Part shown: positions 1 through 64,000 of the stretch, piece after piece | How positions within the stretch are numbered: the first letter of the stretch is position 1 | Layout of the letters: each line of letters begins with the position of its first letter | Assembly: GCF_009741925.1 (NCBI RefSeq) | Contig: NZ_WPCC01000013.1 | Span: 1-64,000, forward strand | DNA length: 64,000 nt | Source: Natronomonas sp. CBA1123 | GTDB lineage: Archaea; Halobacteriota; Halobacteria; Halobacteriales; Haloarculaceae | Direction of reading: 5' to 3' | The notes under the pieces: model-generated | Told to the model about the DNA's origin: nothing | The model's database searches: none | Seen by the model: only the letters and a program-made list of their open reading frames with translations | Made by a program: the position numbers and the translations under genes

Positions 1-118
1 GGGGGTCGACGGTCACCCGCGCGCGGCGCTCGATGGCACACGGGACGGCCGGCTCGCCGTAGACGACGGCGTGCTCGCCGAAGAGATACACCTTCCCGGG
101 CGCACTCGAAGTGGTCAT
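1..118 (-). CDS. mvk: Mevalonate kinase, N-terminal fragment (runs off the window)
   Basis: This is the first 39 codons of a minus-strand gene that continues beyond base 1. The translation begins [20 protein letters not shown], the N-terminal GHMP-kinase signature of mevalonate kinases, which phosphorylate mevalonate with ATP in the isoprenoid (archaeal lipid) pathway. The ATG is at 116-118, with a TATA-like element about 25 bases upstream, so the transcript is probably leaderless. In many archaea mvk follows the uS2/enolase cluster; here two unrelated genes lie between. The catalytic and C-terminal parts cannot be seen. Confidence 0.88.
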
Positions 119-137
119 ACCCGAGTGTCTGGCCGGC

Positions 138-148
138 CGATAAAAAGC
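138..148 (-). promoter_or_regulatory. TATA-like promoter element of mvk
   Basis: On the minus strand the sequence reads TTTTTAT, centred about 25 bases before the mvk ATG. That is the spacing expected for a leaderless haloarchaeal transcript, so mvk probably has its own promoter instead of depending on the ribosomal operon. Confidence 0.5.
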
Positions 149-196
149 GTATCCGAACCGGTCGGGTCCCTGCTGCGGGTCGCGCGTACCCCCCGG

Positions 197-1072
197 CTAC
201 ATCAGGAAGGCGACAATCAACAGGCCGATGCCGACCGCGCCGACGAGCACGCCGAACAGCACAGCGCCACTCCCATCGGGCACGTCGTCGAACGGCTCCG
301 TCGACAGATACAGCGTCGACTCCTCTGAGGGGGTGATAACGAAGCGTTCGGATTCGCCTTGCGGTGCCACCGAATCGTCCTGACGACTCACATGGCCGAG
401 AAGGCTAACCGAATCGCCCGGTTGGAGCGTCGCCTCGCTGTAGCGCCGCTTGCTCGCATCGACGACGAGGTCCGTCGCCATCGGGTCGACCGATACGCCC
501 GGGGTAGCAGCGAGGAAGTCTCGTATTCGCTTCGGTGGCGACTCCTCGTAGTCGGTTTCGACTTCCGTCTCGAAGGTGCCGAACGCACACTGCAATCCGT
601 CGACTGCGACGCCATCGGAGACGAGCAACTTCTCCGGGGTGAACACGTCGCCGGTCTCGTTTCCGACCGTCCGGTCGTTGATGGCCACCGACAGCGTTCC
701 CGTCGCGTCCTCAATGTGGAACCGCTCGGAGCGAACGCCCCACGCGGCGGATTCCCAACTGTTCGTCTTGGGGGTGTCGTACTGCTCTTCGATTTCCCAC
801 GCCGACAGCACACACTCCCGGTCGCCGGCGATGGGCGAAATAAACGTCCCCTCTGCCGACGGCGCGACCGTCCCACGGACGCGAACGAGTCCCGGTGATT
901 CGATGTCGCCGATGTCGACACGCGGCGTCTCGTCGACGAGTGTGGCTATCTCCCTTCGCTTCCAGGCGGAGTACAGTGCGAGAACGCTCGCGAACACCAG
1001 GAGGACGCCGCTCCACAGGGCGAGTTCACCGAGGATGTCGCCGAACCAGCCACCGACGAACGCGACCAGCAT
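197..1072 (-). CDS. GIDE-like two-TM membrane protein
   Basis: The 291-residue protein has a hydrophobic segment at about residues 5-37, a soluble beta-rich middle, and a second hydrophobic segment at the C-terminus (about 268-291). The middle contains 'SPIAGDRECVLSAWEIEEQ' and 'FHIEDATGTLSVAI', the pattern of the GIDE-type domain found between two membrane spans in prokaryotic relatives of mitochondrial E3 ligases. No RING finger is present, so ligase activity should not be assumed. The gene is monocistronic, between mvk and a divergently transcribed Nudix gene, inside what is usually a compact core cluster. Family assignment is by pattern only. Confidence 0.6.
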   Translation of the reverse strand: MLVAFVGGWFGDILGELALWSGVLLVFASVLALYSAWKRREIATLVDETPRVDIGDIESPGLVRVRGTVAPSAEGTFISPIAGDRECVLSAWEIEEQYDTPKTNSWESAAWGVRSERFHIEDATGTLSVAINDRTVGNETGDVFTPEKLLVSDGVAVDGLQCAFGTFETEVETDYEESPPKRIRDFLAATPGVSVDPMATDLVVDASKRRYSEATLQPGDSVSLLGHVSRQDDSVAPQGESERFVITPSEESTLYLSTEPFDDVPDGSGAVLFGVLVGAVGIGLLIVAFLM

Positions 1073-1174
1073 TCACGCCGATGCCGACGACGACGGCACG
1101 AATAGTTCTTTTGCCGTCCCCATGGCTGCCCCGAAATCAGTAATGCACAAACCGCTCGGTCCCGTTTCGACGGT

Positions 1175-1702
1175 GTGTCCGCCGAACTCCACCGGCACGT
1201 CAACGCGCTCGTCGCGGACCTCGCGGCCGAACACGGCGAGGTCGACCTCGTGGGTCGCCGCGTGGACTGTCACCCGGACGACCGCGACGCCTTGGTAGAG
1301 TCCTTCGAGTCCTTCGGCGTCGTCGGCGGGGCCGGCGTCCGGGTCCGCGATGACGACGGTCGTGTCCTCCTCGCCCGTTTCGAGGCAACTGAGGGGTGGG
1401 TCGACCCCGGTGATGGACGACTGCCCGGTGAGTCCTACCGTGAGTGTGCCCGACGGGCACTCGAGGAAGTCGCCGGTATCGACGCCGACATCGCCGGCCT
1501 CGCACAGGTTCATCTCCTCTACATGGACGACTGGACCGACCGCCAACCAGTCCCGAACCCCTACGTCTGTTTCGACGGCCGGCCGGTTGGTGGGGAACTC
1601 GAAACGACCCCCGGCGACGGCGTCGCGGCACTCAAGTGGGCCGATTCGGTCCCCGAGAACCTGCTGTACGACGAACTCGCGGAGTTGTCACTGGGCGGCT
1701 GA
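1175..1702 (+). CDS. Nudix hydrolase-family protein with degenerate Nudix box
   Basis: A 175-residue protein starting at GTG. Residues about 45-150 form a Nudix-like fold: 'GGAGVRVRDDDGRVLLARF', then 'GRLPGESYRECARRALEEVAGI'-type spacing at about 80-100. Against the consensus GX5EX7REUXEEXGU, the first Glu and Arg are present, but the Arg-Glu pair reads Arg-Ala and one of the late Glu residues is Val. Metal binding and catalysis may therefore be altered. Nudix enzymes hydrolyse nucleoside diphosphates linked to another group; the substrate is unknown. The gene lies divergent to the GIDE-like gene and convergent with uS2. Confidence 0.7.
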   Translation: MSAELHRHVNALVADLAAEHGEVDLVGRRVDCHPDDRDALVESFESFGVVGGAGVRVRDDDGRVLLARFEATEGWVDPGDGRLPGESYRECARRALEEVAGIDADIAGLAQVHLLYMDDWTDRQPVPNPYVCFDGRPVGGELETTPGDGVAALKWADSVPENLLYDELAELSLGG

Positions 1703-1723
1703 GAAACACGAAAACGAAAGCCG

Positions 1724-2560
1724 TTACAGTTCGGTTTCGAAGTCCTCGAGCGCGTAGGCGGGTTCGGCGCCGCGGCGGTCGAGGGTCTCGTTTGCGAGCA
1801 GCCAGTAGATAACCGACAGGGCCTTACGACCCTTGTTGTTCGTCGGCACCACCAGGTCGACGTTCGACGTGGTGTTGTTGGAGTCACACATCGCGATGAC
1901 CGGGATACCGACCGTGATGGCCTCCTTGACCGCTTGGGAATCACCGATGGGGTCGGTAACGACCACGACGTCCGGTTCGATGTAGCCCTCGTAGTCGGGG
2001 TTGGTCAGCGTGCCGGGGATGAAGCGGCCGGTGCGGGCGCGAGCGCCCACGGCGTCGGCGAACTTCTCGGCCGGGAACCGACCGTACTGACGGCTGGACG
2101 CCACCAGAATCTGCTCGGGGTTGTAGTTCGCGAGGAACGACGCCGCCGTCCGGATTCGGCTGTCGGTCTGGGAAACGTCCAGCACGTACAGACCGTCGGT
2201 CCGGACGCGGTGGATGAACCGCTCCATGGACTTCGTCTTCTGTTGGGTCCCGATGTGGACACCTGCCGCGAGGTAGTCCTCGACCGGGATGAGGAGGTCC
2301 GCCTCGTCGTCGGGCATGACGTCCTCGTCGAGGACGGGGGCCTCCTCGGCCTCCGAGTCCTCGTCGGCCGCCTCGGTGGCGTCCTCCGCGTCGTCTGGTT
2401 CTGCCTCGTCGGCCTCCTCGGCCTCGGGGGCGGGCTGTTCGTCATCGGTGGGGTCGGCCTCCTCGACCTCTGTGTCGAGTTCCTCCTCGAGCTCGTCTTC
2501 GAGCTCGTCGAGTTCCTCGTCCAGTTCGGAGGCGTCGAGCCCCTCGTCGTTATCGCTCAT
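1724..2560 (-). CDS. rpsB: Small ribosomal subunit protein uS2
   Basis: The 278-residue translation contains the conserved uS2 core from about residue 88 ('[19 protein letters not shown]', then '[10 protein letters not shown]' and '[12 protein letters not shown]'). The core is preceded by an unusually acidic extension: 47 of the first 87 residues are Asp or Glu and there is no Lys or Arg. Acidic N-terminal tails on uS2 occur in haloarchaea. The ATG overlaps the enolase stop by four bases (ATGA), so translation is probably coupled. This is the last gene of the ribosomal/RNA polymerase operon seen here. Confidence 0.97.
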
Positions 2561-3759
2561 GCGTTTGCCTCGATTCGAATGAGTTCGTTCAGCTTTGCGG
2601 TGCGCTCGCCACCGACCGCGCCCGTCTTGATGAACGGGGCATCGGTCGCGACGGCGAGGTGTGCGATGGTCGTATCCTCCGTCTCGCCGCTGCGGTGGGA
2701 GACGACGGGGTCGTAGCCGTTCTCGACGGCCAACTCGATTGCGTCGAAGGCGTCCGACAGCGTGCCGATTTGGTTGGGCTTGACGAGGATGCTGTTGGCC
2801 GCACCCTGCTCGATGCCCTCCGCGAGTCGCTCGGTGTTCGTGACGAACAGGTCGTCACCACAGATGAGCGTCTCCGAACCAACTCGGTCGGTCAACTCGG
2901 CGAAGCCGTCGTAGTCGTCCTCGTCGAGGGGGTCCTCGACGTAGGCGAGGTCGTATTCGCCGACCAACTCGGCGATGTAATCGATTTGCTCGTCGGGCGT
3001 TCGGGTGTCGTCGCCGTAGCGGTAGACGCCCTCGTCGGCGTCGTACAGTTCCGCGCCGGCCACGTCGAGTCCGAACTTGATGTCGAAGCCGACATCGTCT
3101 GCGACCGTCTCGACGGCTTCCTCGACGATTTCGAACGCCTCGCTGTCGTCGATGGAGGGCGCCCACGCGCCCTCGTCACCCTTTGCGGCTGGGACGCCCC
3201 GCTCGCTCAGGATGTCGCCGACCTCGCCGTGGACCGCCGCGTTGGCGAAGACGGCGTCGGCGACCGACGGCGCTCCGATCGGCGCGGCGAGGAACTCCTG
3301 GATGTGGGTCGCGTCGGCGGCGTGTTCGCCGCCGCCGATGACGTTGCCGAGCGGCGTCGGGAAGTCCCGACCCCGGAACGCACCACCCAGATGCTGATAC
3401 AGCGGCGCACCGAGGACGTCGGCGGCAGCCTTGCCCGCCGCCATCGAGATGGCGACGGCGCTGTTGGCGCCGATTTCCGAGAAGTCGTCGGTGCCGTCGG
3501 CGCCGCGGAGCGTCCGGTCGACGCCGCGTTGGTCACCGGCGTACACCTGTCCTTCGAGCCGCGGAACGGCGAGGTCGCGGGCCGCCGCGATGGCCTCCTC
3601 GGCCGGTCGCTCGACGGCCTCGTACTCGCCGGTTGACGCACCGGAGGGAGCCGCACCGCGGCCGAAGCCGCCGCTTTCGGTGCGGACCTCGGCCTCGACG
3701 GTCGGATTGCCTCGACTGTCGAGAATCCGGCGCAGCCGAACCTCCGTGATGAGTGTCAT
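2557..3759 (-). CDS. eno: Enolase (phosphopyruvate hydratase)
   Basis: The 400-residue protein interconverts 2-phosphoglycerate and phosphoenolpyruvate in glycolysis/gluconeogenesis. Visible signatures are '[12 protein letters not shown]' near the N-terminus, the metal-binding acidic residues in 'YVEDPL' and 'ICGDDL', and the C-terminal 'KPNQIGT' and 'SHRSGETED' motifs. The length is normal for archaeal enolase. It directly abuts rpoK upstream and overlaps uS2 downstream by four bases, the conserved archaeal rpoN-rpoK-eno-rpsB order. Confidence 0.97.
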
Positions 3760-3933
3760 CTACTCGTCACCCCGCCGGACGGTGAACGGCAACACGCCGG
3801 CGTCGTACTCCTCTGCGGCCACGAGAATCGGTTCCGTCTGTTCGGTGTCGATGAGCACCGGCGCCCCGTAAGACACCTGCAGGGCTCGTGCCCCGAGGAT
3901 ACGCGCCTTCTCGTAGCGGTTTGCGCCTCTCAT
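3760..3933 (-). CDS. rpoK: DNA-directed RNA polymerase subunit Rpo6 (RpoK)
   Basis: A 57-residue protein starting [19 protein letters not shown], the diagnostic helix of archaeal RpoK, the omega/Rpb6 equivalent that supports assembly of the large subunits. A longer reading from 3993 is possible, but it would invade rpoN; the ATG at 3931-3933 forms an ATGA overlap with the rpoN stop and fits the family length. The stop is immediately followed by the enolase start. Confidence 0.95.
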
Positions 3934-4124
3934 TGGTAGGGGGATACGATGTCGACGAGGTCCTTGTGTGAGACGAGCATGCGTCGACAGCACGCGCGGT
4001 CGACGCCGAGCTCGTCGAGCACCTCGGCAGGGTCTTCGTCGCCCTCTCGGGCGCGAGCTTTGAACTCTTCCCAGTGCTCGCCGACGACTTTACCGCACGT
4101 GAAACACCGGACCGGTACCATCAT
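3930..4124 (-). CDS. rpoN: DNA-directed RNA polymerase subunit Rpo10 (RpoN)
   Basis: A 64-residue zinc-binding subunit. '[11 protein letters not shown]' at the N-terminus and 'DRACCRRML' in the C-terminal half supply the four cysteines of the atypical Rpb10/RpoN zinc site. Two adjacent ATG codons are possible starts (4124 or 4121). It lies 12 bases after uS9 and overlaps rpoK by four bases, in the conserved archaeal order. Confidence 0.96.
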
Positions 4125-4136
4125 TTGTGAATCACC

Positions 4137-4535
4137 TCAGCGGTAGGACTTCTGGTAACGGGCCCGAGCGCCGGGACCGCCCCACTTCTTCGGTTCGGAC
4201 TGCCGCACGTCGTTGACGAGCAGCGACCGGTCGAACGACATGAACGCATCGCGCAGTTCGGCGTCGTTGGTGTGCTCGACGAGGCCGCGGGCGATGGCCG
4301 TACGGACCGCGTCGGCCTGCCCGGAGAACCCACCGCCGGAGACGACCACGTCGATGTCGACGCTGTCTCGGAGGTCCTCTTCGGCGATGCGGAACGGCTC
4401 GAGCATCTTCAGTCGCGCCTGCTCGGGTTCGACCAGCTCGACGGGTTTGGAGTCGATCCGAACCCGGCCGGAGCCTTCGCGAACCGTCGCACGGGCGACA
4501 GCTGTCTTCTTCTTACCGGACGTGTTAGTTACCAT
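4137..4535 (-). CDS. rps9: Small ribosomal subunit protein uS9
   Basis: The 132-residue protein contains '[20 protein letters not shown]' at the N-terminus and ends in the basic tail '[11 protein letters not shown]', which in the family reaches the P-site tRNA. Its start overlaps the uL13 stop by seven bases and it is followed by rpoN. Both the length and the order match other haloarchaea. Confidence 0.97.
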
Positions 4536-4963
4536 GTGACGTTAGCACCCAAGTTCTCGCTGACTTCGCCGAGCGAGATGAACTTGATGTTCGACAGTCG
4601 GTCCAGCGACGTGTCGTCGAGGACCTCCGCGTCCTCGTAGGGGTTGCCCAGGTAGACGCGGACGTTCTCGAACGCTTCCCGGCCGCGGGTCTCCTTGTAC
4701 GGCACCATCCCGCGGATGGCGCGTTTGAAGATGCGGTCGGGTCGCTTCGGGTAGTTCGGCCCGCGGTCGGAGCCGACCTCCGCACGCTGGCGGTAGACGC
4801 TCATCACGTCGTCTTCGCTGCCGGTGATGACCGCGCGTTCGGCGTTGACCACGGCGACCGTCTCGCCGTCGAGGGCGCGCTGGGCGACCTTCGAGGCGAC
4901 ACGACCCATGATACAGTCACGGGCGTCGACGACGACGTCGGCGTCGAATTCAGCGTAACTCAT
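4529..4963 (-). CDS. rpl13: Large ribosomal subunit protein uL13
   Basis: The 144-residue protein contains '[20 protein letters not shown]' near the N-terminus and the central '[19 protein letters not shown]' motif of archaeal/eukaryotic uL13. Its start overlaps the eL18 stop by four bases (ATGA) and its end overlaps uS9 by seven, a tightly packed translationally coupled series. Confidence 0.97.
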
Positions 4964-5313
4964 CGAATCACCCGCACGTTGGAGCCGTCGGGGTTGTCTT
5001 CGAGTGCCTGTTCGAGTTCGATCGCTTCGCCGACCGTGTCGATTTTCGTCTGGGCCGTCGACGAGAAGTCGACAGCTGCGACGGTGACCTCCTTGCGGAG
5101 GGCACCGGACCCGAGCACCTTGCCGGGCACGATGACGGTCTCGTCTTCCTGGGCGTATCGCTCGATGCGTCCCAAGTTGACCTCCGCGTGCGTGCGCCGG
5201 GGTTTCTCGAGGCGCTCGGCCACATCGTTCCAGACCTCGCCACCGCCGTTGCGGGCGGTCGACTTCAGGTCAGCGATGAGACTGGAAAGCCTCGGGTTCG
5301 TTTTGCTACTCAT
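4960..5313 (-). CDS. rpl18e: Large ribosomal subunit protein eL18
   Basis: The 117-residue protein starts '[17 protein letters not shown]' and has the '[20 protein letters not shown]' core of archaeal eL18. It is the first protein after tRNA-Leu, 24 bases from the tRNA 3' end, and heads the eL18-uL13-uS9-RpoN-RpoK series. It may be transcribed from the tRNA promoter or by read-through from rpoD. Confidence 0.97.
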
Positions 5314-5337
5314 CGGTTATCTCTCCTGAGAAACGAA

Positions 5338-5422
5338 TGCAGGGAGCAGGATTTGAACCTGCGGACCTCTACAGGACAGCGCCCTGAACGCTGCGCCGTT
5401 GGCCTGACTTGGCTATCCCTGC
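5338..5422 (-). tRNA. tRNA-Leu (anticodon CAG)
   Basis: Read on the minus strand, the 85-base gene has a 7-bp acceptor stem GCAGGGA/TCCCTGC, anticodon stem CAGCG/CGCTG around the loop TTCAGGG (anticodon CAG), a long variable arm (CCT-GTAG-AGG) typical of class II tRNAs, and a T arm GCAGG-TTCAAAT-CCTGC. The discriminator is A, as expected for Leu. CCA is not encoded and no intron is present. It lies inside the ribosomal protein operon between rpoD and eL18. Confidence 0.96.
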
Positions 5423-5446
5423 GCGCGTTTTCGTGTTCTTCGCCCC

Positions 5447-5455
5447 CACTAAAGC
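5447..5455 (-). promoter_or_regulatory. TATA-like promoter of tRNA-Leu
   Basis: The minus strand reads CTTTAGT, centred about 29 bases before the tRNA 5' end, in the otherwise GC-rich 158-base gap after rpoD. This fits a dedicated tRNA promoter that could also feed eL18 and the genes behind it. Confidence 0.45.
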
Positions 5456-5580
5456 CCCTTTCGGTCCGGCGGATGCCGGTTCCGACCGAGGAACGCGCGG
5501 CCGCACCGCCGCTCGTCGGTCGGGTTGCGACGCTCTCCGTCGTGGCGAGCGTCGTGGTAGGGGTGTGGGGTGTCATTTGC

Positions 5581-6324
5581 TTACAGTTGGACCGCTTCTT
5601 CGAGTTCTTCCGCGCGGGCCTCGATGCTCTCGACGGCCGCGAGGACGAGTTCGTCGACGGGCAACGACCCGTCGCTTTCGACGCTGAAGACGAACGCGTT
5701 CGGAACCTCCTCGATTTCGACTTCCTTGCCGGGGTACCGCTGGCTGAGGTCGTTGTCGAACTCTTCGGTGGGGACGAGTTCGCCGTCTTCCTCGATGACG
5801 CCCCGGATGATTTCCGGTTCGTCGTCTTCGAACTCGCCTTTCTCGCCGACGACTTCGACACGCTGGAGGTGTCGATAGCCGACGGCGACGCCACCCTGGT
5901 GTTTGGCGTGGTCCTTGCCGCGCCCGAGGACCGCGTCGGCTTCGAGTTCGAGCCGCTGGCCCTCCTTGAGTTCGATGATGGGGACGTTCTCCTCTGCCGG
6001 CTGGACCTGTTCGTCGCTGGAGACGAGGTCGCCCGAGTACGCGGTCGCCGGGCCTTCCACGTCGATAGCGAGCGTGACCGTATCGCCCGGTTCGTAGTCG
6101 TCCGGCGTCGTCAGCGGGACGAGGCCGAGTCGAAGGGCGATTTGCTCGTCGAACATCACCGACGAGTTCTCGATGACGCGAAGCGTGTCTATCGACAGCG
6201 TCTCCACGTCGGCGAGCATCGCACGGCGGATGCCGTTGGCGAACGCGGGCGTGACGCCGCGAACGAGGAACCTCGCGCTCCGGTCGTCGCGGTCGATGAA
6301 CGTTACCTCGTACTCCTCGCTCAT
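5581..6324 (-). CDS. rpoD: DNA-directed RNA polymerase subunit Rpo3 (RpoD)
   Basis: The 247-residue alpha-like subunit has the dimerisation motif '[20 protein letters not shown]' at about residues 25-44 and '[13 protein letters not shown]' next, as in archaeal RpoD/Rpb3. The translation contains no cysteine, so the 4Fe-4S cluster found in some archaeal RpoD proteins is absent. The long acidic middle domain is typical of haloarchaea. One base separates it from uS11 upstream. Confidence 0.97.
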
Positions 6325-6325
6325 C

Positions 6326-6709
6326 TCAGAACCCTGCGTTCTTCGGCCCGCGAGTGCCGTCGTGCGGGATGGGGGTTACGTCCTCGATACGACCGATTTC
6401 GAGTCCGGCACGGGCAAGCGCACGAATCGTCGCCTGTGCGCCGGGGCCGGGGTTCTTCTGTTGGTTGCCGCCCGGACCGCGAACGCGAACGTGCACGCCG
6501 TCGATGCCGGCGGCCTGCACTTCCTCGGCGACGACTTCCGCCATCTGCATGGCGGCGTACGGCGACGCTTCGTCGCGGTTCTGTTTCACGACCGTCCCGC
6601 CGGAGGACTTCGTAATCGTCTCGGCGCCGGTCAGGTCCGTTACCGTGATTATCGTGTTGTTGAACGAGGCGTAGACGTGTGCGACGCCCCAGGTGTTGTC
6701 GTCTGCCAT
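6326..6709 (-). CDS. rps11: Small ribosomal subunit protein uS11
   Basis: The 127-residue protein reads '[20 protein letters not shown]' at the N-terminus and '[17 protein letters not shown]' and '[12 protein letters not shown]' at the C-terminus, clear uS11 signatures. It follows uS4 without a gap and precedes rpoD, the conserved archaeal alpha-operon order. Confidence 0.98.
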
Positions 6710-7234
6710 TTACTGTCCCTCCGCGCGTTCGGGGTGAAGGTCGTCCGCGAGCGGACTCGTCTCGTCGAACTCGATGCTGTCCTCTTTGGCCACGTCGACC
6801 TTGTACGACGGCGCCGACACGCGGGCGCCCTCGATGGTGACGTGTCCGTGGACGATGAACTGTCGGGCCTGCTTTGCGGTGTTGCCCACGCCCTTGCGGT
6901 AGGCGACCGTCTGGAGGCGACGCTCGAGGATGTCGGTCACGTCGAGCGACAGGATGTCGTCGAGGCTCTCCTCGTCGTCGAGGACACCGATGCGCTTCAG
7001 CCGAGCGAGGAACTCGCTGCCGGCTTCAGTCGCAACCTCGGCGTCACCCTGTGCCTCGCCGAGCAGTCGGCGGGCCTCCCGTCGGTAGTCGCGAAGCTCC
7101 GATTGGGCACGCCACAGCTCTTCTTTCGTCGCGAGACCGTACCGGGAGACGAGGTCACCCTCGTCGGCGATTCGCTCGCCCTGGAAGGGGTGGTTCGGCG
7201 TCTCGTAGAACTTGGTGTTGTTACCGAGTGCCAT
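6710..7234 (-). CDS. rps4: Small ribosomal subunit protein uS4
   Basis: The 174-residue protein has an S4 RNA-binding fold at about residues 105-155 ('ERRLQTVAYRKGVGNTAKQA', 'RQFIVHGHVTIEGARVSAPS'). As a primary 16S rRNA binder it helps to nucleate small-subunit assembly. The stop of uS13 and the start of uS4 share one base (TAATG). Confidence 0.98.
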   Translation of the reverse strand: MALGNNTKFYETPNHPFQGERIADEGDLVSRYGLATKEELWRAQSELRDYRREARRLLGEAQGDAEVATEAGSEFLARLKRIGVLDDEESLDDILSLDVTDILERRLQTVAYRKGVGNTAKQARQFIVHGHVTIEGARVSAPSYKVDVAKEDSIEFDETSPLADDLHPERAEGQ

Positions 7235-7749
7235 TATTCGTCCTCACCTGCTTCTTCCTCGGCCATGTCCTCCTTGATGGCCTCGACGTTGACACCGATG
7301 GTGCCCTCCGTCCGGCCAGTGGACTTCGTTCGCTGTCCGCGGACCTTCTGACCGCGGTTGTGGCGAACGCCCTTGTAGGAGTCTATCATCTTCATCCGGT
7401 TGATGTCCTGTCGCCGACTCATGTTGAGCTCGTTGCCGATTTCGTGGGTGGTCTCGCCGGTGAAGAAGTCGTCCTGGTGGTTCGTCAGCCAGGCGGGCAC
7501 TTCGTCGGCGTACCCCTCGACGTGTTCGACGACGGTGTCGATGGTGTCTTCGTCGAGTTTCCCGAGCACCGCGGTTCGGTCCACGTCGGCTTTCTCGGCG
7601 ATAATGCGAGCGACGCGTCGACCGATACCGTTCATGTCGGTCAACGCTCGCTCGACGCTCTTCGTCCCGTCGAGGTCTGTCTGTCCGATGCGGACGAAGT
7701 ACTGGATGTCCTCGTCTTCCTCGTCCGCCGGGGGTTCTTCTGCACTCAT
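7234..7749 (-). CDS. rps13: Small ribosomal subunit protein uS13
   Basis: The 171-residue protein has an acidic N-terminal tail, then 'YFVRIGQTDLDGTKSVERAL', an H2TH-like helical region, and the C-terminal 'GVRHNRGQKVRGQRTKSTGR' of archaeal uS13. It is the first protein of the operon, 16 bases after tRNA-Ser, so it is probably made from a tRNA-mRNA cotranscript. Confidence 0.98.
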   Translation of the reverse strand: MSAEEPPADEEDEDIQYFVRIGQTDLDGTKSVERALTDMNGIGRRVARIIAEKADVDRTAVLGKLDEDTIDTVVEHVEGYADEVPAWLTNHQDDFFTGETTHEIGNELNMSRRQDINRMKMIDSYKGVRHNRGQKVRGQRTKSTGRTEGTIGVNVEAIKEDMAEEEAGEDE

Positions 7750-7765
7750 ATGTGGGTTGTGTTAG

Positions 7766-7850
7766 CGTCGTGGCGGGGATTTGAACCCCGGAGGCTGTAC
7801 GCCACAGAGTTAGCAACCCTGCGCCTTGGGCCATGCTTGGCTACCACGAC
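7766..7850 (-). tRNA. tRNA-Ser (anticodon GCT)
   Basis: On the minus strand the 85-base gene has acceptor stem GTCGTGG/CCACGAC, anticodon stem CAGGG/CTCTG around loop TTGCTAA (anticodon GCT), a long class II variable arm, and a T loop TTCAAAT. The discriminator is G, as expected for Ser. No intron and no encoded CCA. It opens the ribosomal protein operon directly upstream of uS13. Confidence 0.95.
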
Positions 7851-7930
7851 TCGCGTGCGTGTATCTTCGCCCTCTCGGACTCGGGGCCGACACCCCTACA
7901 TCGATTGCGTTCTTCGCTACCCGACCACCG

Positions 7931-7940
7931 TACTTAAGCA
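7931..7940 (-). promoter_or_regulatory. Probable promoter of the tRNA-Ser/ribosomal operon
   Basis: The minus strand carries GCTTAAGT, a good haloarchaeal TATA element. A start about 27 bases on would give a leader of roughly 58 bases before tRNA-Ser, to be removed by RNase P. The rest of the 156-base gap to the next gene shows no other feature. Confidence 0.4.
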
Positions 7941-8006
7941 CAACGATAGTTGGGTCGCGTGCGAGCGACTCGCGTAGGCTGAGAAATACGGATAGACCCC
8001 GCTCCG

Positions 8007-8246
8007 TCAGCCGTCTCGTTCCGGTAACCCGCCCCGTTCCTTGATTTCGAGGATGTTCTGGACGTTCCGATAGATTTCCGGCACCGTCGTCTCCTCGTCG
8101 GGGTCGTAGAGGTCCGACACGCGATACAGGATGGCAGCAAGCTGTTCGCTCTCCGAAGAGTCGCCGCGAACGTCTTCGGCGATGTCCCGTAGGAAGGCGG
8201 CACGGTCGGTCTCACCCTCGCACTCGCTATCGGAGTCACTCGGCAT
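8007..8246 (-). CDS. Conserved-looking small acidic protein, function unknown
   Basis: The 79-residue protein has an acidic, Ser-rich N-terminus followed by predicted helices ('RAAFLRDIAEDVRG', 'QLAAILYRVSDLYDPDEE', 'EIYRNVQNILEIKERGG'). It has no cysteine pairs, signal peptide or membrane segment; the single Cys is in the acidic N-terminal stretch. Its ATG lies only two bases after the Mrp stop, so the two are almost certainly cotranscribed and perhaps translationally coupled. I do not recognise the family; a role connected with Fe-S carrier function would be guilt by association only. Confidence 0.75.
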   Translation of the reverse strand: MPSDSDSECEGETDRAAFLRDIAEDVRGDSSESEQLAAILYRVSDLYDPDEETTVPEIYRNVQNILEIKERGGLPERDG

Positions 8247-8248
8247 GG

Positions 8249-9292
8249 TTACCGCTGACTACTCGCCTGTCGGCGGCGGACGATGCCCTGCATCTTCGCC
8301 GTCTCGTCGGCGAACGAACGGAACGCCTCCCCCGTCTCGCTGTCCTCGTCGAGGACGATTGGTGCACCGGAGTCGCCGCCCTTTCGGACTGCGGGGTCCA
8401 ACGGTATCTCTCCGAGGAATGGCATCTCCACCTCGTCGGAGAACTCCCGGCCGCCGCCGCTGCCGAAGATGTCGTGTTCGTTTCCGCAGTCCGGACAGAC
8501 GAACCCCGACATGTTCTCGACGATGCCGAGGACAGGGGTGTCGTGTTTGCCGAACATCCGAAGTCCCTTCCGGGCGTCGTCGAGGGCGACTTCCTGTGGC
8601 GTTGTCACGATGACCGCCCCCGACACCGGCACCGACTGCAACAGCGTCAACTGCGTGTCGCCGGTCCCCGGCGGCAGGTCGACGACCATGTAATCCAACG
8701 AACCCCACTCCACGTCTTCCCACAACTGCGTCAACACCTTGTGGACCATCGGCCCCCGCCAGATGACGGGGTCGTCCTCGCCGACGAGGAAGTCCATGCT
8801 CATCAGTTTCATTCCGTATTTCTCCGGTGGGATGATGGTCTCCTCGTGGGTCGCCTTGGGCCGCTCGTCGGTTTCGACCATCCGCGGGACGTTGGGGCCG
8901 TAGATGTCGGCGTCGAATAGGCCGACGCGGGCACCCATCTCCGAGAGCCCCGCAGCGAGGTTGACCGCGACCGTCGACTTCCCGACGCCGCCCTTTCCGG
9001 AGGCGACGGCGATGATGTTCTCGACGCCCGGCAACACCTGCTCGTCGTCACCCAGCCCGGTGTCGATGCTCGCCGAGAGGTCGATTTCTAACCCGGTGTC
9101 GGCGAGAACTTCTCGAACCTCGGCTGCGATTGCCGTCTCCGTCGACGAGTAGGGTGCTCCGAGCGCGAGGTCGATACGAACCGTATCACCCTCGACGGTC
9201 ACGTCGTTGACCAATCCGAGCGAGACGATATCGTCTCCGAGTTCGGGGTCTTCGACGGCCGACAGGCGGTCGAGGATAGCGTCTTCGTCCAT
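8249..9292 (-). CDS. Mrp/NBP35-family Fe-S carrier P-loop ATPase
   Basis: With the ATG at 9290-9292 the protein is 347 residues. An N-terminal MIP18-like domain (about 1-90) is followed by the deviant Walker A 'ASGKGGVGKSTVAVNLA', 'DADIYGPNVPRM' and 'DLPPGTGD', all diagnostic of Mrp/ApbC/NBP35 scaffold-carrier ATPases. 'FVCPDCGNEHDIFG' provides the paired cysteines thought to bridge a transferable 4Fe-4S cluster in the dimer. A TATA element about 28 bases upstream supports this start over the longer reading to 9385. Confidence 0.93.
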   Translation of the reverse strand: MDEDAILDRLSAVEDPELGDDIVSLGLVNDVTVEGDTVRIDLALGAPYSSTETAIAAEVREVLADTGLEIDLSASIDTGLGDDEQVLPGVENIIAVASGKGGVGKSTVAVNLAAGLSEMGARVGLFDADIYGPNVPRMVETDERPKATHEETIIPPEKYGMKLMSMDFLVGEDDPVIWRGPMVHKVLTQLWEDVEWGSLDYMVVDLPPGTGDTQLTLLQSVPVSGAVIVTTPQEVALDDARKGLRMFGKHDTPVLGIVENMSGFVCPDCGNEHDIFGSGGGREFSDEVEMPFLGEIPLDPAVRKGGDSGAPIVLDEDSETGEAFRSFADETAKMQGIVRRRQASSQR

Positions 9293-9315
9293 ACCTTCGG
9301 TAGGCCCCGTAGCGC

Positions 9316-9324
9316 CGATAAGAG
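9316..9324 (-). promoter_or_regulatory. TATA-like promoter of the Mrp gene
   Basis: The minus strand reads CTCTTATC, centred about 28 bases before the ATG at 9292. It indicates a leaderless transcript and helps to choose this start codon. Confidence 0.45.
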
Positions 9325-9390
9325 TTGTGCACCGAATCCCACGGTTCGAGCTGTGTCGGGTGTTCGGCGCTATCTGAGAAACCACTATTG

Positions 9391-9400
9391 GTTACGTAAC
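9391..9400. promoter_or_regulatory. Perfect 10-bp palindrome upstream of moaA
   Basis: GTTACGTAAC reads identically on both strands and ends about 18 bases before the moaA TATA element, in the gap between divergent mrp and moaA. The position suits an operator or activator site; no regulator can be named. Confidence 0.4.
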
Positions 9401-9417
9401 GACTCAATCTAGCGTCG

Positions 9418-9426
9418 AATTTAAGC
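9418..9426 (+). promoter_or_regulatory. TATA-like promoter of moaA
   Basis: ATTTAAG is centred 27 bases before the ATG at 9449, the spacing for a leaderless transcript. It supports 9449 over the upstream GTG at 9431 as the moaA start. Confidence 0.5.
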
Positions 9427-9448
9427 ACGTGTGACCGAACTCTCGGGC

Positions 9449-10406
9449 ATGCTCGAAGACGGGTTCGGACGGGAAGTCACCGGTGTTCGCGTCTCTCTCA
9501 CCGACCGGTGTAACTTCGACTGTGTCTACTGCCACAACGAGGGGCTCGGCGACACCCGGGGGCCGATGGAACCCGCCGACGACGAGATGTCCACCGACGA
9601 CGTGGTCCGCTTCCTCGAGGTCGCCGCGGAGTTCGACGTCGACTCGGTGAAGTTCACCGGCGGCGAACCGATGCTTCGAGAGGACCTCGAAGAAATCGTC
9701 CGCCGGACGCCGGACTCGATGGAAACGTCGCTCACGACCAACGGCACGTTCCTCCCCGAACGCGCCGACGCCCTCGCCGACGCCGGACTCGAACGCGTCA
9801 ACGTCTCCCAAGACGCCCTCTCCCCGGAGGCTTTCGCGGAGGTGACCAAGAGCACCGCCTACGAGGACGTTCTCGAAGGGGTCGATGCGGCCCTCGATGC
9901 CGGCCTCGCCCCCCGTCAAGCTCAACATGGTCGTCTTCGAGCAGACTGCCGGTTACGTCCCCGAGATGGTCGACCACGTTGCCGAGAACGACGGCCTCCA
10001 ACTCCAACTCATCGAGTACATGCCCGAACTCGCGGGCCGCCCCGACTGGGCCGTCGACATCGAACGCGTCCATGGCTGGCTCGAAGAGCAGGCCGACCGC
10101 GTCGAACGCCGGGAGATGCACGGCCGAAACCGCTACTTCGTCGACGGCGGGATGGTCGAAATCGTCGACCCCGTCGGCAATGCGGACTTCTGTGCCAACT
10201 GCCACCGCGTTCGGGTCACCCACGAGGGCTACCTCAAGGGCTGTCTCAACCGAAACGACGACCTCAAATCGATGGGCGAGATGTCCAAACCCGAAATCCG
10301 TGAGGCGTTCCGCGACACCGTCGCCGAACGGGTGCCGTACTACGGCGAGTACATGGTCCAAGAGGACGGCGAATGGGTGTTCAACGAGGAGTATATCGGC
10401 GCCTAG
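9449..10406 (+). pseudogene. moaA: moaA, GTP 3',8-cyclase, interrupted by a +1 frameshift
   Basis: MoaA is the radical-SAM enzyme of the first molybdenum cofactor step. The first part (from the ATG at 9449) has the CX3CX2C cluster in '[14 protein letters not shown]' and '[12 protein letters not shown]'. At the run of six C at 9909-9914 the frame shifts by +1; the downstream frame continues '[19 protein letters not shown]' and carries the second cluster, '[10 protein letters not shown]' plus a later Cys. Removing one C restores an intact protein of about 318 residues with both clusters. No other damage is seen, so this is either a recent mutation or a homopolymer sequence error. The end overlaps the convergent CAP gene by four bases. 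Confidence 0.88.
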
Positions 10407-11008
10407 ACGTTCGGATGCTCGCGACAGAAGTTCTGCGTCGCATAGATTTCTCCCTTCTGCGTGACGTAGACGCCGACGGCGCTAACCCGACCGTATGGTG
10501 TTAGCATCGATGTGTTATGCCCCGGTGAGTTCGCCCACATTTCGACGAACTTCGCTGCAACGTCGTCCGTTTCGTTCACCTGACGTGGAGTTAGATACGC
10601 GATGTTCTCGTTGGTGCTGTCGCATCCGTCGTACTCCTCGTGGCGCTCTTCGGAGCCCTGTCCGTCCGGATTCCGGTGGTCGTAGAAATCTCGGTCGGCC
10701 ATGTCCTTGCTGTGGAGGCGTGCGATTAACCGGACTCGCTCGGAATGGACGAACGGTTCCCGACCGTACTCCGACCGTCGCTCGTTGACCGCTTCAAAGA
10801 TTTCCATCTCCAGTCGCTCACCGTCGATGTCGGGATGTGCCGACGCTTCGACCTCCGGTACACCGGTGGTGTTTTCGGGGGCGTCGACATCCGGTTGGGA
10901 CGCTCTGTCAACTGGACCGAAGGTGACGGCCAAGGTCACGACCAGCGCGCCGGCGAGGGTGAGCAGAATAACCGCCGAAACGACGTTGAGGACTCGCTTC
11001 CACACCAT
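10403..11008 (-). CDS. Membrane-anchored CAP (SCP/PR-1-like) domain protein
   Basis: The 201-residue protein has an N-terminal membrane segment (about residues 8-32), a short linker and a CAP domain at about 65-197. Recognisable CAP features are '[18 protein letters not shown]', '[21 protein letters not shown]', 'ENIAYL' and '[14 protein letters not shown]', which include the paired His/Glu positions of the CAP cavity. It would face outside the cell. Biochemical roles of archaeal CAP proteins are not established. A TATA-like ATTTATC about 26 bases before the ATG suggests its own leaderless transcript. Confidence 0.85.
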
Positions 11009-11063
11009 TTTTCAAAGCTAATTTACGGTGATAAATAATTCGTTTACTCAAATTGATTGTGGT

Positions 11064-12086
11064 TCAGTCACATCGGTTTCGCTGTTGTTCCATCCGTTCG
11101 ATAGCTTCCTGGGCGAGCGCCTTCCCTTCCTGTTCGTTGCCGGCTTCGATTTCTTCGATTGCTTCGGCAAGCGTATCCGTCCCGTCCAGCAGTCCCGACA
11201 ACGAACAGCGAGATTGCTCGGCGATTGGGACGATGTAGCCGACTCGCTGTCCTCGACCGCGCGCCTCTGCGAAGGCCTCGTTTGCAGTTTCGAATCGAGC
11301 GTGGGCTGTTCGATACTGCTCCGACGCCGTAGAGGGGGCGTCGTTTTCCAGTGACTGGTTCGCATCGGCGAGGAAGGTGTATCCACGCGCCATCTCGTGT
11401 AGTGCTCTGCTGACCGGGGAGAGCCACGCCGCAACATCGAGCAACATTGCTTGCTCTCTCTTCACCGCCTCGTGACTGTAGCCGTCCATATTCACGCTCG
11501 TATCGTTGAGTCGCTGTTGATGGCTCTCGATTCGTTGTCCGACCGTGGATAACTCTTCGAGCCTATCGCTGGCGAAAATCACTGGCTCTCTCGCTGCGTC
11601 GTATCTCGTGTCACGAATCCGTTCGTCGTAGGCGAACGTGGCTGCGATGGCCTGGTGGAGTAGGTATCGCTGTGAAGCGCGGTCGTCGGCCAACCGTGCC
11701 AGCGTAGATAGCGTTTCTTCCCGATTGCTTGAAATCTCCTCGCCTTCGTCCAGTTCCGCGATTTCTGCCACTATCTCGTCGGTTCTGTCAGAAATCGCTC
11801 GATGGTCGAATTCATCTTCGAAGGCAGTGACATCGAAGACGAAGTCGCCATCGTCGGCAATCGGAAGGGTTCTGAGACGTTCGTACACTCGCTCCAACCG
11901 AGATTCGACGGCCAACACCTGCTCGGAGCGTTGTTCTCCTTCGAACGGCTGTGCCGAACTCTCGTTTTTGTCGGATTCTGGAGGTTGACCATTGCCGCAT
12001 CCAGCAAGTCCGCAACTGACCGCTGCTATCGCAGAAACGACCCCACGGCGCGTCCACTCATGACGTTCGGAGTCCTGTCGGCTCAT
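11064..12086 (-). CDS. Probable Tat-exported lipoprotein, function unknown
   Basis: The 340-residue protein begins with a twin-arginine region ('EWTRRGVVSAIAA') and a lipobox ending 'GLAGC' near residue 30, so it is probably a Tat-exported, lipid-anchored surface protein. The mature part is mostly helical, rich in Glu, Arg and Gln ('EVLAVESRLERVYERLRTL'-like segments), suggesting coiled coils. No enzyme motif is seen. Its ATG overlaps the stop of the PKD-domain gene by four bases, so the two proteins are translationally coupled and may act together at the cell surface. Confidence 0.75.
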   Translation of the reverse strand: MSRQDSERHEWTRRGVVSAIAAVSCGLAGCGNGQPPESDKNESSAQPFEGEQRSEQVLAVESRLERVYERLRTLPIADDGDFVFDVTAFEDEFDHRAISDRTDEIVAEIAELDEGEEISSNREETLSTLARLADDRASQRYLLHQAIAATFAYDERIRDTRYDAAREPVIFASDRLEELSTVGQRIESHQQRLNDTSVNMDGYSHEAVKREQAMLLDVAAWLSPVSRALHEMARGYTFLADANQSLENDAPSTASEQYRTAHARFETANEAFAEARGRGQRVGYIVPIAEQSRCSLSGLLDGTDTLAEAIEEIEAGNEQEGKALAQEAIERMEQQRNRCD

Positions 12087-13645
12087 TCTACCAACCCACC
12101 TCCGATACCGTTCAGGCCACCCACATCGTCGGGCAGCGTTGGTCCGGGTCCGTTGTCAGTTTCATCCTCTGTATCGTCTTCGTCCCCACTGAGGTCAGTC
12201 TCGGGCAACCGTGAGTGCAGGTCCGACGCGAGAGTTGTCGATTCGGACGATTCCTCATCAGGCGGACCATCGTTGACCGCAACCGGTGTAGTCGTCACTC
12301 TATCAGGTTCGTCTTGATTGGTGTCACCGCTAGCAATATCGCTGACCTCTTCTGCTTTATCCAAGCTCCGTTCGATAATATTGTCTTTCTCTCCTTGAAT
12401 AACAACTGTCACATCGGCTTCTTGGCCATTCTTAAGTTCAGTGGGGTCTGAGCCATAGACACGTTCCGCATTCTCCAACCCGTACTGATGATATGCCCCC
12501 CCTTCCGACGGAGAGTACGTGTTCGTCGTGCCGCCTTCGTGTTCGAGTTGCCGTATCTTCTCGTCGCAGGCGTTCCACTCCCCGCCAGTCGTCTCGCAGG
12601 TCACGGTTTTCTGCTCTTGTCCGAAGACGAACGTCGAAGCGGCGCCGACAGTGTCCTCGTAGATTTGCTCGCCCAGGTCCTGTTTCCACGGAGCGTTTTC
12701 TCCTCCGTCGAGGCCGACGGCGTCCGCCGTACTCCCGAGATACGACGAATCGGCGATTCGCGACCCGACACGGAGTGTCGAGGCGTATCCATCGGTGTCG
12801 TAGAATATCTCCTCGTCTTTCGGAGGTTGTGGCGTGGGTTCGGGCGTCTCGGAATCGGTCGTCGGTGCGGCCGGTGTCGGCGTCGGTGGGCCGCCCGAAG
12901 TTGGTTCACTCGAAAGGCAGGCATCGGAGTTCGAGGCGAGGTACTCCGGGTCGCTGCAGTCCGGGGACGACGGGCCGGGGTCGATGTCGTCCCATTCGGT
13001 GTCCGGTGTCGATTCTCGACCGGGACGGACGAGGATGTCGTCGTACGCCGTTCGGCCGTTCGTATCCACTACGACGACCTGTACGCGGTACGGTCCCGCT
13101 CCCGGAAACGCGATTCGGAGGTCATCGGTAGCGGCCGTTCCGTCGAGGGACCGTGTCGCGACGATTTCGTCGTCGACCGCCCACGCGATTTCCTCGAGTT
13201 CGGCATCGGGGCTCTCCGCGGTAGCGACGTACTCGGTCGGATTCGTGGCTTCCGGTGTCGTCGCGCCGGTAACCGAGACTGACGGTCCGGCGTCGTTGAC
13301 GTAGACGTACAGCGTGTCGGCGCTCCGAGCGCCATCATCGCCGATAACCGTGAGGTTCACCTCGTATCGGCCGGGTGTCGTCGGGACGAACGACGTCCGA
13401 CTGCAGTCCGCACAGTCGGGCGTAATCTGACGGCCACTGGGGGTGTCGATTTCCCATCGGTAGGCTTCGATATCTCCGGTGGGGTACGTCGAACCGGTCG
13501 CGTCGAGTTGGACCGTCGTATCGACGGTCACCGTCTGGTCGAGGCCACCGTCGGCCATCGGTCCATCGGCAGCGGCGGCGGCAGCGGTACCCACAATCCC
13601 ACAGAAAGCGAGCGAAACGGCAAGGAGCAACACCAATCGTTTCAT
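12083..13645 (-). CDS. Secreted PKD-domain protein, function unknown
   Basis: The 520-residue protein has a Sec-type signal peptide (about 1-25). A PKD-like Ig fold follows at about 30-115 ('VQLDATGSTYPTGDIEAYRW', 'PGRYEVNLTVIGDDGARSAD'), then a second beta domain (about 118-205), a Pro/Thr-rich linker near 255-280 and an acidic C-terminal region. Cysteine pairs occur in 'CADC', 'DCSD...DAC' and 'CETTGGEWNAC'. No C-terminal membrane anchor is seen, so it is released or held by a partner, perhaps the coupled lipoprotein downstream. A run of seven C (plus strand) at 12496-12502 lies inside the gene without disrupting it. Confidence 0.8.
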   Translation of the reverse strand: MKRLVLLLAVSLAFCGIVGTAAAAAADGPMADGGLDQTVTVDTTVQLDATGSTYPTGDIEAYRWEIDTPSGRQITPDCADCSRTSFVPTTPGRYEVNLTVIGDDGARSADTLYVYVNDAGPSVSVTGATTPEATNPTEYVATAESPDAELEEIAWAVDDEIVATRSLDGTAATDDLRIAFPGAGPYRVQVVVVDTNGRTAYDDILVRPGRESTPDTEWDDIDPGPSSPDCSDPEYLASNSDACLSSEPTSGGPPTPTPAAPTTDSETPEPTPQPPKDEEIFYDTDGYASTLRVGSRIADSSYLGSTADAVGLDGGENAPWKQDLGEQIYEDTVGAASTFVFGQEQKTVTCETTGGEWNACDEKIRQLEHEGGTTNTYSPSEGGAYHQYGLENAERVYGSDPTELKNGQEADVTVVIQGEKDNIIERSLDKAEEVSDIASGDTNQDEPDRVTTTPVAVNDGPPDEESSESTTLASDLHSRLPETDLSGDEDDTEDETDNGPGPTLPDDVGGLNGIGGGLVE

Positions 13646-13666
13646 TCGAACTGGGTCGGATTAATA

Positions 13667-13677
13667 TTGGTTTTATT
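13667..13677 (-). promoter_or_regulatory. TATA-like promoter of the PKD/lipoprotein pair
   Basis: The minus strand reads TGAATAAAAC, about 27 bases before the ATG at 13645. The remaining gap (to 13884) is AT-richer than the genes around it but shows no RNA gene or repeat. Confidence 0.45.
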
Positions 13678-13884
13678 CAAAAAGTTTCGCATCGGAATCG
13701 AGCGGATGTACCCTTCCAAAATACAGCGCTCGCCCACGACAGTACCTATATCGTCCATCATTGTTCCGTTATCCTGGAGAGGTGTGTCTATCGGTTCACA
13801 ACAGGTTCGCATCGGCGGCGACACGGGTGAAACCTCGAGGACGGCGACGATGGCGGACGGTTCGAGTTTCGACCGTGATGGGCC

Positions 13885-14469
13885 TCAGTCAGTCGCGCTG
13901 TCGGCGCGGACCCGGTCGTCGGTAGCGACCACGTAGCCGTCGTCGTCCGGAAGGTCTTCGAGGGCCTCGTCAAGTTCCCGCTCGACGGTCTCCAGTCGGC
14001 GACACAGTTCCTCGTACTTCGGGGTCCCTTCGACGGCGTCAGCTGATTCGGTTTCCAGCGTCGCTCGCTTGGCGGACAGCGAGAAGTACTCCTGAAGCTT
14101 CTCGTCGTAGGTGGCGCGTCTGAGCATCCGCTGGACCGTCTCCCGGAGTTCCGCTCTGTCCACGGGCTTTCTGAGGTACTCGTCGAAGCCCATCGAGACG
14201 ATGTCGGCGGACGGTTCACCGCCGGTGAGCATCACGATGCGGCAATCGAAGCCGCGCTGGCGTGCGGTTTCGAGCACTTCATCGCCCGAAAGCCCCGGCA
14301 TCCGTCGGTCGAGGAACACGATATCGACCGCGTCATCGAGGGCGTCGAGTGCCTCTCGGCCATCGTAGGCCGTCCGAACGTCGTGTTTCTGCAGCCGGGC
14401 CGCGTACCCATCCGCGAGCCCCGGGTCGTCGTCTACGATGAGTATCGTCGCCGTTTCGTGTTCTCCCAT
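13885..14469 (-). CDS. Response regulator with HalX C-terminal domain
   Basis: The 194-residue protein has a receiver domain at about 5-120: 'ILIVDDDPGLADGYAARL' with the acidic pocket, 'DIVFLDRRMPGLSGDEVL' with the phosphoacceptor Asp, 'VMLTGGEPS', and 'YLRKPVDRAELRE' with the conserved Lys. A helical HalX-type domain follows (about 125-175; 'LQEYFSLSAKRATLETESAD'). No DNA-binding domain is visible, and there is no adjacent histidine kinase, so it is an orphan regulator. The ATG at 14469 was chosen because the upstream extension is not conserved-looking; a TATA-like ATATTTTA at about 14510-14517 would give a short leader. Confidence 0.88.
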   Translation of the reverse strand: MGEHETATILIVDDDPGLADGYAARLQKHDVRTAYDGREALDALDDAVDIVFLDRRMPGLSGDEVLETARQRGFDCRIVMLTGGEPSADIVSMGFDEYLRKPVDRAELRETVQRMLRRATYDEKLQEYFSLSAKRATLETESADAVEGTPKYEELCRRLETVERELDEALEDLPDDDGYVVATDDRVRADSATD

Positions 14470-14539
14470 CTCGGTGTGGTCCTCAGTAACACACCTGTCT
14501 TCACGCGGTAAAATATGTTTTTCGTCAGACAATAGTCGG

Positions 14540-14995
14540 CTAGGAAACAGGACGTTTCGGCGAGCCGAGGTCTTCGAGCGCCCACGAGACGATGCGGGCT
14601 TCGACGACATCGCGTGTCTCGACGAGGTCGTCCCCGTCCCCGAAGCGCTCCAGTGTTTCGCGAGCGTCGTTGAGCATCTCGGCTTCCAGCGGTCGCTGGT
14701 CGGGTTCCTCTCGAGTCGCGTTCAACAGCGCCTCGAAGTCTTCACGGAGGACGAAGGAGGCCCGGGCGGCGTTACACCGCGAGAGTGGGCTCATCCCCGT
14801 TTCGAGGACGAGGTCACGGACGGTGTGCCAGTCGTCGGCACAGAAATGTAGCGACACCTCGCCTTCGATGTCTCGCCACGCGATTGGCTCGGAGTGCTTC
14901 AGCAACTGGACCGCACGCGGTGGAATGTCGATTCGGTGGGCGGTTTCCGGTCGGCCGCAGAGACAGCAGGGTTTCTCCGTTCGCCCGGTGTACAT
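14540..14995 (-). CDS. Haloarchaeal protein with N-terminal CxxC zinc-binding pair, unknown function
   Basis: The 151-residue protein begins 'MYTGRTEKPCCLCGRPETAH', a probable half zinc site, with another Cys in 'SLHFCADDWHTVRDLVLETG' that may complete it. The second half is helical and acidic. The C/H pattern followed by helices resembles small haloarchaeal regulators or adaptors, but I do not recognise a named family. It is transcribed divergently from tyrS; a TATA-like ACATTAC element lies about 27 bases before the ATG. Confidence 0.72.
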   Translation of the reverse strand: MYTGRTEKPCCLCGRPETAHRIDIPPRAVQLLKHSEPIAWRDIEGEVSLHFCADDWHTVRDLVLETGMSPLSRCNAARASFVLREDFEALLNATREEPDQRPLEAEMLNDARETLERFGDGDDLVETRDVVEARIVSWALEDLGSPKRPVS

Positions 14996-15104
14996 ATTCG
15001 AAGTTGGGTGGGAAGACGTTTGGATGTAATGTAACCGGCTATCCGTACTCGCGTTGGGTGCCGAAGTCCGTGTGGGTCGGTACCGCTACTGGACGTACCC
15101 GAAC

Positions 15105-15113
15105 GTTTTATCG
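15105..15113 (+). promoter_or_regulatory. TATA-like promoter of tyrS
   Basis: GTTTTATCG is centred about 27 bases before the ATG at 15136 and supports that start over longer upstream readings. Confidence 0.5.
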
Positions 15114-15135
15114 GCCGTCTCACGGTAGCGAACGC

Positions 15136-16173
15136 ATGGACACGGCCGAGCGGACCGAACTGGTCACGCGATTCACCGAAGAGGTCGTAGAGGTCGACGA
15201 AATCGAGGCGCTGTTCGAGGAACGCGAGAACCCCACCGCCTACATCGGCTACGCCCCGACCGGTGAGATGCACATCGGCCACTTCACGACGATGCGCAAA
15301 CTCGCCGACTTCATCGATGCCGGCCTCGACGTGACGGTGTTGGTCGCAGACCTCCACGCCCACCTCGACGACGCCAAGAGCCCATTCGAGTTGCTCGAGG
15401 CTCGCTCGGCGTACTACGAGGCGGCCATCGTGGGAATGATAGAGGCGGCCGGCGCCGACCCGGATTCGGTCACCTTCGTCCGCGGCACCGAGTACCAACT
15501 CGAAGAGCCCTACACGCTCGACCTCTATCGCATGCTCGCGGAGACGACGCTCTCGCGCGCCAAGCGCGCGGGCAGTGAAGTCGTTCGACAGTCCGAGAAC
15601 CCGAAGTTGGGGGGACTCGTTTACACCCTGATGCAGGCGCTCGACGTGGCCGCACTCGATGCGGACATCGCCTACGGCGGCATCGACCAGCGCGGCATCT
15701 ACATGCTCGCCCGCGAGCAGTTGCCCGATTCCGGCTACGACAAGCCGGCGTGTGTGTTCGCACCGCTTCTATCGGGGCTCTCCGGCGGGAAGATGTCCGC
15801 TTCCGAGGCGTCCTCGAAGGTCAACCTCACCGACGACGACGACGCCGTCGAAGAGAAAATCAACGGCGCGTACTGCCCCGCGGGGGAGGTCGAGGACAAC
15901 GGTGTCCTCGAGTACCTCCGATTCCTCGTGTTCCCGGTTTTCGAGGAGCGCGGCGAGCAGTTCGTCGTCGAACGGCCCGAGGAGTACGGTGGCGACCTCG
16001 TCTACGACGACTACGAAGCGGTCGAGGAAGACTTCGTCTCCGGCGAACTCCACCCCGCGGACCTCAAACCCGCTGCGGCCGCCGCGATTTCGGCGGTCAT
16101 CGCCCCGGTTCGGGAGCAACTGCTCGATAATCCGGAACTCCTGGAAGACGCATACCCCGAAAAGTACGCCTGA
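15136..16173 (+). CDS. tyrS: Tyrosine--tRNA ligase (archaeal/eukaryotic type)
   Basis: The 345-residue class I synthetase has the HIGH signature in 'APTGEMHIGHFTTMRKLADF' near residues 38-57, tyrosine-pocket residues in 'YIGYAPTG' and 'QALDVAALDADIAYGGIDQR', and the KMSKS-type loop 'GGKMSASEASSK' near residue 220. It lacks the bacterial S4-like C-terminal domain, as archaeal TyrRS proteins do. It charges tRNA-Tyr in the cytoplasm. It is convergent with the HxlR regulator (six-base gap). Confidence 0.96.
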   Translation: MDTAERTELVTRFTEEVVEVDEIEALFEERENPTAYIGYAPTGEMHIGHFTTMRKLADFIDAGLDVTVLVADLHAHLDDAKSPFELLEARSAYYEAAIVGMIEAAGADPDSVTFVRGTEYQLEEPYTLDLYRMLAETTLSRAKRAGSEVVRQSENPKLGGLVYTLMQALDVAALDADIAYGGIDQRGIYMLAREQLPDSGYDKPACVFAPLLSGLSGGKMSASEASSKVNLTDDDDAVEEKINGAYCPAGEVEDNGVLEYLRFLVFPVFEERGEQFVVERPEEYGGDLVYDDYEAVEEDFVSGELHPADLKPAAAAAISAVIAPVREQLLDNPELLEDAYPEKYA

Positions 16174-16179
16174 GGGCTC

Positions 16180-16515
16180 TTACTCCGCTTCGGCTTCGAG
16201 CCAGTTGTCGGCCCACGCTTCGATTTCGTCGAACACCGGACACAGCGACTGTCCCTTGTCGGTCAGCGAGTAGTACGTCGCCACGGGGGCGTCCTCCTCG
16301 AGTCGACGTTCGACGAAGCCGGTCTCCTGAAGGTCGTCGAGCACGCGCGAGAGCGTCCGCGCGTTGGCCTCCGTCGAGCGTTTCAGTTCGTTGAACCGCT
16401 TTTCGCCGTCCTGGAGGTCGTGTAAGACGAGCAGACGCCACTTCGAGCCGATCTGCTCCATCGACTCGACGACCGGACAGGCCGCCTCGACTGGCGCTTG
16501 GGGAACGTTCGACAT
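16180..16515 (-). CDS. HxlR-family winged-helix transcriptional regulator
   Basis: Starting at the ATG at 16513-16515 the protein has 111 residues: 'ACPVVESMEQIGSKWRLLVL' (HxlR N-terminus with its common Cys), 'RFNELKRSTEANARTLSRVL' (recognition helix region) and a wing ending in 'YYSLTDKGQSL'. HxlR proteins are often redox or electrophile-responsive repressors or activators. A TATA-like AATATTTATT lies about 30 bases upstream, so the eight-codon longer reading is unlikely. Likely local targets are the PAS and DoxX genes, whose shared promoter region holds a palindrome. Confidence 0.88.
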   Translation of the reverse strand: MSNVPQAPVEAACPVVESMEQIGSKWRLLVLHDLQDGEKRFNELKRSTEANARTLSRVLDDLQETGFVERRLEEDAPVATYYSLTDKGQSLCPVFDEIEAWADNWLEAEAE

Positions 16516-16602
16516 ATCGCTCCGTACGAGGCCCTCCAATAAATATTCACGCCGGCAGTGTGGTAGTTGGTGACACTCGAACTGGGACGTGGGTGTCGAG
16601 CA

Positions 16603-17382
16603 CTACTGGTCGGTTACGTCGGTCAACACGAGGAACGCCTCGGCACCGCTGTCGCCGTAGGGGACCACCTGAACGATGAACTCGCAGTCCTCGCCGTCGA
16701 CGGTCAACTGGAGATTGACCTTGAAGGATTCCCCGCGGGCGACGGTTTCGTGGACCGCACGGTACCCTCGGACATCGTCGTGGGCCTCCCCGATGCGTTC
16801 GACGACGCGGTCGACATCGTCGACGACGCGGTCGAACTCGCGGTTGGTCTCCAACAGCGTCACGTCGTTTCCGGCGAAGGCGACCGACCCGATGGCGTCG
16901 GTCGTGTTCCTGAACAGCGCCGAAAACCGGTCGCGCTCCATCTGGAGCTTGGCGCGACTCTCCCGCTGGCCGGAGTCGTAGATACCGGCCGCGAAGGTCC
17001 CCATCGACCCGATGACGACCGCACCACCGGCGATGACGAGCGGCTTGTACTCGCCCTGAACGTACTGCTGGATGCCGAGAATCCACGCCAGCGCTATCGA
17101 GAAAACGGTGGTTCCGCCGACACACCAGCCCGCGGTTCGCACCACGCGTGCGTCGGTCCACTCTTGGGTGTAGAGCCAGATACCCGTGGCGACGACGACG
17201 AGTCCGAGCGCGACGAGGATGGAGTTTTCGAGCAGTGTCGACCACAGCGACTTCCCCTCCATCCAGGCGTCGCTGTATATGTCGTAGCCGGGGATGGCAA
17301 GGAGCAACAGACCAACCAGACTGACGCTTCCAGCCGCAAGCAGTCGCTTCGCTCGGGATTGACGGCTTCGCTCCCGTGACAT
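16603..17382 (-). CDS. Membrane PAS-domain sensor protein without kinase domain
   Basis: The 259-residue protein has four hydrophobic segments in the first 135 residues, a short helical linker ('RESRAKLQMERDRFSALFRN'), and a PAS-like domain to the end ('TTDAIGSVAFAGNDVTLLETN', 'FIVQVVPYGDSGAEAFLVLTDVTD'). Such membrane-PAS modules usually continue into a histidine kinase; here translation stops after the PAS domain, with no kinase remnant downstream. It may act as a stand-alone sensor or partner. A TATA-like AACTTATGT lies about 28 bases before the ATG. It is divergent from doxX. Confidence 0.78.
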   Translation of the reverse strand: MSRERSRQSRAKRLLAAGSVSLVGLLLLAIPGYDIYSDAWMEGKSLWSTLLENSILVALGLVVVATGIWLYTQEWTDARVVRTAGWCVGGTTVFSIALAWILGIQQYVQGEYKPLVIAGGAVVIGSMGTFAAGIYDSGQRESRAKLQMERDRFSALFRNTTDAIGSVAFAGNDVTLLETNREFDRVVDDVDRVVERIGEAHDDVRGYRAVHETVARGESFKVNLQLTVDGEDCEFIVQVVPYGDSGAEAFLVLTDVTDQ

Positions 17383-17424
17383 TGCCAGTAAGTGTTTTCC
17401 TGTCTACATAAGTTTCGTGGCACC

Positions 17425-17450
17425 TAACATCGATGTTACCCGGTGACACC
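17425..17450. promoter_or_regulatory. Palindromic operator candidates between PAS and DoxX genes
   Basis: TAACATCGATGTTA (17425-17438) is a perfect 14-bp palindrome, and GGTGACACC (17442-17450) is a second inverted repeat with one central base. They lie just upstream of the minus-strand TATA of the PAS gene (about 17407-17414) and about 15-40 bases upstream of the plus-strand TATA at 17465. This placement could regulate both genes. The nearby HxlR protein is a candidate binder by proximity only. Confidence 0.45.
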
Positions 17451-17463
17451 AGTGTTCGCGAAG

Positions 17464-17473
17464 TGATATAAAG
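17464..17473 (+). promoter_or_regulatory. TATA-like promoter of the leader ORF-doxX transcript
   Basis: GATATAAAG is centred about 30 bases before the ATG at 17499 and about 95 bases before the DoxX start. The predicted transcript therefore begins at or very near the leader ORF start codon. Confidence 0.5.
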
Positions 17474-17498
17474 GTTCGAATTCGTACTTGGTTGTGTA

Positions 17499-17564
17499 AT
17501 GTTACTAACCTCGCGGCCCGACCGCATCGACCCACGAACGCCCGCAGTTACGGAGGCGAACTGA
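17499..17564 (+). CDS. Possible 21-residue leader peptide upstream of doxX
   Basis: An ATG-initiated ORF of 22 codons including the stop (MLLTSRPDRIDPRTPAVTEA plus Asn) begins at the predicted transcription start and ends in TGATG, its stop overlapping the doxX ATG by one base. The arrangement suggests leaderless translation of the small ORF followed by reinitiation, or entry at the GGAGG ribosome-binding site it contains (17552-17556). The peptide has no recognisable domain. It could instead be an untranslated leader. Confidence 0.4.
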   Translation: MLLTSRPDRIDPRTPAVTEAN

Positions 17565-17977
17565 TGCTGGAAAGCGCCGGTGCCGACGTCGCGTTCCTCG
17601 TCGCTCGAGTGCTCTTCGGTGGCGTCCTCGCCTTCATGGGACTGAACCACTTCATGGACACCGAGGGGATGACCGGTTACGCCGAGTTCAAAGGGTTGCC
17701 CGCGCCGAAGGTCTCGGTCCTCCTCAGCGGTGGCCTGCTCGTCTTCGGCGGCATCTCGATTGCCGCCGGGATTCTCCCCACCATCGGAGCGGGTGCCATC
17801 GCCGTGTTCCTCGTCGTCTCCGCGGTGACGATGCACGACTTCTGGAACGTGGAGGGTGAGGACGTCCAAAACGAGATGACCGGTTTCCTGAAGAACCTCT
17901 ACGGTGCCGCGGGCGCCTTGGTGTTCCTCGCACTCGCGAGTGCGCCGTGGCCCTACGCGGTCAACGTCGGCCTCTAA
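17564..17977 (+). CDS. DoxX-family membrane protein
   Basis: The 137-residue protein has four predicted membrane helices and the DoxX pattern ('FLVARVLFGGVLAFMGLNHF', 'GYAEFKGLPAPKVSVLLSGG', 'TMHDFWNVEG'). DoxX relatives are small quinone- or thiol-redox-associated membrane proteins, often next to HxlR regulators, as here. The start at 17564 was preferred because GGAGG lies seven bases upstream and the helix begins directly after; a 24-residue longer reading begins before the predicted transcription start. Confidence 0.85.
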   Translation: MLESAGADVAFLVARVLFGGVLAFMGLNHFMDTEGMTGYAEFKGLPAPKVSVLLSGGLLVFGGISIAAGILPTIGAGAIAVFLVVSAVTMHDFWNVEGEDVQNEMTGFLKNLYGAAGALVFLALASAPWPYAVNVGL

Positions 17978-18025
17978 GTGCGCCCCTTTTAGGTACTCGA
18001 CACCACGGTACACCTACCTTACTCC

Positions 18026-18595
18026 ATGGAACTCGACCCGGATTCCGTCGATTCGATGTATCGCACCCTCTCGACCGCCGTGGTTCCCCGCCCCATCGCG
18101 TGGGTGTCCTCGACCGACGGTGAGACCGACAACCTCGCGCCCTACAGTTTCTTCAACGTCGTCGGTATCGACCCGCCGGTGGTGATGTTCGCGCCGGCGT
18201 CGATGAAGGACACGCCGCGAAACGCCGTCGAAACCGAGGAGTTCGTCGTCAACGTCGTCACGCCCGACCTCGCGGAATCGATGAACGCCTCCTCAGCGAC
18301 GCTCCCATCCGATGCAAGCGAGTTCGACCACGCGGGCGTCGAGCGCGCGCCGTCAGTAGTCGTCGACGCACCCCGCGTCGGGGCCTCTCCGATTAGCTTC
18401 GAGTGTGTCCTCTACGACACTGTCGAGGTCGGCACGTCGACGATGGTGCTGGGCGAAGTCGTCTACGCCCACGTCGACGACGAACTGCTCACCGACGGCA
18501 AACTCGATGTCGAGAAGTTCGACGCCCTCGGCCGACTCGCCGGGAGCCAGTACACCTACACGCGCGACCGATTCGGTCTCGAACGCCCCGACTGA
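18026..18595 (+). CDS. Flavin reductase-like FMN-binding split-barrel protein
   Basis: The 189-residue protein has the flavin-reductase fold signature: 'STAVVPRPIAWVSSTDGETD' at about 14-33, 'APYSFFNVVGIDPPVVMFAP' at about 38-57, and 'FVVNVVTPDLAESMN'. Such proteins bind FMN and reduce free flavin or act as small flavoprotein oxidoreductases; the substrate is unknown. It lies 48 bases after doxX on the same strand and could be part of the same redox-related unit, although a TTACTCC-like element before it might be its own promoter. Confidence 0.87.
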   Translation: MELDPDSVDSMYRTLSTAVVPRPIAWVSSTDGETDNLAPYSFFNVVGIDPPVVMFAPASMKDTPRNAVETEEFVVNVVTPDLAESMNASSATLPSDASEFDHAGVERAPSVVVDAPRVGASPISFECVLYDTVEVGTSTMVLGEVVYAHVDDELLTDGKLDVEKFDALGRLAGSQYTYTRDRFGLERPD

Positions 18596-18625
18596 CCGTC
18601 GGCACAGACGGTGGTCTCGATTCGG

Positions 18626-18643
18626 AGTGGACGTTCGTCCACT
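18626..18643. repeat. Perfect inverted repeat (8-bp arms) after the flavin reductase gene
   Basis: AGTGGACG-TT-CGTCCACT lies 31 bases after the flavin reductase stop. In RNA it would form a strong hairpin. There is no T-run behind it, so it may be an RNA-stability element or a protein-binding site and not a simple terminator. The remaining 18644-18739 gap carries a TATA-like TCTATTACC before the next gene. Confidence 0.45.
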
Positions 18644-18739
18644 GGCTTCTCGAAGCAGCTCTAACGCCGCTTTACGGCCCTCTCGACCGTCAACGAACGA
18701 AGGGGCACTTCTATTACCCTCCACGTCAGACGTTCGAAT

Positions 18740-18982
18740 ATGACCCACACGTGCCGTAACTGCAAACGGACGTTCACAAGTAAACTTCAGTACGAACTCC
18801 ACCGAGACGTCTGCTCCTCGGAGGCGCTCATCTGTGAGGCCTGCGGCGAGCAGTTCTCCGAGCGCCGCGCCACCCGCGACGGGTGGCACTACGCCTGTCC
18901 CAACGAGGACTGCGACGGGAACGGACTCGGCGAGGACCTCCACTCGGTCGGCGATTTCAGCCTCGAAAAGCGCGTCCAGTAA
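18740..18982 (+). CDS. Small zinc-finger protein (C2H2-like plus zinc ribbon)
   Basis: The 80-residue protein begins 'MTHTCRNCKRTFTSKLQYEL' with a His and a Cys following, a C2H2/C2HC-like finger, and then a second four-Cys ribbon: 'CEACGEQF' and 'YACPNEDCDGNG'. Haloarchaea encode many such short zinc proteins; they may bind nucleic acid or protein partners. A TATA-like element about 27 bases upstream indicates its own leaderless transcript. Confidence 0.85.
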   Translation: MTHTCRNCKRTFTSKLQYELHRDVCSSEALICEACGEQFSERRATRDGWHYACPNEDCDGNGLGEDLHSVGDFSLEKRVQ

Positions 18983-19013
18983 CGACGGCTGACCCGGACC
19001 ACGTAAGCCGTTC

Positions 19014-19418
19014 TCACTGTTCGGTGAGCGCCGCGATGGACCGACACGCCGCCCGACACACCGGCGCGTAGCCGACGGCCGCAAGCGGTATCTCGAAAAC
19101 AACTCGACAGCCGCCGGCCCGTTCGTCGACGCGGTGGCCCGTCGCGGGTATCCGTGCTACGTCCCACGTCCACCGTCGACGCTCGTCGTCGACCGTCGTC
19201 ACCTCGAAGGGAATCCACGCCCCGACGCCTCGGATTCGAACGCGTCCCGTCGTTCCCATCCGGATATGCCGCTCGGAGGCCTCGACGTCGGTGATAGAGA
19301 CGCCCCACTCGGGCCACCGCGCGGTGTCGCACAACACTGCCCAGACGGCCTCGGGGTCGGCGTCGATGTCTCGACCGACGACCCACCGACGTCCGTCCGG
19401 CGTCCGTTCGAGGTCCAT
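19014..19418 (-). CDS. SRPBCC/START-like ligand-binding protein
   Basis: The 134-residue protein shows the SRPBCC helix-grip pattern: 'VVGRDIDADPEAVWAVLCDT' then 'ARWPEWGVSITDVEASERHI', 'FEVTTVDDERRRWTWDV' and a C-terminal helix. These proteins enclose hydrophobic ligands or act as cyclases/dehydrases; no catalytic residues can be assigned. It is divergent from the ABC exporter operon with a 52-base shared promoter region. Confidence 0.82.
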   Translation of the reverse strand: MDLERTPDGRRWVVGRDIDADPEAVWAVLCDTARWPEWGVSITDVEASERHIRMGTTGRVRIRGVGAWIPFEVTTVDDERRRWTWDVARIPATGHRVDERAGGCRVVFEIPLAAVGYAPVCRAACRSIAALTEQ

Positions 19419-19470
19419 ACCTACCGATTCGCGGGCCGGATTTTTGTAACCGCCGCTCTACCCCTCGGCC

Positions 19471-20358
19471 GTGATAGACGTACGCGACCTCCGGAAGGAG
19501 TACGGCGGGTTCGTCGCCGTCGAGGGCAGTTCCTTCGCCGTGGGTTCGGGGGAGGTGTTCGGCGTCATCGGGCCGAACGGCGCCGGCAAGACGACCACGC
19601 TGAAGACGCTGGCCGGACTGCTGGAACCGACGAGCGGCCACGTCGAAATCGATGGCGCTCCCGCGGGCGCTCGCGAGACCCGGCGGAACCTCGGCTTCCT
19701 CCCCGAGGAGTCACCGCTGTACGAGGAGATGACGCCGCTGTCGTATCTCCGCTTTTTCGCCGACCTCTACGACGTTCCCCGGTCGACCGCCGACGACCGG
19801 ATTCACGACGCCCTCGACCGCCTCGAACTCGACCACCGCGACCGCGCCCTCGGCGACATGTCGAAGGGTATGAAGCGGAAAGTCGCCATCGCCCGGTCTC
19901 TCGTCAACGACCCAGACGTACTCGTCTACGACGAACCGGCCTCGGGACTGGACCCGCTGACGACCAACTACATCATCGAGTTCACCCGCGAGTTGGCCGA
20001 GGAGGGCCGGACCGTCGTCTTCTCGGCGCACAACCTCTATCACGTCGAGGAGGTCTGTGACCGCGTCGCCATCATGAACGAGGGCCGCATCGTCGCGAAG
20101 GGCCCACTCGAGGACCTACGGGACCGATACGGCGACACCGAGTACCACGTGTTCACGACCGTCGACGTTCCCGACGCAGTCGCCCAGAACGGCCGCTATC
20201 GCAGCGTCGTCGAGGACATGGAATCGGTCGAGGAACTCCGGGAGACTGCGAGTGCCCGCGGTGGCGAAATAGACGACATCCGAACCGTCGAACCGAGCCT
20301 CGAACGGCTGTTTCTCGACCTCGCCGAGGCCGACGACGCCCGGGAGACGGAGGCCTGA
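19471..20358 (+). CDS. ABC exporter ATP-binding protein
   Basis: The 295-residue subunit (GTG start) has Walker A 'GPNGAGKTTT', Q-loop 'GFLPEESPLY', signature 'DMSKGMKRKVAIARS', Walker B 'VLVYDEPASGLDP' and H-loop 'FSAHNLY'. The SKGM signature is typical of NatA/DrrA-like export ATPases. The C-terminal ~80 residues form an accessory domain. A TATA-like ATTTTTGTA lies about 27 bases before the GTG. Its stop shares one base with the start of the permease-protease gene. The transported substrate is not indicated. Confidence 0.93.
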   Translation: MIDVRDLRKEYGGFVAVEGSSFAVGSGEVFGVIGPNGAGKTTTLKTLAGLLEPTSGHVEIDGAPAGARETRRNLGFLPEESPLYEEMTPLSYLRFFADLYDVPRSTADDRIHDALDRLELDHRDRALGDMSKGMKRKVAIARSLVNDPDVLVYDEPASGLDPLTTNYIIEFTRELAEEGRTVVFSAHNLYHVEEVCDRVAIMNEGRIVAKGPLEDLRDRYGDTEYHVFTTVDVPDAVAQNGRYRSVVEDMESVEELRETASARGGEIDDIRTVEPSLERLFLDLAEADDARETEA

Positions 20359-22210
20359 TGCGGCCGCGCAAACTCCTCCGCATCGCGCGCTGGGAGACGA
20401 CCAAGGGTGTCGGCGGTCTCGACCGCGGAGCAGTCGCAGTTGCCGTCGCCGCTACTGCCTTCGTTCTCGCTGTCGGCGTCGCCGTCGCTGGCGGCGGCGT
20501 CGCCCTCGAAGACGGCATCTACCGCGTCGGCGTCTCCGAGGATAGTCGGCTTCACGACCCCATCGCGGCGGATTCTTCCTTTACCGTCGTCGAACCGGAC
20601 CCCACAGCCATCGAGAGCGGCACGCTGCCGGCAGGCGGCCGATACGACCTCTACATCGAGGTGCGGGGCGACGAGACGACGCTGTATCTGGCGGCCGAAG
20701 GGGGGAGCGCCGACTGACAAGAGCCGTGCGGCCGTCGCTGCGCTACGGGAGTCCGTCGACCGCTACAACGACCGGCGGATGTACGAGGAGGACAACGAAA
20801 CGGCCGCCTTCCCGGTGACGGTGACGATTCGGTACGTCGAACGGGGCTTCGATGCGGGGGGGTGACGGGGGCGGCGGTGGCTCCGACGATGGGGGCGACT
20901 CCGGTGGTACTGGAACCGGCGGCACCGGCGGCGGTGACACCGGCAGTGGAGATGCTGGCGACCCCGACGGGGAGACGACCGACGACGGGTCCATCGGCGC
21001 ACCGTCGCTGGGTGCCTTCGATTTGTTCGGCACGACCGAATCGACGGGGTCTCCCTCGGACATCTCGCCACCGTTTCCCTTCCAGTCGCTCGTGTTGGCC
21101 TTCCTCTTCGTGTTGCCGCTGAACTTCGTCATCCAGGCCTACGGCAGTTCGATGCTCTCGGAGCGACTGAACCGCCGTGGGGAACTGCTTCTCGTCGCGC
21201 CCGTCAGCCCCGCCGAAATCGTCTTCGGGAAGACGCTTCCGTATCTCGCTGCGTCGCTGGCTATCACTACTGCCGTCGTCGCCGGTCTGTGGGCGCTGGG
21301 CGGGGAGGCCGGGCCGCTGTCGGTGTTGGCAGTCCTGCCGCTGGCACTGCTGTTCCTCGCGACGACGTTCCTCGGGTCGATGTTCGCCCGCTCGTTCAAG
21401 GAACTCACCTTCGTCACCGTCACCGCGAGTACGGTGTTGACCTCGTATGCGTTCGTCCCGGCCATCTTCACTCAAACCAGTCCCGTCGCGTTCGTCTCGC
21501 CGCTCACCGTCGCCGTTCGGGACCTCACCGGGGCGGGCGTCACCGCAGGTGAGTTCGCCTTCGCGACCGGCCCCGTCACGCTCGTCGCCGGGGTCTGTTT
21601 TCTGCTGGGGTTGGGCGTCTACCGCGAGGAGGACCTCTTCACCCAGCGGCCGGTCCACCTGAAGGCACTCGACGCGCTTGCTGGCCGCATCCGGCGACCC
21701 CGGAGTCTCCTCTTGGTCGTCGCGTTGCTCGTCCCGTTCGTCTTCGTCGCCGAGTTGCTCGCCGTCGCGCTGCTGTTTGCCCTCCCGGTCGCCGTCTCCG
21801 TGCCGCTGGTCTTCGCCACAATCGCCGTCATCGAGGAGTTGGCGAAGGGGTTGCCCATCTACGCCGGCTACGTCCACGGTCGCTACGACCGCTCGATGGC
21901 CGTCGCCGTCGTCGTCGGCGCGGCCGCCGGCGTCGGCTTCTTCCTCGCCGAGAAGGTCTCGCTCGCCGTCCAACTCGTCGGGCTCCCGGGGACGGAGGTG
22001 GCCGACGCGGCCTTCCAGACCGGCCTCGGAACCCAAAACCCCGCGATTATCGCACTGCTCGCCGTCGCGCCGCTGGCGCTGCACGTCCTCACCTCGATAC
22101 TGTCGGCATTCGGCGCGAGCCGTGACCGAACTGGCTTCGTGGTCGGCCTCTTCGCCGCGATAGCGGTTCATCTCGTCTACAACCTCGCGGTGGTGAGCCG
22201 CCTTGTCTAG
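20358..22210 (+). pseudogene. ABC-2 permease fused to a PrsW-like intramembrane protease; two +1 frameshifts
   Basis: Three successive frames encode one protein once one G is removed from each of two G runs (20700-20705 and 20856-20862), giving about 616 residues. Order: a membrane helix near residues 25-45, an extracellular domain, a Gly/Asp-rich linker, then ABC-2 (NatB-like) helices including 'PLNFVIQAYGSSMLSERLNR' and 'VAPVSPAEIVFGKTLPYLAA'. The C-terminal part carries 'VIEELAKGLPIYAGYV' (EExxK, near residue 492), 'GFFLAEK' (FxxxE) and 'AVHLVYN' (HxxxN), the signature residues of PrsW/CPBP-type membrane proteases. It sits between the ATPase and a second permease. The gene may be intact in the organism if the G runs are sequence errors. 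Confidence 0.82.
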
Positions 22211-23247
22211 AACGACCATCGCCAGACGGGAACTCGGCTCGCTGTCCCGCGAGAAGACCATCGTCCTCGCGATTCTCATCCAACTGATTATCGCGGGCTT
22301 TTCGTCGTTCCTCGTCGTCGGGCTCACGTCGCTGTACGACCCCGGCGGGGGCGGTGAGGAGATACAGGTCGCCGTCACGGGCGAGGCCGCCGACGAACTG
22401 ATTGCGGCGGGCAACGAGGTCGAGGGGCTGAACCCCGTCGAGTACCGGGACCGTTCCAACGCCCGCGACGGCTTCGACAGGGGTGATGCGGCGGCCATCG
22501 CCATCGCCGAACATCGAGACGGCCGCATCGACGTGTCGGTGGAGGCACCGCAGTCGAGTCTCCAGAAGACGCTCGTCGTCGTCCGCCTCCGGGCGGCGCT
22601 GGAGCAACTCGAACGTAGCGAACGACGGGACCGCGTGGGGTCTCTCGACTTCGACCCAATACCGCTGCCGCCGTCGGTCGACGCCAGCCCGTACTTCGGC
22701 TTTACCTACACCATCCTCGTTCCGTTGCTCGTCTTCCTGCCGGTGTTCATCAGCGGCGCCGTCGTCGTCGACTCGGTGACCGAGGAGGTCGAACGCGGGA
22801 CGCTCGAACTGCTTCGGGTCACGCCGGCCTCGCTCGTCGAAATCGTCGAGGGGAAAGCCGGAATCATGGCTGTCCTCGCGCCGTTACAACTGCTGCTCTG
22901 GGTCGTCCTCTTGGGTGCCAACGGCATCGCCATCTCGAACGTCGTCGCGCTCGTGGTTCTCACCACGGCAGCAGCAGTCCTCGCCGCAGTCTTCGCTGCC
23001 GGCTTGGCGGTCACGATTCCCGTCCGGCAGCGCGCCCAGTTGACCTACTCCTTCGGCGCGCTCGCGGCCTTCGCTGCGGCGACGGCGCTTCCAGAACACC
23101 CGGGGACGACCGTCGCCCTGCTCGCCATCGACAGCCCGACGCTCGTGACATACGCCCACGTCGGGGGGATATGCTGTCCTCGCGGCCGTTTCGGCCGTCG
23201 CTCTCCGGGTTGGAATCGACCGAATCGACCCCGAAACGCTCGGGTAG
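22203..23247 (+). pseudogene. ABC-2 type permease, one +1 frameshift near the 3' end
   Basis: The protein starts at TTG, overlapping the preceding gene by eight bases, and has six hydrophobic helices with NatB/YhaP-like features ('RRELGSLSREKTIVLAILIQ', 'GAVVVDSVTEEVERGTLELL', 'RVTPASLVEIVEGKAGIMAV'). At the run of six G (23163-23168) the reading frame is lost just before the last helix; removing one G continues 'GGYAVLAAVSAVALRVGIDR' to a TAG at 23245-23247 (about 347 residues). It completes a three-gene exporter with the ATPase and the permease-protease fusion. Confidence 0.82.
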
Positions 23248-23277
23248 CTTTTTGCTCGGGGCGAGCGTCGACCCGCT

Positions 23278-24252
23278 ATGGAGTACACCACACTGGGTTC
23301 GACCGGCATGGAAGTGTCACGACTCTGTCTCGGCTGTATGAGTTTCGGCGACTCCGACTGGCGGGAGTGGGTCAAAGGCGAGGAGTTCGGCCACGAACTC
23401 GTCGAACGGGCGCGGGACCTCGGCATCAACTTCTTCGACACCGCCAACATGTACTCTCGCGGCGAGAGCGAGCGCATCCTCGGGGACGCCCTCGAAGGCC
23501 ACCGCGAGGAGAGCGTCGTCGCGACGAAGTGCTTCTTCCGAATGCGCGACGACGACCCCAACTCCGGTGGGCTCTCCCGGAAGGCCATCGAGCAGGAACT
23601 CGACGCCTCACTGGACCGCCTCGGTATGGACACCATCGACCTGTATCAGATTCACCGCTGGGACTACGACACGCCAATCGAGCAGACGCTCCGGGCGATG
23701 ACCGACGCCGTCCGCCGCGGAAAGGTTCGCCACATCGGCGCCTCCTCGATGTGGGCCCACCAACTCGCCGAGTCGCTGTACACGAGTGATGCGGAGGACC
23801 TCGAACGGTTCGCGACGATGCAGAACCACTACAACCTCGTCTACCGAGAGGAGGAACGCGAGACGCTCCCGCTGTGTGAGAAGGAGGGGCTCGGGGTCGT
23901 TCCGTGGAGTCCGATGGCTCGGGGGTACCTCACTCGCCCCCACGAGGAGTACATGTCGACGAAGCGCGCCGAAACCGACGACTACGCCCAAGAACACCCC
24001 TACGCCGACAACGGCGGGAAGGAAATCAACGAACGCGTCCAGGAATTGGCCGCTGATAAGGGCATCTCGATGGCGCAGCTGTCGCTGTCGTGGCTGCTAC
24101 ACAAGGATTGGGTCGATGCTCCCATCATCGGCGCCTCGAAGATTCAGCACCTCGAAGACGCCGTTGAAGCGCTGGAAATCGACCTCTCGGCCAGCGACAT
24201 CGCCTATCTCGAAGAGCCGTACGAACCCGTTCCCATCTCGGGTCACGAATAA
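23278..24252 (+). CDS. Aldo/keto reductase
   Basis: The 324-residue TIM-barrel NAD(P)H oxidoreductase has the catalytic tetrad in 'INFFDTANMYSRGESERILG' (Asp and Tyr), 'VVATKCFF' (Lys) and 'DLYQIHRWDYDTP' (His). It also has the cofactor-phosphate region 'PIIGASKIQHLEDAVEAL' near the C-terminus, so it looks fully active. Substrates of this family are aldehydes and ketones and cannot be specified. It begins 31 bases after the repaired permease end and has a TATA-like element (TAGCTTTTT) nearby. Confidence 0.92.
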   Translation: MEYTTLGSTGMEVSRLCLGCMSFGDSDWREWVKGEEFGHELVERARDLGINFFDTANMYSRGESERILGDALEGHREESVVATKCFFRMRDDDPNSGGLSRKAIEQELDASLDRLGMDTIDLYQIHRWDYDTPIEQTLRAMTDAVRRGKVRHIGASSMWAHQLAESLYTSDAEDLERFATMQNHYNLVYREEERETLPLCEKEGLGVVPWSPMARGYLTRPHEEYMSTKRAETDDYAQEHPYADNGGKEINERVQELAADKGISMAQLSLSWLLHKDWVDAPIIGASKIQHLEDAVEALEIDLSASDIAYLEEPYEPVPISGHE

Positions 24253-24260
24253 ATCGGCAC

Positions 24261-25226
24261 TCAGCGCCGACGAGCGAGCAACGCCGCACCGACCAACGCC
24301 ACAATGGCGACGCCGCTGCCGAAGCCCGCGCCGTCGCCGGCCGTCGGTGACTGGACGACTTCACGTTCCCACTGTGCCTCCGTCGGCGTCGGTGTCGGCG
24401 CTGGCCGCGCCGTCGGCTCCGGCGTCGCGGTCGGTTCGGGCGTCGGTTTCGGCGTCGTCTCGGCCGAGGTGTCCTCGGGGGTCGGCGTCGATTCGGATTC
24501 GGTCGTCGACGTGTCTTCGCTCGTCGTGTCGTCTTCCGGCGTGCTCTCTTCGGAGGACTCGGGCGTCGGTTCCGGCGTCGGAGTCGGCTCCGGTTCCGAC
24601 GGCGGCGGCCCGAGTTGCTCTCTGGCCTCGGCTTCGTTCTCACAGTCACAAATCCAGAAGTAGTGGGATTCGCCCTCGATGGTCTTCCGCTCGCCGCTTT
24701 CGGTCACGCCCGTCGTTTTCCCGGTGAGCTGGTACCAACCGGGTTCGTCGGGGTTCGTGTAACACGTGGCGACCGAAACGATTTCGTCGCCGTCGTCGAG
24801 GTGTGTCGTCGAGCCGCCGAAATCGTCCTCGCCGTAGAAGTCGACTTCGAAGCGGTCCTCGCCGGCGGAGAAGCTCTTGACGTTGCTCTCGAGGCTCTCG
24901 TCGACCTTCTGGCCCTCGTAGGTGCTCCCGCGGTCGATACCGAACGTTTCCGAGTTGGAGGGTCCACAGCCCTCGAAACTCCCCTCCTCGTAGATGGCCA
25001 ACAGCGTTTCGAGCGTCTCGAAGTCCGTTCCGGCTTCCCCGACGACGAACTGGCCGTACTTCACGTCGGTCGCGCCGGGCGAGCGGTCGCCCATCGGCTC
25101 GACAGTGAAATCCGCGCTTTCGGGTTCGTGGCTCGCGGCCGCGACGCCGGCACCGCCGGGTACGGCGCCGACGAACAGTGCCAGCGTCAGGATGGTCACG
25201 AATCCGACGGTTACTCCCCGGTTCAT
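24261..25226 (-). CDS. Secreted surface protein with Thr/Pro-rich stalk and C-terminal sorting-type anchor
   Basis: Starting at the ATG at 25224-25226 the protein has about 321 residues: signal peptide (about 1-30), a folded ectodomain with Cys pairs ('FEGCGPSN', 'VATCYTNPDEPGW', 'YFWICDCENE'), and a low-complexity Pro/Thr/Glu/Ser stalk of about 100 residues. The C-terminus reads 'GDGAGFGSGVAIVALVGA' plus 'ALLARRR': a short motif, one helix and an Arg cluster. This resembles PGF-CTERM tails processed by archaeosortase A, but the canonical Pro-Gly-Phe is Ala-Gly-Phe. The ectodomain family is not recognised. Confidence 0.82.
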   Translation of the reverse strand: MNRGVTVGFVTILTLALFVGAVPGGAGVAAASHEPESADFTVEPMGDRSPGATDVKYGQFVVGEAGTDFETLETLLAIYEEGSFEGCGPSNSETFGIDRGSTYEGQKVDESLESNVKSFSAGEDRFEVDFYGEDDFGGSTTHLDDGDEIVSVATCYTNPDEPGWYQLTGKTTGVTESGERKTIEGESHYFWICDCENEAEAREQLGPPPSEPEPTPTPEPTPESSEESTPEDDTTSEDTSTTESESTPTPEDTSAETTPKPTPEPTATPEPTARPAPTPTPTEAQWEREVVQSPTAGDGAGFGSGVAIVALVGAALLARRR

Positions 25227-25311
25227 CGTCTCTATCGGGGTAAAGGAGTCCAATCCGGTTACGGCTACTGCCGGCAATGACCGGTTCCACGCGATTCGAC
25301 CCGAGCGGGGA

Positions 25312-25320
25312 AGATATATA
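25312..25320 (+). promoter_or_regulatory. TATA element of the HTH-10 gene
   Basis: AGATATATA, centred about 27 bases before the ATG at 25344, is one of the strongest TATA boxes in the window. It indicates a leaderless mRNA starting at ATG 25344, not at the TTG at 25341. Confidence 0.55.
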
Positions 25321-25343
25321 GCCCGCCTGCCAACGACGGATTG

Positions 25344-25991
25344 ATGCGGTACGTCAAAGTCTCTCTCATGCCCACGGACGGCGATATCGACCCCGTGGGA
25401 GAGGAAATCGAGGCCGACCCGTCGCTGACGCGGGAGTCCATCCTACACTTCAACCGCCTCAACGACGGCACGGCGGTGCTTTTGACCCAACTTCGGGGGA
25501 GCCGCGAACGACTCGAAGCGATATTCGAGGACTGCGAGGAAATCCTCTCGTACAACGTCTCGTCGGTTCGAGACGGCCTGCAGGCGTACGTACACACGGA
25601 GCCAACGGAGGCCGGCGCCGCCCTCTTCGACCTCACCGAGGAACACGAGTTCGTCGTCGACACGCCCATCGAGTACGGCGGCGACGGCTTCCAGGTCGCC
25701 ATCATCGGCAAGGAAGAGACCGTCCGCCGTGCCATCGACGACGTTCCCGACAGCATCCGTCTGGAACTCGAACAGCTCTCGGATTACGACCCCGAACTCC
25801 GGGAACTCTCCTCGCTGCTCACCGACCGCCAACAGGAGATTCTCAACACCGCCTCCGACCTCGGGTACTACGAGGTGCCCCGCCGAGCGACCCACCAGGA
25901 CATCGCCGACGAACTCGACGTGTCGACAACGACCGTCGGGGAACACCTCCGGAAAATCGAGGCGCGGATGCTCTCGGAAATCGCCCACTGA
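25344..25991 (+). CDS. HTH-10 (bacterio-opsin activator type) transcriptional regulator
   Basis: The 215-residue protein has an N-terminal sensor-like region (about 1-150) and a C-terminal HTH-10 domain at about 157-212 ('LTDRQQEILNTASDLGYYEV', 'ATHQDIADELDVSTTTVGEH'). This is the Bat-type DNA-binding domain common in haloarchaea. The signal and targets are unknown. The gene stands alone, divergent from the surface protein gene, with which it shares a ~117-base promoter region. Confidence 0.88.
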   Translation: MRYVKVSLMPTDGDIDPVGEEIEADPSLTRESILHFNRLNDGTAVLLTQLRGSRERLEAIFEDCEEILSYNVSSVRDGLQAYVHTEPTEAGAALFDLTEEHEFVVDTPIEYGGDGFQVAIIGKEETVRRAIDDVPDSIRLELEQLSDYDPELRELSSLLTDRQQEILNTASDLGYYEVPRRATHQDIADELDVSTTTVGEHLRKIEARMLSEIAH

Positions 25992-26003
25992 GACCGGCTC
26001 GAA

Positions 26004-26573
26004 CTACTGGGCGGTCTCGTCTTCTTCGGTCCCCGCCGAGCGCTCGGGTGCGGGGACGGCCGCGACCTTTTCACCTTCGCTCACCCGACTCGTGATGTAG
26101 GCGCTCACCAAGCCGACCAGTCCGACCGGGAGACTCACCTGAACGGTCAGCGTGAGGAGGCCGGCCGGGTCGAGCGGGCCGCCTCCACCGCCACCGCTCC
26201 CGCCGCCTCCACCCAAAGCGCCGTACTCGGCGAGGACGGAGAACGTAAAGAACAGCGATAGGGCGACGAACAGATAGAATCCGAGGAACGAACTGATGCC
26301 GACGACGACCGCCGCGGCACCTTCCCTGTCTGGGAGTACCTGCCCGACGACGACGCCGGCGACCACCGAGGCTATCGGGCCGGTCGCGTACACGATGACG
26401 ATGACGACGAGGAACATGAGTCCGACCTGCGTCACGTCGAGGGGGTTCGTTCCGGGGTCGACGAACTGCTCGATGAAGAAACTGAGCGTGAAGTTCCCGG
26501 CCAGTCCCAACCCGATACCGAGGACCCCGAACGTGCCCACCACTGCCAGTGCGTACGTGAACAGCCGTCTCAT
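26004..26573 (-). CDS. Multi-pass membrane protein, function unknown
   Basis: From the ATG at 26573 the 189-residue protein starts 'MRRLFTYALAVVGTFGVLGI' and has four hydrophobic segments, with a Gly-rich loop ('GGGGGSGGGGGGPLDPAG') between the third and fourth. A GTG at 26648 would add 25 residues and overlap the macro-domain stop (GTGA); I favour the ATG because a TATA-like TATTTAAC at about 26625-26632 lies between the two starts. No family is recognised. The C-terminal tail is hydrophilic and cytoplasmic-looking. Confidence 0.68.
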   Translation of the reverse strand: MRRLFTYALAVVGTFGVLGIGLGLAGNFTLSFFIEQFVDPGTNPLDVTQVGLMFLVVIVIVYATGPIASVVAGVVVGQVLPDREGAAAVVVGISSFLGFYLFVALSLFFTFSVLAEYGALGGGGGSGGGGGGPLDPAGLLTLTVQVSLPVGLVGLVSAYITSRVSEGEKVAAVPAPERSAGTEEDETAQ

Positions 26574-26644
26574 GTTCCGTCCAAACGCACCGGAACGGGT
26601 GTGATTGTTGCCGCGATACAACGGTTCGTTAAATAGTTCGTCGG

Positions 26645-27157
26645 TCACTCGCCGCTCCGAACCGACTCGGCGACGGTTCGAACGGTTTCGAACACCTCGT
26701 CGCTGTAGGCGATGAACCGCACGTCCGACAGCGACTCGGGGTCGTAGGCGTCGATGGTTTCGGCGATGATGCGGGCGCCCTTTGCGAGGTCGAATCCGGC
26801 GACGCCACAGCCGAGGGCGGGAATCACGAGCGACTCACAGCCGCGTCGGTCGGCGGCGGCGAGTGCGTTGTGAGTCGCATCGCGAATGCTCTCGGCGGTC
26901 GCTTGACCGTCGCCGTAGTGCGGCATCGCGGCCGCGTGAATCACGTAGTCGGCATCGAGGTCGAAGGCGTCGGTGACGGCCGCCGCTCCGAGGTCGACCG
27001 GACCTTCCGCGACGGCGGCCTCGTTGAGGCCACGACCGGCCGCCCGCCTGAGTGCGCCCGCGACGCCCGACCCCATCTGGAGGCTGGTCCCGGCGGCGTT
27101 GACGAGTGCGTCCACCGACTGTGCAGCGATATCGCCCTGTACGACGCGGAACTCCAT
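26645..27157 (-). CDS. Macro-domain protein (ADP-ribose/O-acetyl-ADP-ribose-type)
   Basis: The 170-residue protein begins at the ATG at 27155-27157 ('MEFRVVQGDIAAQSVDALVN') and has the ADP-ribose site motifs 'NAAGTSLQMGSGVAGALRRA' and 'SLVIPALGCGVAGFDLAKGA'. Macro domains remove or bind ADP-ribose derivatives; single-domain bacterial and archaeal members often deacetylate O-acetyl-ADP-ribose or hydrolyse ADP-ribosyl groups. A longer nine-codon extension is possible. It is divergent from the next gene. Confidence 0.92.
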   Translation of the reverse strand: MEFRVVQGDIAAQSVDALVNAAGTSLQMGSGVAGALRRAAGRGLNEAAVAEGPVDLGAAAVTDAFDLDADYVIHAAAMPHYGDGQATAESIRDATHNALAAADRRGCESLVIPALGCGVAGFDLAKGARIIAETIDAYDPESLSDVRFIAYSDEVFETVRTVAESVRSGE

Positions 27158-27261
27158 GCGTGACTGTTCGGCCGGCCGAGACAAAAACGCTCGCCGAATC
27201 GGACGTTTCCAGTCTCGATTCCGCCAACGCCTTTTTACTGTGCCAACAGTTCACAACACGT

Positions 27262-27666
27262 ATGGCATCGACCGACGCTTCCGGACCGGACGGCGAGGTG
27301 ACGGACGCCGTCGAGCTGATTCGCAACCGGGCCGAGGAAACAGTGTTCAGCGTCGTTCGGTTCGACCCCGACCGGTTCGAACCGCTGTACGTCGCCTCCG
27401 AGACGCGGTCGATGTACCCCGACGAGGAGGCGATGGAGCAACACTTCTCGGAACTCCACGACTACGTCAACGTCGACTTCGCGGAAATCGCGCTGTTCTC
27501 GGAGGAACTCCTCCCTGCTGCGGGGTCTGTGAACTACGTGACGACCGCGATGGACGGCGTGAAGATACTTCGGGTCTACGCCGGCCACAGCGGCGTCTTC
27601 CTCGCGCTTCACCCCGAGGAACCGGTGGTTCCGCTCGTCGACATCGTCGATGCCCACCTCCTGTAA
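27262..27666 (+). CDS. Conserved haloarchaeal-type protein, function unknown
   Basis: The 134-residue acidic protein has alternating helices and strands ('DAVELIRNRAEETVFSVVRF', 'HFSELHDYVNVDFAEIALFS', 'VKILRVYAGHSGVFLALHP'). No Cys, no membrane segment, no catalytic motif. The 'LYVASETRSMYPDEEAMEQH' segment suggests a sensor-like fold also seen as the N-terminal part of haloarchaeal two-component or PAS proteins, but this is a weak impression. TATA-like TTTTTACT about 27 bases before ATG 27262 shows a separate leaderless transcript. Confidence 0.78.
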   Translation: MASTDASGPDGEVTDAVELIRNRAEETVFSVVRFDPDRFEPLYVASETRSMYPDEEAMEQHFSELHDYVNVDFAEIALFSEELLPAAGSVNYVTTAMDGVKILRVYAGHSGVFLALHPEEPVVPLVDIVDAHLL

Positions 27667-27713
27667 CCTCCGGGACCGACACGCCGAAACCGACGCCGGC
27701 CGTATCTTCGACT

Positions 27714-28409
27714 ATGCGGTCGCTCCTCTCGATGACGTGGCGGGACCTGCTGTTCGCTCACTGGCCGGTAGACGCCGGAACCGTCGCTCGACGGCTCCCC
27801 GACGGCGTCTCCGTCGACACCTACGACGGCGACGCCTACCTCGGCGTCGTCCCGTTCGTAATGGCCGACATTCGTCCACGAGGCGTTCCCGTCGGCCTCC
27901 AGTTCGGTGAACTCAACCTCCGGACGTACGTCACCGTCGACGGCCGGCCGGGCGTGTACTTCTTCAATCTCGATGCCGACGACCGCGTCGGCGTCAGCCT
28001 CGCACGGACGCTGTTCCAGTTGCCGTACTACCGTGCCGAGATGGATATTCAAATGCGCGGGGAGGGCGCCGACCGCGAGGTCACGTTCAGGAGCCATCGC
28101 CGAGATACCGACGCTGCCCCGGCGGCCTTCGACGCGACGTACGCCCCGGATGGAGCCTTCGAGACGCCCGCTGCTGGCTCGCTCGACGCGTTTCTCACCG
28201 AACGCTACCGGTTCTACACGACCGACGACGGCGGCCGACTGTACTACGGCGACATCGACCACGAACCGTGGTCGCTGGCGCCGGCCACCGCCGAAATCCG
28301 GACGAACACGCTGTTTTCGGCCAACGGCTTCGAGCACCCCGATGGCGACCCACGACTGCGCTTTGCCGCCCCGATAGACGTGACTGCCGGCCGCATCCAC
28401 CGCGAGTGA
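27714..28409 (+). CDS. YqjF/DUF2071-family protein
   Basis: The 231-residue protein matches the YqjF/DUF2071 pattern: 'MTWRDLLFAHWPVDAGTVAR', 'GDAYLGVVPFVMADIRPRGV', 'FGELNLRTYVTVDGRPGVYF' and 'LFQLPYYRAEMDI'. Function in this family is poorly defined (an acetoacetate decarboxylase-like fold has been noted for relatives). The start ATG at 27714 lies 48 bases after the previous stop. Confidence 0.85.
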   Translation: MRSLLSMTWRDLLFAHWPVDAGTVARRLPDGVSVDTYDGDAYLGVVPFVMADIRPRGVPVGLQFGELNLRTYVTVDGRPGVYFFNLDADDRVGVSLARTLFQLPYYRAEMDIQMRGEGADREVTFRSHRRDTDAAPAAFDATYAPDGAFETPAAGSLDAFLTERYRFYTTDDGGRLYYGDIDHEPWSLAPATAEIRTNTLFSANGFEHPDGDPRLRFAAPIDVTAGRIHRE

Positions 28410-28461
28410 GACGGCGACCGGACACGGCCTACTATATACGACCCGCTCGCAACGAAACCCA

Positions 28462-29067
28462 ATGGACGATACGGACCCAGCAGGCGACGGCCCCCTCGGC
28501 GCCGAGTTGGAGCCGGCTGTTCGGCGGGTAGCGACCGGCACCGACGCCGACACCGAGGGCTCACCCGAGGAACGCGTCCCCGACATCGAGTCCCTCGTCG
28601 GACCGCAGCAGACGCTCGAACCGGGGATTCAGGCAGTCTGGATACTGCAGGGCGGCATCTCCGCGGCGGTTCTCGGCGTCATCGCCGCCGTCGCGTTCGC
28701 GTTTTTCTCTCCCGGTGCCCCGTGGCTCGGCGGCGTCGTCTTCACCGTCGTGTTCCTCCTCGCGGCGGCGCTGTCGGTACTCCGGTATCGGTCGTGGACG
28801 TACGAAGTCCGCGAGGACTCGCTGTATCTCGAACGCGGCGTCGTGACGCGCGTAAAAACCGTCGTTCCCTACGTCCGCATCCAACACGTCGACGCCAGTC
28901 GTGGCCCCATAGAGCGGACGTTCGGGTTGGCGACGACCGTCGTCTACACCGCCGGCTCTCGCGGCGCCGACGTGTCGATACCCGGACTGACCCCGGAGCG
29001 GGCCGATGACCTCCAGAACCGGCTGAAACAGTTGGCCATCGCCGCCGAAGGCGAGGACGCAGTGTAA
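28462..29067 (+). CDS. Membrane protein with one bacterial PH domain (YdbS-like)
   Basis: The 201-residue protein has a hydrophilic acidic N-terminus (about 1-50), two adjacent membrane helices at about 65-110, and a bPH2/DUF304 domain at about 112-195 ('YRSWTYEVREDSLYLERGVV', 'VVPYVRIQHVDASRGPIERT', 'ATTVVYTAGS'). It shares its last base with the start of the YdbT-like gene (TAATGA), the usual YdbS-YdbT operon pair. TATA-like ACTATATAC about 27 bases upstream. Confidence 0.88.
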   Translation: MDDTDPAGDGPLGAELEPAVRRVATGTDADTEGSPEERVPDIESLVGPQQTLEPGIQAVWILQGGISAAVLGVIAAVAFAFFSPGAPWLGGVVFTVVFLLAAALSVLRYRSWTYEVREDSLYLERGVVTRVKTVVPYVRIQHVDASRGPIERTFGLATTVVYTAGSRGADVSIPGLTPERADDLQNRLKQLAIAAEGEDAV

Positions 29068-30539
29068 TGAATCTTGACCCGCTGTCGATTCCGTACCGCG
29101 CCGGCGAGTCGGTCCTCAGGTTGGCGTGGGTGCTCATCTTCCTCGTCTTCGGCAACCAGACGTTCGGCGGATTCACGGGGGTCGGACTGGTCGTCGTCGC
29201 GTGGTTCCTCGTCACGCTCGCGTACCAACTCGTCTACTACCAGCGTTTCGAGTACGAACTCACCGATGACACCCTCGACATCGCGTCGGGCGTCGTCTCC
29301 CGGCGGAACCGAGAAATCCCGATTCGCCGGGTCCAGAACGTCGACATCTCGCGCAACGTCGTCCACCGACTGCTCGGCATCGCCCAAATCGACCTCGAAA
29401 CCGCCGGCGGTTCCTCGACGGAAGCCTCCCTGAAGTACGTCAGTTTTGAGGAGGCAAAGCGACTCCAGTCGGAAATCGGCCGGCTCAAACGAGGTGACAC
29501 CTCGACGGACGAGACGACCGCCGAAGCGCCGACCGAACGTGAACTGTTCGCCATCACGTCGAAGGAACTCGCGTTGCTCGGCGTCATCGGCATCGACCTC
29601 CGGCTGTTGTCGTTCGTGACGGTACTGTTGCCGGTCGTCGCGCCGTCGCTCACCGAGCAGTTCGGCGACCCACTGGTGGGGCTCGCCGTGACGGCGCCGC
29701 TTGCGGCCGTCGCAATCGTCGCCGTGACCGCGGCGATAAGCGGCGCACTGGCGGTGACGAACTACTACGGGTTCCGGCTGTCGCGAGTGTCCGAGGAACT
29801 CCACTACGAGCGGGGACTCCTCCAGCGGTTCAGCGGCACCATCCCGCTGGAGAAGGTCCAGACGCTCTCCATCTCGGAGAACGTCATCGCCCGACGCCTC
29901 GGCTACGCCTCGCTGGCCGTCGAGACGGCCGGCTACTCCCCGAACGACGCCGGTTCACAGTCGGCGGTGCCGCTCGCCGACCGCCGACGGGTGTTCGACC
30001 TCGCCCAGTCCGTCGAGTCCTTCGAGGACGTGGCATTCGAGCGACCGCCGAAACGCGCCCGCCAGCGGTACGTCGTCCGCTACGGCATCGTCGCTGCCGT
30101 CGTCGTCGCCGCCGCCTTCGCCGTCGACCGGTTCACGGGATTCACCTTCGCGTGGTACGCGACGGCCGTGTTGGTCGTCGCTGCGCCGGTGGCCGCACAC
30201 CTGAAGTGGCGCAACCTCGGCTACGACCTCCAGTCGGAGTACATCGTCCTCCGGGAAGGGTTTTGGACGCGAACGATTTCGGTCGTTCCCTACTATCGGG
30301 TCCAGACCGTCGTCGATTCCCAGACGGTTTTCCAGCGCCGCCGTCGACTGGCGACGCTCGTCGTCGATACCGCCGGGTCCAGCGGCCTGACGAGCGGGGC
30401 TACCCGCGCACTCGACATCGACGAGGCGAGGGCGAGCGAACTCCGCGAAATCGTCGCCGACCGTCTTCAGCAGGAGCTCGTCGAGCGACGCGAACAGCGG
30501 CGCCGTGAGCGACTCGACTCCATCGAAGCGGCAGCGTGA
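29067..30539 (+). CDS. Membrane protein with three bacterial PH domains (YdbT-like)
   Basis: The 490-residue protein alternates pairs of membrane helices with bPH2 repeats at about 60-140, 245-330 and 385-470; each repeat carries the 'IPIRRVQNVDISRNVVHRLL' / 'IPLEKVQTLSISENVIARRL' / 'VPYYRVQTVVDSQTVFQRRR' signature. This is the standard partner of the YdbS-like protein. A membrane-stress or protein-interaction role is suspected for the family, but the molecular function is unknown. Confidence 0.88.
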   Translation: MNLDPLSIPYRAGESVLRLAWVLIFLVFGNQTFGGFTGVGLVVVAWFLVTLAYQLVYYQRFEYELTDDTLDIASGVVSRRNREIPIRRVQNVDISRNVVHRLLGIAQIDLETAGGSSTEASLKYVSFEEAKRLQSEIGRLKRGDTSTDETTAEAPTERELFAITSKELALLGVIGIDLRLLSFVTVLLPVVAPSLTEQFGDPLVGLAVTAPLAAVAIVAVTAAISGALAVTNYYGFRLSRVSEELHYERGLLQRFSGTIPLEKVQTLSISENVIARRLGYASLAVETAGYSPNDAGSQSAVPLADRRRVFDLAQSVESFEDVAFERPPKRARQRYVVRYGIVAAVVVAAAFAVDRFTGFTFAWYATAVLVVAAPVAAHLKWRNLGYDLQSEYIVLREGFWTRTISVVPYYRVQTVVDSQTVFQRRRRLATLVVDTAGSSGLTSGATRALDIDEARASELREIVADRLQQELVERREQRRRERLDSIEAAA

Positions 30540-30872
30540 CTACTCGAAGACCTGTATCTCGACGGTTCGGCCCTCCGGGTCCGTGAGGAAACACTGGTAA
30601 ATCCCGTAGCGGTCGTTGTAGGTCGGCGGCGACTCCCCGACGGACTCCAGTTCGGCGTAGAGTTGGTCGACTGCCGCCCTGGAGTCGACGACGAACGTGA
30701 GGATGCCGTCGGTTTCGGCCGTCTCGCGCTCACAGAACCCGAACCGGAACCCACCGACTTCGAGGATGGTGCAGTCGGGCTGTTCGCGCCACACGTCGGC
30801 GCCGAGACGCTCGGTGTAGAATTCGATGACCTCGTCGAGTCGCTGCGTCCGAAAGAAGACGATACCGTCCAT
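30540..30872 (-). CDS. VOC/glyoxalase-superfamily small protein
   Basis: The 110-residue single-module VOC protein starts 'MDGIVFFRTQRLDEVIEFYT' and ends 'QCFLTDPEGRTVEIQVFE', the two-strand halves of the beta-alpha-beta3 fold. The usual first metal ligand (His or Gln near the N-terminus) is not evident, so it may bind ligand without catalysis. It is convergent with the YdbT-like gene and divergent from the lipoprotein gene, with which it appears to share one TATA element. Confidence 0.82.
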   Translation of the reverse strand: MDGIVFFRTQRLDEVIEFYTERLGADVWREQPDCTILEVGGFRFGFCERETAETDGILTFVVDSRAAVDQLYAELESVGESPPTYNDRYGIYQCFLTDPEGRTVEIQVFE

Positions 30873-30892
30873 ATTCGCGGTATGGCCACTAC

Positions 30893-30900
30893 CCTTATAC
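30893..30900. promoter_or_regulatory. Shared TATA element of divergent VOC and lipoprotein genes
   Basis: CCTTATAC lies about 26 bases before the lipoprotein ATG (30923, plus) and about 25 bases before the VOC ATG (30872, minus). With only 50 bases between the two starts, one AT-rich element seems to serve both leaderless transcripts. Confidence 0.45.
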
Positions 30901-30917
30901 GTGGTACGCAACCACGT
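30899..30917. promoter_or_regulatory. Inverted repeat ACGTGGT-n5-ACCACGT, operator candidate
   Basis: Perfect 7-bp arms separated by five bases lie between the shared TATA element and the lipoprotein start codon. A protein bound here would block initiation to the right and could affect the leftward gene too. The cognate regulator is unknown. Confidence 0.45.
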
Positions 30918-30922
30918 CGAAT

Positions 30923-31717
30923 ATGGTATCCCGTTCGACACTAGCCGTCTCGGTCGTGGTCGTCGTGTTACTCGCCGGATGTTCCGGACTCGTCGGTGAC
31001 AGCGGCGGCGACGGAACGCCCGAACCCGAGGGGACGCCGGTCCCCGAAGACCCCTCGGAGTTCGACTACGCCGACGGGTTCGGCTCCGACGGCATCACTG
31101 ACGGACAGCAGGCCGTCGAGAGCTACGATGCCGCCGTCCAATCGCAGGGCAGTTACACCGGTGACTACCAGTACACCATCGACACCCAAGACGGCCAGAC
31201 CCTCGTCGAGGGTGACTACCGCGTCGACTTCGAGAACGAACAGGCGCTGCGAACCGTCGCAGTCGAAACTGCTGACGCTAACGGGACGAGCGAAACCTAC
31301 TATGGCGACGGCAAGCAGTACAACCGGAGTTCCTACAACGGCCAGTACGGCGACGTGGCCTCCTCGAACGAGACGTTCCCGGCCTCGGAGCTGACGGCCT
31401 CGGAGGCTGTCGAGCCGTTCCTGCTCAACGCCTCCCAGTACGACGCGAGCGTCGAACAGCGCGACGGCGAAACGGTCGTCGTCTACGAGTCCAGCGACAT
31501 CGAGGGTGCGGGGAGCTTCCTCGGCGTCGACAGTGCCGAGAACGTCTCCTCGTTCGACGCGAGCTTCGTCGTCGACAGCGAGGGGCTCATCCACACCGCG
31601 GAGTACGAAATCACCTACACCGTCGACGGCTCCGAGCGGACCGTCGACATGTCATTCGAGCTCTCGTCGCTCGGAGAGACAACCGTCGAACGCCCATCGT
31701 GGGTCGACAGTAGTTGA
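30923..31717 (+). CDS. Lipoprotein, paralogue of the next gene
   Basis: The 264-residue protein has a Sec signal with lipobox 'VLLAGC' (Cys at about 20), a short Pro/Glu linker and a beta-rich LolA-like ectodomain ('YADGFGSDGITDGQQAVESY', 'TGDYQYTIDTQDGQTLVEGD', 'IHTAEYEITYTVDGSERTVD'). LolA/LppX-like domains carry lipids in bacteria; the archaeal role is unknown. It shares domain order and several motifs with the gene at 31760-32617, so the two are tandem paralogues. Confidence 0.82.
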   Translation: MVSRSTLAVSVVVVVLLAGCSGLVGDSGGDGTPEPEGTPVPEDPSEFDYADGFGSDGITDGQQAVESYDAAVQSQGSYTGDYQYTIDTQDGQTLVEGDYRVDFENEQALRTVAVETADANGTSETYYGDGKQYNRSSYNGQYGDVASSNETFPASELTASEAVEPFLLNASQYDASVEQRDGETVVVYESSDIEGAGSFLGVDSAENVSSFDASFVVDSEGLIHTAEYEITYTVDGSERTVDMSFELSSLGETTVERPSWVDSS

Positions 31718-31759
31718 ACCGAACACAGCGTTTTTACATTCTCGGTGACAGGAATCGGC

Positions 31760-32617
31760 ATGAACCGCCGACTCGGAGTTCTCGCCGCCCTCGTGTTGTT
31801 CGTGTCGCTCGCCGGCTGTTCCGCGCTTCCAGTGTGGGACGAAGGCGGCACCGACACGACGCCTGAGGCGGACGGTGCGACACCGACCCCGACAGCAACG
31901 CCGACACCGACCGGCGAATCAAGCGACAGCGTCCCGTCGGCGGACCCCGACGCCGAACCCGGTGAGGGACCGGCCGACGCCACGTATCCAGACGGCTACG
32001 GTCCCGGCGGCGTCACCGATGCGGGAACGGCCGCAACGACGCATCTCGACGCTCTCGCCGGCTACGACGGCTACATCTTCAGCTACGACAGCCTCATCCA
32101 GGAAGGGGAGGCGAACACGACGTTCACCTACCAGCAAATCGTCGACCGCGACGACGAACGCGCCTACGTCATTCAGGACACTGGCGAAGCATCGCAGGTG
32201 TCGTACTTCGAGGACGACCGTGTCTACATCCGGGTCGAATCCGGCGACGAGGTCCGGTACAACGACTCCGGCCGGGCGTACAACATGTCCGAGTTCAGCG
32301 GCATCCAGTTCGTCGGGCCGCTGTTGGCAAACGTCGAGTACGGCGACGCGACGGTCCACGAAACCGACCAGGGGACGTTCTACAGTTACGCCAGCGAGAA
32401 CGTGACCGACCCCGGTGCCATCCTCCGAAGCGATGTCGAGGAAAGCGAAATCGACAGTTTCGAGACGAGCATCGTCATCGACGAGCGAGGCACCATCCGG
32501 CGAGCGGCGTTCGTCGTCGAGTCCGACCGGACGGTCTCCGTCCAGATGGGCTTCGGTGAAATCAACGACACGAGCGTCGACCGCCCCGACTGGTTCGAGC
32601 AGGCCAACGATTCCTGA
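31760..32617 (+). CDS. Lipoprotein, paralogue of the preceding gene
   Basis: The 285-residue protein starts at the ATG at 31760 ('MNRRLGVLAALVLFVSLAGC'), with lipobox 'SLAGC', a Thr/Pro linker of about 50 residues and an ectodomain resembling its neighbour: 'YPDGYGPGGVTDAGTAATTH' aligns with 'YADGFGSDGITDGQQAVESY', and 'FETSIVIDERGTIRRAAFVV' with 'FDASFVVDSEGLIHTAEYEI'. A five-codon longer start is possible. The 42-base gap contains a GTTTTTACA element, so it probably has its own promoter. Confidence 0.82.
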   Translation: MNRRLGVLAALVLFVSLAGCSALPVWDEGGTDTTPEADGATPTPTATPTPTGESSDSVPSADPDAEPGEGPADATYPDGYGPGGVTDAGTAATTHLDALAGYDGYIFSYDSLIQEGEANTTFTYQQIVDRDDERAYVIQDTGEASQVSYFEDDRVYIRVESGDEVRYNDSGRAYNMSEFSGIQFVGPLLANVEYGDATVHETDQGTFYSYASENVTDPGAILRSDVEESEIDSFETSIVIDERGTIRRAAFVVESDRTVSVQMGFGEINDTSVDRPDWFEQANDS

Positions 32618-32661
32618 GCGCGCCGCGTTACCCTTTTTCCCGCTCGCGTCGGAGTTGCGGT

Positions 32662-32892
32662 ATGGCACGCGAAGTACGCCACGAGGCGACTGCTCCGGCC
32701 GTGTTCGACGAGTCCGACCTCGCTGAGGACGGCAAACTGTTCATCTGTCGATGTGGGCTCTCATCGGAGGGACCGCTGTGTGACGGCTCCCATCGGGCGA
32801 CCGAAGACGAAGCCGAGGGTGTCGTCTACCGGTACGACGCCGACGGCGAGAGTCGTCGCATCGTCGAGGCCCTCGAACTCTCCGAGGAGTAA
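32662..32892 (+). CDS. CDGSH iron-sulfur domain protein
   Basis: The 76-residue protein carries 'ICRCGLSSEGPLCDGSH', the exact CxCx2Sx3PxCDGSH motif that binds a 2Fe-2S cluster with three Cys and one His. Stand-alone prokaryotic members are small electron-transfer or cluster-transfer proteins. It is preceded by a T-rich promoter element (CCCTTTTTCC) about 28 bases before the ATG. Confidence 0.93.
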   Translation: MAREVRHEATAPAVFDESDLAEDGKLFICRCGLSSEGPLCDGSHRATEDEAEGVVYRYDADGESRRIVEALELSEE

Positions 32893-32932
32893 CGCGACGT
32901 AGATTTTTGACCCTCGGCCGTGTCCGGAGGGT

Positions 32933-35356
32933 ATGCGCCCGACTCGACAGCGGCTTCTCGCAGTCCTCCTCGCGGCGGTCCTCGTCGGTAGCCTCGTCGT
33001 CGCCAGTGGCCCAATCGCCCTCGTTGCGCCCTTCAGCGGCGACGCGTGGGCACTGACCGACGAAGCGAACCCCGATTCGGCCGGCAGCCAACTCTCCCGT
33101 GCGGCGACCGGTCCGACGACCGTCGACAGCCCGTACGGCGAGGCGACGGTCCGGTACGACGAGCGCGGCGTCCCACACGTCGAGGCCGAAAACGACCGGG
33201 CGCTGGCCTACGCCGTCGGCTACGTGCAGGCTCGGGACCGCCTGTTCCAACTCGACCTCCAGCGCCGACTGATGCGAGGGGAACTCGCCGAGGCGTTCGG
33301 GCCCGGGCAGGTCGAATCCGACCGCTTCCACCGGCAGATGGACTTCGCGGCCGCGGCCAACGCCTCGTGGGAAGCCATCGAAGACGAGGAGACTCGCGCC
33401 GGCGTCGAAGCCTACGCCGACGGCGTCAACCGCTACATGGACGACCGGCCGCTGCCCGTGGAGTTCCAGGTCGCGGGCTACGAACCCGACCGGTGGACGC
33501 CACAGGACACGCTTCTCGTCGGCAAACTCGTCTCCTGGGGGTTGACCGGCTCCTTTGCGGACATCGAGGAGGCGACCGTTCGAGAGCGAGTCGACGGTGC
33601 CGACGAGCTGTACCCCGACCGCCTCGACCACGACACGCCCATCGTCCGCAACGGGACGGCCAGCGCCGGCTCCCAGGCCTCCGTCGCCCGCCCCGCCCCC
33701 GAGAAGGCCGACTTCGGCGCGATACACGACGCCGTCGCACCCTACGAACCCGAACGCGGTATCGGGTCGAACAGTTGGGTCGTCTCCGGAAATATGACCG
33801 CGGACGGCACGCCGGTCGTCGCCAACGACCCCCACCTCCAACTCACCGTCCCGCCGACGTGGTACGAGATGCACCTCCAATCGCCCGAAACGAGCGTTCG
33901 CGGCGTCTCCTTCCCCGGCCTTCCCGTGGTCGTCATCGGCGCGACCGACGAGGTGTCGTGGGGGTTCACCAACGTCGGCGCCGACGTACTCGACACCTAC
34001 ACCTACGAGTGGGTCGACGAGGAGACCTACCGCTACGAGGGCGAGACGCGAACCGTCGAATCGCGAACGGAAAACATCGCGGTCTCCGGCGGCGAGAACC
34101 GAACCGTCGAGGTACAGAAGACCGTCCACGGGCCGCTGCTCGAACGCGAGGGGCAACGCGTCTCGGTGGCGTGGCTCGGCCTCACCGGAACGCGGGAGGC
34201 CGAGGCCGTCTACGACCTCAACCAAGCCGACAGCGTCGACGACGTGCGAACGGCGCTGCGACGGTTCGATTTGCCGACACAGAACATCGTCGCCGCCGAC
34301 CGCGACGGCGAGACGCTGTTCCGAATCACCGGCCAGTATCCGATTCGGACCGTCGACAACGAGACGGTCGCCGGCGACCAGGTCTTCGACGGGTCGGCCG
34401 GTCACGGCGAGTGGGCCGGGTTCGAACCGTACGGGGTCAGCGACTTCGACGGTGCCGGATTCGCCGACTTCGAAGACTACCCCGAGGTCCGAAACGCCCC
34501 CTACGTCGCCACGGCCAATCAACGCACCACCGACGACCCGCCGTTCTACATCACGCGGAGTACGCGCTATGCCGACGGCTACCGCGGTGAGCGCATCTAC
34601 GAGCGACTCGACGAACGGGCCGCTTCGGGCGAGCCGATGAACCGGTCGTTCCACACCGACCTGCAGGGCGATACCTACTCGAAGGCGGCCGAAGCGTTCC
34701 TGCCGCACCTGAACGGCGCTCGCGAGGAGATGACTCCGGAGCAGCGCGCCGCGGTCGATGACCTCGAAGCGTGGGACCGCCGGATGGACGCCGATTCGGA
34801 GGCGGCGCTCGTCTTCCGGGTGTGGCTCGACGCCTACCGCAACGCGACGTGGGGACCGCAGTTCCGCGCCAACGGCCTCGACGAGTCGTACTTCCCGGCC
34901 GACCGGACCCTGGAGACGCTGCCGGCCGACAGCCAGTGGTACGACGACCCACGCACCCGCGAAACCGAGACGCGTGCCGACATCGCCGCACGGGCGCTCA
35001 ACCGGACGCTGGATAGAATCGACAGTGCGGGTTACGACACCTACGGCGACTACAACCGCCTCGATTTGAACCACCCGTTCCCGCTTGCCTTCCTCGACTA
35101 CGAGGAGCGCGCGATGGACGGCTCGCCCAATACCGTGTTCAACTTCCGTTCGGACCGCTCGACGCAGGTCGGCGCCTCCTTCCGGATGGTCGTCGACGGC
35201 GACGGCGGCGTCGGGTCGCTGCCCGGCGGCCAGTCCGGCAATCCATACTCGCCGCATTACGACGACAGACTCGAGACGTGGGCGGCCGGCGACACCGACC
35301 CACTTCCGTTCGAACAGCGTGGTCCGGTCGTCATCCGGTTCGAGGGGGAATCATGA
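32933..35356 (+). CDS. Penicillin acylase-family Ntn hydrolase, secreted or membrane-anchored
   Basis: The 807-residue precursor has an N-terminal hydrophobic signal/anchor (about 8-28), an alpha-chain region with 'VRYDERGVPHVEAENDRALA' and 'GYVQARDRLFQLDLQRR', and the autoprocessing site 'ERGIGSNSWVVSG', where Ser279 would become the N-terminal nucleophile. Later come 'VANDPHLQLTVPPTWYEMHL' and 'NVGADVLDTY'. Family members hydrolyse amides such as penicillins or N-acyl-homoserine lactones; the substrate here is unknown. It overlaps the next membrane gene by four bases (ATGA). TATA-like GATTTTTGA lies about 27 bases upstream. Confidence 0.9.
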   Translation: MRPTRQRLLAVLLAAVLVGSLVVASGPIALVAPFSGDAWALTDEANPDSAGSQLSRAATGPTTVDSPYGEATVRYDERGVPHVEAENDRALAYAVGYVQARDRLFQLDLQRRLMRGELAEAFGPGQVESDRFHRQMDFAAAANASWEAIEDEETRAGVEAYADGVNRYMDDRPLPVEFQVAGYEPDRWTPQDTLLVGKLVSWGLTGSFADIEEATVRERVDGADELYPDRLDHDTPIVRNGTASAGSQASVARPAPEKADFGAIHDAVAPYEPERGIGSNSWVVSGNMTADGTPVVANDPHLQLTVPPTWYEMHLQSPETSVRGVSFPGLPVVVIGATDEVSWGFTNVGADVLDTYTYEWVDEETYRYEGETRTVESRTENIAVSGGENRTVEVQKTVHGPLLEREGQRVSVAWLGLTGTREAEAVYDLNQADSVDDVRTALRRFDLPTQNIVAADRDGETLFRITGQYPIRTVDNETVAGDQVFDGSAGHGEWAGFEPYGVSDFDGAGFADFEDYPEVRNAPYVATANQRTTDDPPFYITRSTRYADGYRGERIYERLDERAASGEPMNRSFHTDLQGDTYSKAAEAFLPHLNGAREEMTPEQRAAVDDLEAWDRRMDADSEAALVFRVWLDAYRNATWGPQFRANGLDESYFPADRTLETLPADSQWYDDPRTRETETRADIAARALNRTLDRIDSAGYDTYGDYNRLDLNHPFPLAFLDYEERAMDGSPNTVFNFRSDRSTQVGASFRMVVDGDGGVGSLPGGQSGNPYSPHYDDRLETWAAGDTDPLPFEQRGPVVIRFEGES

Positions 35357-35709
35357 GCGCCGCCGAACGTCTGCGCAGCGTCCGTGAGGGCCCTCGCGCC
35401 GAGGCGGCCATCCTCGCCGTCTTCGTCGTCGGACTCCTCGCCAGCGCCGTCCACTGGGCTGGGTTGGTCCTCGCCGGCGCACTCCTCGGTCTCGTCGCCG
35501 TCTCGACCGGCCGGGCGTTCGTCCTCGGGGTGTACTTCGGCGCGTTCGTTCTCGCGGCTTACGGCGCCGTGTTGGCGTGGTACGGCACGCTCGCCGCCGT
35601 CACGACGGCGTTTCCGCTGTCGCTCGGGCTACTCGCCGTCTCGGTCGTCCTTCCGACCGTGGCGGCGACGATAGTCCGGCTCGGAACTCGCCTCGACACC
35701 GAGGGTTAA
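35353..35709 (+). CDS. Small membrane protein coupled to the penicillin acylase gene
   Basis: The 118-residue protein has three to four hydrophobic helices after a short basic N-terminus ('MSAAERLRSVREGPRAEAAI'). The ATG overlaps the acylase stop (ATGA), so the products are made together; it might anchor or export the acylase, but nothing in the sequence shows this. No family is recognised. Confidence 0.75.
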   Translation: MSAAERLRSVREGPRAEAAILAVFVVGLLASAVHWAGLVLAGALLGLVAVSTGRAFVLGVYFGAFVLAAYGAVLAWYGTLAAVTTAFPLSLGLLAVSVVLPTVAATIVRLGTRLDTEG

Positions 35710-35733
35710 CACCGCCCGACGCCTACCGCGACT

Positions 35734-36516
35734 ATGGCATACGAGGGCGCGGTACTGGACCTCGACGGGACGGTGTACCGCGGCGACGAACTGATACCCG
35801 GGGCGGCAGCGGCCATCGACCGCCTCCGTACGGACGGAACGCGGACGCTGTTCTTCTCGAACAACCCGACGAAATCGCGGGCGGCCTACGCCGACCGTCT
35901 GCGCGGTCTCGGCATCGATGTCGACCCCGAGTGGATACTGTCGGCCGGCACCGTCACGACGCGGTTTCTCGCCACCGAACACGACGACGATTCGGTGTTC
36001 CTCGTCGGTTCGGAGGGTCTTCGGGAGCAGTTCGAGGCCGCCGGTCTCAGCCTCGTCGACGATGCCACCCAATCCGACGTGCTTGTCGCCTCCTACGACC
36101 GGGAGTTCGACTACGGCGACATGCTCGCGGGCTACCGTGCTCTCGACGCCGGCGCGACGTTCTACGGGACGGACCCCGATTTGCTCGTCCCACATCACGA
36201 CGGGATGATTCCGGGGTCGGGTGCCGTTATCAACGCCGTCGGCGGCATCATCGAACGCGACCCCGAGCGAATCCTCGGTAAACCATCCGAGGAGGCTCAA
36301 CGCGCTGCGCTCGATGTCCTCGACGCGCCGGCCGAGCGGTGTCTCGTCGTCGGCGACCGACTGAACACCGACATCGCCTTGGGCGAGCGTGCGGGCATGA
36401 CGACGGTGCTGGTTCGGTCCGGTGTCTCGACGGACGATGATATCGAGAAAAGCGACGTTCGACCGGATTACGTCATCGACTCGCTGGCCGAGTTGGATAC
36501 CGTACTGGACGGCTGA
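35734..36516 (+). CDS. HAD-superfamily (class IIA, NagD-like) phosphatase
   Basis: The 260-residue protein has HAD motif I 'AVLDLDGTVYRGDELIPGA', motif II 'LFFSNNPTKSRAAYADRL' and motifs III/IV 'ILGKPSEEAQRAALDVL' and 'CLVVGDRLNTDIALGERAGM'. All catalytic residues (DxD, Ser/Asn, Lys, D-D) are present. The class IIA cap lies at about 80-185. Family members dephosphorylate small phosphoesters (nucleotides, 2-phosphoglycolate, p-nitrophenyl phosphate). It is 24 bases after the membrane gene and convergent with the second acylase. Confidence 0.92.
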   Translation: MAYEGAVLDLDGTVYRGDELIPGAAAAIDRLRTDGTRTLFFSNNPTKSRAAYADRLRGLGIDVDPEWILSAGTVTTRFLATEHDDDSVFLVGSEGLREQFEAAGLSLVDDATQSDVLVASYDREFDYGDMLAGYRALDAGATFYGTDPDLLVPHHDGMIPGSGAVINAVGGIIERDPERILGKPSEEAQRAALDVLDAPAERCLVVGDRLNTDIALGERAGMTTVLVRSGVSTDDDIEKSDVRPDYVIDSLAELDTVLDG

Positions 36517-36519
36517 CGT

Positions 36520-39351
36520 TCACTCCAGTAGGTCACCGAGGCCACCGGAGAGTTCCTCGGTCGGCGCTTCGGGCGTCTCGGGTGCTTCGGTGTCGCCGGC
36601 CTCCGCGGGCACCTCCGTCGCGCGGTCGAGGATGCCGTTGATGCTCCGCTGCAGTTGCACGGGCACGTTCCGAACGGCGCGGATGCCGCCGCCGGGGACC
36701 GACAGGAGGTGGACCGCGAGGTCCGTCGCGGGGCGGGCGATGTCCGCCGCGTCGGAACTCCCCGTCCGGACCGTCTTCTGTTCGACCGCTCGGGACTCGA
36801 CCTGCTCGCGGGTGATGGGGTGGGGCTTGTAGTCGAAGTTCACGTAGAGGTCGAGTTGGTTGGTCAGTCGGTCGGGTTCGTCGCCGGCCAAGGTCAAGGG
36901 GAGTTCGTCGATGCTCTGGTGACCGGAGTTACTCGGCGGCAACACGGACTTCGAGTCGTCCAGTCCCTCCCCGATGACAATGGACTGTTGGAAACTCGAG
37001 CGGTTCGACATCGGGATGCGACTGGGGTTGGCGGCACCGAGCGGCGAGAACTCGCTTTGTCGGTTCTCCAACAGCCATTCTGTGGGGTCGTCGCGGCCGT
37101 AACGCTCCGAAAGCGTGTCTGCGGCCCGCTGCATCGCCTTCCGGATGACTGCGTTGCGCTGTTGGTCCCGGGAGGCCTTGTTCTCGCCGTCGATATCGTC
37201 GAACCACCGGTGGTCAGTGTCGCCGTCGATAGCGGCGACGAGCGTCACGTCCTCGTTGACCGTCGCGCCGTGGTCGGCGGCGTGGGGGTCGCCGCCGCCC
37301 TGTCCGTCGACGGCGGTCGGGTCGTAGTTCAGCGACGGGGTCTGTTCGCCCAACTCGTCTCCGAACACCAACTCCTGGAGTTCTTTGCGGACCTCCTCCC
37401 AGATTGCCATCCCGCCGTTGTCGTAGGTGCCGTTCGAACCGGGGCGGAACGAGTAATCCGTCTCCTGCCAGGTCTCCAGTTCCGCGGCCATGGCCTTCAG
37501 CTGGGAGTCGACGAATCCTGGTTTGGTCGCCCCTATCATCGCAGGCACCGACCGCGGGGCGAAGGGGTGTTCGACCCCGCAGTCCTCGACGATGTCGGCG
37601 ACGTCTTGTCTGGTGAGGTTGCCGTCGGTGCGCTCGATGGCCTCGCCGATGAGTCGCTCCATCACGTCGACGCGGTGGACGGTGCCCCACTGTTGTTCGC
37701 TGTCGCCGGAGCGCCACCCCGGCGCCGGGGCGTTGTTCCAGTTGACGACGTAACCGCGGTCGGGGTCGCGGACGCTGGCGCCGATGTTCGTGCCCACGTC
37801 GACGCCGCCCCAGTCGTGTTCGGAGACGGGTTTTGGCATCCGGGGGTCGCCGTCGCCGCGGCGGTCCGGTAGCTTGCCGGTCCGGAAGAACGCGATTTCG
37901 TCGTCGGAGACGACGTGGAAGTTGAAGCCGAAGGGGAACTCCGAGAGGTACGACTCGAACTCGTCGATGCTGTTTGCGCGGCCGACTTCGGCCCACTGGA
38001 AGGCGCCGTCGAGTTCGTCCATCCGCGTCGTCGCGCGCTGACAGTAGGCGATGTTCTCTTCGGGGTTCCACGCGACGACCGGCATCGAGGTGCCTTCCTG
38101 TTCGACGCGGGCGACTTCCTGTTGGACCACGTCGTAGCTCCCTGGGTCGGTCTGTCCCTGCGCGACGCCGCCGACCGGACTGGTGTAGTGGGTCACCTGC
38201 TCGGTGGCCATCTCGTGCCACTCGCCGTTCCACTTGTAGCGGTGTTTGTCGTCGGGGTCGAGTTCGACGGCGATAGTGTCAACCATGTCGTCGCCGGAGG
38301 TGGTGACCGTCCACGCGATTTCAGGGGTCCGACCGATGACGAGTGCGGGTGCGCCGACGACACCCATCCCGACCACGTCGAAGCCGGCACCGTGGAGGCC
38401 GACTTCGTACGGTATCGGCGGCTTGAACAGCCCCATCTGGGGGCCGGCACCGAGAATCGGTTTGTCGACGGCGCTGAGTTCGCTGCCGACGATGATGGCG
38501 TTGGAGCCGAACTTGAACCCCTCCATCATCCCGCGTGACTGTCGGAGCCCTTCGGTGACGCCGTCGGGGATTTCGAGGGCACTGCTGACACCCCAGGGTT
38601 CGATGTCCTTGGCGGCTCGAATCACCTCCAGTTGCTCCTCGGAGAGGTCGTCGTACGCGAGGGCCTCCTCGTCCGTCGTCTCGATTTCGGCCTCGTCGAC
38701 GGAGCCGTAGTGGTCGTCGGGGACGACGACGTGGTTGTAGTCGCCGTAGGCCTCCCACGCCTCGCGTTCGCTGTCGAAGTTCTCGAACATCTCGGCGAGC
38801 GTCTTCGCGTTCGACAGCTCGCTGCCGCCGCCGACGCCGAAGAAGCCGATGGCGTAGTTGATGAACGCGATGGAGTCCTCCGGCTTCCACGGTTCGGGGA
38901 CCCGGCCCAGCGCCGCGAACTCCCCGGGGAGGTTCCCCTTCGCCGCCATCTCGCTGATTCGTCGATTGACGCCGTCTGCGTACCCGCGGAGGGCCTCTCG
39001 GGTCGTCTCGCTGGCCTGTTCCCACTGTTGATTTATCTCCTCGCGGCTGTAGAGGTCGCGGCGAACCTCGATGTCGGAAGGCAACTGTGCGGGGCCGAGC
39101 CACTCGGCGCTCTCGCCGCGGCCGAGCAGCCGGACGGCGTCCATCTGGAACAGGCGGTCCCGCGCTTGGACGTAGCCGTTGCCGAAACTCAGCGAGTACA
39201 CGTCGTCGGCGTAGATGTGACTGACGCCATAGGAGTCGGTCAGTATCTCTACGTTCTCAATCGGGCTCTCTACCTGTGCAGTGGCCGTTCCGGTTCCCAG
39301 TAATCCGGCGGCTGTCGCCCCCGTCGCCCCGAGAAATGTGCGTCGCTTCAT
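36520..39351 (-). CDS. Tat-exported penicillin acylase-family Ntn hydrolase
   Basis: The 943-residue precursor begins with a twin-arginine signal ('MKRRTFLGATGATAAGLLGT'). The alpha-chain region has 'GVSHIYADDVYSLSFGNGYV' and 'QARDRLFQMDAVRLLGRGES'; the processing site is 'EGFKFGSNAIIVGSELS', with Ser283 as probable nucleophile. 'VIGRTPEIAWTVTTSGDDMV' follows. The C-terminal ~90 residues are a low-complexity acidic tail. Signal, tail and nucleophile context differ from the 807-residue acylase on the other strand (36%-style identity cannot be judged by eye), so they are not a recent duplication. Substrate unknown. Confidence 0.9.
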   Translation of the reverse strand: MKRRTFLGATGATAAGLLGTGTATAQVESPIENVEILTDSYGVSHIYADDVYSLSFGNGYVQARDRLFQMDAVRLLGRGESAEWLGPAQLPSDIEVRRDLYSREEINQQWEQASETTREALRGYADGVNRRISEMAAKGNLPGEFAALGRVPEPWKPEDSIAFINYAIGFFGVGGGSELSNAKTLAEMFENFDSEREAWEAYGDYNHVVVPDDHYGSVDEAEIETTDEEALAYDDLSEEQLEVIRAAKDIEPWGVSSALEIPDGVTEGLRQSRGMMEGFKFGSNAIIVGSELSAVDKPILGAGPQMGLFKPPIPYEVGLHGAGFDVVGMGVVGAPALVIGRTPEIAWTVTTSGDDMVDTIAVELDPDDKHRYKWNGEWHEMATEQVTHYTSPVGGVAQGQTDPGSYDVVQQEVARVEQEGTSMPVVAWNPEENIAYCQRATTRMDELDGAFQWAEVGRANSIDEFESYLSEFPFGFNFHVVSDDEIAFFRTGKLPDRRGDGDPRMPKPVSEHDWGGVDVGTNIGASVRDPDRGYVVNWNNAPAPGWRSGDSEQQWGTVHRVDVMERLIGEAIERTDGNLTRQDVADIVEDCGVEHPFAPRSVPAMIGATKPGFVDSQLKAMAAELETWQETDYSFRPGSNGTYDNGGMAIWEEVRKELQELVFGDELGEQTPSLNYDPTAVDGQGGGDPHAADHGATVNEDVTLVAAIDGDTDHRWFDDIDGENKASRDQQRNAVIRKAMQRAADTLSERYGRDDPTEWLLENRQSEFSPLGAANPSRIPMSNRSSFQQSIVIGEGLDDSKSVLPPSNSGHQSIDELPLTLAGDEPDRLTNQLDLYVNFDYKPHPITREQVESRAVEQKTVRTGSSDAADIARPATDLAVHLLSVPGGGIRAVRNVPVQLQRSINGILDRATEVPAEAGDTEAPETPEAPTEELSGGLGDLLE

Positions 39352-39407
39352 GAACGTACGCCGCGTTTTGTGTTTCTATTGTTAGGTTCATCGCCGTCGA
39401 TAGTGGG

Positions 39408-39418
39408 TTACTTATATC
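39408..39418 (-). promoter_or_regulatory. Promoter candidate of the Tat penicillin acylase gene
   Basis: The minus strand reads GATATAAGT about 62 bases before the ATG at 39351, which would give a leader of roughly 35 bases. A weaker AACAATAGAA at about 39376-39385 would give a leaderless transcript. I cannot decide between them. Confidence 0.35.
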
Positions 39419-39498
39419 GATTCCTGCAGACGCGGGTCGAGTCCGTCGAACCCGCGGTACTGACCCACGGAACCTTCGAGTGGTAACGTCTGACAAGG

Positions 39499-39508
39499 AT
39501 TTATATAC
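39499..39508 (+). promoter_or_regulatory. Strong TATA element of the 51-residue ORF
   Basis: ATTTATATAC is centred about 26 bases before the ATG at 39530. Its quality is comparable to the best promoters in this window, which is the main support for the small ORF behind it. Confidence 0.55.
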
Positions 39509-39529
39509 GATGGGTGCCGACACACTGGT

Positions 39530-39685
39530 ATGGTTGAACACCACACACCATACGAGTACGGCGACGCTGAGACGGAAGCGCTGGGCGAGGACCCGCCGCA
39601 CGAACGCCAACACGGCGTCGACACGGTCATCGTCGACGGGTCGGTGATGAGCTACAGGAGCTACACCAGCGAAGAGCCGGACTGA
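39530..39685 (+). CDS. Small acidic protein (51 residues), function unknown
   Basis: An ATG-initiated ORF (MVEHHTPYEYGDAETEALGE... ending SEEPD) with haloarchaeal codon use and acidic composition: about a quarter of residues are Asp or Glu, with two His pairs near the ends of the first half. It has no Cys and no hydrophobic segment. A strong TATA lies exactly at leaderless spacing and a short hairpin follows the stop. It is divergent from the acylase gene and 165 bases upstream of RuBisCO. I do not recognise it. Confidence 0.65.
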   Translation: MVEHHTPYEYGDAETEALGEDPPHERQHGVDTVIVDGSVMSYRSYTSEEPD

Positions 39686-39690
39686 TACCG

Positions 39691-39707
39691 GGCCGAGCGA
39701 TTCGGCC
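39691..39707 (+). terminator. Short hairpin after the 51-residue ORF
   Basis: GGCCGA-GCGAT-TCGGCC forms a 6-bp GC-rich stem five bases after the stop codon. There is no long T-run, so it is only a terminator candidate. The rest of the gap to 39850 contains GC-rich sequence and the RuBisCO promoter. Confidence 0.35.
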
Positions 39708-39816
39708 ACCGACCGGTCGCTGCCGACGGCCGGTCCGGTACGACGACCACTGTTCTCGACTAACTTCGAGCCCCGTGAGCGTTGCGCTTCGTTTGGGATT
39801 GCGGCGACCGGCAACC

Positions 39817-39826
39817 CCTATTAAGT
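39817..39826 (+). promoter_or_regulatory. TATA-like promoter of the RuBisCO gene
   Basis: CCTATTAAG is centred about 28 bases before the ATG at 39851 and supports that start over the in-frame ATG at 39782. Confidence 0.5.
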
Positions 39827-39850
39827 CACCGGGCGACGAAGGTTCTCGGT

Positions 39851-41104
39851 ATGGAGTACGCCGATTTCCTCGACGAGAGCTACGACCCCCAACCCGACGA
39901 CCTCGTCTGTACGTTTCGGCTCGTACCGGGAGAAGGGCTGTCGGTCGAAGCGGCGGCCGCCCGCGTCGCCTCCGAGAGTTCCAACGGCACGTGGGCCGCC
40001 CTCTCACCGGAGTCGGACGTCCGGCAGTACTCGGCTCTGGCCTGCGACATCGGCGGGGAGGGCGAATACGGCACCGAAGTCACCGTCGCCTACCCCCAGG
40101 CGCTGTTCGAGGACGGCAGTATGGCACAGGTGCTGTCCTGTATCGCCGGCAACATCATGGGGATGAAAGCCGTCGATACAATCCGACTGCTCGACTGTGA
40201 GTGGCCCGAAGGTCTCGCCGGCTCGTTCCCCGGGCCACAGTACGGCTCGGCGGTCCGAACCGAAATCCTCGATGCCGCCGACCGACCGCCGCTTGCGACC
40301 GTTCCCAAGCCGAAAGTCGGGCTGTCGACAGAAGAGCACGTCCAGGTCGGCTACGACGCGTGGGTCGGTGGGGTCGACCTCCTGAAAGACGACGAGAACC
40401 TCACCGACCAGGACTTCAACCCCTTCGAGACGCGCGTTGCCGATTCCCTGGAAGCGCGGGACCGCGCCGAGGAGGAAACTGGCGAGCGCAAGGACTACCT
40501 CGTCAACATCACCGCCGAAACCGACGAGATGGTCCGCCGCGCCGACTACGTCGCCGACCAGGGCGGGTCGTTCGTGATGGTCGACATCATCACAGCCGGG
40601 TGGAGCGGCCTCCAGACGGTCCGCCGTCGGACCGAGGACCTCGGTTTGGCGATTCACGCCCACCGCGCGATGCACGCGGCCTTCGACCGCCTGCCCCAAC
40701 ACGGTGTCTCGATGCGCTGTCTCGCACAGTTCGCGCGCCTCTGTGGCGTCGACCACATCCACACGGGGACCGCTGGACTCGGCAAACTGGAAAACGAAGA
40801 CACCGCCGGCATCAACGAGTGGCTCCGCTCGGACCTCCACGGTCACAACGACGTGCTGCCGGTCGCAAGCGGCGGCCTCCATCCGGGCATCGTCGACCAA
40901 CTGCTCGACGCCTTGGGGACGAACGTCATGGTCCAGGCCGGCGGCGGCATCCACGGCCACCCCGATGGCACCGAAGCGGGCGCTCGCGCACTCCGGGCGG
41001 CCGTCGACGCTTCCGTCGAGGGTGAGTCACTCCAGTCGCGCGCCGAGTCCGTTCCGGAACTCGCCACGGCACTGGAGAAGTGGGGCACCGAGACACCGCG
41101 ATAA
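39851..41104 (+). CDS. Type III ribulose-1,5-bisphosphate carboxylase
   Basis: The 417-residue enzyme carries all the key RuBisCO motifs: 'TVPKPKVGLS' (catalytic Lys), 'GGVDLLKDDENLTDQ' with Lys179 as the carbamylated residue followed by the metal-binding Asp/Glu, 'HAHRAMHAAF' (His), the loop-6 Lys in 'GTAGLGKLE', and 'ASGGLHPG' (Ser). In archaea the type III enzyme works with AMP phosphorylase and ribose-1,5-bisphosphate isomerase to convert nucleoside-derived ribose to 3-phosphoglycerate, not in a Calvin cycle. Those partner genes are not in this window. Confidence 0.95.
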   Translation: MEYADFLDESYDPQPDDLVCTFRLVPGEGLSVEAAAARVASESSNGTWAALSPESDVRQYSALACDIGGEGEYGTEVTVAYPQALFEDGSMAQVLSCIAGNIMGMKAVDTIRLLDCEWPEGLAGSFPGPQYGSAVRTEILDAADRPPLATVPKPKVGLSTEEHVQVGYDAWVGGVDLLKDDENLTDQDFNPFETRVADSLEARDRAEEETGERKDYLVNITAETDEMVRRADYVADQGGSFVMVDIITAGWSGLQTVRRRTEDLGLAIHAHRAMHAAFDRLPQHGVSMRCLAQFARLCGVDHIHTGTAGLGKLENEDTAGINEWLRSDLHGHNDVLPVASGGLHPGIVDQLLDALGTNVMVQAGGGIHGHPDGTEAGARALRAAVDASVEGESLQSRAESVPELATALEKWGTETPR

Positions 41105-41163
41105 CACGCCACCAGTCGCCACGTCTCACGAACGCTTATTCCGTCAGGTGTCCACCAAGTGGT

Positions 41164-41682
41164 GTGATTCCCACCACCCTTGGCGCCGTGGTGCCGCTGG
41201 CAGTACAGGTCGATATCGGCTCGCAATTCGATGCCAATCCACTCGTCAGCTTGCTTGGTAGCGCCGCCGGCGCCTTCCTGACAACGCTCGTCGTCGGGGC
41301 CATCATGATAGCTCTCGCCCCCGAGTACACCGAGGTTCGGATGGCGGACGTTCTCGATAATCCGCTCGGCTCGTTCCTCTACGGACTCGTCTGTCTGGTG
41401 TTCGTCGTCCTCGTCACGTTCGTCCTCGCCATCACCATCATCGGAATCGTTGTGGCGATTCCGTTCGCCCTGCTTTCGTATCTAGTCTGGGCCGTCGGCG
41501 CGGCCATCGCCTTCCTCGCTATCGGCGACCGACTCGTCGGCCACGAGGACGGCTGGCCGAAACCGCTTCTCGTCGGGGCGGCAATCAACGGTGCGCTGAC
41601 GCTCACCGGCGTCGGCAGCATCGTCACGTTCGGAATCGGTGCGGCTGGGTTCGGCGCTGTGTTGCGAGCGTATCTCGAATAA
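41164..41682 (+). CDS. Membrane protein, function unknown
   Basis: Starting at the GTG at 41164 the 172-residue protein has four hydrophobic helices with short loops ('GAFLTTLVVGAIMIALAPEY', 'VVLVTFVLAITIIGIVVAIP', 'LVWAVGAAIAFLAIGDRLVG'). The spacing of helices and the 'GDRL' loop resemble membrane modules attached to bactofilin-type proteins, but the bactofilin domain itself is absent. A TTATTCC element about 28 bases upstream suits a leaderless GTG start; an ATG at 41080 would lie inside the RuBisCO gene. Confidence 0.75.
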   Translation: MIPTTLGAVVPLAVQVDIGSQFDANPLVSLLGSAAGAFLTTLVVGAIMIALAPEYTEVRMADVLDNPLGSFLYGLVCLVFVVLVTFVLAITIIGIVVAIPFALLSYLVWAVGAAIAFLAIGDRLVGHEDGWPKPLLVGAAINGALTLTGVGSIVTFGIGAAGFGAVLRAYLE

Positions 41683-41686
41683 ATCG

Positions 41687-42238
41687 CTACTGGAAGCCGC
41701 GGCCCACGTCTTCGTCCTCGATGAGGTCATCCAGTTCCTTCGTCAGCAGTTCCTCGGCTTCATCGAACGTCTCCGAGAGGTCGTCGAGACCCTCGGGGCG
41801 GTCGTACATGTCGTAGGCCATCGGTCCGTGTGCGGGGCTGTCGAGGGCCTCCATCACGTCTTCGAACAGCGCGTCGCCGGTCGTCGGCGCTTCCGCGTGG
41901 GTCTCGATGACGGTTTCGAGTTCCTTCGCGCGCTCCTTAGCTTCGTCTTCGTCCGCAATGCCCTGATTGACGCCGAAGCGGCCGCCGCTGTCCTGTCCGG
42001 GGAACAGCGGGTCGAGGTCGTCGTCGATTTTCCGGGCGACGCGAGAACCGACCCCCTGGACCTCGAAGGGGTTCTTCGCGTAGGTCTTCAGTTGGTAGAC
42101 GCCGACCGAGGGGTGGCCGAGGAACATGTCCTCGCCGACGCCGCCGCGACGGTCGCCGGCCACCGCTCGCCAGTCGCCCGGGTCGGCCCCCGAGTCGACC
42201 ACGTCTTCGAGGATGTCCTGCCAGTCACGGACGCGCAT
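41687..42238 (-). CDS. Conserved haloarchaeal-type acidic protein, function unknown
   Basis: The 183-residue protein starts at the ATG at 42236-42238 ('MRVRDWQDILEDVVDSGADP') and is rich in acidic residues and helices toward the C-terminus. 'RAVAGDRRGGVGEDMFLGHP' and 'SVGVYQLKTYAKNPFEVQGV' may form a small alpha/beta domain; 'GVGSRVARKIDDDLDPLF' is an HhH-like motif that could contact DNA. It is divergent from the Dna2-like gene with an 84-base shared promoter region, which makes a DNA-related role conceivable. The much longer minus-strand reading through to 44329 is a shadow of the Dna2-like gene. Confidence 0.75.
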   Translation of the reverse strand: MRVRDWQDILEDVVDSGADPGDWRAVAGDRRGGVGEDMFLGHPSVGVYQLKTYAKNPFEVQGVGSRVARKIDDDLDPLFPGQDSGGRFGVNQGIADEDEAKERAKELETVIETHAEAPTTGDALFEDVMEALDSPAHGPMAYDMYDRPEGLDDLSETFDEAEELLTKELDDLIEDEDVGRGFQ

Positions 42239-42322
42239 ACCGCGTTCTCGGTGGGGCAACGGAAAGAAGGTGTCGGCTTCGACGACCGATAGCGTTTTTC
42301 CGCCGAGGACGCAGGGGAGTAT

Positions 42323-44977
42323 GTGAACATCAGAGGCCCCATCGTCGAGGCACGCGACCCCCGAACCGTCGAGACGAGTCGCGGGACCTCCGAACTCGCC
42401 GAAGTGCTCGTCCGCCCCGACCGAGGTGCCGCCGAGGCGGTACAGGTGACGCTGTGGGGGAAGTGGACCGAAACCGCCGAACTGTTGGAGGAGGGGATGG
42501 ACCTCCTCGTGACCGACGCCGAACAGCGTGAGTTCCGCGGTGAAACCCAGTACTCGACGACCGGCGACTCGCTGGTGGTCGTCGAACCCGACTTCCTCGT
42601 CGACGTGACCGACATCCGCGGGTGGGTACAGTGTCCCCGCGTCTACTATCTCAACAAACTGAGCGGGATTCCGCTGAAGTATCCGGTCGTGAAGGGGACC
42701 GTCGTCCACGAGGTGTTCGGCGACTTGCTCCGTGGCCGGGACCTCGACGACAGCATCGACGAGCGGGTCGCGGAGGCCGCACTCGATTTGGGATTGCTCG
42801 GCGAAACCGCCGATTCGGTCGCCGACGACGTGCGACAGAACGCCGCCGCAATCCAGGGGTGGCTCCAGCAGGGAACCCTCTCCGACGAGGACTCGTGGCG
42901 CTCCGAGCAGACGCTCATCTCCGAGCGATTCGGCATCAAAGGACGGGCCGACGCCGTCCGACGCGGGATGCCCGTCGAGTTGAAGACCGGCAAGAACACG
43001 ACGCGTGACCCTCGATTTCAGGACAAGGTGCAGGCGGCCTGTTATGCGCTGCTGTTGGCCGACAGTGTTGCGGACGCACCCGATACGGGGACGCTTCTGT
43101 ACACGAAGAACACGGCGCTGGACCGAAACGAGGAATCGGGAGACCTCTCGCCGGCCAAGGAGTTCGCCATCGGCCCCGGCTTCCTGAAGTTCGTCCTTCG
43201 GCAGCGCAACGAAATCGCCGCCGCAGAGTACGACCTGACGGTGCCCACCGGGTACGAGGCCGACGCCAAATGCGAGTACTGCTTCGAACAGGACACCTGC
43301 ATGGTCGTCGCCGGCCGCCTCAACCAGGAGTCGAAAGCCGGCCAAATAGGGCAACCGCTCCCCGAAGAAGAGCGGACGTACTTCGAGCGGTTCTACCGTG
43401 CCATCGAGGAGGAACGTCGGGAAGTCCACCGCGAGTACCGCAAACTGTGGGAGCAATCCGCCGAGGAACGCGCCGACGACGACCGGGCACTGCTGGACCT
43501 CGAACCGCTCGGTCGAGAACCGGTTTCGGGCGGCCGCTGGCGACTGCGGGCCCAACGAACCTCCGAGGCGGTGTCGAAGATACGCGAAGGCGACCGCGTG
43601 CTGGCCAGCGACGGCCACCCGACCCGCGGGACAGCGGAGTTGGCGACCGTCGAGGAACTGGGCGAGGAGGTCGTCGTCACCGCCGACGAACCGCTCGAAC
43701 TCCGGCGCCTCGACGTGTATCCCTCCGAAATCGGCGTCGACAGGCAGTTGACGGCACTTCACGACGCCATCCTCCGTGGCGACCCCGACCGCAAGGACGT
43801 GCTGTTCGGCCGTCGCGACCCCGATTTCGCCGAGGGGAACCGAACCTACATCGACAACAACGACGCCCAGAACGAGGCGGTGAACCTCGCGGTCACCGCC
43901 GAGGACTTCGCGCTCGTCCACGGCCCGCCGGGGACGGGCAAAACCTACACGCTCGCGCGAACGATTCGCGCCCTCGTCGACCGCGGCGAGCGCGTGTTGC
44001 TGTCGGCGTTTACGAACCGCGCCGTCGACAACGCTATCGAGGCGCTCGAAGAGCAGGGATTCACCGACATCGTCCGCTGGGGGTCGGAGACTGGGGTTCG
44101 GGAGGACATGCAGGAGTACCGACTCGAACGGTCCGGTGACCCCCGAGAGCGCGCCGCGGCGCTTCGGGACGCCAGCGTCGTCGCGGCGACGACCGCCGCC
44201 TGCGGGTCGCGCGTCCTGAAGGAACAGCAGTTCGACGCCGCCGTCGTCGACGAGGCCGGACAGTTGACCGAACCGGGGACGTTCCTCGCGGCGAACCTCG
44301 CAGACCGGTTTGTGTTGGTCGGCGACCACCAGCAGTTGCCGCCGGTCGTTCGGGCCGAAAACGACCTTCAGGAGTCGCTGTTCCAGCGGCTCATCGAGGC
44401 GTATCCGGGCGCCGGCGTGATGCTCGACAAGCAGTACCGGATGAGCCAGCGCGTGCAGTACTTCTCCAGTCGGGAGTTCTACGACGGGGCGCTCCGCCCG
44501 GCGACCGGCGAGGTCGCGGCCCAGCGACTCGACGATTTGCCGGGCGTCTCGACGGACGCGCTACCGCCCGAACTCCGAGACCCCGTCTCCTTTGTCGACC
44601 CCGACGGCGTCGCCGACGGGAACACGAACTCCATCGAGGCCGACCGCGTCGCCGACGTCGTCGCGTCGTTCCGCGAGGCAGGCGTCGACCCCGACGACAT
44701 CGGCGTCATCGCGCCGTTTCGGGCGCAGGTCGCCGAGATTTCGCGCCGACTGCCGGACGTGGCCGTCGACACCGTCGACCGGTTCCAGGGCTCCGCCAAG
44801 GAGGTCATCGTCATCTCCTTCGTCGCTACGGAGGACCTCACCAGTCCCATCTTCGAGGACCACCGTCGGGTGAACGTCGCGCTGACGCGGGCGAAGAAGG
44901 CGCTCGTGTTGGTCGGCGATTCGGGTGCGCTCTCGACGGACCCGTTCTACGCACGTATGTTAGAGTGGGCGGCCTGA
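42323..44977 (+). CDS. Dna2-like nuclease-helicase (Cas4-type nuclease plus SF1 helicase)
   Basis: The 884-residue protein (GTG start) has an N-terminal OB-like region, then a Cas4/RecB-type PD-(D/E)xK nuclease at about 90-340: 'RGWVQCPRVYYLNKLSG', 'VKGTVVHEVF', 'MPVELKTGKNTT' and the Cys cluster 'CEYCFEQDTC', which with the upstream Cys would bind 4Fe-4S. The helicase follows: Walker A 'GPPGTGKTYTLARTI', Walker B 'VVDEAGQLTEP', 'GDHQQLPPVV', 'LDKQYRMSQRVQ' and 'VDRFQGSAKEVIV'. It should process flaps, forks or DNA ends. A GTTTTTCC element lies about 27 bases upstream of the GTG. Confidence 0.92.
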   Translation: MNIRGPIVEARDPRTVETSRGTSELAEVLVRPDRGAAEAVQVTLWGKWTETAELLEEGMDLLVTDAEQREFRGETQYSTTGDSLVVVEPDFLVDVTDIRGWVQCPRVYYLNKLSGIPLKYPVVKGTVVHEVFGDLLRGRDLDDSIDERVAEAALDLGLLGETADSVADDVRQNAAAIQGWLQQGTLSDEDSWRSEQTLISERFGIKGRADAVRRGMPVELKTGKNTTRDPRFQDKVQAACYALLLADSVADAPDTGTLLYTKNTALDRNEESGDLSPAKEFAIGPGFLKFVLRQRNEIAAAEYDLTVPTGYEADAKCEYCFEQDTCMVVAGRLNQESKAGQIGQPLPEEERTYFERFYRAIEEERREVHREYRKLWEQSAEERADDDRALLDLEPLGREPVSGGRWRLRAQRTSEAVSKIREGDRVLASDGHPTRGTAELATVEELGEEVVVTADEPLELRRLDVYPSEIGVDRQLTALHDAILRGDPDRKDVLFGRRDPDFAEGNRTYIDNNDAQNEAVNLAVTAEDFALVHGPPGTGKTYTLARTIRALVDRGERVLLSAFTNRAVDNAIEALEEQGFTDIVRWGSETGVREDMQEYRLERSGDPRERAAALRDASVVAATTAACGSRVLKEQQFDAAVVDEAGQLTEPGTFLAANLADRFVLVGDHQQLPPVVRAENDLQESLFQRLIEAYPGAGVMLDKQYRMSQRVQYFSSREFYDGALRPATGEVAAQRLDDLPGVSTDALPPELRDPVSFVDPDGVADGNTNSIEADRVADVVASFREAGVDPDDIGVIAPFRAQVAEISRRLPDVAVDTVDRFQGSAKEVIVISFVATEDLTSPIFEDHRRVNVALTRAKKALVLVGDSGALSTDPFYARMLEWAA

Positions 44978-44986
44978 GTTCCCTCG

Positions 44987-46585
44987 TCACTCGTAGGTGA
45001 ACCTCTCGACCCGCCGGATTGCGTAGCGATAGAACACGAACCCGACGACTGCGAGGAGCGCCGAAACTACCCCGACCGGCAGGACTCGAACGGCGACCGA
45101 GGGCGTATCGAAGAGGTGCGGGGCGGCGATGGCGAGAAAGCCGACGAGTGCGGCGATACCGACGCCGAAGAGGTGGCCGAAGACGGCCCACGGCGTCGGC
45201 TGGACCGCCTCGACGCCGAAGACGCGCTGGGATTCGAAGTTCGGGACGAGCGTCCCGAGGCCGACGGCGAGTGCGGCACTGAACCCCGCCAGGACGATGC
45301 CGAAGGCGACGACGAGTGCGGCGGTCGTGAGCGTCATCGGACCGACGACGCCCGCGACGACGGCGATTATCAACGCCGGTGGCAACAGCGGCGCGATACC
45401 GGCCGCCATACGAGCACGGACCAGCGTCCGGCCGGCCGTCCCCGCGAGCACGACGGTCGGCAGCGCAGCTCCTTCGTCGCCGAGGGGATTCAGCCCGAAG
45501 GTCGCACCGGCGAACAACGCACCGACGCCGAGGGCGACGGGCGGAAGCCACAACAGCGGCGCTTCGGCGCCAGCGAGCGAACCCATCGCCGGGAACGTCG
45601 CGAAGACGACGTACAGCAAGTGTACGAACCCGGTAGGTGCGCGAACGCCGCGGAGCCACAGCCAGAACACCGCTCGCCCGAGGGGCCGTCCCGACAGGAC
45701 TCCCGGCACGCTGACAGTTCCGTCGCCGTCAGCCGTGTCGGTTCGGCGGTTGGGGTCACCGAACCACAGTCTGGTCGACAGCGGTATCGACGCCGCGAGG
45801 CCGACGACGGTGAGCGAACACACAACGGCGATACCGAACCCCGTCTCGACGCCGACTGGCGGTGCATTCGGTGTCCCGAGGACGAACAGGTCGGCGTACG
45901 GGGACAGCGGGAAGGAAGCGAGGACGGGCGGTGGCGACCGGACGAACGCGAGTGCCTCCGGCGTGAGGGCGAACGTCCCGCCGACCAGCACGACCGCACC
46001 GAGGATGCCGAGCAGTTGGCCACGCCGTCTGGTTACTCGGAATCGTCGCCCCGCCAGTCGAACGAGCAGGCCGAGGGCGTACCCGACGGTGAGCGTTGCG
46101 GCCAGTGCGGGGACGGCGGCGAGAACGGCGACGCCACCCATCGCTGGCGCGCCGAGACCGAAGAGGAAGGGTCCATAGACCACGAGGAAGACGGGACCGA
46201 GGACGCCGAGGGTGCGGAGGAACTCGGCGCCGATGAGGCCGACGGTCAGCGCACGCGGGGAGATGGCCGTCAGGAGGTAGTCGGCGTGGTCGACCGTCGA
46301 GGCGCGTTCGAGCGCCCGGATGACGCCCAATCCGACGAGGCCGGCGAAGGTGGTGACGAACTGCCCACGGACGACCGTCGTCGACAGCGTCACGTCACCG
46401 TTTGCGACCGCTCTGCCGGTCAGATACAGCGACGGCACAGCGCCGACGAGGACGGGTGCCATAGCGAGGATGGCGACCCCGAGTGCGGCGAGTTGCCGTC
46501 GGTCCGACAGGAGCGCCCTGAGGCTGCGGCGGGTCTCCGTCCGCGCGACGGTCCACGCGACGGCGGCGTCGGTTCTCACTCCCAT
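44987..46585 (-). CDS. ABC-2 type exporter permease (large, multi-pass)
   Basis: The 532-residue protein has about twelve hydrophobic helices, so it is probably a double-length ABC-2 permease. 'RTETRRSLRALLSDRRQLAA' at the N-terminus and 'ALERASTVDHADYLLTAISP' resemble archaeal ABC-2 permeases. The start ATG overlaps the ATPase stop by ten bases. Convergent with the Dna2-like gene (nine-base gap). Substrate unknown. Confidence 0.85.
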   Translation of the reverse strand: MGVRTDAAVAWTVARTETRRSLRALLSDRRQLAALGVAILAMAPVLVGAVPSLYLTGRAVANGDVTLSTTVVRGQFVTTFAGLVGLGVIRALERASTVDHADYLLTAISPRALTVGLIGAEFLRTLGVLGPVFLVVYGPFLFGLGAPAMGGVAVLAAVPALAATLTVGYALGLLVRLAGRRFRVTRRRGQLLGILGAVVLVGGTFALTPEALAFVRSPPPVLASFPLSPYADLFVLGTPNAPPVGVETGFGIAVVCSLTVVGLAASIPLSTRLWFGDPNRRTDTADGDGTVSVPGVLSGRPLGRAVFWLWLRGVRAPTGFVHLLYVVFATFPAMGSLAGAEAPLLWLPPVALGVGALFAGATFGLNPLGDEGAALPTVVLAGTAGRTLVRARMAAGIAPLLPPALIIAVVAGVVGPMTLTTAALVVAFGIVLAGFSAALAVGLGTLVPNFESQRVFGVEAVQPTPWAVFGHLFGVGIAALVGFLAIAAPHLFDTPSVAVRVLPVGVVSALLAVVGFVFYRYAIRRVERFTYE

Positions 46586-47310
46586 CCGTCGGTGATATCG
46601 AGGAAGGCGTCTTCGAGACTCCCTTCGCCGCCTTCGACGCGTTGTCGGAGCGATTCGGGCGACCCCTCAGCCAGGAGGCGGCCCTCCGAAAGGACGCCGA
46701 CGGTGTCGGCGAGTTCCTCGACGACCGGGAGGATGTGCGTCGAGAGGAACACCGTTACGTCCTCGTCAGCGAGGTCGGAAATGAGGTCACGGACCGTTCG
46801 GGCCGCACGGGGGTCGAGGCCGCTGGTCGGTTCGTCGAGGAACACCACGTCGGGGTCGTGCAGCACGGTCGCAATGAGCGCTGTCTTCTGTCGCATCCCC
46901 TTCGAGTAGGTGCCGATTCGGCGGTCGGCGTCGTCGGCGAGGCCGAACCGGTCGAGATAGCTGTCGATGCGCTCGTCGACATCGCCGAGCCGCCGGAGGT
47001 CAGCAACGTAGCGCAGTCCCTCTCTGGCGGTCAACTCGTCGTAGACGGGCGGCACCTCCGGGAGGTAGCCGACGTGTTCGATTACGGCTTCGCGGTCGGT
47101 CACGGGGTCGCCACAGACGGATGCGGTCCCCTCGGTCGGCCGGGTCAGCGTCGTCAGCAGCCGCATCGTAGTCGTCTTGCCGGCGCCGTTTGGGCCGAGG
47201 AAACCGTAGACGCTGCCGCGTGGTATCGAGAGGTCGAGGCCGTCGACCGCCGCGGTCGAGCCGTAGCGTTTCGTCAGACCGTCGGCGGCGATAGCGGGGC
47301 TGGAGGACAC
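46576..47310 (-). CDS. ABC exporter ATP-binding protein
   Basis: From the GTG at 47308-47310 the subunit has 244 residues: Walker A 'GPNGAGKTTTMRLLTT', 'VGYLPEVPPVYDELTAREGL', signature 'TYSKGMRQKTALIATVL', Walker B 'VVFLDEPTSGLDPRAAR' and H-loop 'STHILPVVEELAD'. It pairs with the double-length permease downstream. A TATA-like GTATTTTGC about 28 bases before the GTG favours this start over the ATG at 47421, which would lie inside the neighbouring BKACE gene. Confidence 0.92.
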   Translation of the reverse strand: MSSSPAIAADGLTKRYGSTAAVDGLDLSIPRGSVYGFLGPNGAGKTTTMRLLTTLTRPTEGTASVCGDPVTDREAVIEHVGYLPEVPPVYDELTAREGLRYVADLRRLGDVDERIDSYLDRFGLADDADRRIGTYSKGMRQKTALIATVLHDPDVVFLDEPTSGLDPRAARTVRDLISDLADEDVTVFLSTHILPVVEELADTVGVLSEGRLLAEGSPESLRQRVEGGEGSLEDAFLDITDGWE

Positions 47311-47359
47311 GTCTCGGGATTGTGGCCCACGGTAGCAAAATACCGTCGAAAGCGGGGAC

Positions 47360-48250
47360 TCAGAAGTGGTCGGCGTCGATTTCCATGATGTCGGCGGCCT
47401 CTTCGGGCGTGGCGGGTTCACGGCCGACGTTGCGGGTCATCTCTGCAGCCTTGGCGACGAGTTCGGGATTCGTCGACATCTCGCCGTTCGGGAGGTAGAA
47501 GTTGTCCTCGAGGCCCACGCGGACGTTGCCCCCCATCGCGAGGGCGGCGGCGACGAGTTGCCACTGCTCTCTGGAGATGCCGATGACCTGCCAGTTGGCG
47601 CTGTCGGGGAGCTGTCGGACTTGGTGGGCGAGGTTCTCGACGGTCGGCGGAATGCCGCCGAGGACGCCCATCACGAGCGAGAAGTTGATGGGATGTTCGA
47701 GGTCGCCCGACTCGACGAACGGTCGGATGTTACCGATGTGGCCGGTGTCGAAACACTCCAGTTCGGGTTTGACGCCGCTGCCGTTCATCGCCTGCAGGAA
47801 CTCCCGAATCTCGTTGAAGGGGTTCTCGAACACCATGTCGAAGACGAAGTCGTCTCGCGATTCGGAGTACTTCGCGTAGTTCATCGACCCCATGTTCAGT
47901 GCCGCGATATCGGGTTGGACGCCCTCGACGTACTTGACGCGGGTGTCGACGGGTTCGTGGAGCGCCCCCGTCGAGAAGTTGATGAGGATGTCGGTGCGGG
48001 CGCGCACCTCGTCGTATATCTCCTGATACGTCTCCTCGTCGAAGGTCGGGGAACCGTTGTCGGTGCGGGCGTGGATGTGTGCGATGGCTGCACCGTTCTC
48101 GCGGGCCGCAGCGGCGTCTTCGGCGATTTCTTCGGGCGTGTAGGGAATCGCTTCACACTGGTCGCGAGTGGTGAGCGCGCCGGTAAGCGACGCACTGATT
48201 ACTGCTTTGTCGGGGTCGTTGCCTTTGACTGAGTCTTGTTCGATGGTCAT
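47360..48250 (-). CDS. Beta-keto acid cleavage enzyme (BKACE/DUF849)
   Basis: The 296-residue TIM-barrel enzyme has the Zn-binding 'AHIHARTDNG' and C-terminal 'GGNVRVGLEDNFYL' motifs (His-x-His and Glu ligands, Arg and Asp catalytic residues). BKACE enzymes condense a beta-keto acid with acetyl-CoA to give acetoacetate and a new acyl-CoA; the prototype is 3-keto-5-aminohexanoate cleavage in lysine fermentation, but most members have other substrates. It follows the crotonase gene by 36 bases on the same strand, consistent with a catabolic operon. Confidence 0.92.
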   Translation of the reverse strand: MTIEQDSVKGNDPDKAVISASLTGALTTRDQCEAIPYTPEEIAEDAAAARENGAAIAHIHARTDNGSPTFDEETYQEIYDEVRARTDILINFSTGALHEPVDTRVKYVEGVQPDIAALNMGSMNYAKYSESRDDFVFDMVFENPFNEIREFLQAMNGSGVKPELECFDTGHIGNIRPFVESGDLEHPINFSLVMGVLGGIPPTVENLAHQVRQLPDSANWQVIGISREQWQLVAAALAMGGNVRVGLEDNFYLPNGEMSTNPELVAKAAEMTRNVGREPATPEEAADIMEIDADHF

Positions 48251-48286
48251 GGTTGTGTCGTGGTGTGGTTTCGGTCGGTTAGCGGG

Positions 48287-49105
48287 CTATTCCTCGTCGG
48301 GGCGGCCCTTCCAGTCTGGTTCGCCATCGGTGAGGAAGGAGTTGAACCCTTCCTCGGCGTCGTCGCTCATCGCCAGCATTGTCACCATCTCGCGCATGTA
48401 GTCCAGCGCCTCGTCGAAGTTCATCTCGCGTTGGTTGTAGAACGACTCCTTGCCGATTTCTATCATGAACTCCGAGGGGGTCACGAGGTCGTCGACGAGG
48501 CCGTTCAGTTCCTCGTCGAACGCCGCCTCGGGGACGAGGTCGGTGACGAAGCCGATGTCCTGAGCTTTTTCCGCGTCGAAGTGTTCGCCGGTGAAGAGGT
48601 ATTTGAACGCCTGTTTCTCGTTGACCGTCCGCATGATGGGGACGAGCGCCTGTGCGGGGAAGATGCCGATGTCGACTTCCGGGGTGCCGAAGGTGGCTTC
48701 CTCGCTGGCGACGATGACGTCGCAGGCGGCGGCCAACCCCATCCCGCCGGCCAGACAGTACCCTTCGACGGCGGCGACGGTGAGGGCGGCGGTGTCGACG
48801 GCCTTCTCGATGAGCTGTTTCATGCCGGCAAAGCCCTCGCGGTAGGCCTTCGACCCCTGTCCGACGGCGCTTGCCATCGACTTGATGTCGCCGCCGGCAC
48901 AGAAGGTGCCCTCCGCGCCGCGGATGACGACCACGCGTGCGGGCCCGTCGTCGGCGAAATCGAGGACGGCCGAGAGGCCGTCGATGACGTTGCCGTTTAA
49001 TGCGTTGCGCTGGTCGGGGCGGTCGATGGTCGCCCGGACGACGAGGTCGTCGTCGTCGACCGTCACGTCCAAATCCTCGTTCGAGAGTTCGTCGCTCGTG
49101 GCCAT
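48287..49105 (-). CDS. Enoyl-CoA hydratase/isomerase (crotonase) family protein
   Basis: The 272-residue protein has crotonase oxyanion-hole motifs 'GTFCAGGDIKSMA' and 'GYCLAGGMGLAAACDVIVAS', then 'FGTPEVDIGIFPAQAL'. The Glu in the last motif matches one catalytic Glu of classical enoyl-CoA hydratase, but the other (in the GGG-C-E-L stretch) is Gly here. Activity may thus be isomerase-, hydrolase- or lyase-like and not standard hydration. It precedes the BKACE gene, and both are divergent from an acyl-CoA dehydrogenase. Confidence 0.9.
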   Translation of the reverse strand: MATSDELSNEDLDVTVDDDDLVVRATIDRPDQRNALNGNVIDGLSAVLDFADDGPARVVVIRGAEGTFCAGGDIKSMASAVGQGSKAYREGFAGMKQLIEKAVDTAALTVAAVEGYCLAGGMGLAAACDVIVASEEATFGTPEVDIGIFPAQALVPIMRTVNEKQAFKYLFTGEHFDAEKAQDIGFVTDLVPEAAFDEELNGLVDDLVTPSEFMIEIGKESFYNQREMNFDEALDYMREMVTMLAMSDDAEEGFNSFLTDGEPDWKGRPDEE

Positions 49106-49213
49106 CCTGTCGAAGGCATGCGGTGGCGTCGGTATGATGATTTCGGACGGGTGTAAACGAACAATTAGTTTAACCGTGAAATGCGGAATCGAAGTTTTCC
49201 GGCCGTCCGGCGT

Positions 49214-49222
49214 GGGTTTATA
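49214..49222 (+). promoter_or_regulatory. TATA-like promoter of the acyl-CoA dehydrogenase gene
   Basis: GGTTTATAC is centred about 28 bases before the ATG at 49247 and selects that start over the in-frame ATG at 49181. The 141-base divergent gap also contains AATTAGTTTAACC (about 49164-49176), possibly part of the leftward promoter. Confidence 0.5.
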
Positions 49223-49246
49223 CTTCGGGACTCGAAACGCCCCGGT

Positions 49247-51025
49247 ATGGCGACCGACCCGATACGGTACGGCGACTACGACGAAGGGCGGTACTGCAAC
49301 TACTGGGAGTTGGACCCGACGCTGCAGTTCGAAGCGCGGCGTATCTACCCCGACGACGAGTACGAGTGGGCCGAGGACGTGCTGTCGGGTTACGGCGAGG
49401 TACTCGGCGAGCGAATGGCCGACACCGCCGACCGAATCGATAAGGAGGGCCACGAACTGCAGTCGTTCGACAAGTTCGGCAACCGACTCAACGAGGTGGA
49501 GTATCACCCTCTCATCGAGGAACAGGAGCAACTCACCTACGAGGAGTTCGGCGTCACCCACGACGCCTTCCACGCGCCGCCGGGCCGCGACGAGCCGGTC
49601 GGGCTGAGCCACACCCTGATGATGCAGGCGCTGCTCTCCTACGTCGACGGCGGGTTCTGCTGTCCGGTGTCGATGACGACCGGCGCAGCCATCGTCCTCG
49701 ACAAGTTCGACGACGGCGAACTGGAGGAGTACTTCCAGGGACTCACCAGTCGCGACCTCGAAGACCACATCGAAGGGGCGATGTTCCTCACCGAAGAACA
49801 GGGCGGCTCCGACGTGGGTGCAAACGAAGTTCGCGCCGAGCGAACCGACGAGGACGGCGTCTACGAACTGTACGGCGAGAAGTGGTTCTGTTCGAACATC
49901 GACGCCGAGGGCGCACTCGCGTTGGCGCGGACGCCCGACGCTCCCGAGGGAACCGAGGGGCTGTCGTTGTTCCTCGTCCCGCGGACGAAACCGAACGGCG
50001 AGGTCAACGAATCACACTTCCGCCGGCTGAAGGACAAACTCGGTACCATCTCGGTGCCGACCGGCGAAATCGAGTTCGAGGGCGCCGAAGCGTACCTCGT
50101 CGGCGAGGAGGGTGAGGGGTTCAAATACATGGCCGAGATGATGAACTTCGAGCGCCTGACGAACGCGACGGGCGCAATCGGTATCATGGGCCGGGCGCTG
50201 CTGGAGGCGAAAGTTCGCGCTGCGGACCGCGAGGCCTTCGGCAACCCCATCGACGAGTACCCTCTGATGCGTCGGGACCTCGTGGACATGTCCGTCGACT
50301 ACGAGGCGGGAACCGTCTTCTCCTTCGAGGGTGCGCGTCTGTTGGACGAGCGGGAACGGCAGGGCGACGACTCCGATGCGTACAAACTGATGCGGCTGTT
50401 CATCCCCATCGCGAAGTACAAGACAGCGCGGATGTCCGTCGACACGGCGTCGTACGCGATGGAAATCCTCGGCGGGAACGGCTACGTGCGGGAACACACC
50501 ACCGAGCGCCTGCTGCGGGACGCACAGGTGCTTCCCATCTGGGAGGGCCCCTCGAACATCCTCGCGTTGGACGTGTTGCGCGCGCTCAACCGCGAGAACG
50601 CCCACGAGGCGCTGCTCCCGTACGTCCAGGAGAAACTCGACGGCGTCGAACACCCCCTCCTCGAGGAGCTAGCCGACGATGTCGAAGCCGAGTTCCTCGA
50701 ACTCCAGAACGCGCTGGCGACGATGGCGACCGAAGACGGCGACTACGCCCAATATCACGCCAAGCGACTGGCCGACCTCATCTTCGACGTGGTCAGCGCG
50801 GCTCTCCTGCTGGAGGAGGCCCAGTGGCAAATCGACGAGGAAGACGACGGCCGAAAGGCCCTCGTCGCCCAGCGGTTCGTCGAGACGCGCTTCGGCGACG
50901 ACGAAGCCTACGGCGTCGCCTCCGGCGACCGCTTCGCGATGGACGACGAGAACTTCGCCGCCGTCGCCCACTACGCCAGCGTCGAACCGGAGTCGCTAGT
51001 CGAGGCGGCGCCGGCCAACGACTGA
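49247..51025 (+). CDS. Acyl-CoA dehydrogenase
   Basis: The 592-residue flavoenzyme has the FAD/acyl-CoA motifs 'AMFLTEEQGGSDVGANEVRA', 'KWFCSNIDAEGALALARTPD', 'FERLTNATGAIGIMGRALLE' and 'GNGYVREHTTERLLRDAQVL' followed by 'PIWEGPSNILALDVLRAL', where the Glu is at the usual catalytic position. The C-terminal extension of about 140 residues beyond the core puts it in the long AidB/FadE-like subgroup. It introduces a 2,3-double bond in an acyl-CoA. It is divergent from the crotonase-BKACE pair. Confidence 0.94.
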   Translation: MATDPIRYGDYDEGRYCNYWELDPTLQFEARRIYPDDEYEWAEDVLSGYGEVLGERMADTADRIDKEGHELQSFDKFGNRLNEVEYHPLIEEQEQLTYEEFGVTHDAFHAPPGRDEPVGLSHTLMMQALLSYVDGGFCCPVSMTTGAAIVLDKFDDGELEEYFQGLTSRDLEDHIEGAMFLTEEQGGSDVGANEVRAERTDEDGVYELYGEKWFCSNIDAEGALALARTPDAPEGTEGLSLFLVPRTKPNGEVNESHFRRLKDKLGTISVPTGEIEFEGAEAYLVGEEGEGFKYMAEMMNFERLTNATGAIGIMGRALLEAKVRAADREAFGNPIDEYPLMRRDLVDMSVDYEAGTVFSFEGARLLDERERQGDDSDAYKLMRLFIPIAKYKTARMSVDTASYAMEILGGNGYVREHTTERLLRDAQVLPIWEGPSNILALDVLRALNRENAHEALLPYVQEKLDGVEHPLLEELADDVEAEFLELQNALATMATEDGDYAQYHAKRLADLIFDVVSAALLLEEAQWQIDEEDDGRKALVAQRFVETRFGDDEAYGVASGDRFAMDDENFAAVAHYASVEPESLVEAAPAND

Positions 51026-51094
51026 CGGCTTTCGCGGTTTCGAAGTCGGCCGTCGCTGGACGGCGTGAAAACGGTAGAATACCGAAACGATTGC

Positions 51095-51220
51095 TCAGAG
51101 GCGGTGGCTGAATACGGTCTCTTCGAGGGTCTCCGCTTCGAGGGTCGAGGGAGTGGACTCGTCGGTCTTAATCGGGACCATCGGCGCGCCGGTGTTGGTT
51201 TCGTCGGTGTAGCGGGTCAT
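51095..51220 (-). CDS. Possible 41-residue acidic protein
   Basis: An ATG-initiated minus-strand ORF (MTRYTDETNTGAPMVPIKTD then an acidic helix ending TVFSHRL) with haloarchaeal composition. Its ATG overlaps the stop of an 11-residue ORF (ATGA) that begins exactly at leaderless distance from an AT-rich element. It has no Cys and no membrane segment. It is convergent with the acyl-CoA dehydrogenase. The support is codon bias, promoter spacing and coupling only. Confidence 0.42.
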   Translation of the reverse strand: MTRYTDETNTGAPMVPIKTDESTPSTLEAETLEETVFSHRL

Positions 51221-51252
51221 GTGTCGTCGGGCGCTTTCGCGCTGTACTCCAT
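51217..51252 (-). CDS. Possible leaderless 11-residue mini-ORF
   Basis: MEYSAKAPDDT begins at the ATG at 51250-51252, about 24 bases after the centre of the minus-strand AT-rich element TTAACTTTATTAT (51268-51280). Its stop overlaps the next ATG by four bases. The layout mirrors the leader ORF upstream of doxX. It could be chance. Confidence 0.3.
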   Translation of the reverse strand: MEYSAKAPDDT

Positions 51253-51526
51253 GAACAACAGTGAGGGATAATAAAGTTAATGAACGATAATGTTAAAACA
51301 CTCCTATGACCTTAAGGACGTAATGATATTTGTACGATTGAATCTATACTCGACACAAATAACACGTAATGGCAATTCTATACCGATAGACAGACGAATG
51401 AATGGTGGTTTGTAAATCAGTCCGGCCCCTGTCAATTCGGTCGATTTACAGTTATCACCTCGATTTCTCCCGCAAGCCCCGATTCGCAATCAGTAGGAGT
51501 AAGTTCCCGCCAATCAAAGCGCTGGC
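51253..51526. other. AT-rich intergenic region
   Basis: About 270 bases with much lower GC than the surroundings. Apart from the minus-strand TATA-like element at 51268-51280, I see no ORF, tRNA, tandem repeat or long inverted repeat. It may hold regulatory sites for the gene at 51527, whose own TATA element is not clear (TAGGAGTAAG about 27 bases upstream is weak). Confidence 0.5.
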
Positions 51527-51922
51527 ATGGACGCCGAGTCGACGATTCGGGCCTACTACGACGCGCTCCGGGTGGGCGAGCCGCTGTATCCGTTCTTCGC
51601 CCGCGAGGAGTCGACCGTCAAGTTCGGCATCGGCGAGCGACTGACGGGGTACGAGGAGGTCGAAGCCGGCCTCCGCGAGCAAACCGAGACGACCGATGGC
51701 TGGGTCGTCGACAGCGACCGACTGGCCGTCACCGAACGCGACGAGCACGCGTGGTTCTCCGACGACGTGTTCATGGCCTGGAACAGCCTCGAACGCGGTA
51801 TCCGTTATGAGTTCGAAACCCGCTGGAGCGGCACGCTCGAACGACGCGGCGACGACGCCGACCTCGGCACCGACTGGCGGTTCGTCGGGATGCATGTTTC
51901 GACCGAGGGGGGGACGAACTGA
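51527..51922 (+). CDS. SnoaL/NTF2-like fold protein
   Basis: The 131-residue protein starts 'MDAESTIRAYYDALRVGEPL' and has the cone-shaped NTF2-like pattern of an N-terminal helix, 'FAREESTVKFGIGERLTGYE', and C-terminal strands 'RYEFETRWSGTLERRG' and 'DWRFVGMHVS'. Such folds act as SAM-independent cyclases, isomerases or ketosteroid-isomerase-like proteins, or have no catalysis. Its stop overlaps the next start (TGATG). A run of seven G at 51907-51913 lies intact near the 3' end. Confidence 0.78.
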   Translation: MDAESTIRAYYDALRVGEPLYPFFAREESTVKFGIGERLTGYEEVEAGLREQTETTDGWVVDSDRLAVTERDEHAWFSDDVFMAWNSLERGIRYEFETRWSGTLERRGDDADLGTDWRFVGMHVSTEGGTN

Positions 51923-52161
51923 TGGTCGGCCCCATCTCCGACGAGGACCGCGAGCGGACGATGCGCAAGCTAAAAATCGGGTCCGTCCTGCTCGTCGGCG
52001 CCTCGGCGGGCCTCATAACGCTACAGGGCGACGCCTCCATCGAAGTCGTTGCGGGGGCGATTGCAATCGGCCTGCTCGTCGGGATGGCGCTCGTGTGGTA
52101 TCTGTTCCCCGACACGGAGGCGCTGTCGCCGGCGTCGAACCGGGAGTACCGCCGGAAATGA
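51922..52161 (+). CDS. Small two-helix membrane protein, function unknown
   Basis: The 79-residue protein has two hydrophobic helices ('KIGSVLLVGASAGLITLQGD', 'VVAGAIAIGLLVGMALVWYL') and a basic C-terminus. Its ATG overlaps the preceding stop by one base, so it is made together with the NTF2-like protein. No family is recognised. Confidence 0.78.
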   Translation: MVGPISDEDRERTMRKLKIGSVLLVGASAGLITLQGDASIEVVAGAIAIGLLVGMALVWYLFPDTEALSPASNREYRRK

Positions 52162-52210
52162 CAGTTTCAGTTCCGCATCCGTTATAAGTCACACTCCCCC
52201 ACGGTGAAGT

Positions 52211-53377
52211 ATGGCACGCGCAGCAGTCGTCGGCGCCGGCATGACGAAGTTCGGCGTCCACGACAAACCACTCCAGGAGTTGTTCGGCGAAGCGGCGCTC
52301 CCCGCACTCGACGATGCAGGCGTCGAACCGTCCGAGATAGACGCCTTCTACTTCGGCAACGCGATGAGCGGACAGGCCGAAAACGACACCCACCTCGGCC
52401 CGAAACTCGCCTCCCACGTCGGGATGGCCGGCGTTCCGGTCCAGCGCTTCGAGGACGCCTGTGCGACCTCTTCGAACGCGTTCAAGAACGCCGTCGAGGC
52501 GGTCGACGCCGGCATCCACGACGTTGTCTTGGTCGGCGGCGTCGAGCGCTGCACCCCCGAAACCGGACAGGACACCGCGGCGATGACCCGCATCTTCGCC
52601 TCCGCATCCCACCGGCAGTACGAACAGCCGACGGGACTGACCTTCCCGGGCGTCTTCGCGCTGTTCACCAAACGCCACATGCACGAGTACGGCACGACCG
52701 AGGAGCAACTCGCGGAAGTCGCCGTGAAGAACCACGGCAACGGCGCGTTGAACCCCAACGCCCACTTCGGCAAGGAGACGACCGTCGAGGAGGCCCTCGA
52801 CGGCCCCATCGTCGCCGACCCGTTCCGACTGATGGACTGCTGTCCGTTCTCCGACGGCGCCAGCGCCGTCGTCGTCGTCAGCGACGAACTGGCCGACTCC
52901 TACGACGCCCCCGTCGACGTCTCTGGCGTCGGCCACGCGACGGACGTGGTACCCATCGGAGACAAGGACACCCCACACGTCACCCAGGCTGCCCGCGACG
53001 CGGCCGCCCAAGCCTACGAGCAGGCTGACACCTCGGCTGCGGAGATGGATTTCGCCGAAGTGCACGACTGTTTCACCGGCGCGGAAATCCTCGCCAGCGA
53101 GGCGTTGGGACTCGTCGAGGACGGCGAGGGCGGTCCCGCCGCCGAGGCGGGCCGGACGGCACGGGACGGCGACGTGCCAATCAACCCCTCCGGCGGTCTG
53201 AAGGCCAAGGGTCACCCCATCGGTGCGACGGGTACCGCCCAACTCGTCGAGTTGACCGAGCAACTCCGCGGAACGGCGGGGGAGCGACAGATAGACGGCG
53301 CCGACAGTGCCGTCGCACACAACCTCGGCGGGGACGCTGCCACCACCGTCGTCACGGTCATGGAGGTCCGCCAATGA
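52211..53377 (+). CDS. Thiolase-family protein (SCP2-thiolase type)
   Basis: The 388-residue protein has the nucleophile in 'QRFEDACATSSNAFKNAV', then 'EVHDCFTGAEILASEALG' and 'NPSGGLKAKGHPIGATGTAQ' (active-site His). The C-terminal CxG cysteine of degradative thiolases is replaced (the motif reads 'AHNLGGDAATTVV'), as in SCP2-like thiolases. In archaea such proteins work with a DUF35 partner, which follows here with a four-base overlap; the acetoacetyl-CoA thiolase/HMG-CoA synthase/DUF35 complex is the best-known case, but no HMG-CoA synthase is adjacent. Confidence 0.9.
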   Translation: MARAAVVGAGMTKFGVHDKPLQELFGEAALPALDDAGVEPSEIDAFYFGNAMSGQAENDTHLGPKLASHVGMAGVPVQRFEDACATSSNAFKNAVEAVDAGIHDVVLVGGVERCTPETGQDTAAMTRIFASASHRQYEQPTGLTFPGVFALFTKRHMHEYGTTEEQLAEVAVKNHGNGALNPNAHFGKETTVEEALDGPIVADPFRLMDCCPFSDGASAVVVVSDELADSYDAPVDVSGVGHATDVVPIGDKDTPHVTQAARDAAAQAYEQADTSAAEMDFAEVHDCFTGAEILASEALGLVEDGEGGPAAEAGRTARDGDVPINPSGGLKAKGHPIGATGTAQLVELTEQLRGTAGERQIDGADSAVAHNLGGDAATTVVTVMEVRQ

Positions 53378-53742
53378 GCGACCGACTCACACACGGCGAG
53401 TGGAGCGACGCGGTCGAGTCCGGCGAACTCCTCGGACAGACGTGTTCGGACTGCGGGAAGACTCAGGGGACCCCGAAGGCCGCCTGCCCACACTGCGGTT
53501 CCAGAGCCCTCGAAACAGTCGAACTCCCGACCGAGGGCGTCGTCTACACCGAGACGACCATCAACGTCCCGCCGGTCGGCGTCGAGGAACGCGGCTATCA
53601 GGTCGCCGTCGTCGACCTCGGCGAGGCGCGCGTGATGGGGCGACTCTCCGATGGCGAGGTCGGAATCGGTGACACCGTCGAAGTCTCGGGGTTCACCGAG
53701 GACGACGACGGCTACGTCGCACCGGCGTTCGAACCGCGGTAG
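53374..53742 (+). CDS. DUF35 zinc-ribbon/OB-fold protein, thiolase partner
   Basis: The 122-residue protein has a rubredoxin-like zinc ribbon 'TCSDCGKTQGTPKAACPHCG' at about 26-48 and an OB fold behind it ('GVVYTETTINVPPVGVEERG', 'YQVAVVDLGEARVMGRLSDG'). DUF35 proteins bridge thiolase and its partner enzyme and help to channel acyl-CoA. The ATG overlaps the thiolase stop (ATGA), indicating stoichiometric production. Confidence 0.93.
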   Translation: MSDRLTHGEWSDAVESGELLGQTCSDCGKTQGTPKAACPHCGSRALETVELPTEGVVYTETTINVPPVGVEERGYQVAVVDLGEARVMGRLSDGEVGIGDTVEVSGFTEDDDGYVAPAFEPR

Positions 53743-53749
53743 GTTCCGC

Positions 53750-54043
53750 TCAACTCCCCAGGCGTTCGGTCGGTCCGTCGCCGCTCGCGGTCGTTTTTCC
53801 GGCCGAGAGGTCACTGATACAGCGTCGACAGAAGCGATAGCTGGGGTCGTTCGGGGCGCCACAGGTCGGACACACCGTCCTATCGGGGCCTTCCGCGCGC
53901 GGCTCGCGCTCGTGGGTGGTGGCGGGTTCGGCGGTCTGGCCACTGGAGTCGGTCGCCGTCTCCCGATACAGGTACAGGAGAATGCTCATGTGGACGGCAA
54001 CGAGCGCGGCGACGCCGAGCAGGAGCCACACGAGTGTGTTCAT
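53750..54043 (-). CDS. Membrane-anchored zinc-ribbon protein, function unknown
   Basis: The 97-residue protein starts at the ATG at 54041-54043 ('MNTLVWLLLGVAALVAVHMS'), an N-terminal membrane helix, then an acidic linker and a four-Cys zinc ribbon 'VCPTCGAPNDPSYRFCRRCI' near residues 58-77. The ribbon should face the cytoplasm or outside depending on topology; neither is determined. Such single-helix zinc-ribbon proteins are frequent in haloarchaea. Confidence 0.82.
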   Translation of the reverse strand: MNTLVWLLLGVAALVAVHMSILLYLYRETATDSSGQTAEPATTHEREPRAEGPDRTVCPTCGAPNDPSYRFCRRCISDLSAGKTTASGDGPTERLGS

Positions 54044-54108
54044 CGCTAGCACGAACTACGCCGTCGGAGTACTTATTCGTTCGGCGGGCCCGACGGTCGG
54101 GCCCCTCG

Positions 54109-55053
54109 TCAGGCGACGCGTGCGAGCCACGCGTCGGGGTCGTCCAACTCCGCGTCGGTCGGGAGGTTCGCGGGGTCCTCCCAGACGACGGCGGCGCCGG
54201 CGACGCCACGCGCGTCGGCGATGGCATCGAAGAATTCCTTCCCACGTTCGTACTGCTCGCGTTTCATCCCGAAGCCGAGGAGGCGGCGAATCAGCGACGA
54301 AACGGGGCCGACGTTCCGTCGACGGTCGTCGAGTTTCTGCCTGAGGTCCTCGTACTCGCGGTCGAAGGCGCGGTCCATTATGAGTTCGGCGTACCCCTCG
54401 ACGGCCGTCATGGTGACGTTGAGCTCGCCCAGCGCCTCGCGGTCGAACTCGCCGGTGGCGAGTTTCGAGACGGTTTCTTCCATCGCGTCTTCGAGATGCG
54501 GCGCGAGCCACGGGGCGGCCCCGAACTCCGCGGCGTGGGCAACCTCGTGGAAGGCAATCCATCGCCGAAACCGGTCGCGGTCGACGTCCAGCACCGTCGC
54601 GACCGACTCGATGTTCGGGTGGACGAAGTAGAGTTCGTGGTCGCCGTCGCCGAGCAACAGCGGGTCGTACTGCCCGAGGACGTTGTTCGCGAGGAAGCCA
54701 AGCGTCAGCGCCATCGACCCGGTGTTCGCAGAGCGTGCCAACGACGGCGCCAGCGAGGCCTGTTCCTCGAGCGGGCCGAGCAGTCGCTCGAAGGTTGCGA
54801 GGTTGGCGTCTATCCAGTGGTGGCGGTTCTGGACCTGGACGCTGTGTGGAAGGTCGAAGTCGACGCCGGCGGCCTCTCGAATGCCGTCGCGGGCGTCCGC
54901 CACGTCGTCGGCGTACCCCTGATGTTCAGCCTCCGAGAGGGTCAAATCGCCCGGTTCGGTCGCTGCACGGGCGGCGTTCCCGACGGCACTCCAGTCCACC
55001 GGTCCGTCGCCCTCGGCGTCGGCGACCGCACGGACGGCGCGAAAGAGACTCAC
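54109..55053 (-). CDS. DUF2342-family zinc-dependent metalloprotease-like protein
   Basis: From the GTG at 55051-55053 the protein has 314 residues and the zinc motif 'RWIAFHEVAHAAEFGAAPWL' (HExxH), with 'VTMTAVEGYAELIMDRAF' supplying a downstream Glu. This is the DUF2342 family, annotated elsewhere as a coenzyme F420 biosynthesis-associated protein; that association is from context in actinobacteria and not shown here. A longer reading to 55131 would overlap the regulator gene by 40 bases; a CTCTTTGCC element at about 55075-55083 fits the GTG start. Confidence 0.85.
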   Translation of the reverse strand: MSLFRAVRAVADAEGDGPVDWSAVGNAARAATEPGDLTLSEAEHQGYADDVADARDGIREAAGVDFDLPHSVQVQNRHHWIDANLATFERLLGPLEEQASLAPSLARSANTGSMALTLGFLANNVLGQYDPLLLGDGDHELYFVHPNIESVATVLDVDRDRFRRWIAFHEVAHAAEFGAAPWLAPHLEDAMEETVSKLATGEFDREALGELNVTMTAVEGYAELIMDRAFDREYEDLRQKLDDRRRNVGPVSSLIRRLLGFGMKREQYERGKEFFDAIADARGVAGAAVVWEDPANLPTDAELDDPDAWLARVA

Positions 55054-55091
55054 AGGACTGCTAGCCGACGACACGGCAAAGAGTTTCCGGG

Positions 55092-55790
55092 TCAGCGAGA
55101 CGTCGGGAGAGCCGACTCGGTGTCCCGACACTCCTCTCGGCCGGACAGCGCTTGCATCACTTTCGATTCCGCGTTCCGGAGATGGGTCCCGACGGTGCCC
55201 GTCGAGCAGTCCAGCGCTGCGGCGATGTCCGCGTAGTTCGCCGCACGGGGGTTCCGGTAGTATCCCAACTCGACGGCCACGGCGAGGGTGTGTCGCTCTC
55301 GGTCGGTCAACTCCGCCAACAGTCGCTCGGATTCCGAGCGGTACTCGCCGGTTCGTTCGACACTGACCGAGACGCTCTCGGGAACGTCGCCGAGGCTTCG
55401 GCGCAGTTCCTCGTCGTCACCGATGAGCGTCACCTCTGCCGTCTCGTCACTCCGGAACGTGACGGGCCAGTCGACGGCAATTCGACGCGTACCGAGGAGG
55501 CCCAGAAGGCTCCGCAGAAGGCCGCTTGGCTCCGCGTGGGCGAACATCCACTCGTTGCCGTCGATGCGGCCGGTTTGCCAGGCGTCGTCGCCGTCGATGC
55601 ACTCCTCGGCCAGCTGCTCGGCGGCCGCTCGGCTCCCGACGTACTCATAGAGGAGCACCGTCGACCCGTCGTCGAGCAACCGGAGTTCGTGCAGGGCCTG
55701 CAGCGACACGTCCGGTGACTCGACGACGCCGCGATGGAACGGCCCGAACCACCCTTGTTCGGAGGATACCCGAAGGGTAACGGCTCGCAT
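55092..55790 (-). CDS. HTH-10 (bacterio-opsin activator type) transcriptional regulator
   Basis: The 232-residue protein has an N-terminal sensor-like domain (about 1-150) and a C-terminal HTH-10 domain at about 160-215 ('LTDRERHTLAVAVELGYYRN', 'ANYADIAAALDCSTGTVGTH'). Same architecture as the regulator at 25344 but not a close copy. It is upstream of the DUF2342 gene (38-base gap) and divergent from the Tat protein gene, which are its nearest candidate targets. Confidence 0.87.
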   Translation of the reverse strand: MRAVTLRVSSEQGWFGPFHRGVVESPDVSLQALHELRLLDDGSTVLLYEYVGSRAAAEQLAEECIDGDDAWQTGRIDGNEWMFAHAEPSGLLRSLLGLLGTRRIAVDWPVTFRSDETAEVTLIGDDEELRRSLGDVPESVSVSVERTGEYRSESERLLAELTDRERHTLAVAVELGYYRNPRAANYADIAAALDCSTGTVGTHLRNAESKVMQALSGREECRDTESALPTSR

Positions 55791-55907
55791 GGTGACACGG
55801 TGATTTTCTCACCGAAAGGGGCTTCTGGCGGACATGCCCGGGGAATGTGGTTCGGTACCGACCAGCAATCGCGTTCCACCGTCCCGACTGCAGATATGCG
55901 ACTGAAG

Positions 55908-55915
55908 AGTTATCC
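55908..55915 (+). promoter_or_regulatory. TATA-like promoter of the Tat-protein gene
   Basis: AGTTATCC lies about 29 bases before the ATG at 55941, suggesting a leaderless transcript. Confidence 0.4.
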
Positions 55916-55940
55916 ACCCGCTTGGTAACAAACGAGGCGT

Positions 55941-57198
55941 ATGTCACCGAACCACAAAGACGGGCTTTCGAGGCGGCAGGTGTTGCGTCTGAGCGGTGGA
56001 ACGGCCGCGGGGGTCGCTCTCGTCGGGACGGCAGCCGGAGAACACGACAACGGAAACGGACGCGGCCACGGCGGCCACGGCGACGACCACGACGAGTGTG
56101 CCTACGAGACTGTCGGCGGACACCACGGCGGTGGGGACCACGACGACGAAGAACACAGCGACCCGCTGAATCAGTACCTCCTCTGTCCGGACCATCCCCA
56201 CACCGAGTTCCCATCGGGACATACGATGCATCACGTCAACGCGGCGATGGGGGGGCTGTCCCGGCGGAACCGGGCTGGAACACTGTGACGTAGACACCGA
56301 CGACCCGGACATCGAGCGAATCAACGAGGTGTGGCCGGAGTGTACGGAGTGGCCACAGCCGACGAAGGATATCATCGAAGCCTCTCGGGAATCGCTCACG
56401 CAGGTGTACAACGACGTTGGAACGCTCCTCGCTCGGGGATACATTCCCTACTTCGATGTCGTCACCCCCGGTGCGACCGGTGGCGTCTCCCACTGGCTGA
56501 ATCCGGGGTACATCGGTGACAACCACTACGAACCGAATCCGCTCCGCCCTGATTCGATTATCCTCGACAACGAGTGGTGGAAGCCAATCGGCCCGATGTA
56601 CGTCGCCGCCGAGGAGGGAGAGGTACACTGGCGGAGCGAGGAGGACGAACTCATGGAGGTCCGAGACGCCTGGGGGTACGAAAACGACTGCGGGGAGTGC
56701 TTCCCGTATCACCCCCACGATGGCGTTGCGGGCCGGTTCGCGTGGTGGTACTACCGGCAGGTCCACGAGCAGGACGCCGCCGAAGGCGACGTGATGTTGC
56801 CCTGCTATACGGCGCCGATGATGCACTCGTGGATTTACCCGACGCCGGACGGTCCCCACGGTGCCACCTCCGGTGCGCCGCCCCAGAAGTTCCGTCCGGG
56901 CGGGCCACCGAACCAACCGGGGTACCCGACCCCTGTCGACCCAACGGAGACGGACCTCTCGCTCGACGTGCTTCCCGAGGCGGTTCAGGAGGCGGCGATG
57001 CCGGAGCGGTTGGCGGCGGAACTCGACATCATCGACGGCCTTTCCCGGAAGTATCTGATGACGACGCCGATTGCCGAACTCGAGACGCTGATGGACGACC
57101 GCCTCGGACCGGTCGGGACCCAGTTGGATGGCCTCGGGTCGGTCGACGTGTCCGATACCCTCGACACCGCGGAACTCCCGAGCGGAATTGGTCTGTAG
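55941..57198 (+). pseudogene. Tat-exported His-rich protein, unknown function, one +1 frameshift
   Basis: The first frame begins 'MSPNHKDGLSRRQVLRLSGG', a twin-arginine signal, followed by a His/Gly/Asp-rich stretch ('HGGHGDDHDECAYETVGGHH') that could bind metal. At a run of seven G (56249-56255) the frame shifts; removing one G joins 'NAAMGG' to 'CPGGTGLEHCDVDTDD' and gives a 418-residue protein to the TAG at 57196-57198. The second part is rich in Trp, Tyr and Pro ('GVSHWLNPGYIGDNHYEPNP', 'RFAWWYYRQVHEQDAAEGDV'). I do not recognise the fold. The protein would act outside the cell. Confidence 0.75.
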
Positions 57199-57258
57199 TC
57201 GATACCGGTAACACCGGTGTCAGCAAACGACTATGTGAAACCCGGCCGTCGGTCGGGT

Positions 57259-57438
57259 ATGGCCTGTCCGTATCTGGAGTACCGCGAGGCCGACGAGGAG
57301 CGCTCCTTCGAGACCGCACGCGCCTACTGTACCGCCGTCGACGCGTTCGTCCAACCGATGCGTGCCGACATCTGCAACGACCGCTACGAGTTGGACCACA
57401 CGACCGATTGTGAGTTCTACCGAAACGCTGAGCGATGA
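57259..57438 (+). CDS. Small cysteine-containing protein coupled to BKACE
   Basis: Starting at the ATG at 57259 the 59-residue protein is 'MACPYLEYREADEERSFETA' then three more Cys in 'AYCTAV', 'DICNDRYEL' and 'TTDCEFYRN'. Four cysteines in so short a protein suggest an Fe-S cluster or zinc site. Its stop overlaps the start of the BKACE gene by four bases (ATGA), so the two products are coupled. A possible regulatory or electron-carrier role for BKACE would be inference only. Confidence 0.82.
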   Translation: MACPYLEYREADEERSFETARAYCTAVDAFVQPMRADICNDRYELDHTTDCEFYRNAER

Positions 57439-58277
57439 GCTACGACGACTACCTCGCCGGCGACCCGGTCGTCATCACCGCGGCGCTGACCGGTGGCGTC
57501 CACGGCAAGGAGGCCAGTCCCCATCTCCCGGAGACGCCCGAGGAGATAGCCGACGCCGCCGAGGCGTGTGAAGCCGCCGGTGCCTCGGTCGTCCACCTCC
57601 ACGCTCGTCGAGAGAACGGCGAACGCTCGTTTTCGCGTGAGCGATTTCAGGAACTGACCGATGCAGTCCGGGAGCGGACGGACCTCATCGTCCAGCACTC
57701 CACCGGCGGGACGGGCGCCCCCGACGATATCCGACACGAACCGCTCCGGACCGACCCCGCCCCAGACATGGCCTCTCTCGACATGGGGCCGCTCAACCGT
57801 TATCAGCACCTCACTTCCGAGAACACCCGCGGCCTCGTCGAATCGCTCGCCGAGGAGATGCGAGAGCGGGGAATCAAACCCGAGATGGAGGTGTTCAATG
57901 GCGGCCACCTCAACGAGGTCCACGAACTGCTCGACCGGCGGCCGGACCTCCTCGAGGAGCCGATTTACACGACGCTCATCTTCGGCGGCGGCACGACCGC
58001 GATGCCGACGCCCGACACGTTCCGGTCGCTCGTCAATCACCTCCCCCGGGGAGCACAGTTCAACACCCTCGGATTCGGCCAGCACCAACTCCCCTTCGGC
58101 GCGATGGGCATCGTCTTCGGCGGCCACGTCCGCGTCGGCCTGGAGGACAACCGCTACTTCCGGCAGGGTGAACTCGCGACGAACGCCCAACTGGTCGAGC
58201 GGGCGGCGACGCTCGCGGAAACCCTCCAACGCCCCGTCGCGACGCCCGACGACGCCCGAGAGATACTCGACATCTGA
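57435..58277 (+). CDS. Beta-keto acid cleavage enzyme (BKACE/DUF849), second copy
   Basis: The 280-residue enzyme has the Zn site 'VVHLHARRENGERSF' and 'FGGHVRVGLEDNRYFRQGEL', with 'ITAALTGGVHGKEASPHLPE' near the N-terminus. It shares the family core with the BKACE at 47360 but differs in the substrate-facing loops ('LIFGGGTTAMPTP' against 'LVMGVLGGIPPTV'), so the two probably use different beta-keto acids. It follows the Cys-rich small gene with a four-base overlap. Confidence 0.92.
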   Translation: MSYDDYLAGDPVVITAALTGGVHGKEASPHLPETPEEIADAAEACEAAGASVVHLHARRENGERSFSRERFQELTDAVRERTDLIVQHSTGGTGAPDDIRHEPLRTDPAPDMASLDMGPLNRYQHLTSENTRGLVESLAEEMRERGIKPEMEVFNGGHLNEVHELLDRRPDLLEEPIYTTLIFGGGTTAMPTPDTFRSLVNHLPRGAQFNTLGFGQHQLPFGAMGIVFGGHVRVGLEDNRYFRQGELATNAQLVERAATLAETLQRPVATPDDAREILDI

Positions 58278-58327
58278 GCCACTCCAGTAACACGCTCGTC
58301 ACCTGATTGCGTCGGTGTGCGCGAACC

Positions 58328-58337
58328 GATTTAACCC
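58328..58337 (+). promoter_or_regulatory. Promoter region of the VOC dioxygenase gene
   Basis: GATTTAACC lies about 37 bases before the ATG at 58370. Between them GTAACTAGGTAAC contains two direct GTAAC copies eight bases apart, a possible regulator site. Leader length would be about 10 bases. Confidence 0.4.
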
Positions 58338-58369
58338 TACAACTCGTAACTAGGTAACATAGATACACT

Positions 58370-59299
58370 ATGCCCGAGGCTATCTCCGGACTCCACCACG
58401 TGACGGCCATCGCCAGCGACCCCGAGGAGAACGTCGACTTCTACACCGACGTACTCGGGCTCCGGCTGGTGAAGAAAACCGTCAACTTCGACGACGTGAC
58501 GACGTATCACCTCTACTACGGCGACGGAGTCGGCTCGCCGGGGACGATTCTGACGTTCTTCCCGTTCGGCGCCGGACAGCGCGGGTCGGTCGGCCGAGGA
58601 CAGACCTCGGCGACGGCGTTCGTCGTCCCCGAGGGGAGTCTCGACTACTGGCAGGAGCGCTTCGACGACCACGGGGTCGAGTACGACGCCGTCGAGGAAC
58701 GCTTCGACGAGCACGTCCTCCCGTTCTACGACCACGACGGACAACCGCTGGAGTTGGTCACCGGCGCCACCGACATCGAACCGTGGGACGGAAGCGACGT
58801 CCCGGTCGAACACGCCATCCGCGGGTTCCACGGCGTCACGCTGCTGTCGGCCGACGCCGAGGCGACCGTCGACGTACTGGAGACGATGGGGTACGAACGC
58901 CTCGAGGAGACCGGCCACCGAACCCGATTCGCCGGTGCGGGCGACCGCGCGGCGTTCGTCGACGTACTCGACGACCCGGAGGCGTCGACGGGGATGCAGG
59001 GTGCGGGCACCGTCCACCACGTGGCCTTCCGGGTTTCCGACGACGACGCCCAGATGGCGTGGCGCGAGGAACTCGCCGAAACGGGCCTGCGCGTGACGCC
59101 ACAGAAGGACCGACGGTACTTCCGGTCGATTTACTTCCGGGAACCCGGTGGCGTGCTGTTCGAGTTCGCGACGGACGGTCCCGGGTTCGACGCCGACGAA
59201 CCGCTCGCGGAGTTGGGGTCGGAGTTGAAGCTTCCACCGTGGCTCGAGGCGGACCGAGAAAGCATCGAACGCAGTCTCCCGCCGCTGGCTGCGGACTGA
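58370..59299 (+). CDS. Ring-cleaving dioxygenase-like VOC protein (MhqO/LinE type)
   Basis: The 309-residue protein contains two VOC repeats: 'ISGLHHVTAIASDPEENVDF' with 'YTDVLGLRLVKKTVNFDDVT', and 'IRGFHGVTLLSADAEATVDV' with 'TVHHVAFRVSDDDAQMAW', plus 'FREPGGVLFEFATDGPGFDA'. The His, His, Glu metal ligands are present. This organisation matches MhqO/PcpA-type hydroquinone dioxygenases, often induced by quinone-like electrophiles. The substrate is not proven. Confidence 0.9.
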   Translation: MPEAISGLHHVTAIASDPEENVDFYTDVLGLRLVKKTVNFDDVTTYHLYYGDGVGSPGTILTFFPFGAGQRGSVGRGQTSATAFVVPEGSLDYWQERFDDHGVEYDAVEERFDEHVLPFYDHDGQPLELVTGATDIEPWDGSDVPVEHAIRGFHGVTLLSADAEATVDVLETMGYERLEETGHRTRFAGAGDRAAFVDVLDDPEASTGMQGAGTVHHVAFRVSDDDAQMAWREELAETGLRVTPQKDRRYFRSIYFREPGGVLFEFATDGPGFDADEPLAELGSELKLPPWLEADRESIERSLPPLAAD

Positions 59300-59323
59300 T
59301 ACGGACTACGACGGTCCGACGAG

Positions 59324-59596
59324 TCAGGCGTCGATATCGTCGAGTTCGTCGGCGTCGTCCTCGAACTCGAACGTCGACTCCTCGTCGTCGAGAACCTTCG
59401 TCTTGACCACGTAGGCGACGGCGACGAGGAAGACGAGCCCGACGATGGCGGCGATGGCGCCCCCTTTCTTCGACCCGGAGGACTCCTCGAGTGGTTCCTC
59501 GGCGGCCGAGACCTCCTTCTCGCCGCTGTCGTACCCCTTCGTCGCGCTCAATTCGGAGTCCGTGAAATGAACCTCGAGAAACGTGAATTTGGCCAT
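59324..59596 (-). CDS. Single-pass membrane protein with acidic tail, function unknown
   Basis: The 90-residue protein starts 'MAKFTFLEVHFTDSELSATK', has one helix at about 46-65 ('GGAIAAIVGLVFLVAVAYVV') and a strongly acidic C-terminal tail ('FEFEDDADELDDIDA'). It appears to have no signal peptide. Divergent from the M42 peptidase gene, with an 81-base gap holding a TTATAGGTT-like element on the other strand. No family is recognised. Confidence 0.75.
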   Translation of the reverse strand: MAKFTFLEVHFTDSELSATKGYDSGEKEVSAAEEPLEESSGSKKGGAIAAIVGLVFLVAVAYVVKTKVLDDEESTFEFEDDADELDDIDA

Positions 59597-59677
59597 ACTA
59601 CACGTTCGCCGGAGAGGGACTTATAGGTTGATACGGCCGGTCGAGACGTTCTTGTGTCTGCCCGTCGGTTCGTGGGT

Positions 59678-60742
59678 ATGGACGACGAACGGCGAGCGTT
59701 CCTCGAGGCGTTGCTGTCGACTGCGACCCCCTCGGGGTTCGAGACGGCCGGACAGCGACGGTGGCTCGACTACGTCGACCCCTTCGCCGACGAAACGCGC
59801 GTCGACGCCTACGGGAACGCGGTCGCCGTTTCAGAGGGGTCTGGCGACGGGCCGTCGATTGCGATTGCCGGCCACGGCGACGAAATCGGGCTGATGGTCC
59901 GGGACATCACCGACGACGGATTCCTGAAACTCTCCAGTATCGGCGGCTCTGACAAGACGGTCACGCGAGGCCAGCACGTCCGGATTCACACTGCCGAGGG
60001 GACGCTCAACGGCGTCATCGGGCAGGTGGCGATTCATCTCCGGGACACCGCGAGCGACGAGTACGACGAAATCAACGAACAGCACGTCGACATCGGCGTC
60101 GAGGACGGCGACGCCGCCCGGGAGTTGGTCGATATCGGTGACCCCGTGACCTTCGACACGAACATCGCCGAATTGGAGGGTGACCGACTCGCGGCCCGCG
60201 GGATGGACAACCGCGTCGGCATCTGGGCTGCGGCCGAGGCGTTCCGTCGGGTGGCCGAGACGGACCACGAATCGACGGTGTACGCGGTCTCGACCGTCCA
60301 GGAAGAAATCGGGCTCAAGGGTGCGAAAATGGTCGGGTTCGACCTCGAACCGGACGCCGTCGTGGCGACGGACGTGACCCACGCCACCGACCAACCGGAA
60401 TCGCCCGGCGACCGCTCGACGGGCATCGAGTTGGGGGCGGGACCAGTCGTCGCTCGCGGTAGCGCCAACCACCCCAAACTCGTCGAGGCGACTCGAACAG
60501 TTGCGGAAGACGAGGGCATCGACGTACAACTGCAGGCCTCGGGCAGTTTCAGCGGCACCGACGCGGACGCCTTCTACACCACTCGGGGTGGCATCCCCTC
60601 GCTGAACGTCGGCCTGCCGAACCGCTACATGCACACCCCCGTCGAGATGGTCGACCTCGCTGACCTCGAAGCCGCCGCCGAGTTGCTCGCGGCGGTCGCC
60701 GTCCGTGCCGAGTCGTTCGCGCCGTTCACCGCCGACGTGTGA
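59678..60742 (+). CDS. M42-family metallopeptidase (glutamyl aminopeptidase/endoglucanase type)
   Basis: The 354-residue enzyme has the dinuclear metal site spread over 'IAGHGDEIGLMV' (His, Asp), 'GMDNRVG' (bridging Asp), 'STVQEEIGLKGA' (catalytic and metal Glu), 'DVTHATD' and 'NRYMHTPVEMV' (His). M42 proteins form tetrahedral dodecameric TET aminopeptidases in archaea that trim peptides in the cytoplasm. ATG 59678 was chosen; an upstream start at 59654 would add eight residues. Confidence 0.93.
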   Translation: MDDERRAFLEALLSTATPSGFETAGQRRWLDYVDPFADETRVDAYGNAVAVSEGSGDGPSIAIAGHGDEIGLMVRDITDDGFLKLSSIGGSDKTVTRGQHVRIHTAEGTLNGVIGQVAIHLRDTASDEYDEINEQHVDIGVEDGDAARELVDIGDPVTFDTNIAELEGDRLAARGMDNRVGIWAAAEAFRRVAETDHESTVYAVSTVQEEIGLKGAKMVGFDLEPDAVVATDVTHATDQPESPGDRSTGIELGAGPVVARGSANHPKLVEATRTVAEDEGIDVQLQASGSFSGTDADAFYTTRGGIPSLNVGLPNRYMHTPVEMVDLADLEAAAELLAAVAVRAESFAPFTADV

Positions 60743-60800
60743 ACGAGCGGGATGTGGACACGACCCAAACCACGATACGTCGGGCGCCGCTGGGTTGGGT

Positions 60801-61280
60801 ATGAGCTCCGATTTGGGGAACATGCTCCGTATACTACAGGTGCTCCGAGACGAGGGGTTCGTCGACGCGCTGACCGACGTCGAGCGTCTGGTCGCCGACG
60901 TCGACGAGCGACTGGAACACGTCGAACAGGTGGAGAACGATGCCGAACGGGCAGTCCGGGATGCGGAGGCAGCCCTCGACGCCGTCGACGACCGACTCGA
61001 GCAGTTCGACGAGATGATATCGCTGCTCGAGGCGAAAATCGAGGCGGCCTTCTCCATCGGATTCTTCTTTTTCGCTATCGACCGGTGGACGGCCGACGAC
61101 CCGTTCCTGGCGCTCGGACTGTTGTTCATGGGCTTGCTCGGTGCGTCGTCGCTGGCGGTGACGGTCAGACGGCTGCCGCAGGTGCGTCGGCTTCGGACCG
61201 TCGGTCGGTACGCGACGAACCGTCTCGACAGCACCGACGACTGGTTGGACGACGAGGAAGACGAAGGGAAGAGCAAGTGA
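60801..61280 (+). CDS. Coiled-coil membrane protein, function unknown
   Basis: The 159-residue protein has a heptad-rich coiled coil at about 20-85 ('VERLVADVDERLEHVEQVEN', 'AALDAVDDRLEQFDEMISLL'), two membrane helices at about 88-130, and a basic-acidic cytoplasmic tail. No family is recognised. The start ATG at 60801 lies 58 bases after the M42 stop. Confidence 0.75.
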   Translation: MSSDLGNMLRILQVLRDEGFVDALTDVERLVADVDERLEHVEQVENDAERAVRDAEAALDAVDDRLEQFDEMISLLEAKIEAAFSIGFFFFAIDRWTADDPFLALGLLFMGLLGASSLAVTVRRLPQVRRLRTVGRYATNRLDSTDDWLDDEEDEGKSK

Positions 61281-61341
61281 GTACGGCCCGAACGTGACCG
61301 TACCCGGTGCGTTTATACTGTCGGGGCGTGCTCCGTCCAGT

Positions 61342-61527
61342 ATGACCGACCGACCCCTCGACGTGCTCGAAGAGACCCTTGGTTCGGAAGTGAGTGTGAC
61401 GCTGAAAGGCGGCGAGGTGTACGACGGTGTCCTCGCCGGCTACGACCAGCACATGAACCTCGTATTGGAGGAAGGCGACAACGTAACCATTATCCGCGGG
61501 GATAACCTCGTCTCGATACAACCATGA
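61342..61527 (+). CDS. lsm: Archaeal Lsm (Sm-like) RNA-binding protein
   Basis: From the ATG at 61342 the protein has 61 residues: Sm1 '[20 protein letters not shown]' with '[20 protein letters not shown]', and Sm2 '[13 protein letters not shown]'. Archaeal Lsm forms heptameric rings that bind U-rich RNA, small RNAs and tRNA precursors. Its stop overlaps the eL37 start by four bases, the conserved archaeal lsm-rpl37e pair. A TTTATACTG element about 29 bases before the ATG indicates a leaderless transcript. Confidence 0.97.
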
Positions 61528-61697
61528 CTGGAGCCGGGACCCCGAGTCAGGGGAAGAAGAACAAGACGACACACGTGAAGTGCCGACGCTGCGGCGAGAA
61601 GTCCTACCACTCGCGGAAGAAGGTCTGTGCCTCCTGTGGATTCGGCAAGACCGCAAAGCGTCGAAGCTACGCGTGGCAGTCCAAGCAGAACGAGTAA
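61524..61697 (+). CDS. rpl37e: Large ribosomal subunit protein eL37
   Basis: The 57-residue protein reads '[20 protein letters not shown]' then '[20 protein letters not shown]' and a basic end, a CX2C-X14-CX2C zinc ribbon typical of eL37. The ATG overlaps the Lsm stop (ATGA). It is shorter than 60 residues and easily overlooked, but composition, motif and context leave little doubt. Confidence 0.97.
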
Positions 61698-61752
61698 CGA
61701 ACGACCGACGCTTTTCGCTTTCGTTTCCCGAGTAGCCGCTGCTTCGGTCTCC

Positions 61753-61884
61753 TCACTCGTCCTCCTGAGACACCACCGCCCGTCGAACTTCCGATAGCCA
61801 CTCGACTGTGGGGGTGTCGAGAGACCCCACGATGTTGCCCTGTTGTTCACGTACGTGCATATACACGTCCGTGACTACCCGCAT
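61753..61884 (-). CDS. Possible 43-residue protein between eL37 and purF
   Basis: A minus-strand ORF from the ATG at 61882-61884 ('MRVVTDVYMHVREQQGNIVG' and 'SLDTPTVEWLSEVRRAVVSQ' to a TGA at 61753-61755). The first half looks beta, the second an amphipathic helix; a second Met (residue 9) is an alternative start. An AT-rich element (GTAAAAAC on this strand, centred about 24 bases upstream) coincides with the purF TATA on the other strand. Convergent with eL37. No family is recognised. Confidence 0.42.
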   Translation of the reverse strand: MRVVTDVYMHVREQQGNIVGSLDTPTVEWLSEVRRAVVSQEDE

Positions 61885-61902
61885 ATCACGCACGATGGAG
61901 TG

Positions 61903-61911
61903 GGTTTTTAC
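61903..61911. promoter_or_regulatory. TATA element of purF, possibly bidirectional
   Basis: GGTTTTTAC is centred about 28 bases before the purF ATG at 61935. Read on the other strand as GTAAAAAC it lies about 24 bases before the small ORF ending at 61753. It favours ATG 61935 over the GTG at 61914 for purF. Confidence 0.45.
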
Positions 61912-61934
61912 GCGTGGCCGTCAGAGAATCGTCC

Positions 61935-63413
61935 ATGCCAGACGGGCGGCACACGGAGGGGCCGACGGAGAAATGCGGCGTGGTCGGCGTCTCGCTGGAC
62001 GGGCGAGACGCGGCGCGACCGCTGTACTACGCACTGTACGCGCTCCAACACCGGGGCCAGGAGTCGGCGGGTATCGTCACCCACGACGGCTTCCAACAGC
62101 ACAGCCACGTCGAGATGGGGCTGGTCGGCGACGCCTTCGAGGAGGGTGACCTCGATTCGTTGAACGGGTCGACGGGTATCGGCCACGTCCGCTATCCGAC
62201 GGCCGGCAGCGTCGACTCCAGTTGCGCACAGCCGTTCTCGGTGTCGTTCAAATCCGGGTCGCTCGGCTTGAGCCACAACGGGAACCTCGTCAACGCCGAC
62301 GAGGTCCGGACGGAACTCGCCGAAAGCGGCCACGCCTTCACCAGCGACGGCGACACGGAGGTCATCGCCCACGACCTCGCGCGGAACCTCCTCGAAGCGG
62401 ACCTCGTTCGGGCCGTCAAGCGGACGATGAGCCGCATCCACGGCTCGTATGCGCTGACGATTACCCACGACGACACCGTGTTGGGCCTTCGTGACCCCCA
62501 GGGCAATCGACCCCTCTGTATCGGAAAACTCGACGACGGCTACATCATCACCTCCGAATCGGCCGCCATCGACGTTCTCGACGGCGAGCTAGTTCGCGAC
62601 GTCCGACCGGGCGAACTCGTCGTGTTGGGTCCCGACGGCGACGGCTTCGACTCCTATCAACTCGTAGAACAGGAAAATACGGCACACTGCTTCTTCGAAC
62701 ACGTCTACTTCGCGCGCCCGGACTCCCGCATCGACGGCAACCTCGTCTACGACGTTCGGCGCGAACTCGGCCGCAAACTCTGGGAGGAAAGCGGCGTCGA
62801 AACCGACGTGGTGCTTCCGGTACCGGACTCCGGGCGGGCCTTCGCCTCCGGGTACGCCGAGGCCGCCCAGGAGGACGACGCCGACGTGGAGTTCGCCGAG
62901 GGGCTGATGAAGAACCGCTACGTCGGCCGGACGTTCATCATGCCGACACAGGACGCCCGCGAACGGGCGGTCCGGCTCAAACTCAACCCCATCCGCGACG
63001 TGGTCGAGGGGAAAACCGTCACCGTCATCGACGACTCCATCGTCCGCGGGACCACCTCGACGCAGTTGGTCGAGTTGCTCAACGACGTGGGCGCCGAGGC
63101 GGTCCACATGCGCATCGGCGCACCGGCTATCGTCGCCCCGTGTTACATGGGCATCGACATGGCCTCCCGTGAGGAGCTCATCGCCGCGGGGAAGGACACC
63201 GACGACATCCGAGAGAAAATCGATGCGGCGTCGCTGTCGTATCTCTCCATCGACGCCATCGCCGAGGCGCTCGACGAGTCCCGTGCGGACCTCTGTCTCG
63301 GCTGTGTGACGGGGGAATACCCCTACGATATCGACGGGGAGTCGACCGACCGCGACGTAGTTCGTCCAACCATCGACGGCGCACAGGCCGGTGTCGCCAG
63401 CGACGACGACTGA
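61935..63413 (+). CDS. purF: Amidophosphoribosyltransferase
   Basis: The 492-residue enzyme makes phosphoribosylamine from PRPP and glutamine, the first committed purine step. The N-terminal Ntn glutaminase starts at Cys14 ('EKCGVVGVS') after a 13-residue propeptide removed in maturation; 'LSHNGNLVNADEV', 'DTEVIAH' and 'GSYALTI' follow. The C-terminal PRT domain has the PRPP loop 'VTVIDDSIVRGTTS'. Cysteines in 'APCYMGIDM' and 'LCLGCVTGEYPYD' occur where the Bacillus-type enzyme binds 4Fe-4S. It is convergent with the DUF420 gene. Confidence 0.96.
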   Translation: MPDGRHTEGPTEKCGVVGVSLDGRDAARPLYYALYALQHRGQESAGIVTHDGFQQHSHVEMGLVGDAFEEGDLDSLNGSTGIGHVRYPTAGSVDSSCAQPFSVSFKSGSLGLSHNGNLVNADEVRTELAESGHAFTSDGDTEVIAHDLARNLLEADLVRAVKRTMSRIHGSYALTITHDDTVLGLRDPQGNRPLCIGKLDDGYIITSESAAIDVLDGELVRDVRPGELVVLGPDGDGFDSYQLVEQENTAHCFFEHVYFARPDSRIDGNLVYDVRRELGRKLWEESGVETDVVLPVPDSGRAFASGYAEAAQEDDADVEFAEGLMKNRYVGRTFIMPTQDARERAVRLKLNPIRDVVEGKTVTVIDDSIVRGTTSTQLVELLNDVGAEAVHMRIGAPAIVAPCYMGIDMASREELIAAGKDTDDIREKIDAASLSYLSIDAIAEALDESRADLCLGCVTGEYPYDIDGESTDRDVVRPTIDGAQAGVASDDD

Positions 63414-63422
63414 CGCCGCCCG

Positions 63423-63986
63423 TCAGTACACGTGATACAGTAGTGCGTAGATTATCAGACCCATGCTGAACGAAATCAGCCACAGGCTCGCGGCGATTCG
63501 GCCGGCCTTGCGGTGGGCGGTTTCGTAGATATCGGCGACCGGGCGGGTGCCGGCGACGAGAAGCGCATAGAAGACGAACGGGACACAGACGATAGCCAGC
63601 GCGATGTGGACGAAGAGTATCGGCAGATACGCGTAGGTGTAGACGACCTCCGGCCCGGCGAACTCGCTGGGGCCGAGGAGCGCGACCCGGTAGAGATACA
63701 GCGCGAGAAACAGTGCGAACAGTCCGAAACTACTCACCATGAGTCGTCGGTGTCGCTCGACGTTCCCCCGCCGAATCGCACGGACGCCGAGGGAGATGGT
63801 GCCGATAGCGAGAAGGCTAATCACCGCGTTGACGTGTGGAATAGCCGCGAGAAGCGCTTCGGGTTGCGGGAGCGACTCGACGGGTAACACCTGGAGGACG
63901 GCACCGAACACGAGCGCCAGCGATACCGCCGTCAACAGGGCCGTCAGGGCGGGGACGTGTTCCCTGGCCCACGTCTGGGTTTGCAT
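63423..63986 (-). CDS. DUF420-family membrane protein
   Basis: The 187-residue protein has five hydrophobic helices and the DUF420 pattern: 'PHVNAVISLLAIGTISLGVR', 'RHRRLMVSSFGLFALFLALY', 'LPILFVHIALAIVCVPFVFY' and a C-terminal 'HRKAGRIAASLWLISFSMGL' helix with conserved His residues. DUF420 proteins are linked to haem-copper oxidase assembly in other organisms, but no oxidase genes are in view. The ATG at 63984-63986 lies just inside the window and its promoter is cut by the edge. Confidence 0.85.
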   Translation of the reverse strand: MQTQTWAREHVPALTALLTAVSLALVFGAVLQVLPVESLPQPEALLAAIPHVNAVISLLAIGTISLGVRAIRRGNVERHRRLMVSSFGLFALFLALYLYRVALLGPSEFAGPEVVYTYAYLPILFVHIALAIVCVPFVFYALLVAGTRPVADIYETAHRKAGRIAASLWLISFSMGLIIYALLYHVY

Positions 63987-64000
63987 ACGTCTAATTACGT

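Follow-up and report, generated by a model that had tools for sequence, protein, structure and literature searches.

The locus and its frame breaks

The window, by which we mean the entire 64,000-nucleotide stretch of Natronomonas sp. CBA1123 DNA analyzed here, carries on its forward strand a three-gene operon in the order ATPase, fusion, second permease. The first gene (19471–20358) encodes a DrrA/NatA-like ABC transporter ATP-binding protein (PF00005, 107 bits); its best NCBIfam match is TIGR01188, at a score below the cut-off of that model. The second gene (20358–22210) encodes an ABC-2 permease joined to a predicted PrsW-type intramembrane protease domain and occupies three frames in the window. 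The third (22203–23247) overlaps the second and encodes another ABC-2 permease, identified by PF12698 (56.6 bits) and by its co-occurrence with the fusion. These open reading frames agree with the first-pass annotation, which had placed the fusion between the ATPase and a second permease.

The fusion gene begins in frame 0 at 20358, meets a stop at 20717, continues in frame 1 to about 20865 and is completed in frame 2 at 22210. The first break lies at a G run (20700–20705) that is one base longer than in Natronomonas gomsonensis L002, and the second at a G run (20856–20862) at the start of a Gly/Ser/Asp linker; at both runs the window is one base out of step with L002. In L002 the fusion is an uninterrupted frame of 617 residues, and its protein is 96% identical to that of the window. 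Because the gene is one open frame in this close relative, the breaks most likely represent assembly or sequencing errors; alternatively, the operon may be genuinely broken in strain CBA1123. The single frame in L002 and in other relatives bears out the earlier reading of one gene after frame repair.

The second permease gene also contains a frame break, at a G run (23163–23168) that differs by one base from L002. There are three G runs of at least six bases in the operon, each coinciding with a frame break. In another haloarchaeal genome (L132:3350–5321), the fusion is likewise split over three pieces, in different frames. Elsewhere in the window, positions 24261–25277 on the reverse strand encode a secreted protein that has a stretch rich in Thr, Pro, and Glu and carries a PGF-CTERM sorting signal (27.0 bits against a cut-off of 24.5); judged by these features, the product is likely an archaeosortase substrate.

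A PrsW-type domain at the C terminus of a permease

The permease half contains ABC-2 transmembrane helices 2–6 at 21068–21646 on the forward strand, where PF12698 scores 29.7 bits, slightly short of the 31.6 cut-off; at E 0.01, 30 of the 43 fusions match the same profile. In the predicted structure of the whole fusion (mean pLDDT 78.9), residues 148–239 form a low-confidence, Gly/Ser/Asp-rich linker, while the last domain mostly reaches 94–98, and this domain modeled alone gives a pLDDT of 93.1. Residues 1–430 of the model match ABCA4, ABCA1, and NosY at Z about 17, and the permease half also resembles a mycobacterial efflux pump. Profile, fold, and partner ATPase all place this half among the ABC-2 exporters, with the window fragment falling just short of the profile threshold. 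Taken together with an ATPase that is nearest to DrrA models, these likenesses could point to an ordinary DrrAB/NatAB-like drug, lipid, or ion exporter in which the additional domain is a mere structural extension of the permease.

The additional domain (21647–22207, forward strand, 187 residues) scores 31.5 bits against the PrsW profile PF13367, above the curated cut-off of 23.5. This profile search was one of the checks proposed with the first-pass annotation, and it supports the protease assignment made there. The score of the fusion is modest, at about 30 bits compared with about 150 for stand-alone haloarchaeal PrsW, an example of which is encoded in the same genome (148 bits). The protease half is mostly missed by standard models. 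PF13367 recognizes it in only 4 of 43 full-length fusion relatives, which leaves the fusion largely hidden, and the one public record examined, that of a plasmid, labels the fusion merely “ABC transporter permease subunit.” When the domains were excised and scanned against Pfam at E 0.1, a laxer threshold than that of the full-length scan, PrsW was matched in 28 of 69 members and Rce1/CPBP (PF02517) in 2 of 69.

Profile-profile comparison of the 69 fusion domains with 18 stand-alone haloarchaeal PrsW sequences gave a probability of 91.5% (E 8.4e-7); EExxK, the glutamate of FxxxE, the single histidine, and HxxYN were all in register. An alignment of full-length fusions compared with canonical PrsW gave 93.1%. 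As controls, the domain profile was compared with the partner permease (0.1%) and with a small CPBP set of five sequences (2.3%). A duplication of the permease as the source of the C-terminal half was ruled out on the first of these values. CPBP in place of PrsW was ruled out on the second, together with the excised-domain counts, and all members have EExxK and FxxxE rather than the EExxxR and FxxxH of CPBP/Rce1. The original description of the domain as PrsW/CPBP-like accordingly narrows to PrsW. Searching PDB chains with the domain profile found no sequence match up to E 10.

PrsW proteases are described by EExxK, FxxxE, an additional helix histidine, and HxxxD/N (PMC4602095), and each of these is present in the fusion. 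On the forward strand of the window they appear as EELAK (21833–21847), FFLAEK (21938–21955), LALHV in the helix before the last motif (22073–22087), and HLVYN (22169–22183). EExxK, FxxxE, and HxxxN had been recognized at the outset; the helix histidine, invariant in the relatives, is added here as a fourth element. It is present in PrsW, where it is the counterpart of H576, and absent from CAAX proteases (PMC4602095). In 80 haloarchaeal loci, E493, E494, K497, F528, E532, K533, H576, H605, and Y608 (L002 numbering) are invariant, and residue 609 is asparagine in 79 and aspartate in one. The same residues are invariant in another 39 loci, of which 38 come from other classes of the phylum; some of the 39 have aspartate at position 609. 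The complete motif set, with N or D at the last position, is therefore kept in 119 of 119 relatives, including both glutamates and the lysine of motif 1, and this invariance across the two groups of loci excludes chance. The 69 domains share a median pairwise identity of 31%, and just ten alignment columns are unchanged throughout: E, E, K, F, E, K, P, H, H, and Y. Nine of these are PrsW motif positions and the other is a proline. We consider the structural-extension reading very unlikely, as the positions that never vary in the domain coincide almost exactly with the PrsW motif and the domain aligns with the PrsW profile but not with the permease profile.

The top fold matches of the domain are to APH-1 of gamma-secretase (Z 10.9 and 10.3; rmsd 4.2–4.3 over about 160 residues), followed by a human BOS complex subunit (Z 9.9), Mce1/MlaE permeases (Z about 8), and Rce1 (Z 5.1). 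The assignment rests on VIA re-alignment; Foldseek alone, with either the whole model or the domain, returned no match at E 0.001 or better. Since APH-1, CPBP, and PrsW are homologues (PMC6588880), the structural check proposed earlier also came out in favor of the superfamily. The fold alone is not decisive, because the ABC-type Mce1/MlaE proteins reach Z about 8 and because permeases of the ABCA/ABCG/LptFG type share the topology of APH-1/CPBP/PrsW without the polar residues (PMC6588880). The identity of the domain is instead decided by residues and profiles together. In the model, the motif residues all lie at 50–75% of helix length, mid-membrane, consistent with the superfamily fold holding these residues inside the membrane; loop charges place the TM8–9 and TM10–11 loops in the cytoplasm. 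An ABC permease fold lacking the catalytic geometry, the outcome that would have spoken against the first-pass annotation, was not what emerged: the domain sides with PrsW over the permease in profile comparison, the motif is invariant, and its predicted position is within the bilayer.

In gamma-secretase, the catalytic role belongs to a subunit other than APH-1. As a non-catalytic relative, APH-1 also means that the fold is no proof of catalysis, and the C-terminal domain could be a catalytically silent, APH-1-like scaffold that captures hydrophobic substrate helices or lipids and hands them to the exporter. The ranking of APH-1 and the BOS complex subunit above Rce1 among solved folds is in keeping with such a role. 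We nevertheless regard it as quite unlikely, since a scaffold would be expected to lose some of its catalytic-type residues, yet this ancient family has kept the glutamates and lysine of EExxK, the FxxxE glutamate, and the two histidines without exception. APH-1 itself carries QExxR in place of EExxK (PMC6588880), whereas every fusion member has EExxK.

Distribution and gene neighborhood

The survey covered a haloarchaeal sample of 145 genomes and a sample of the phylum Halobacteriota, which includes methanogens and Archaeoglobi. Of 80 haloarchaeal loci, 77 show the order ATPase–fusion–second permease, whose conservation had been left to a survey. For two of the exceptions (L021 and L060), the fetched stretch starts too near the fusion to include the ATPase. 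The third is a second, orphan copy of the fusion in Halorussus salinisoli (L044:4431–6365) that has neither ATPase nor partner permease; it is surrounded by HNH-repeat genes and a gene resembling an IS605-type transposase, and its motif residues are intact.

The fusion is present in 106 of the 145 haloarchaeal genomes, and the second permease likewise in 106, the same genomes as the fusion among the matches listed, so that the two apparently occur together. The other 39 genomes of this sample manage without the operon, so it is not a universal requirement. One genome from the same genus has no trio, and there the flanking zinc-finger gene and aldo/keto reductase gene are about 70 bases apart. 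The phylum sample adds 55 genomes outside the class that also have the fusion. The early suggestion that it may exist in other haloarchaea was therefore right but did not go far enough, since other classes of the phylum also have the fusion. In loci from these classes (L096–L131), the fusion and second permease are still adjacent, and the ATPase is divergent in 30 of 38 loci, which makes the fusion–permease pair steadier than the operon order.

Apparent TAG stops lie inside the fusion matches of eight genomes. In one of these (L088), the fusion reads through as one open frame, and the TAG is most likely the terminator of the gene itself, onto which the match runs. The sole case without the protease domain (L133:3851–6183) is a deletion that joins the fusion near residue 405–407 to the inside of the second permease gene. 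It was ruled out as a clean domain loss because it extends into the next gene, a further point against the domain being a mere structural extension.

Comparison of the neighborhoods found no fourth conserved gene and no consistently adjacent gene for a substrate or regulator; a downstream gene for an aldo/keto reductase and an upstream gene for an SRPBCC-type protein are common to only part of the haloarchaea. This bears on the possibility that the protease does not act on cargo and serves as a regulator or quality-control factor, cleaving an anti-regulator or a damaged subunit according to the state of the transporter. A precedent is the PrsW of Bacillus subtilis, which is the site-1 protease for the anti-sigma factor RsiW (PMC4602095, PMC9263693), and an extracytoplasmic domain between TM1 and TM2 of the fusion could sense the state of the envelope. 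We think a regulatory role unlikely, given the lack of a regulator gene consistently adjoining the operon in the neighborhood comparison. In addition, such a role may be filled elsewhere, because both this genome and 17 of the 18 other haloarchaeal genomes tested encode a canonical stand-alone PrsW.

A possible protease-exporter and its relation to known systems

Our preferred reading, towards which we lean slightly, is that the operon encodes one ABC-2 exporter with two different permeases, one of which carries an active PrsW protease, and that a cut hydrophobic peptide is exported. The three genes would encode a single exporter of the ABC-2 class, similar to ABCA and NosY, in which the two permease subunits differ and one has at its C terminus an active PrsW-family intramembrane protease of the glutamate type. 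This protease half would cut a hydrophobic peptide or a membrane anchor within the bilayer, such as a small membrane protein or the remnant of a signal peptide, and the ATP-driven half would move the cleavage product out of the membrane.

The domain identity, the fold, the invariance of the catalytic residues, the operon, and the co-occurrence are computed results. That the protease half cuts peptides is strongly suggested by the conservation of its residues; a coupling of cutting to export, and hydrophobic peptides as the substrate class, are proposed by analogy with bacterial systems. Signal peptide processing or stress sensing as the role, both raised in the first-pass annotation, is speculation. 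It is also possible, if rather doubtful, that this is an exporter spread across the phylum Halobacteriota in which proteolysis is coupled to ATP-driven extraction and which clears or secretes membrane peptides, including possibly signaling peptides.

The operon is common and ancient and physically joins a putative protease to a pump, and it bears on how archaea handle hydrophobic membrane peptides and on the targets of archaeal PrsW-type proteases. If its products act as one machine, peptide cutting and export may be carried out by a single ABC transporter across an archaeal phylum.

Several known systems share features with the fusion. APH-1 is the closest solved fold and a superfamily homologue (PMC6588880), but it differs in its first motif, in having no transporter fusion, and in not being a catalytic subunit. 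Stand-alone PrsW (PF13367, NF033739) shares the motifs and helical core of the fusion, along with the profile match above the Pfam cut-off; it is a site-1 protease that stands by itself, whereas the fusion is joined to an ABC permease within an ABC operon. Haloferax volcanii HVO_0408 has been termed PrsW-like (PMC9263693) and may be either a fusion or a stand-alone PrsW.

A closer parallel in architecture is NF041647, the NCBIfam family of ABC transporter permease subunit/CPBP intramembrane proteases. Like the fusion, its members combine an ABC-2 permease N-terminal half with an intramembrane glutamate protease C-terminal half, but the protease half is, by the family name, CPBP rather than PrsW-type. 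The fusions match this model at best at E 2.9e-5, short of its equivalog cut-off of 435 bits. In the window, the second permease scores 30.6 bits and the fusion fragment is unmatched, and 0 of 100 genomes sampled from the phylum reach the cut-off. ABC permease–CPBP fusions are known as a named family, and what is new here is a fusion from the PrsW branch; no study of a PrsW–ABC fusion was found in the papers searched.

Protease and exporter are also joined in one polypeptide in the peptidase-containing ABC transporters (C39, PCAT), which follow a cut-and-export logic. The C39 protease is a cytosolic cysteine protease on another type of exporter, while that of the fusion would be intramembrane and on an ABC-2 exporter.

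A functional parallel may lie in the Firmicutes, where EcsAB with RasP or Eep, and PptAB with Eep, combine an ABC transporter and an intramembrane protease in the handling of small hydrophobic peptides (PMC7157817, PMC2996298, PMC5167397). In Staphylococcus aureus, the production and export of linear peptides derived from lipoproteins require both Eep and EcsAB (PMC7157817). The intramembrane proteolysis carried out by RasP is affected by EcsAB, which has been proposed to clear the membrane of peptides (PMC2996298). The proteases of these systems are separate, site-2-type metalloproteases that are not fused to the transporter; in the haloarchaeal operon, one complex would do the job that in Firmicutes is shared between a transporter, EcsAB or PptAB, and its intramembrane protease partner.
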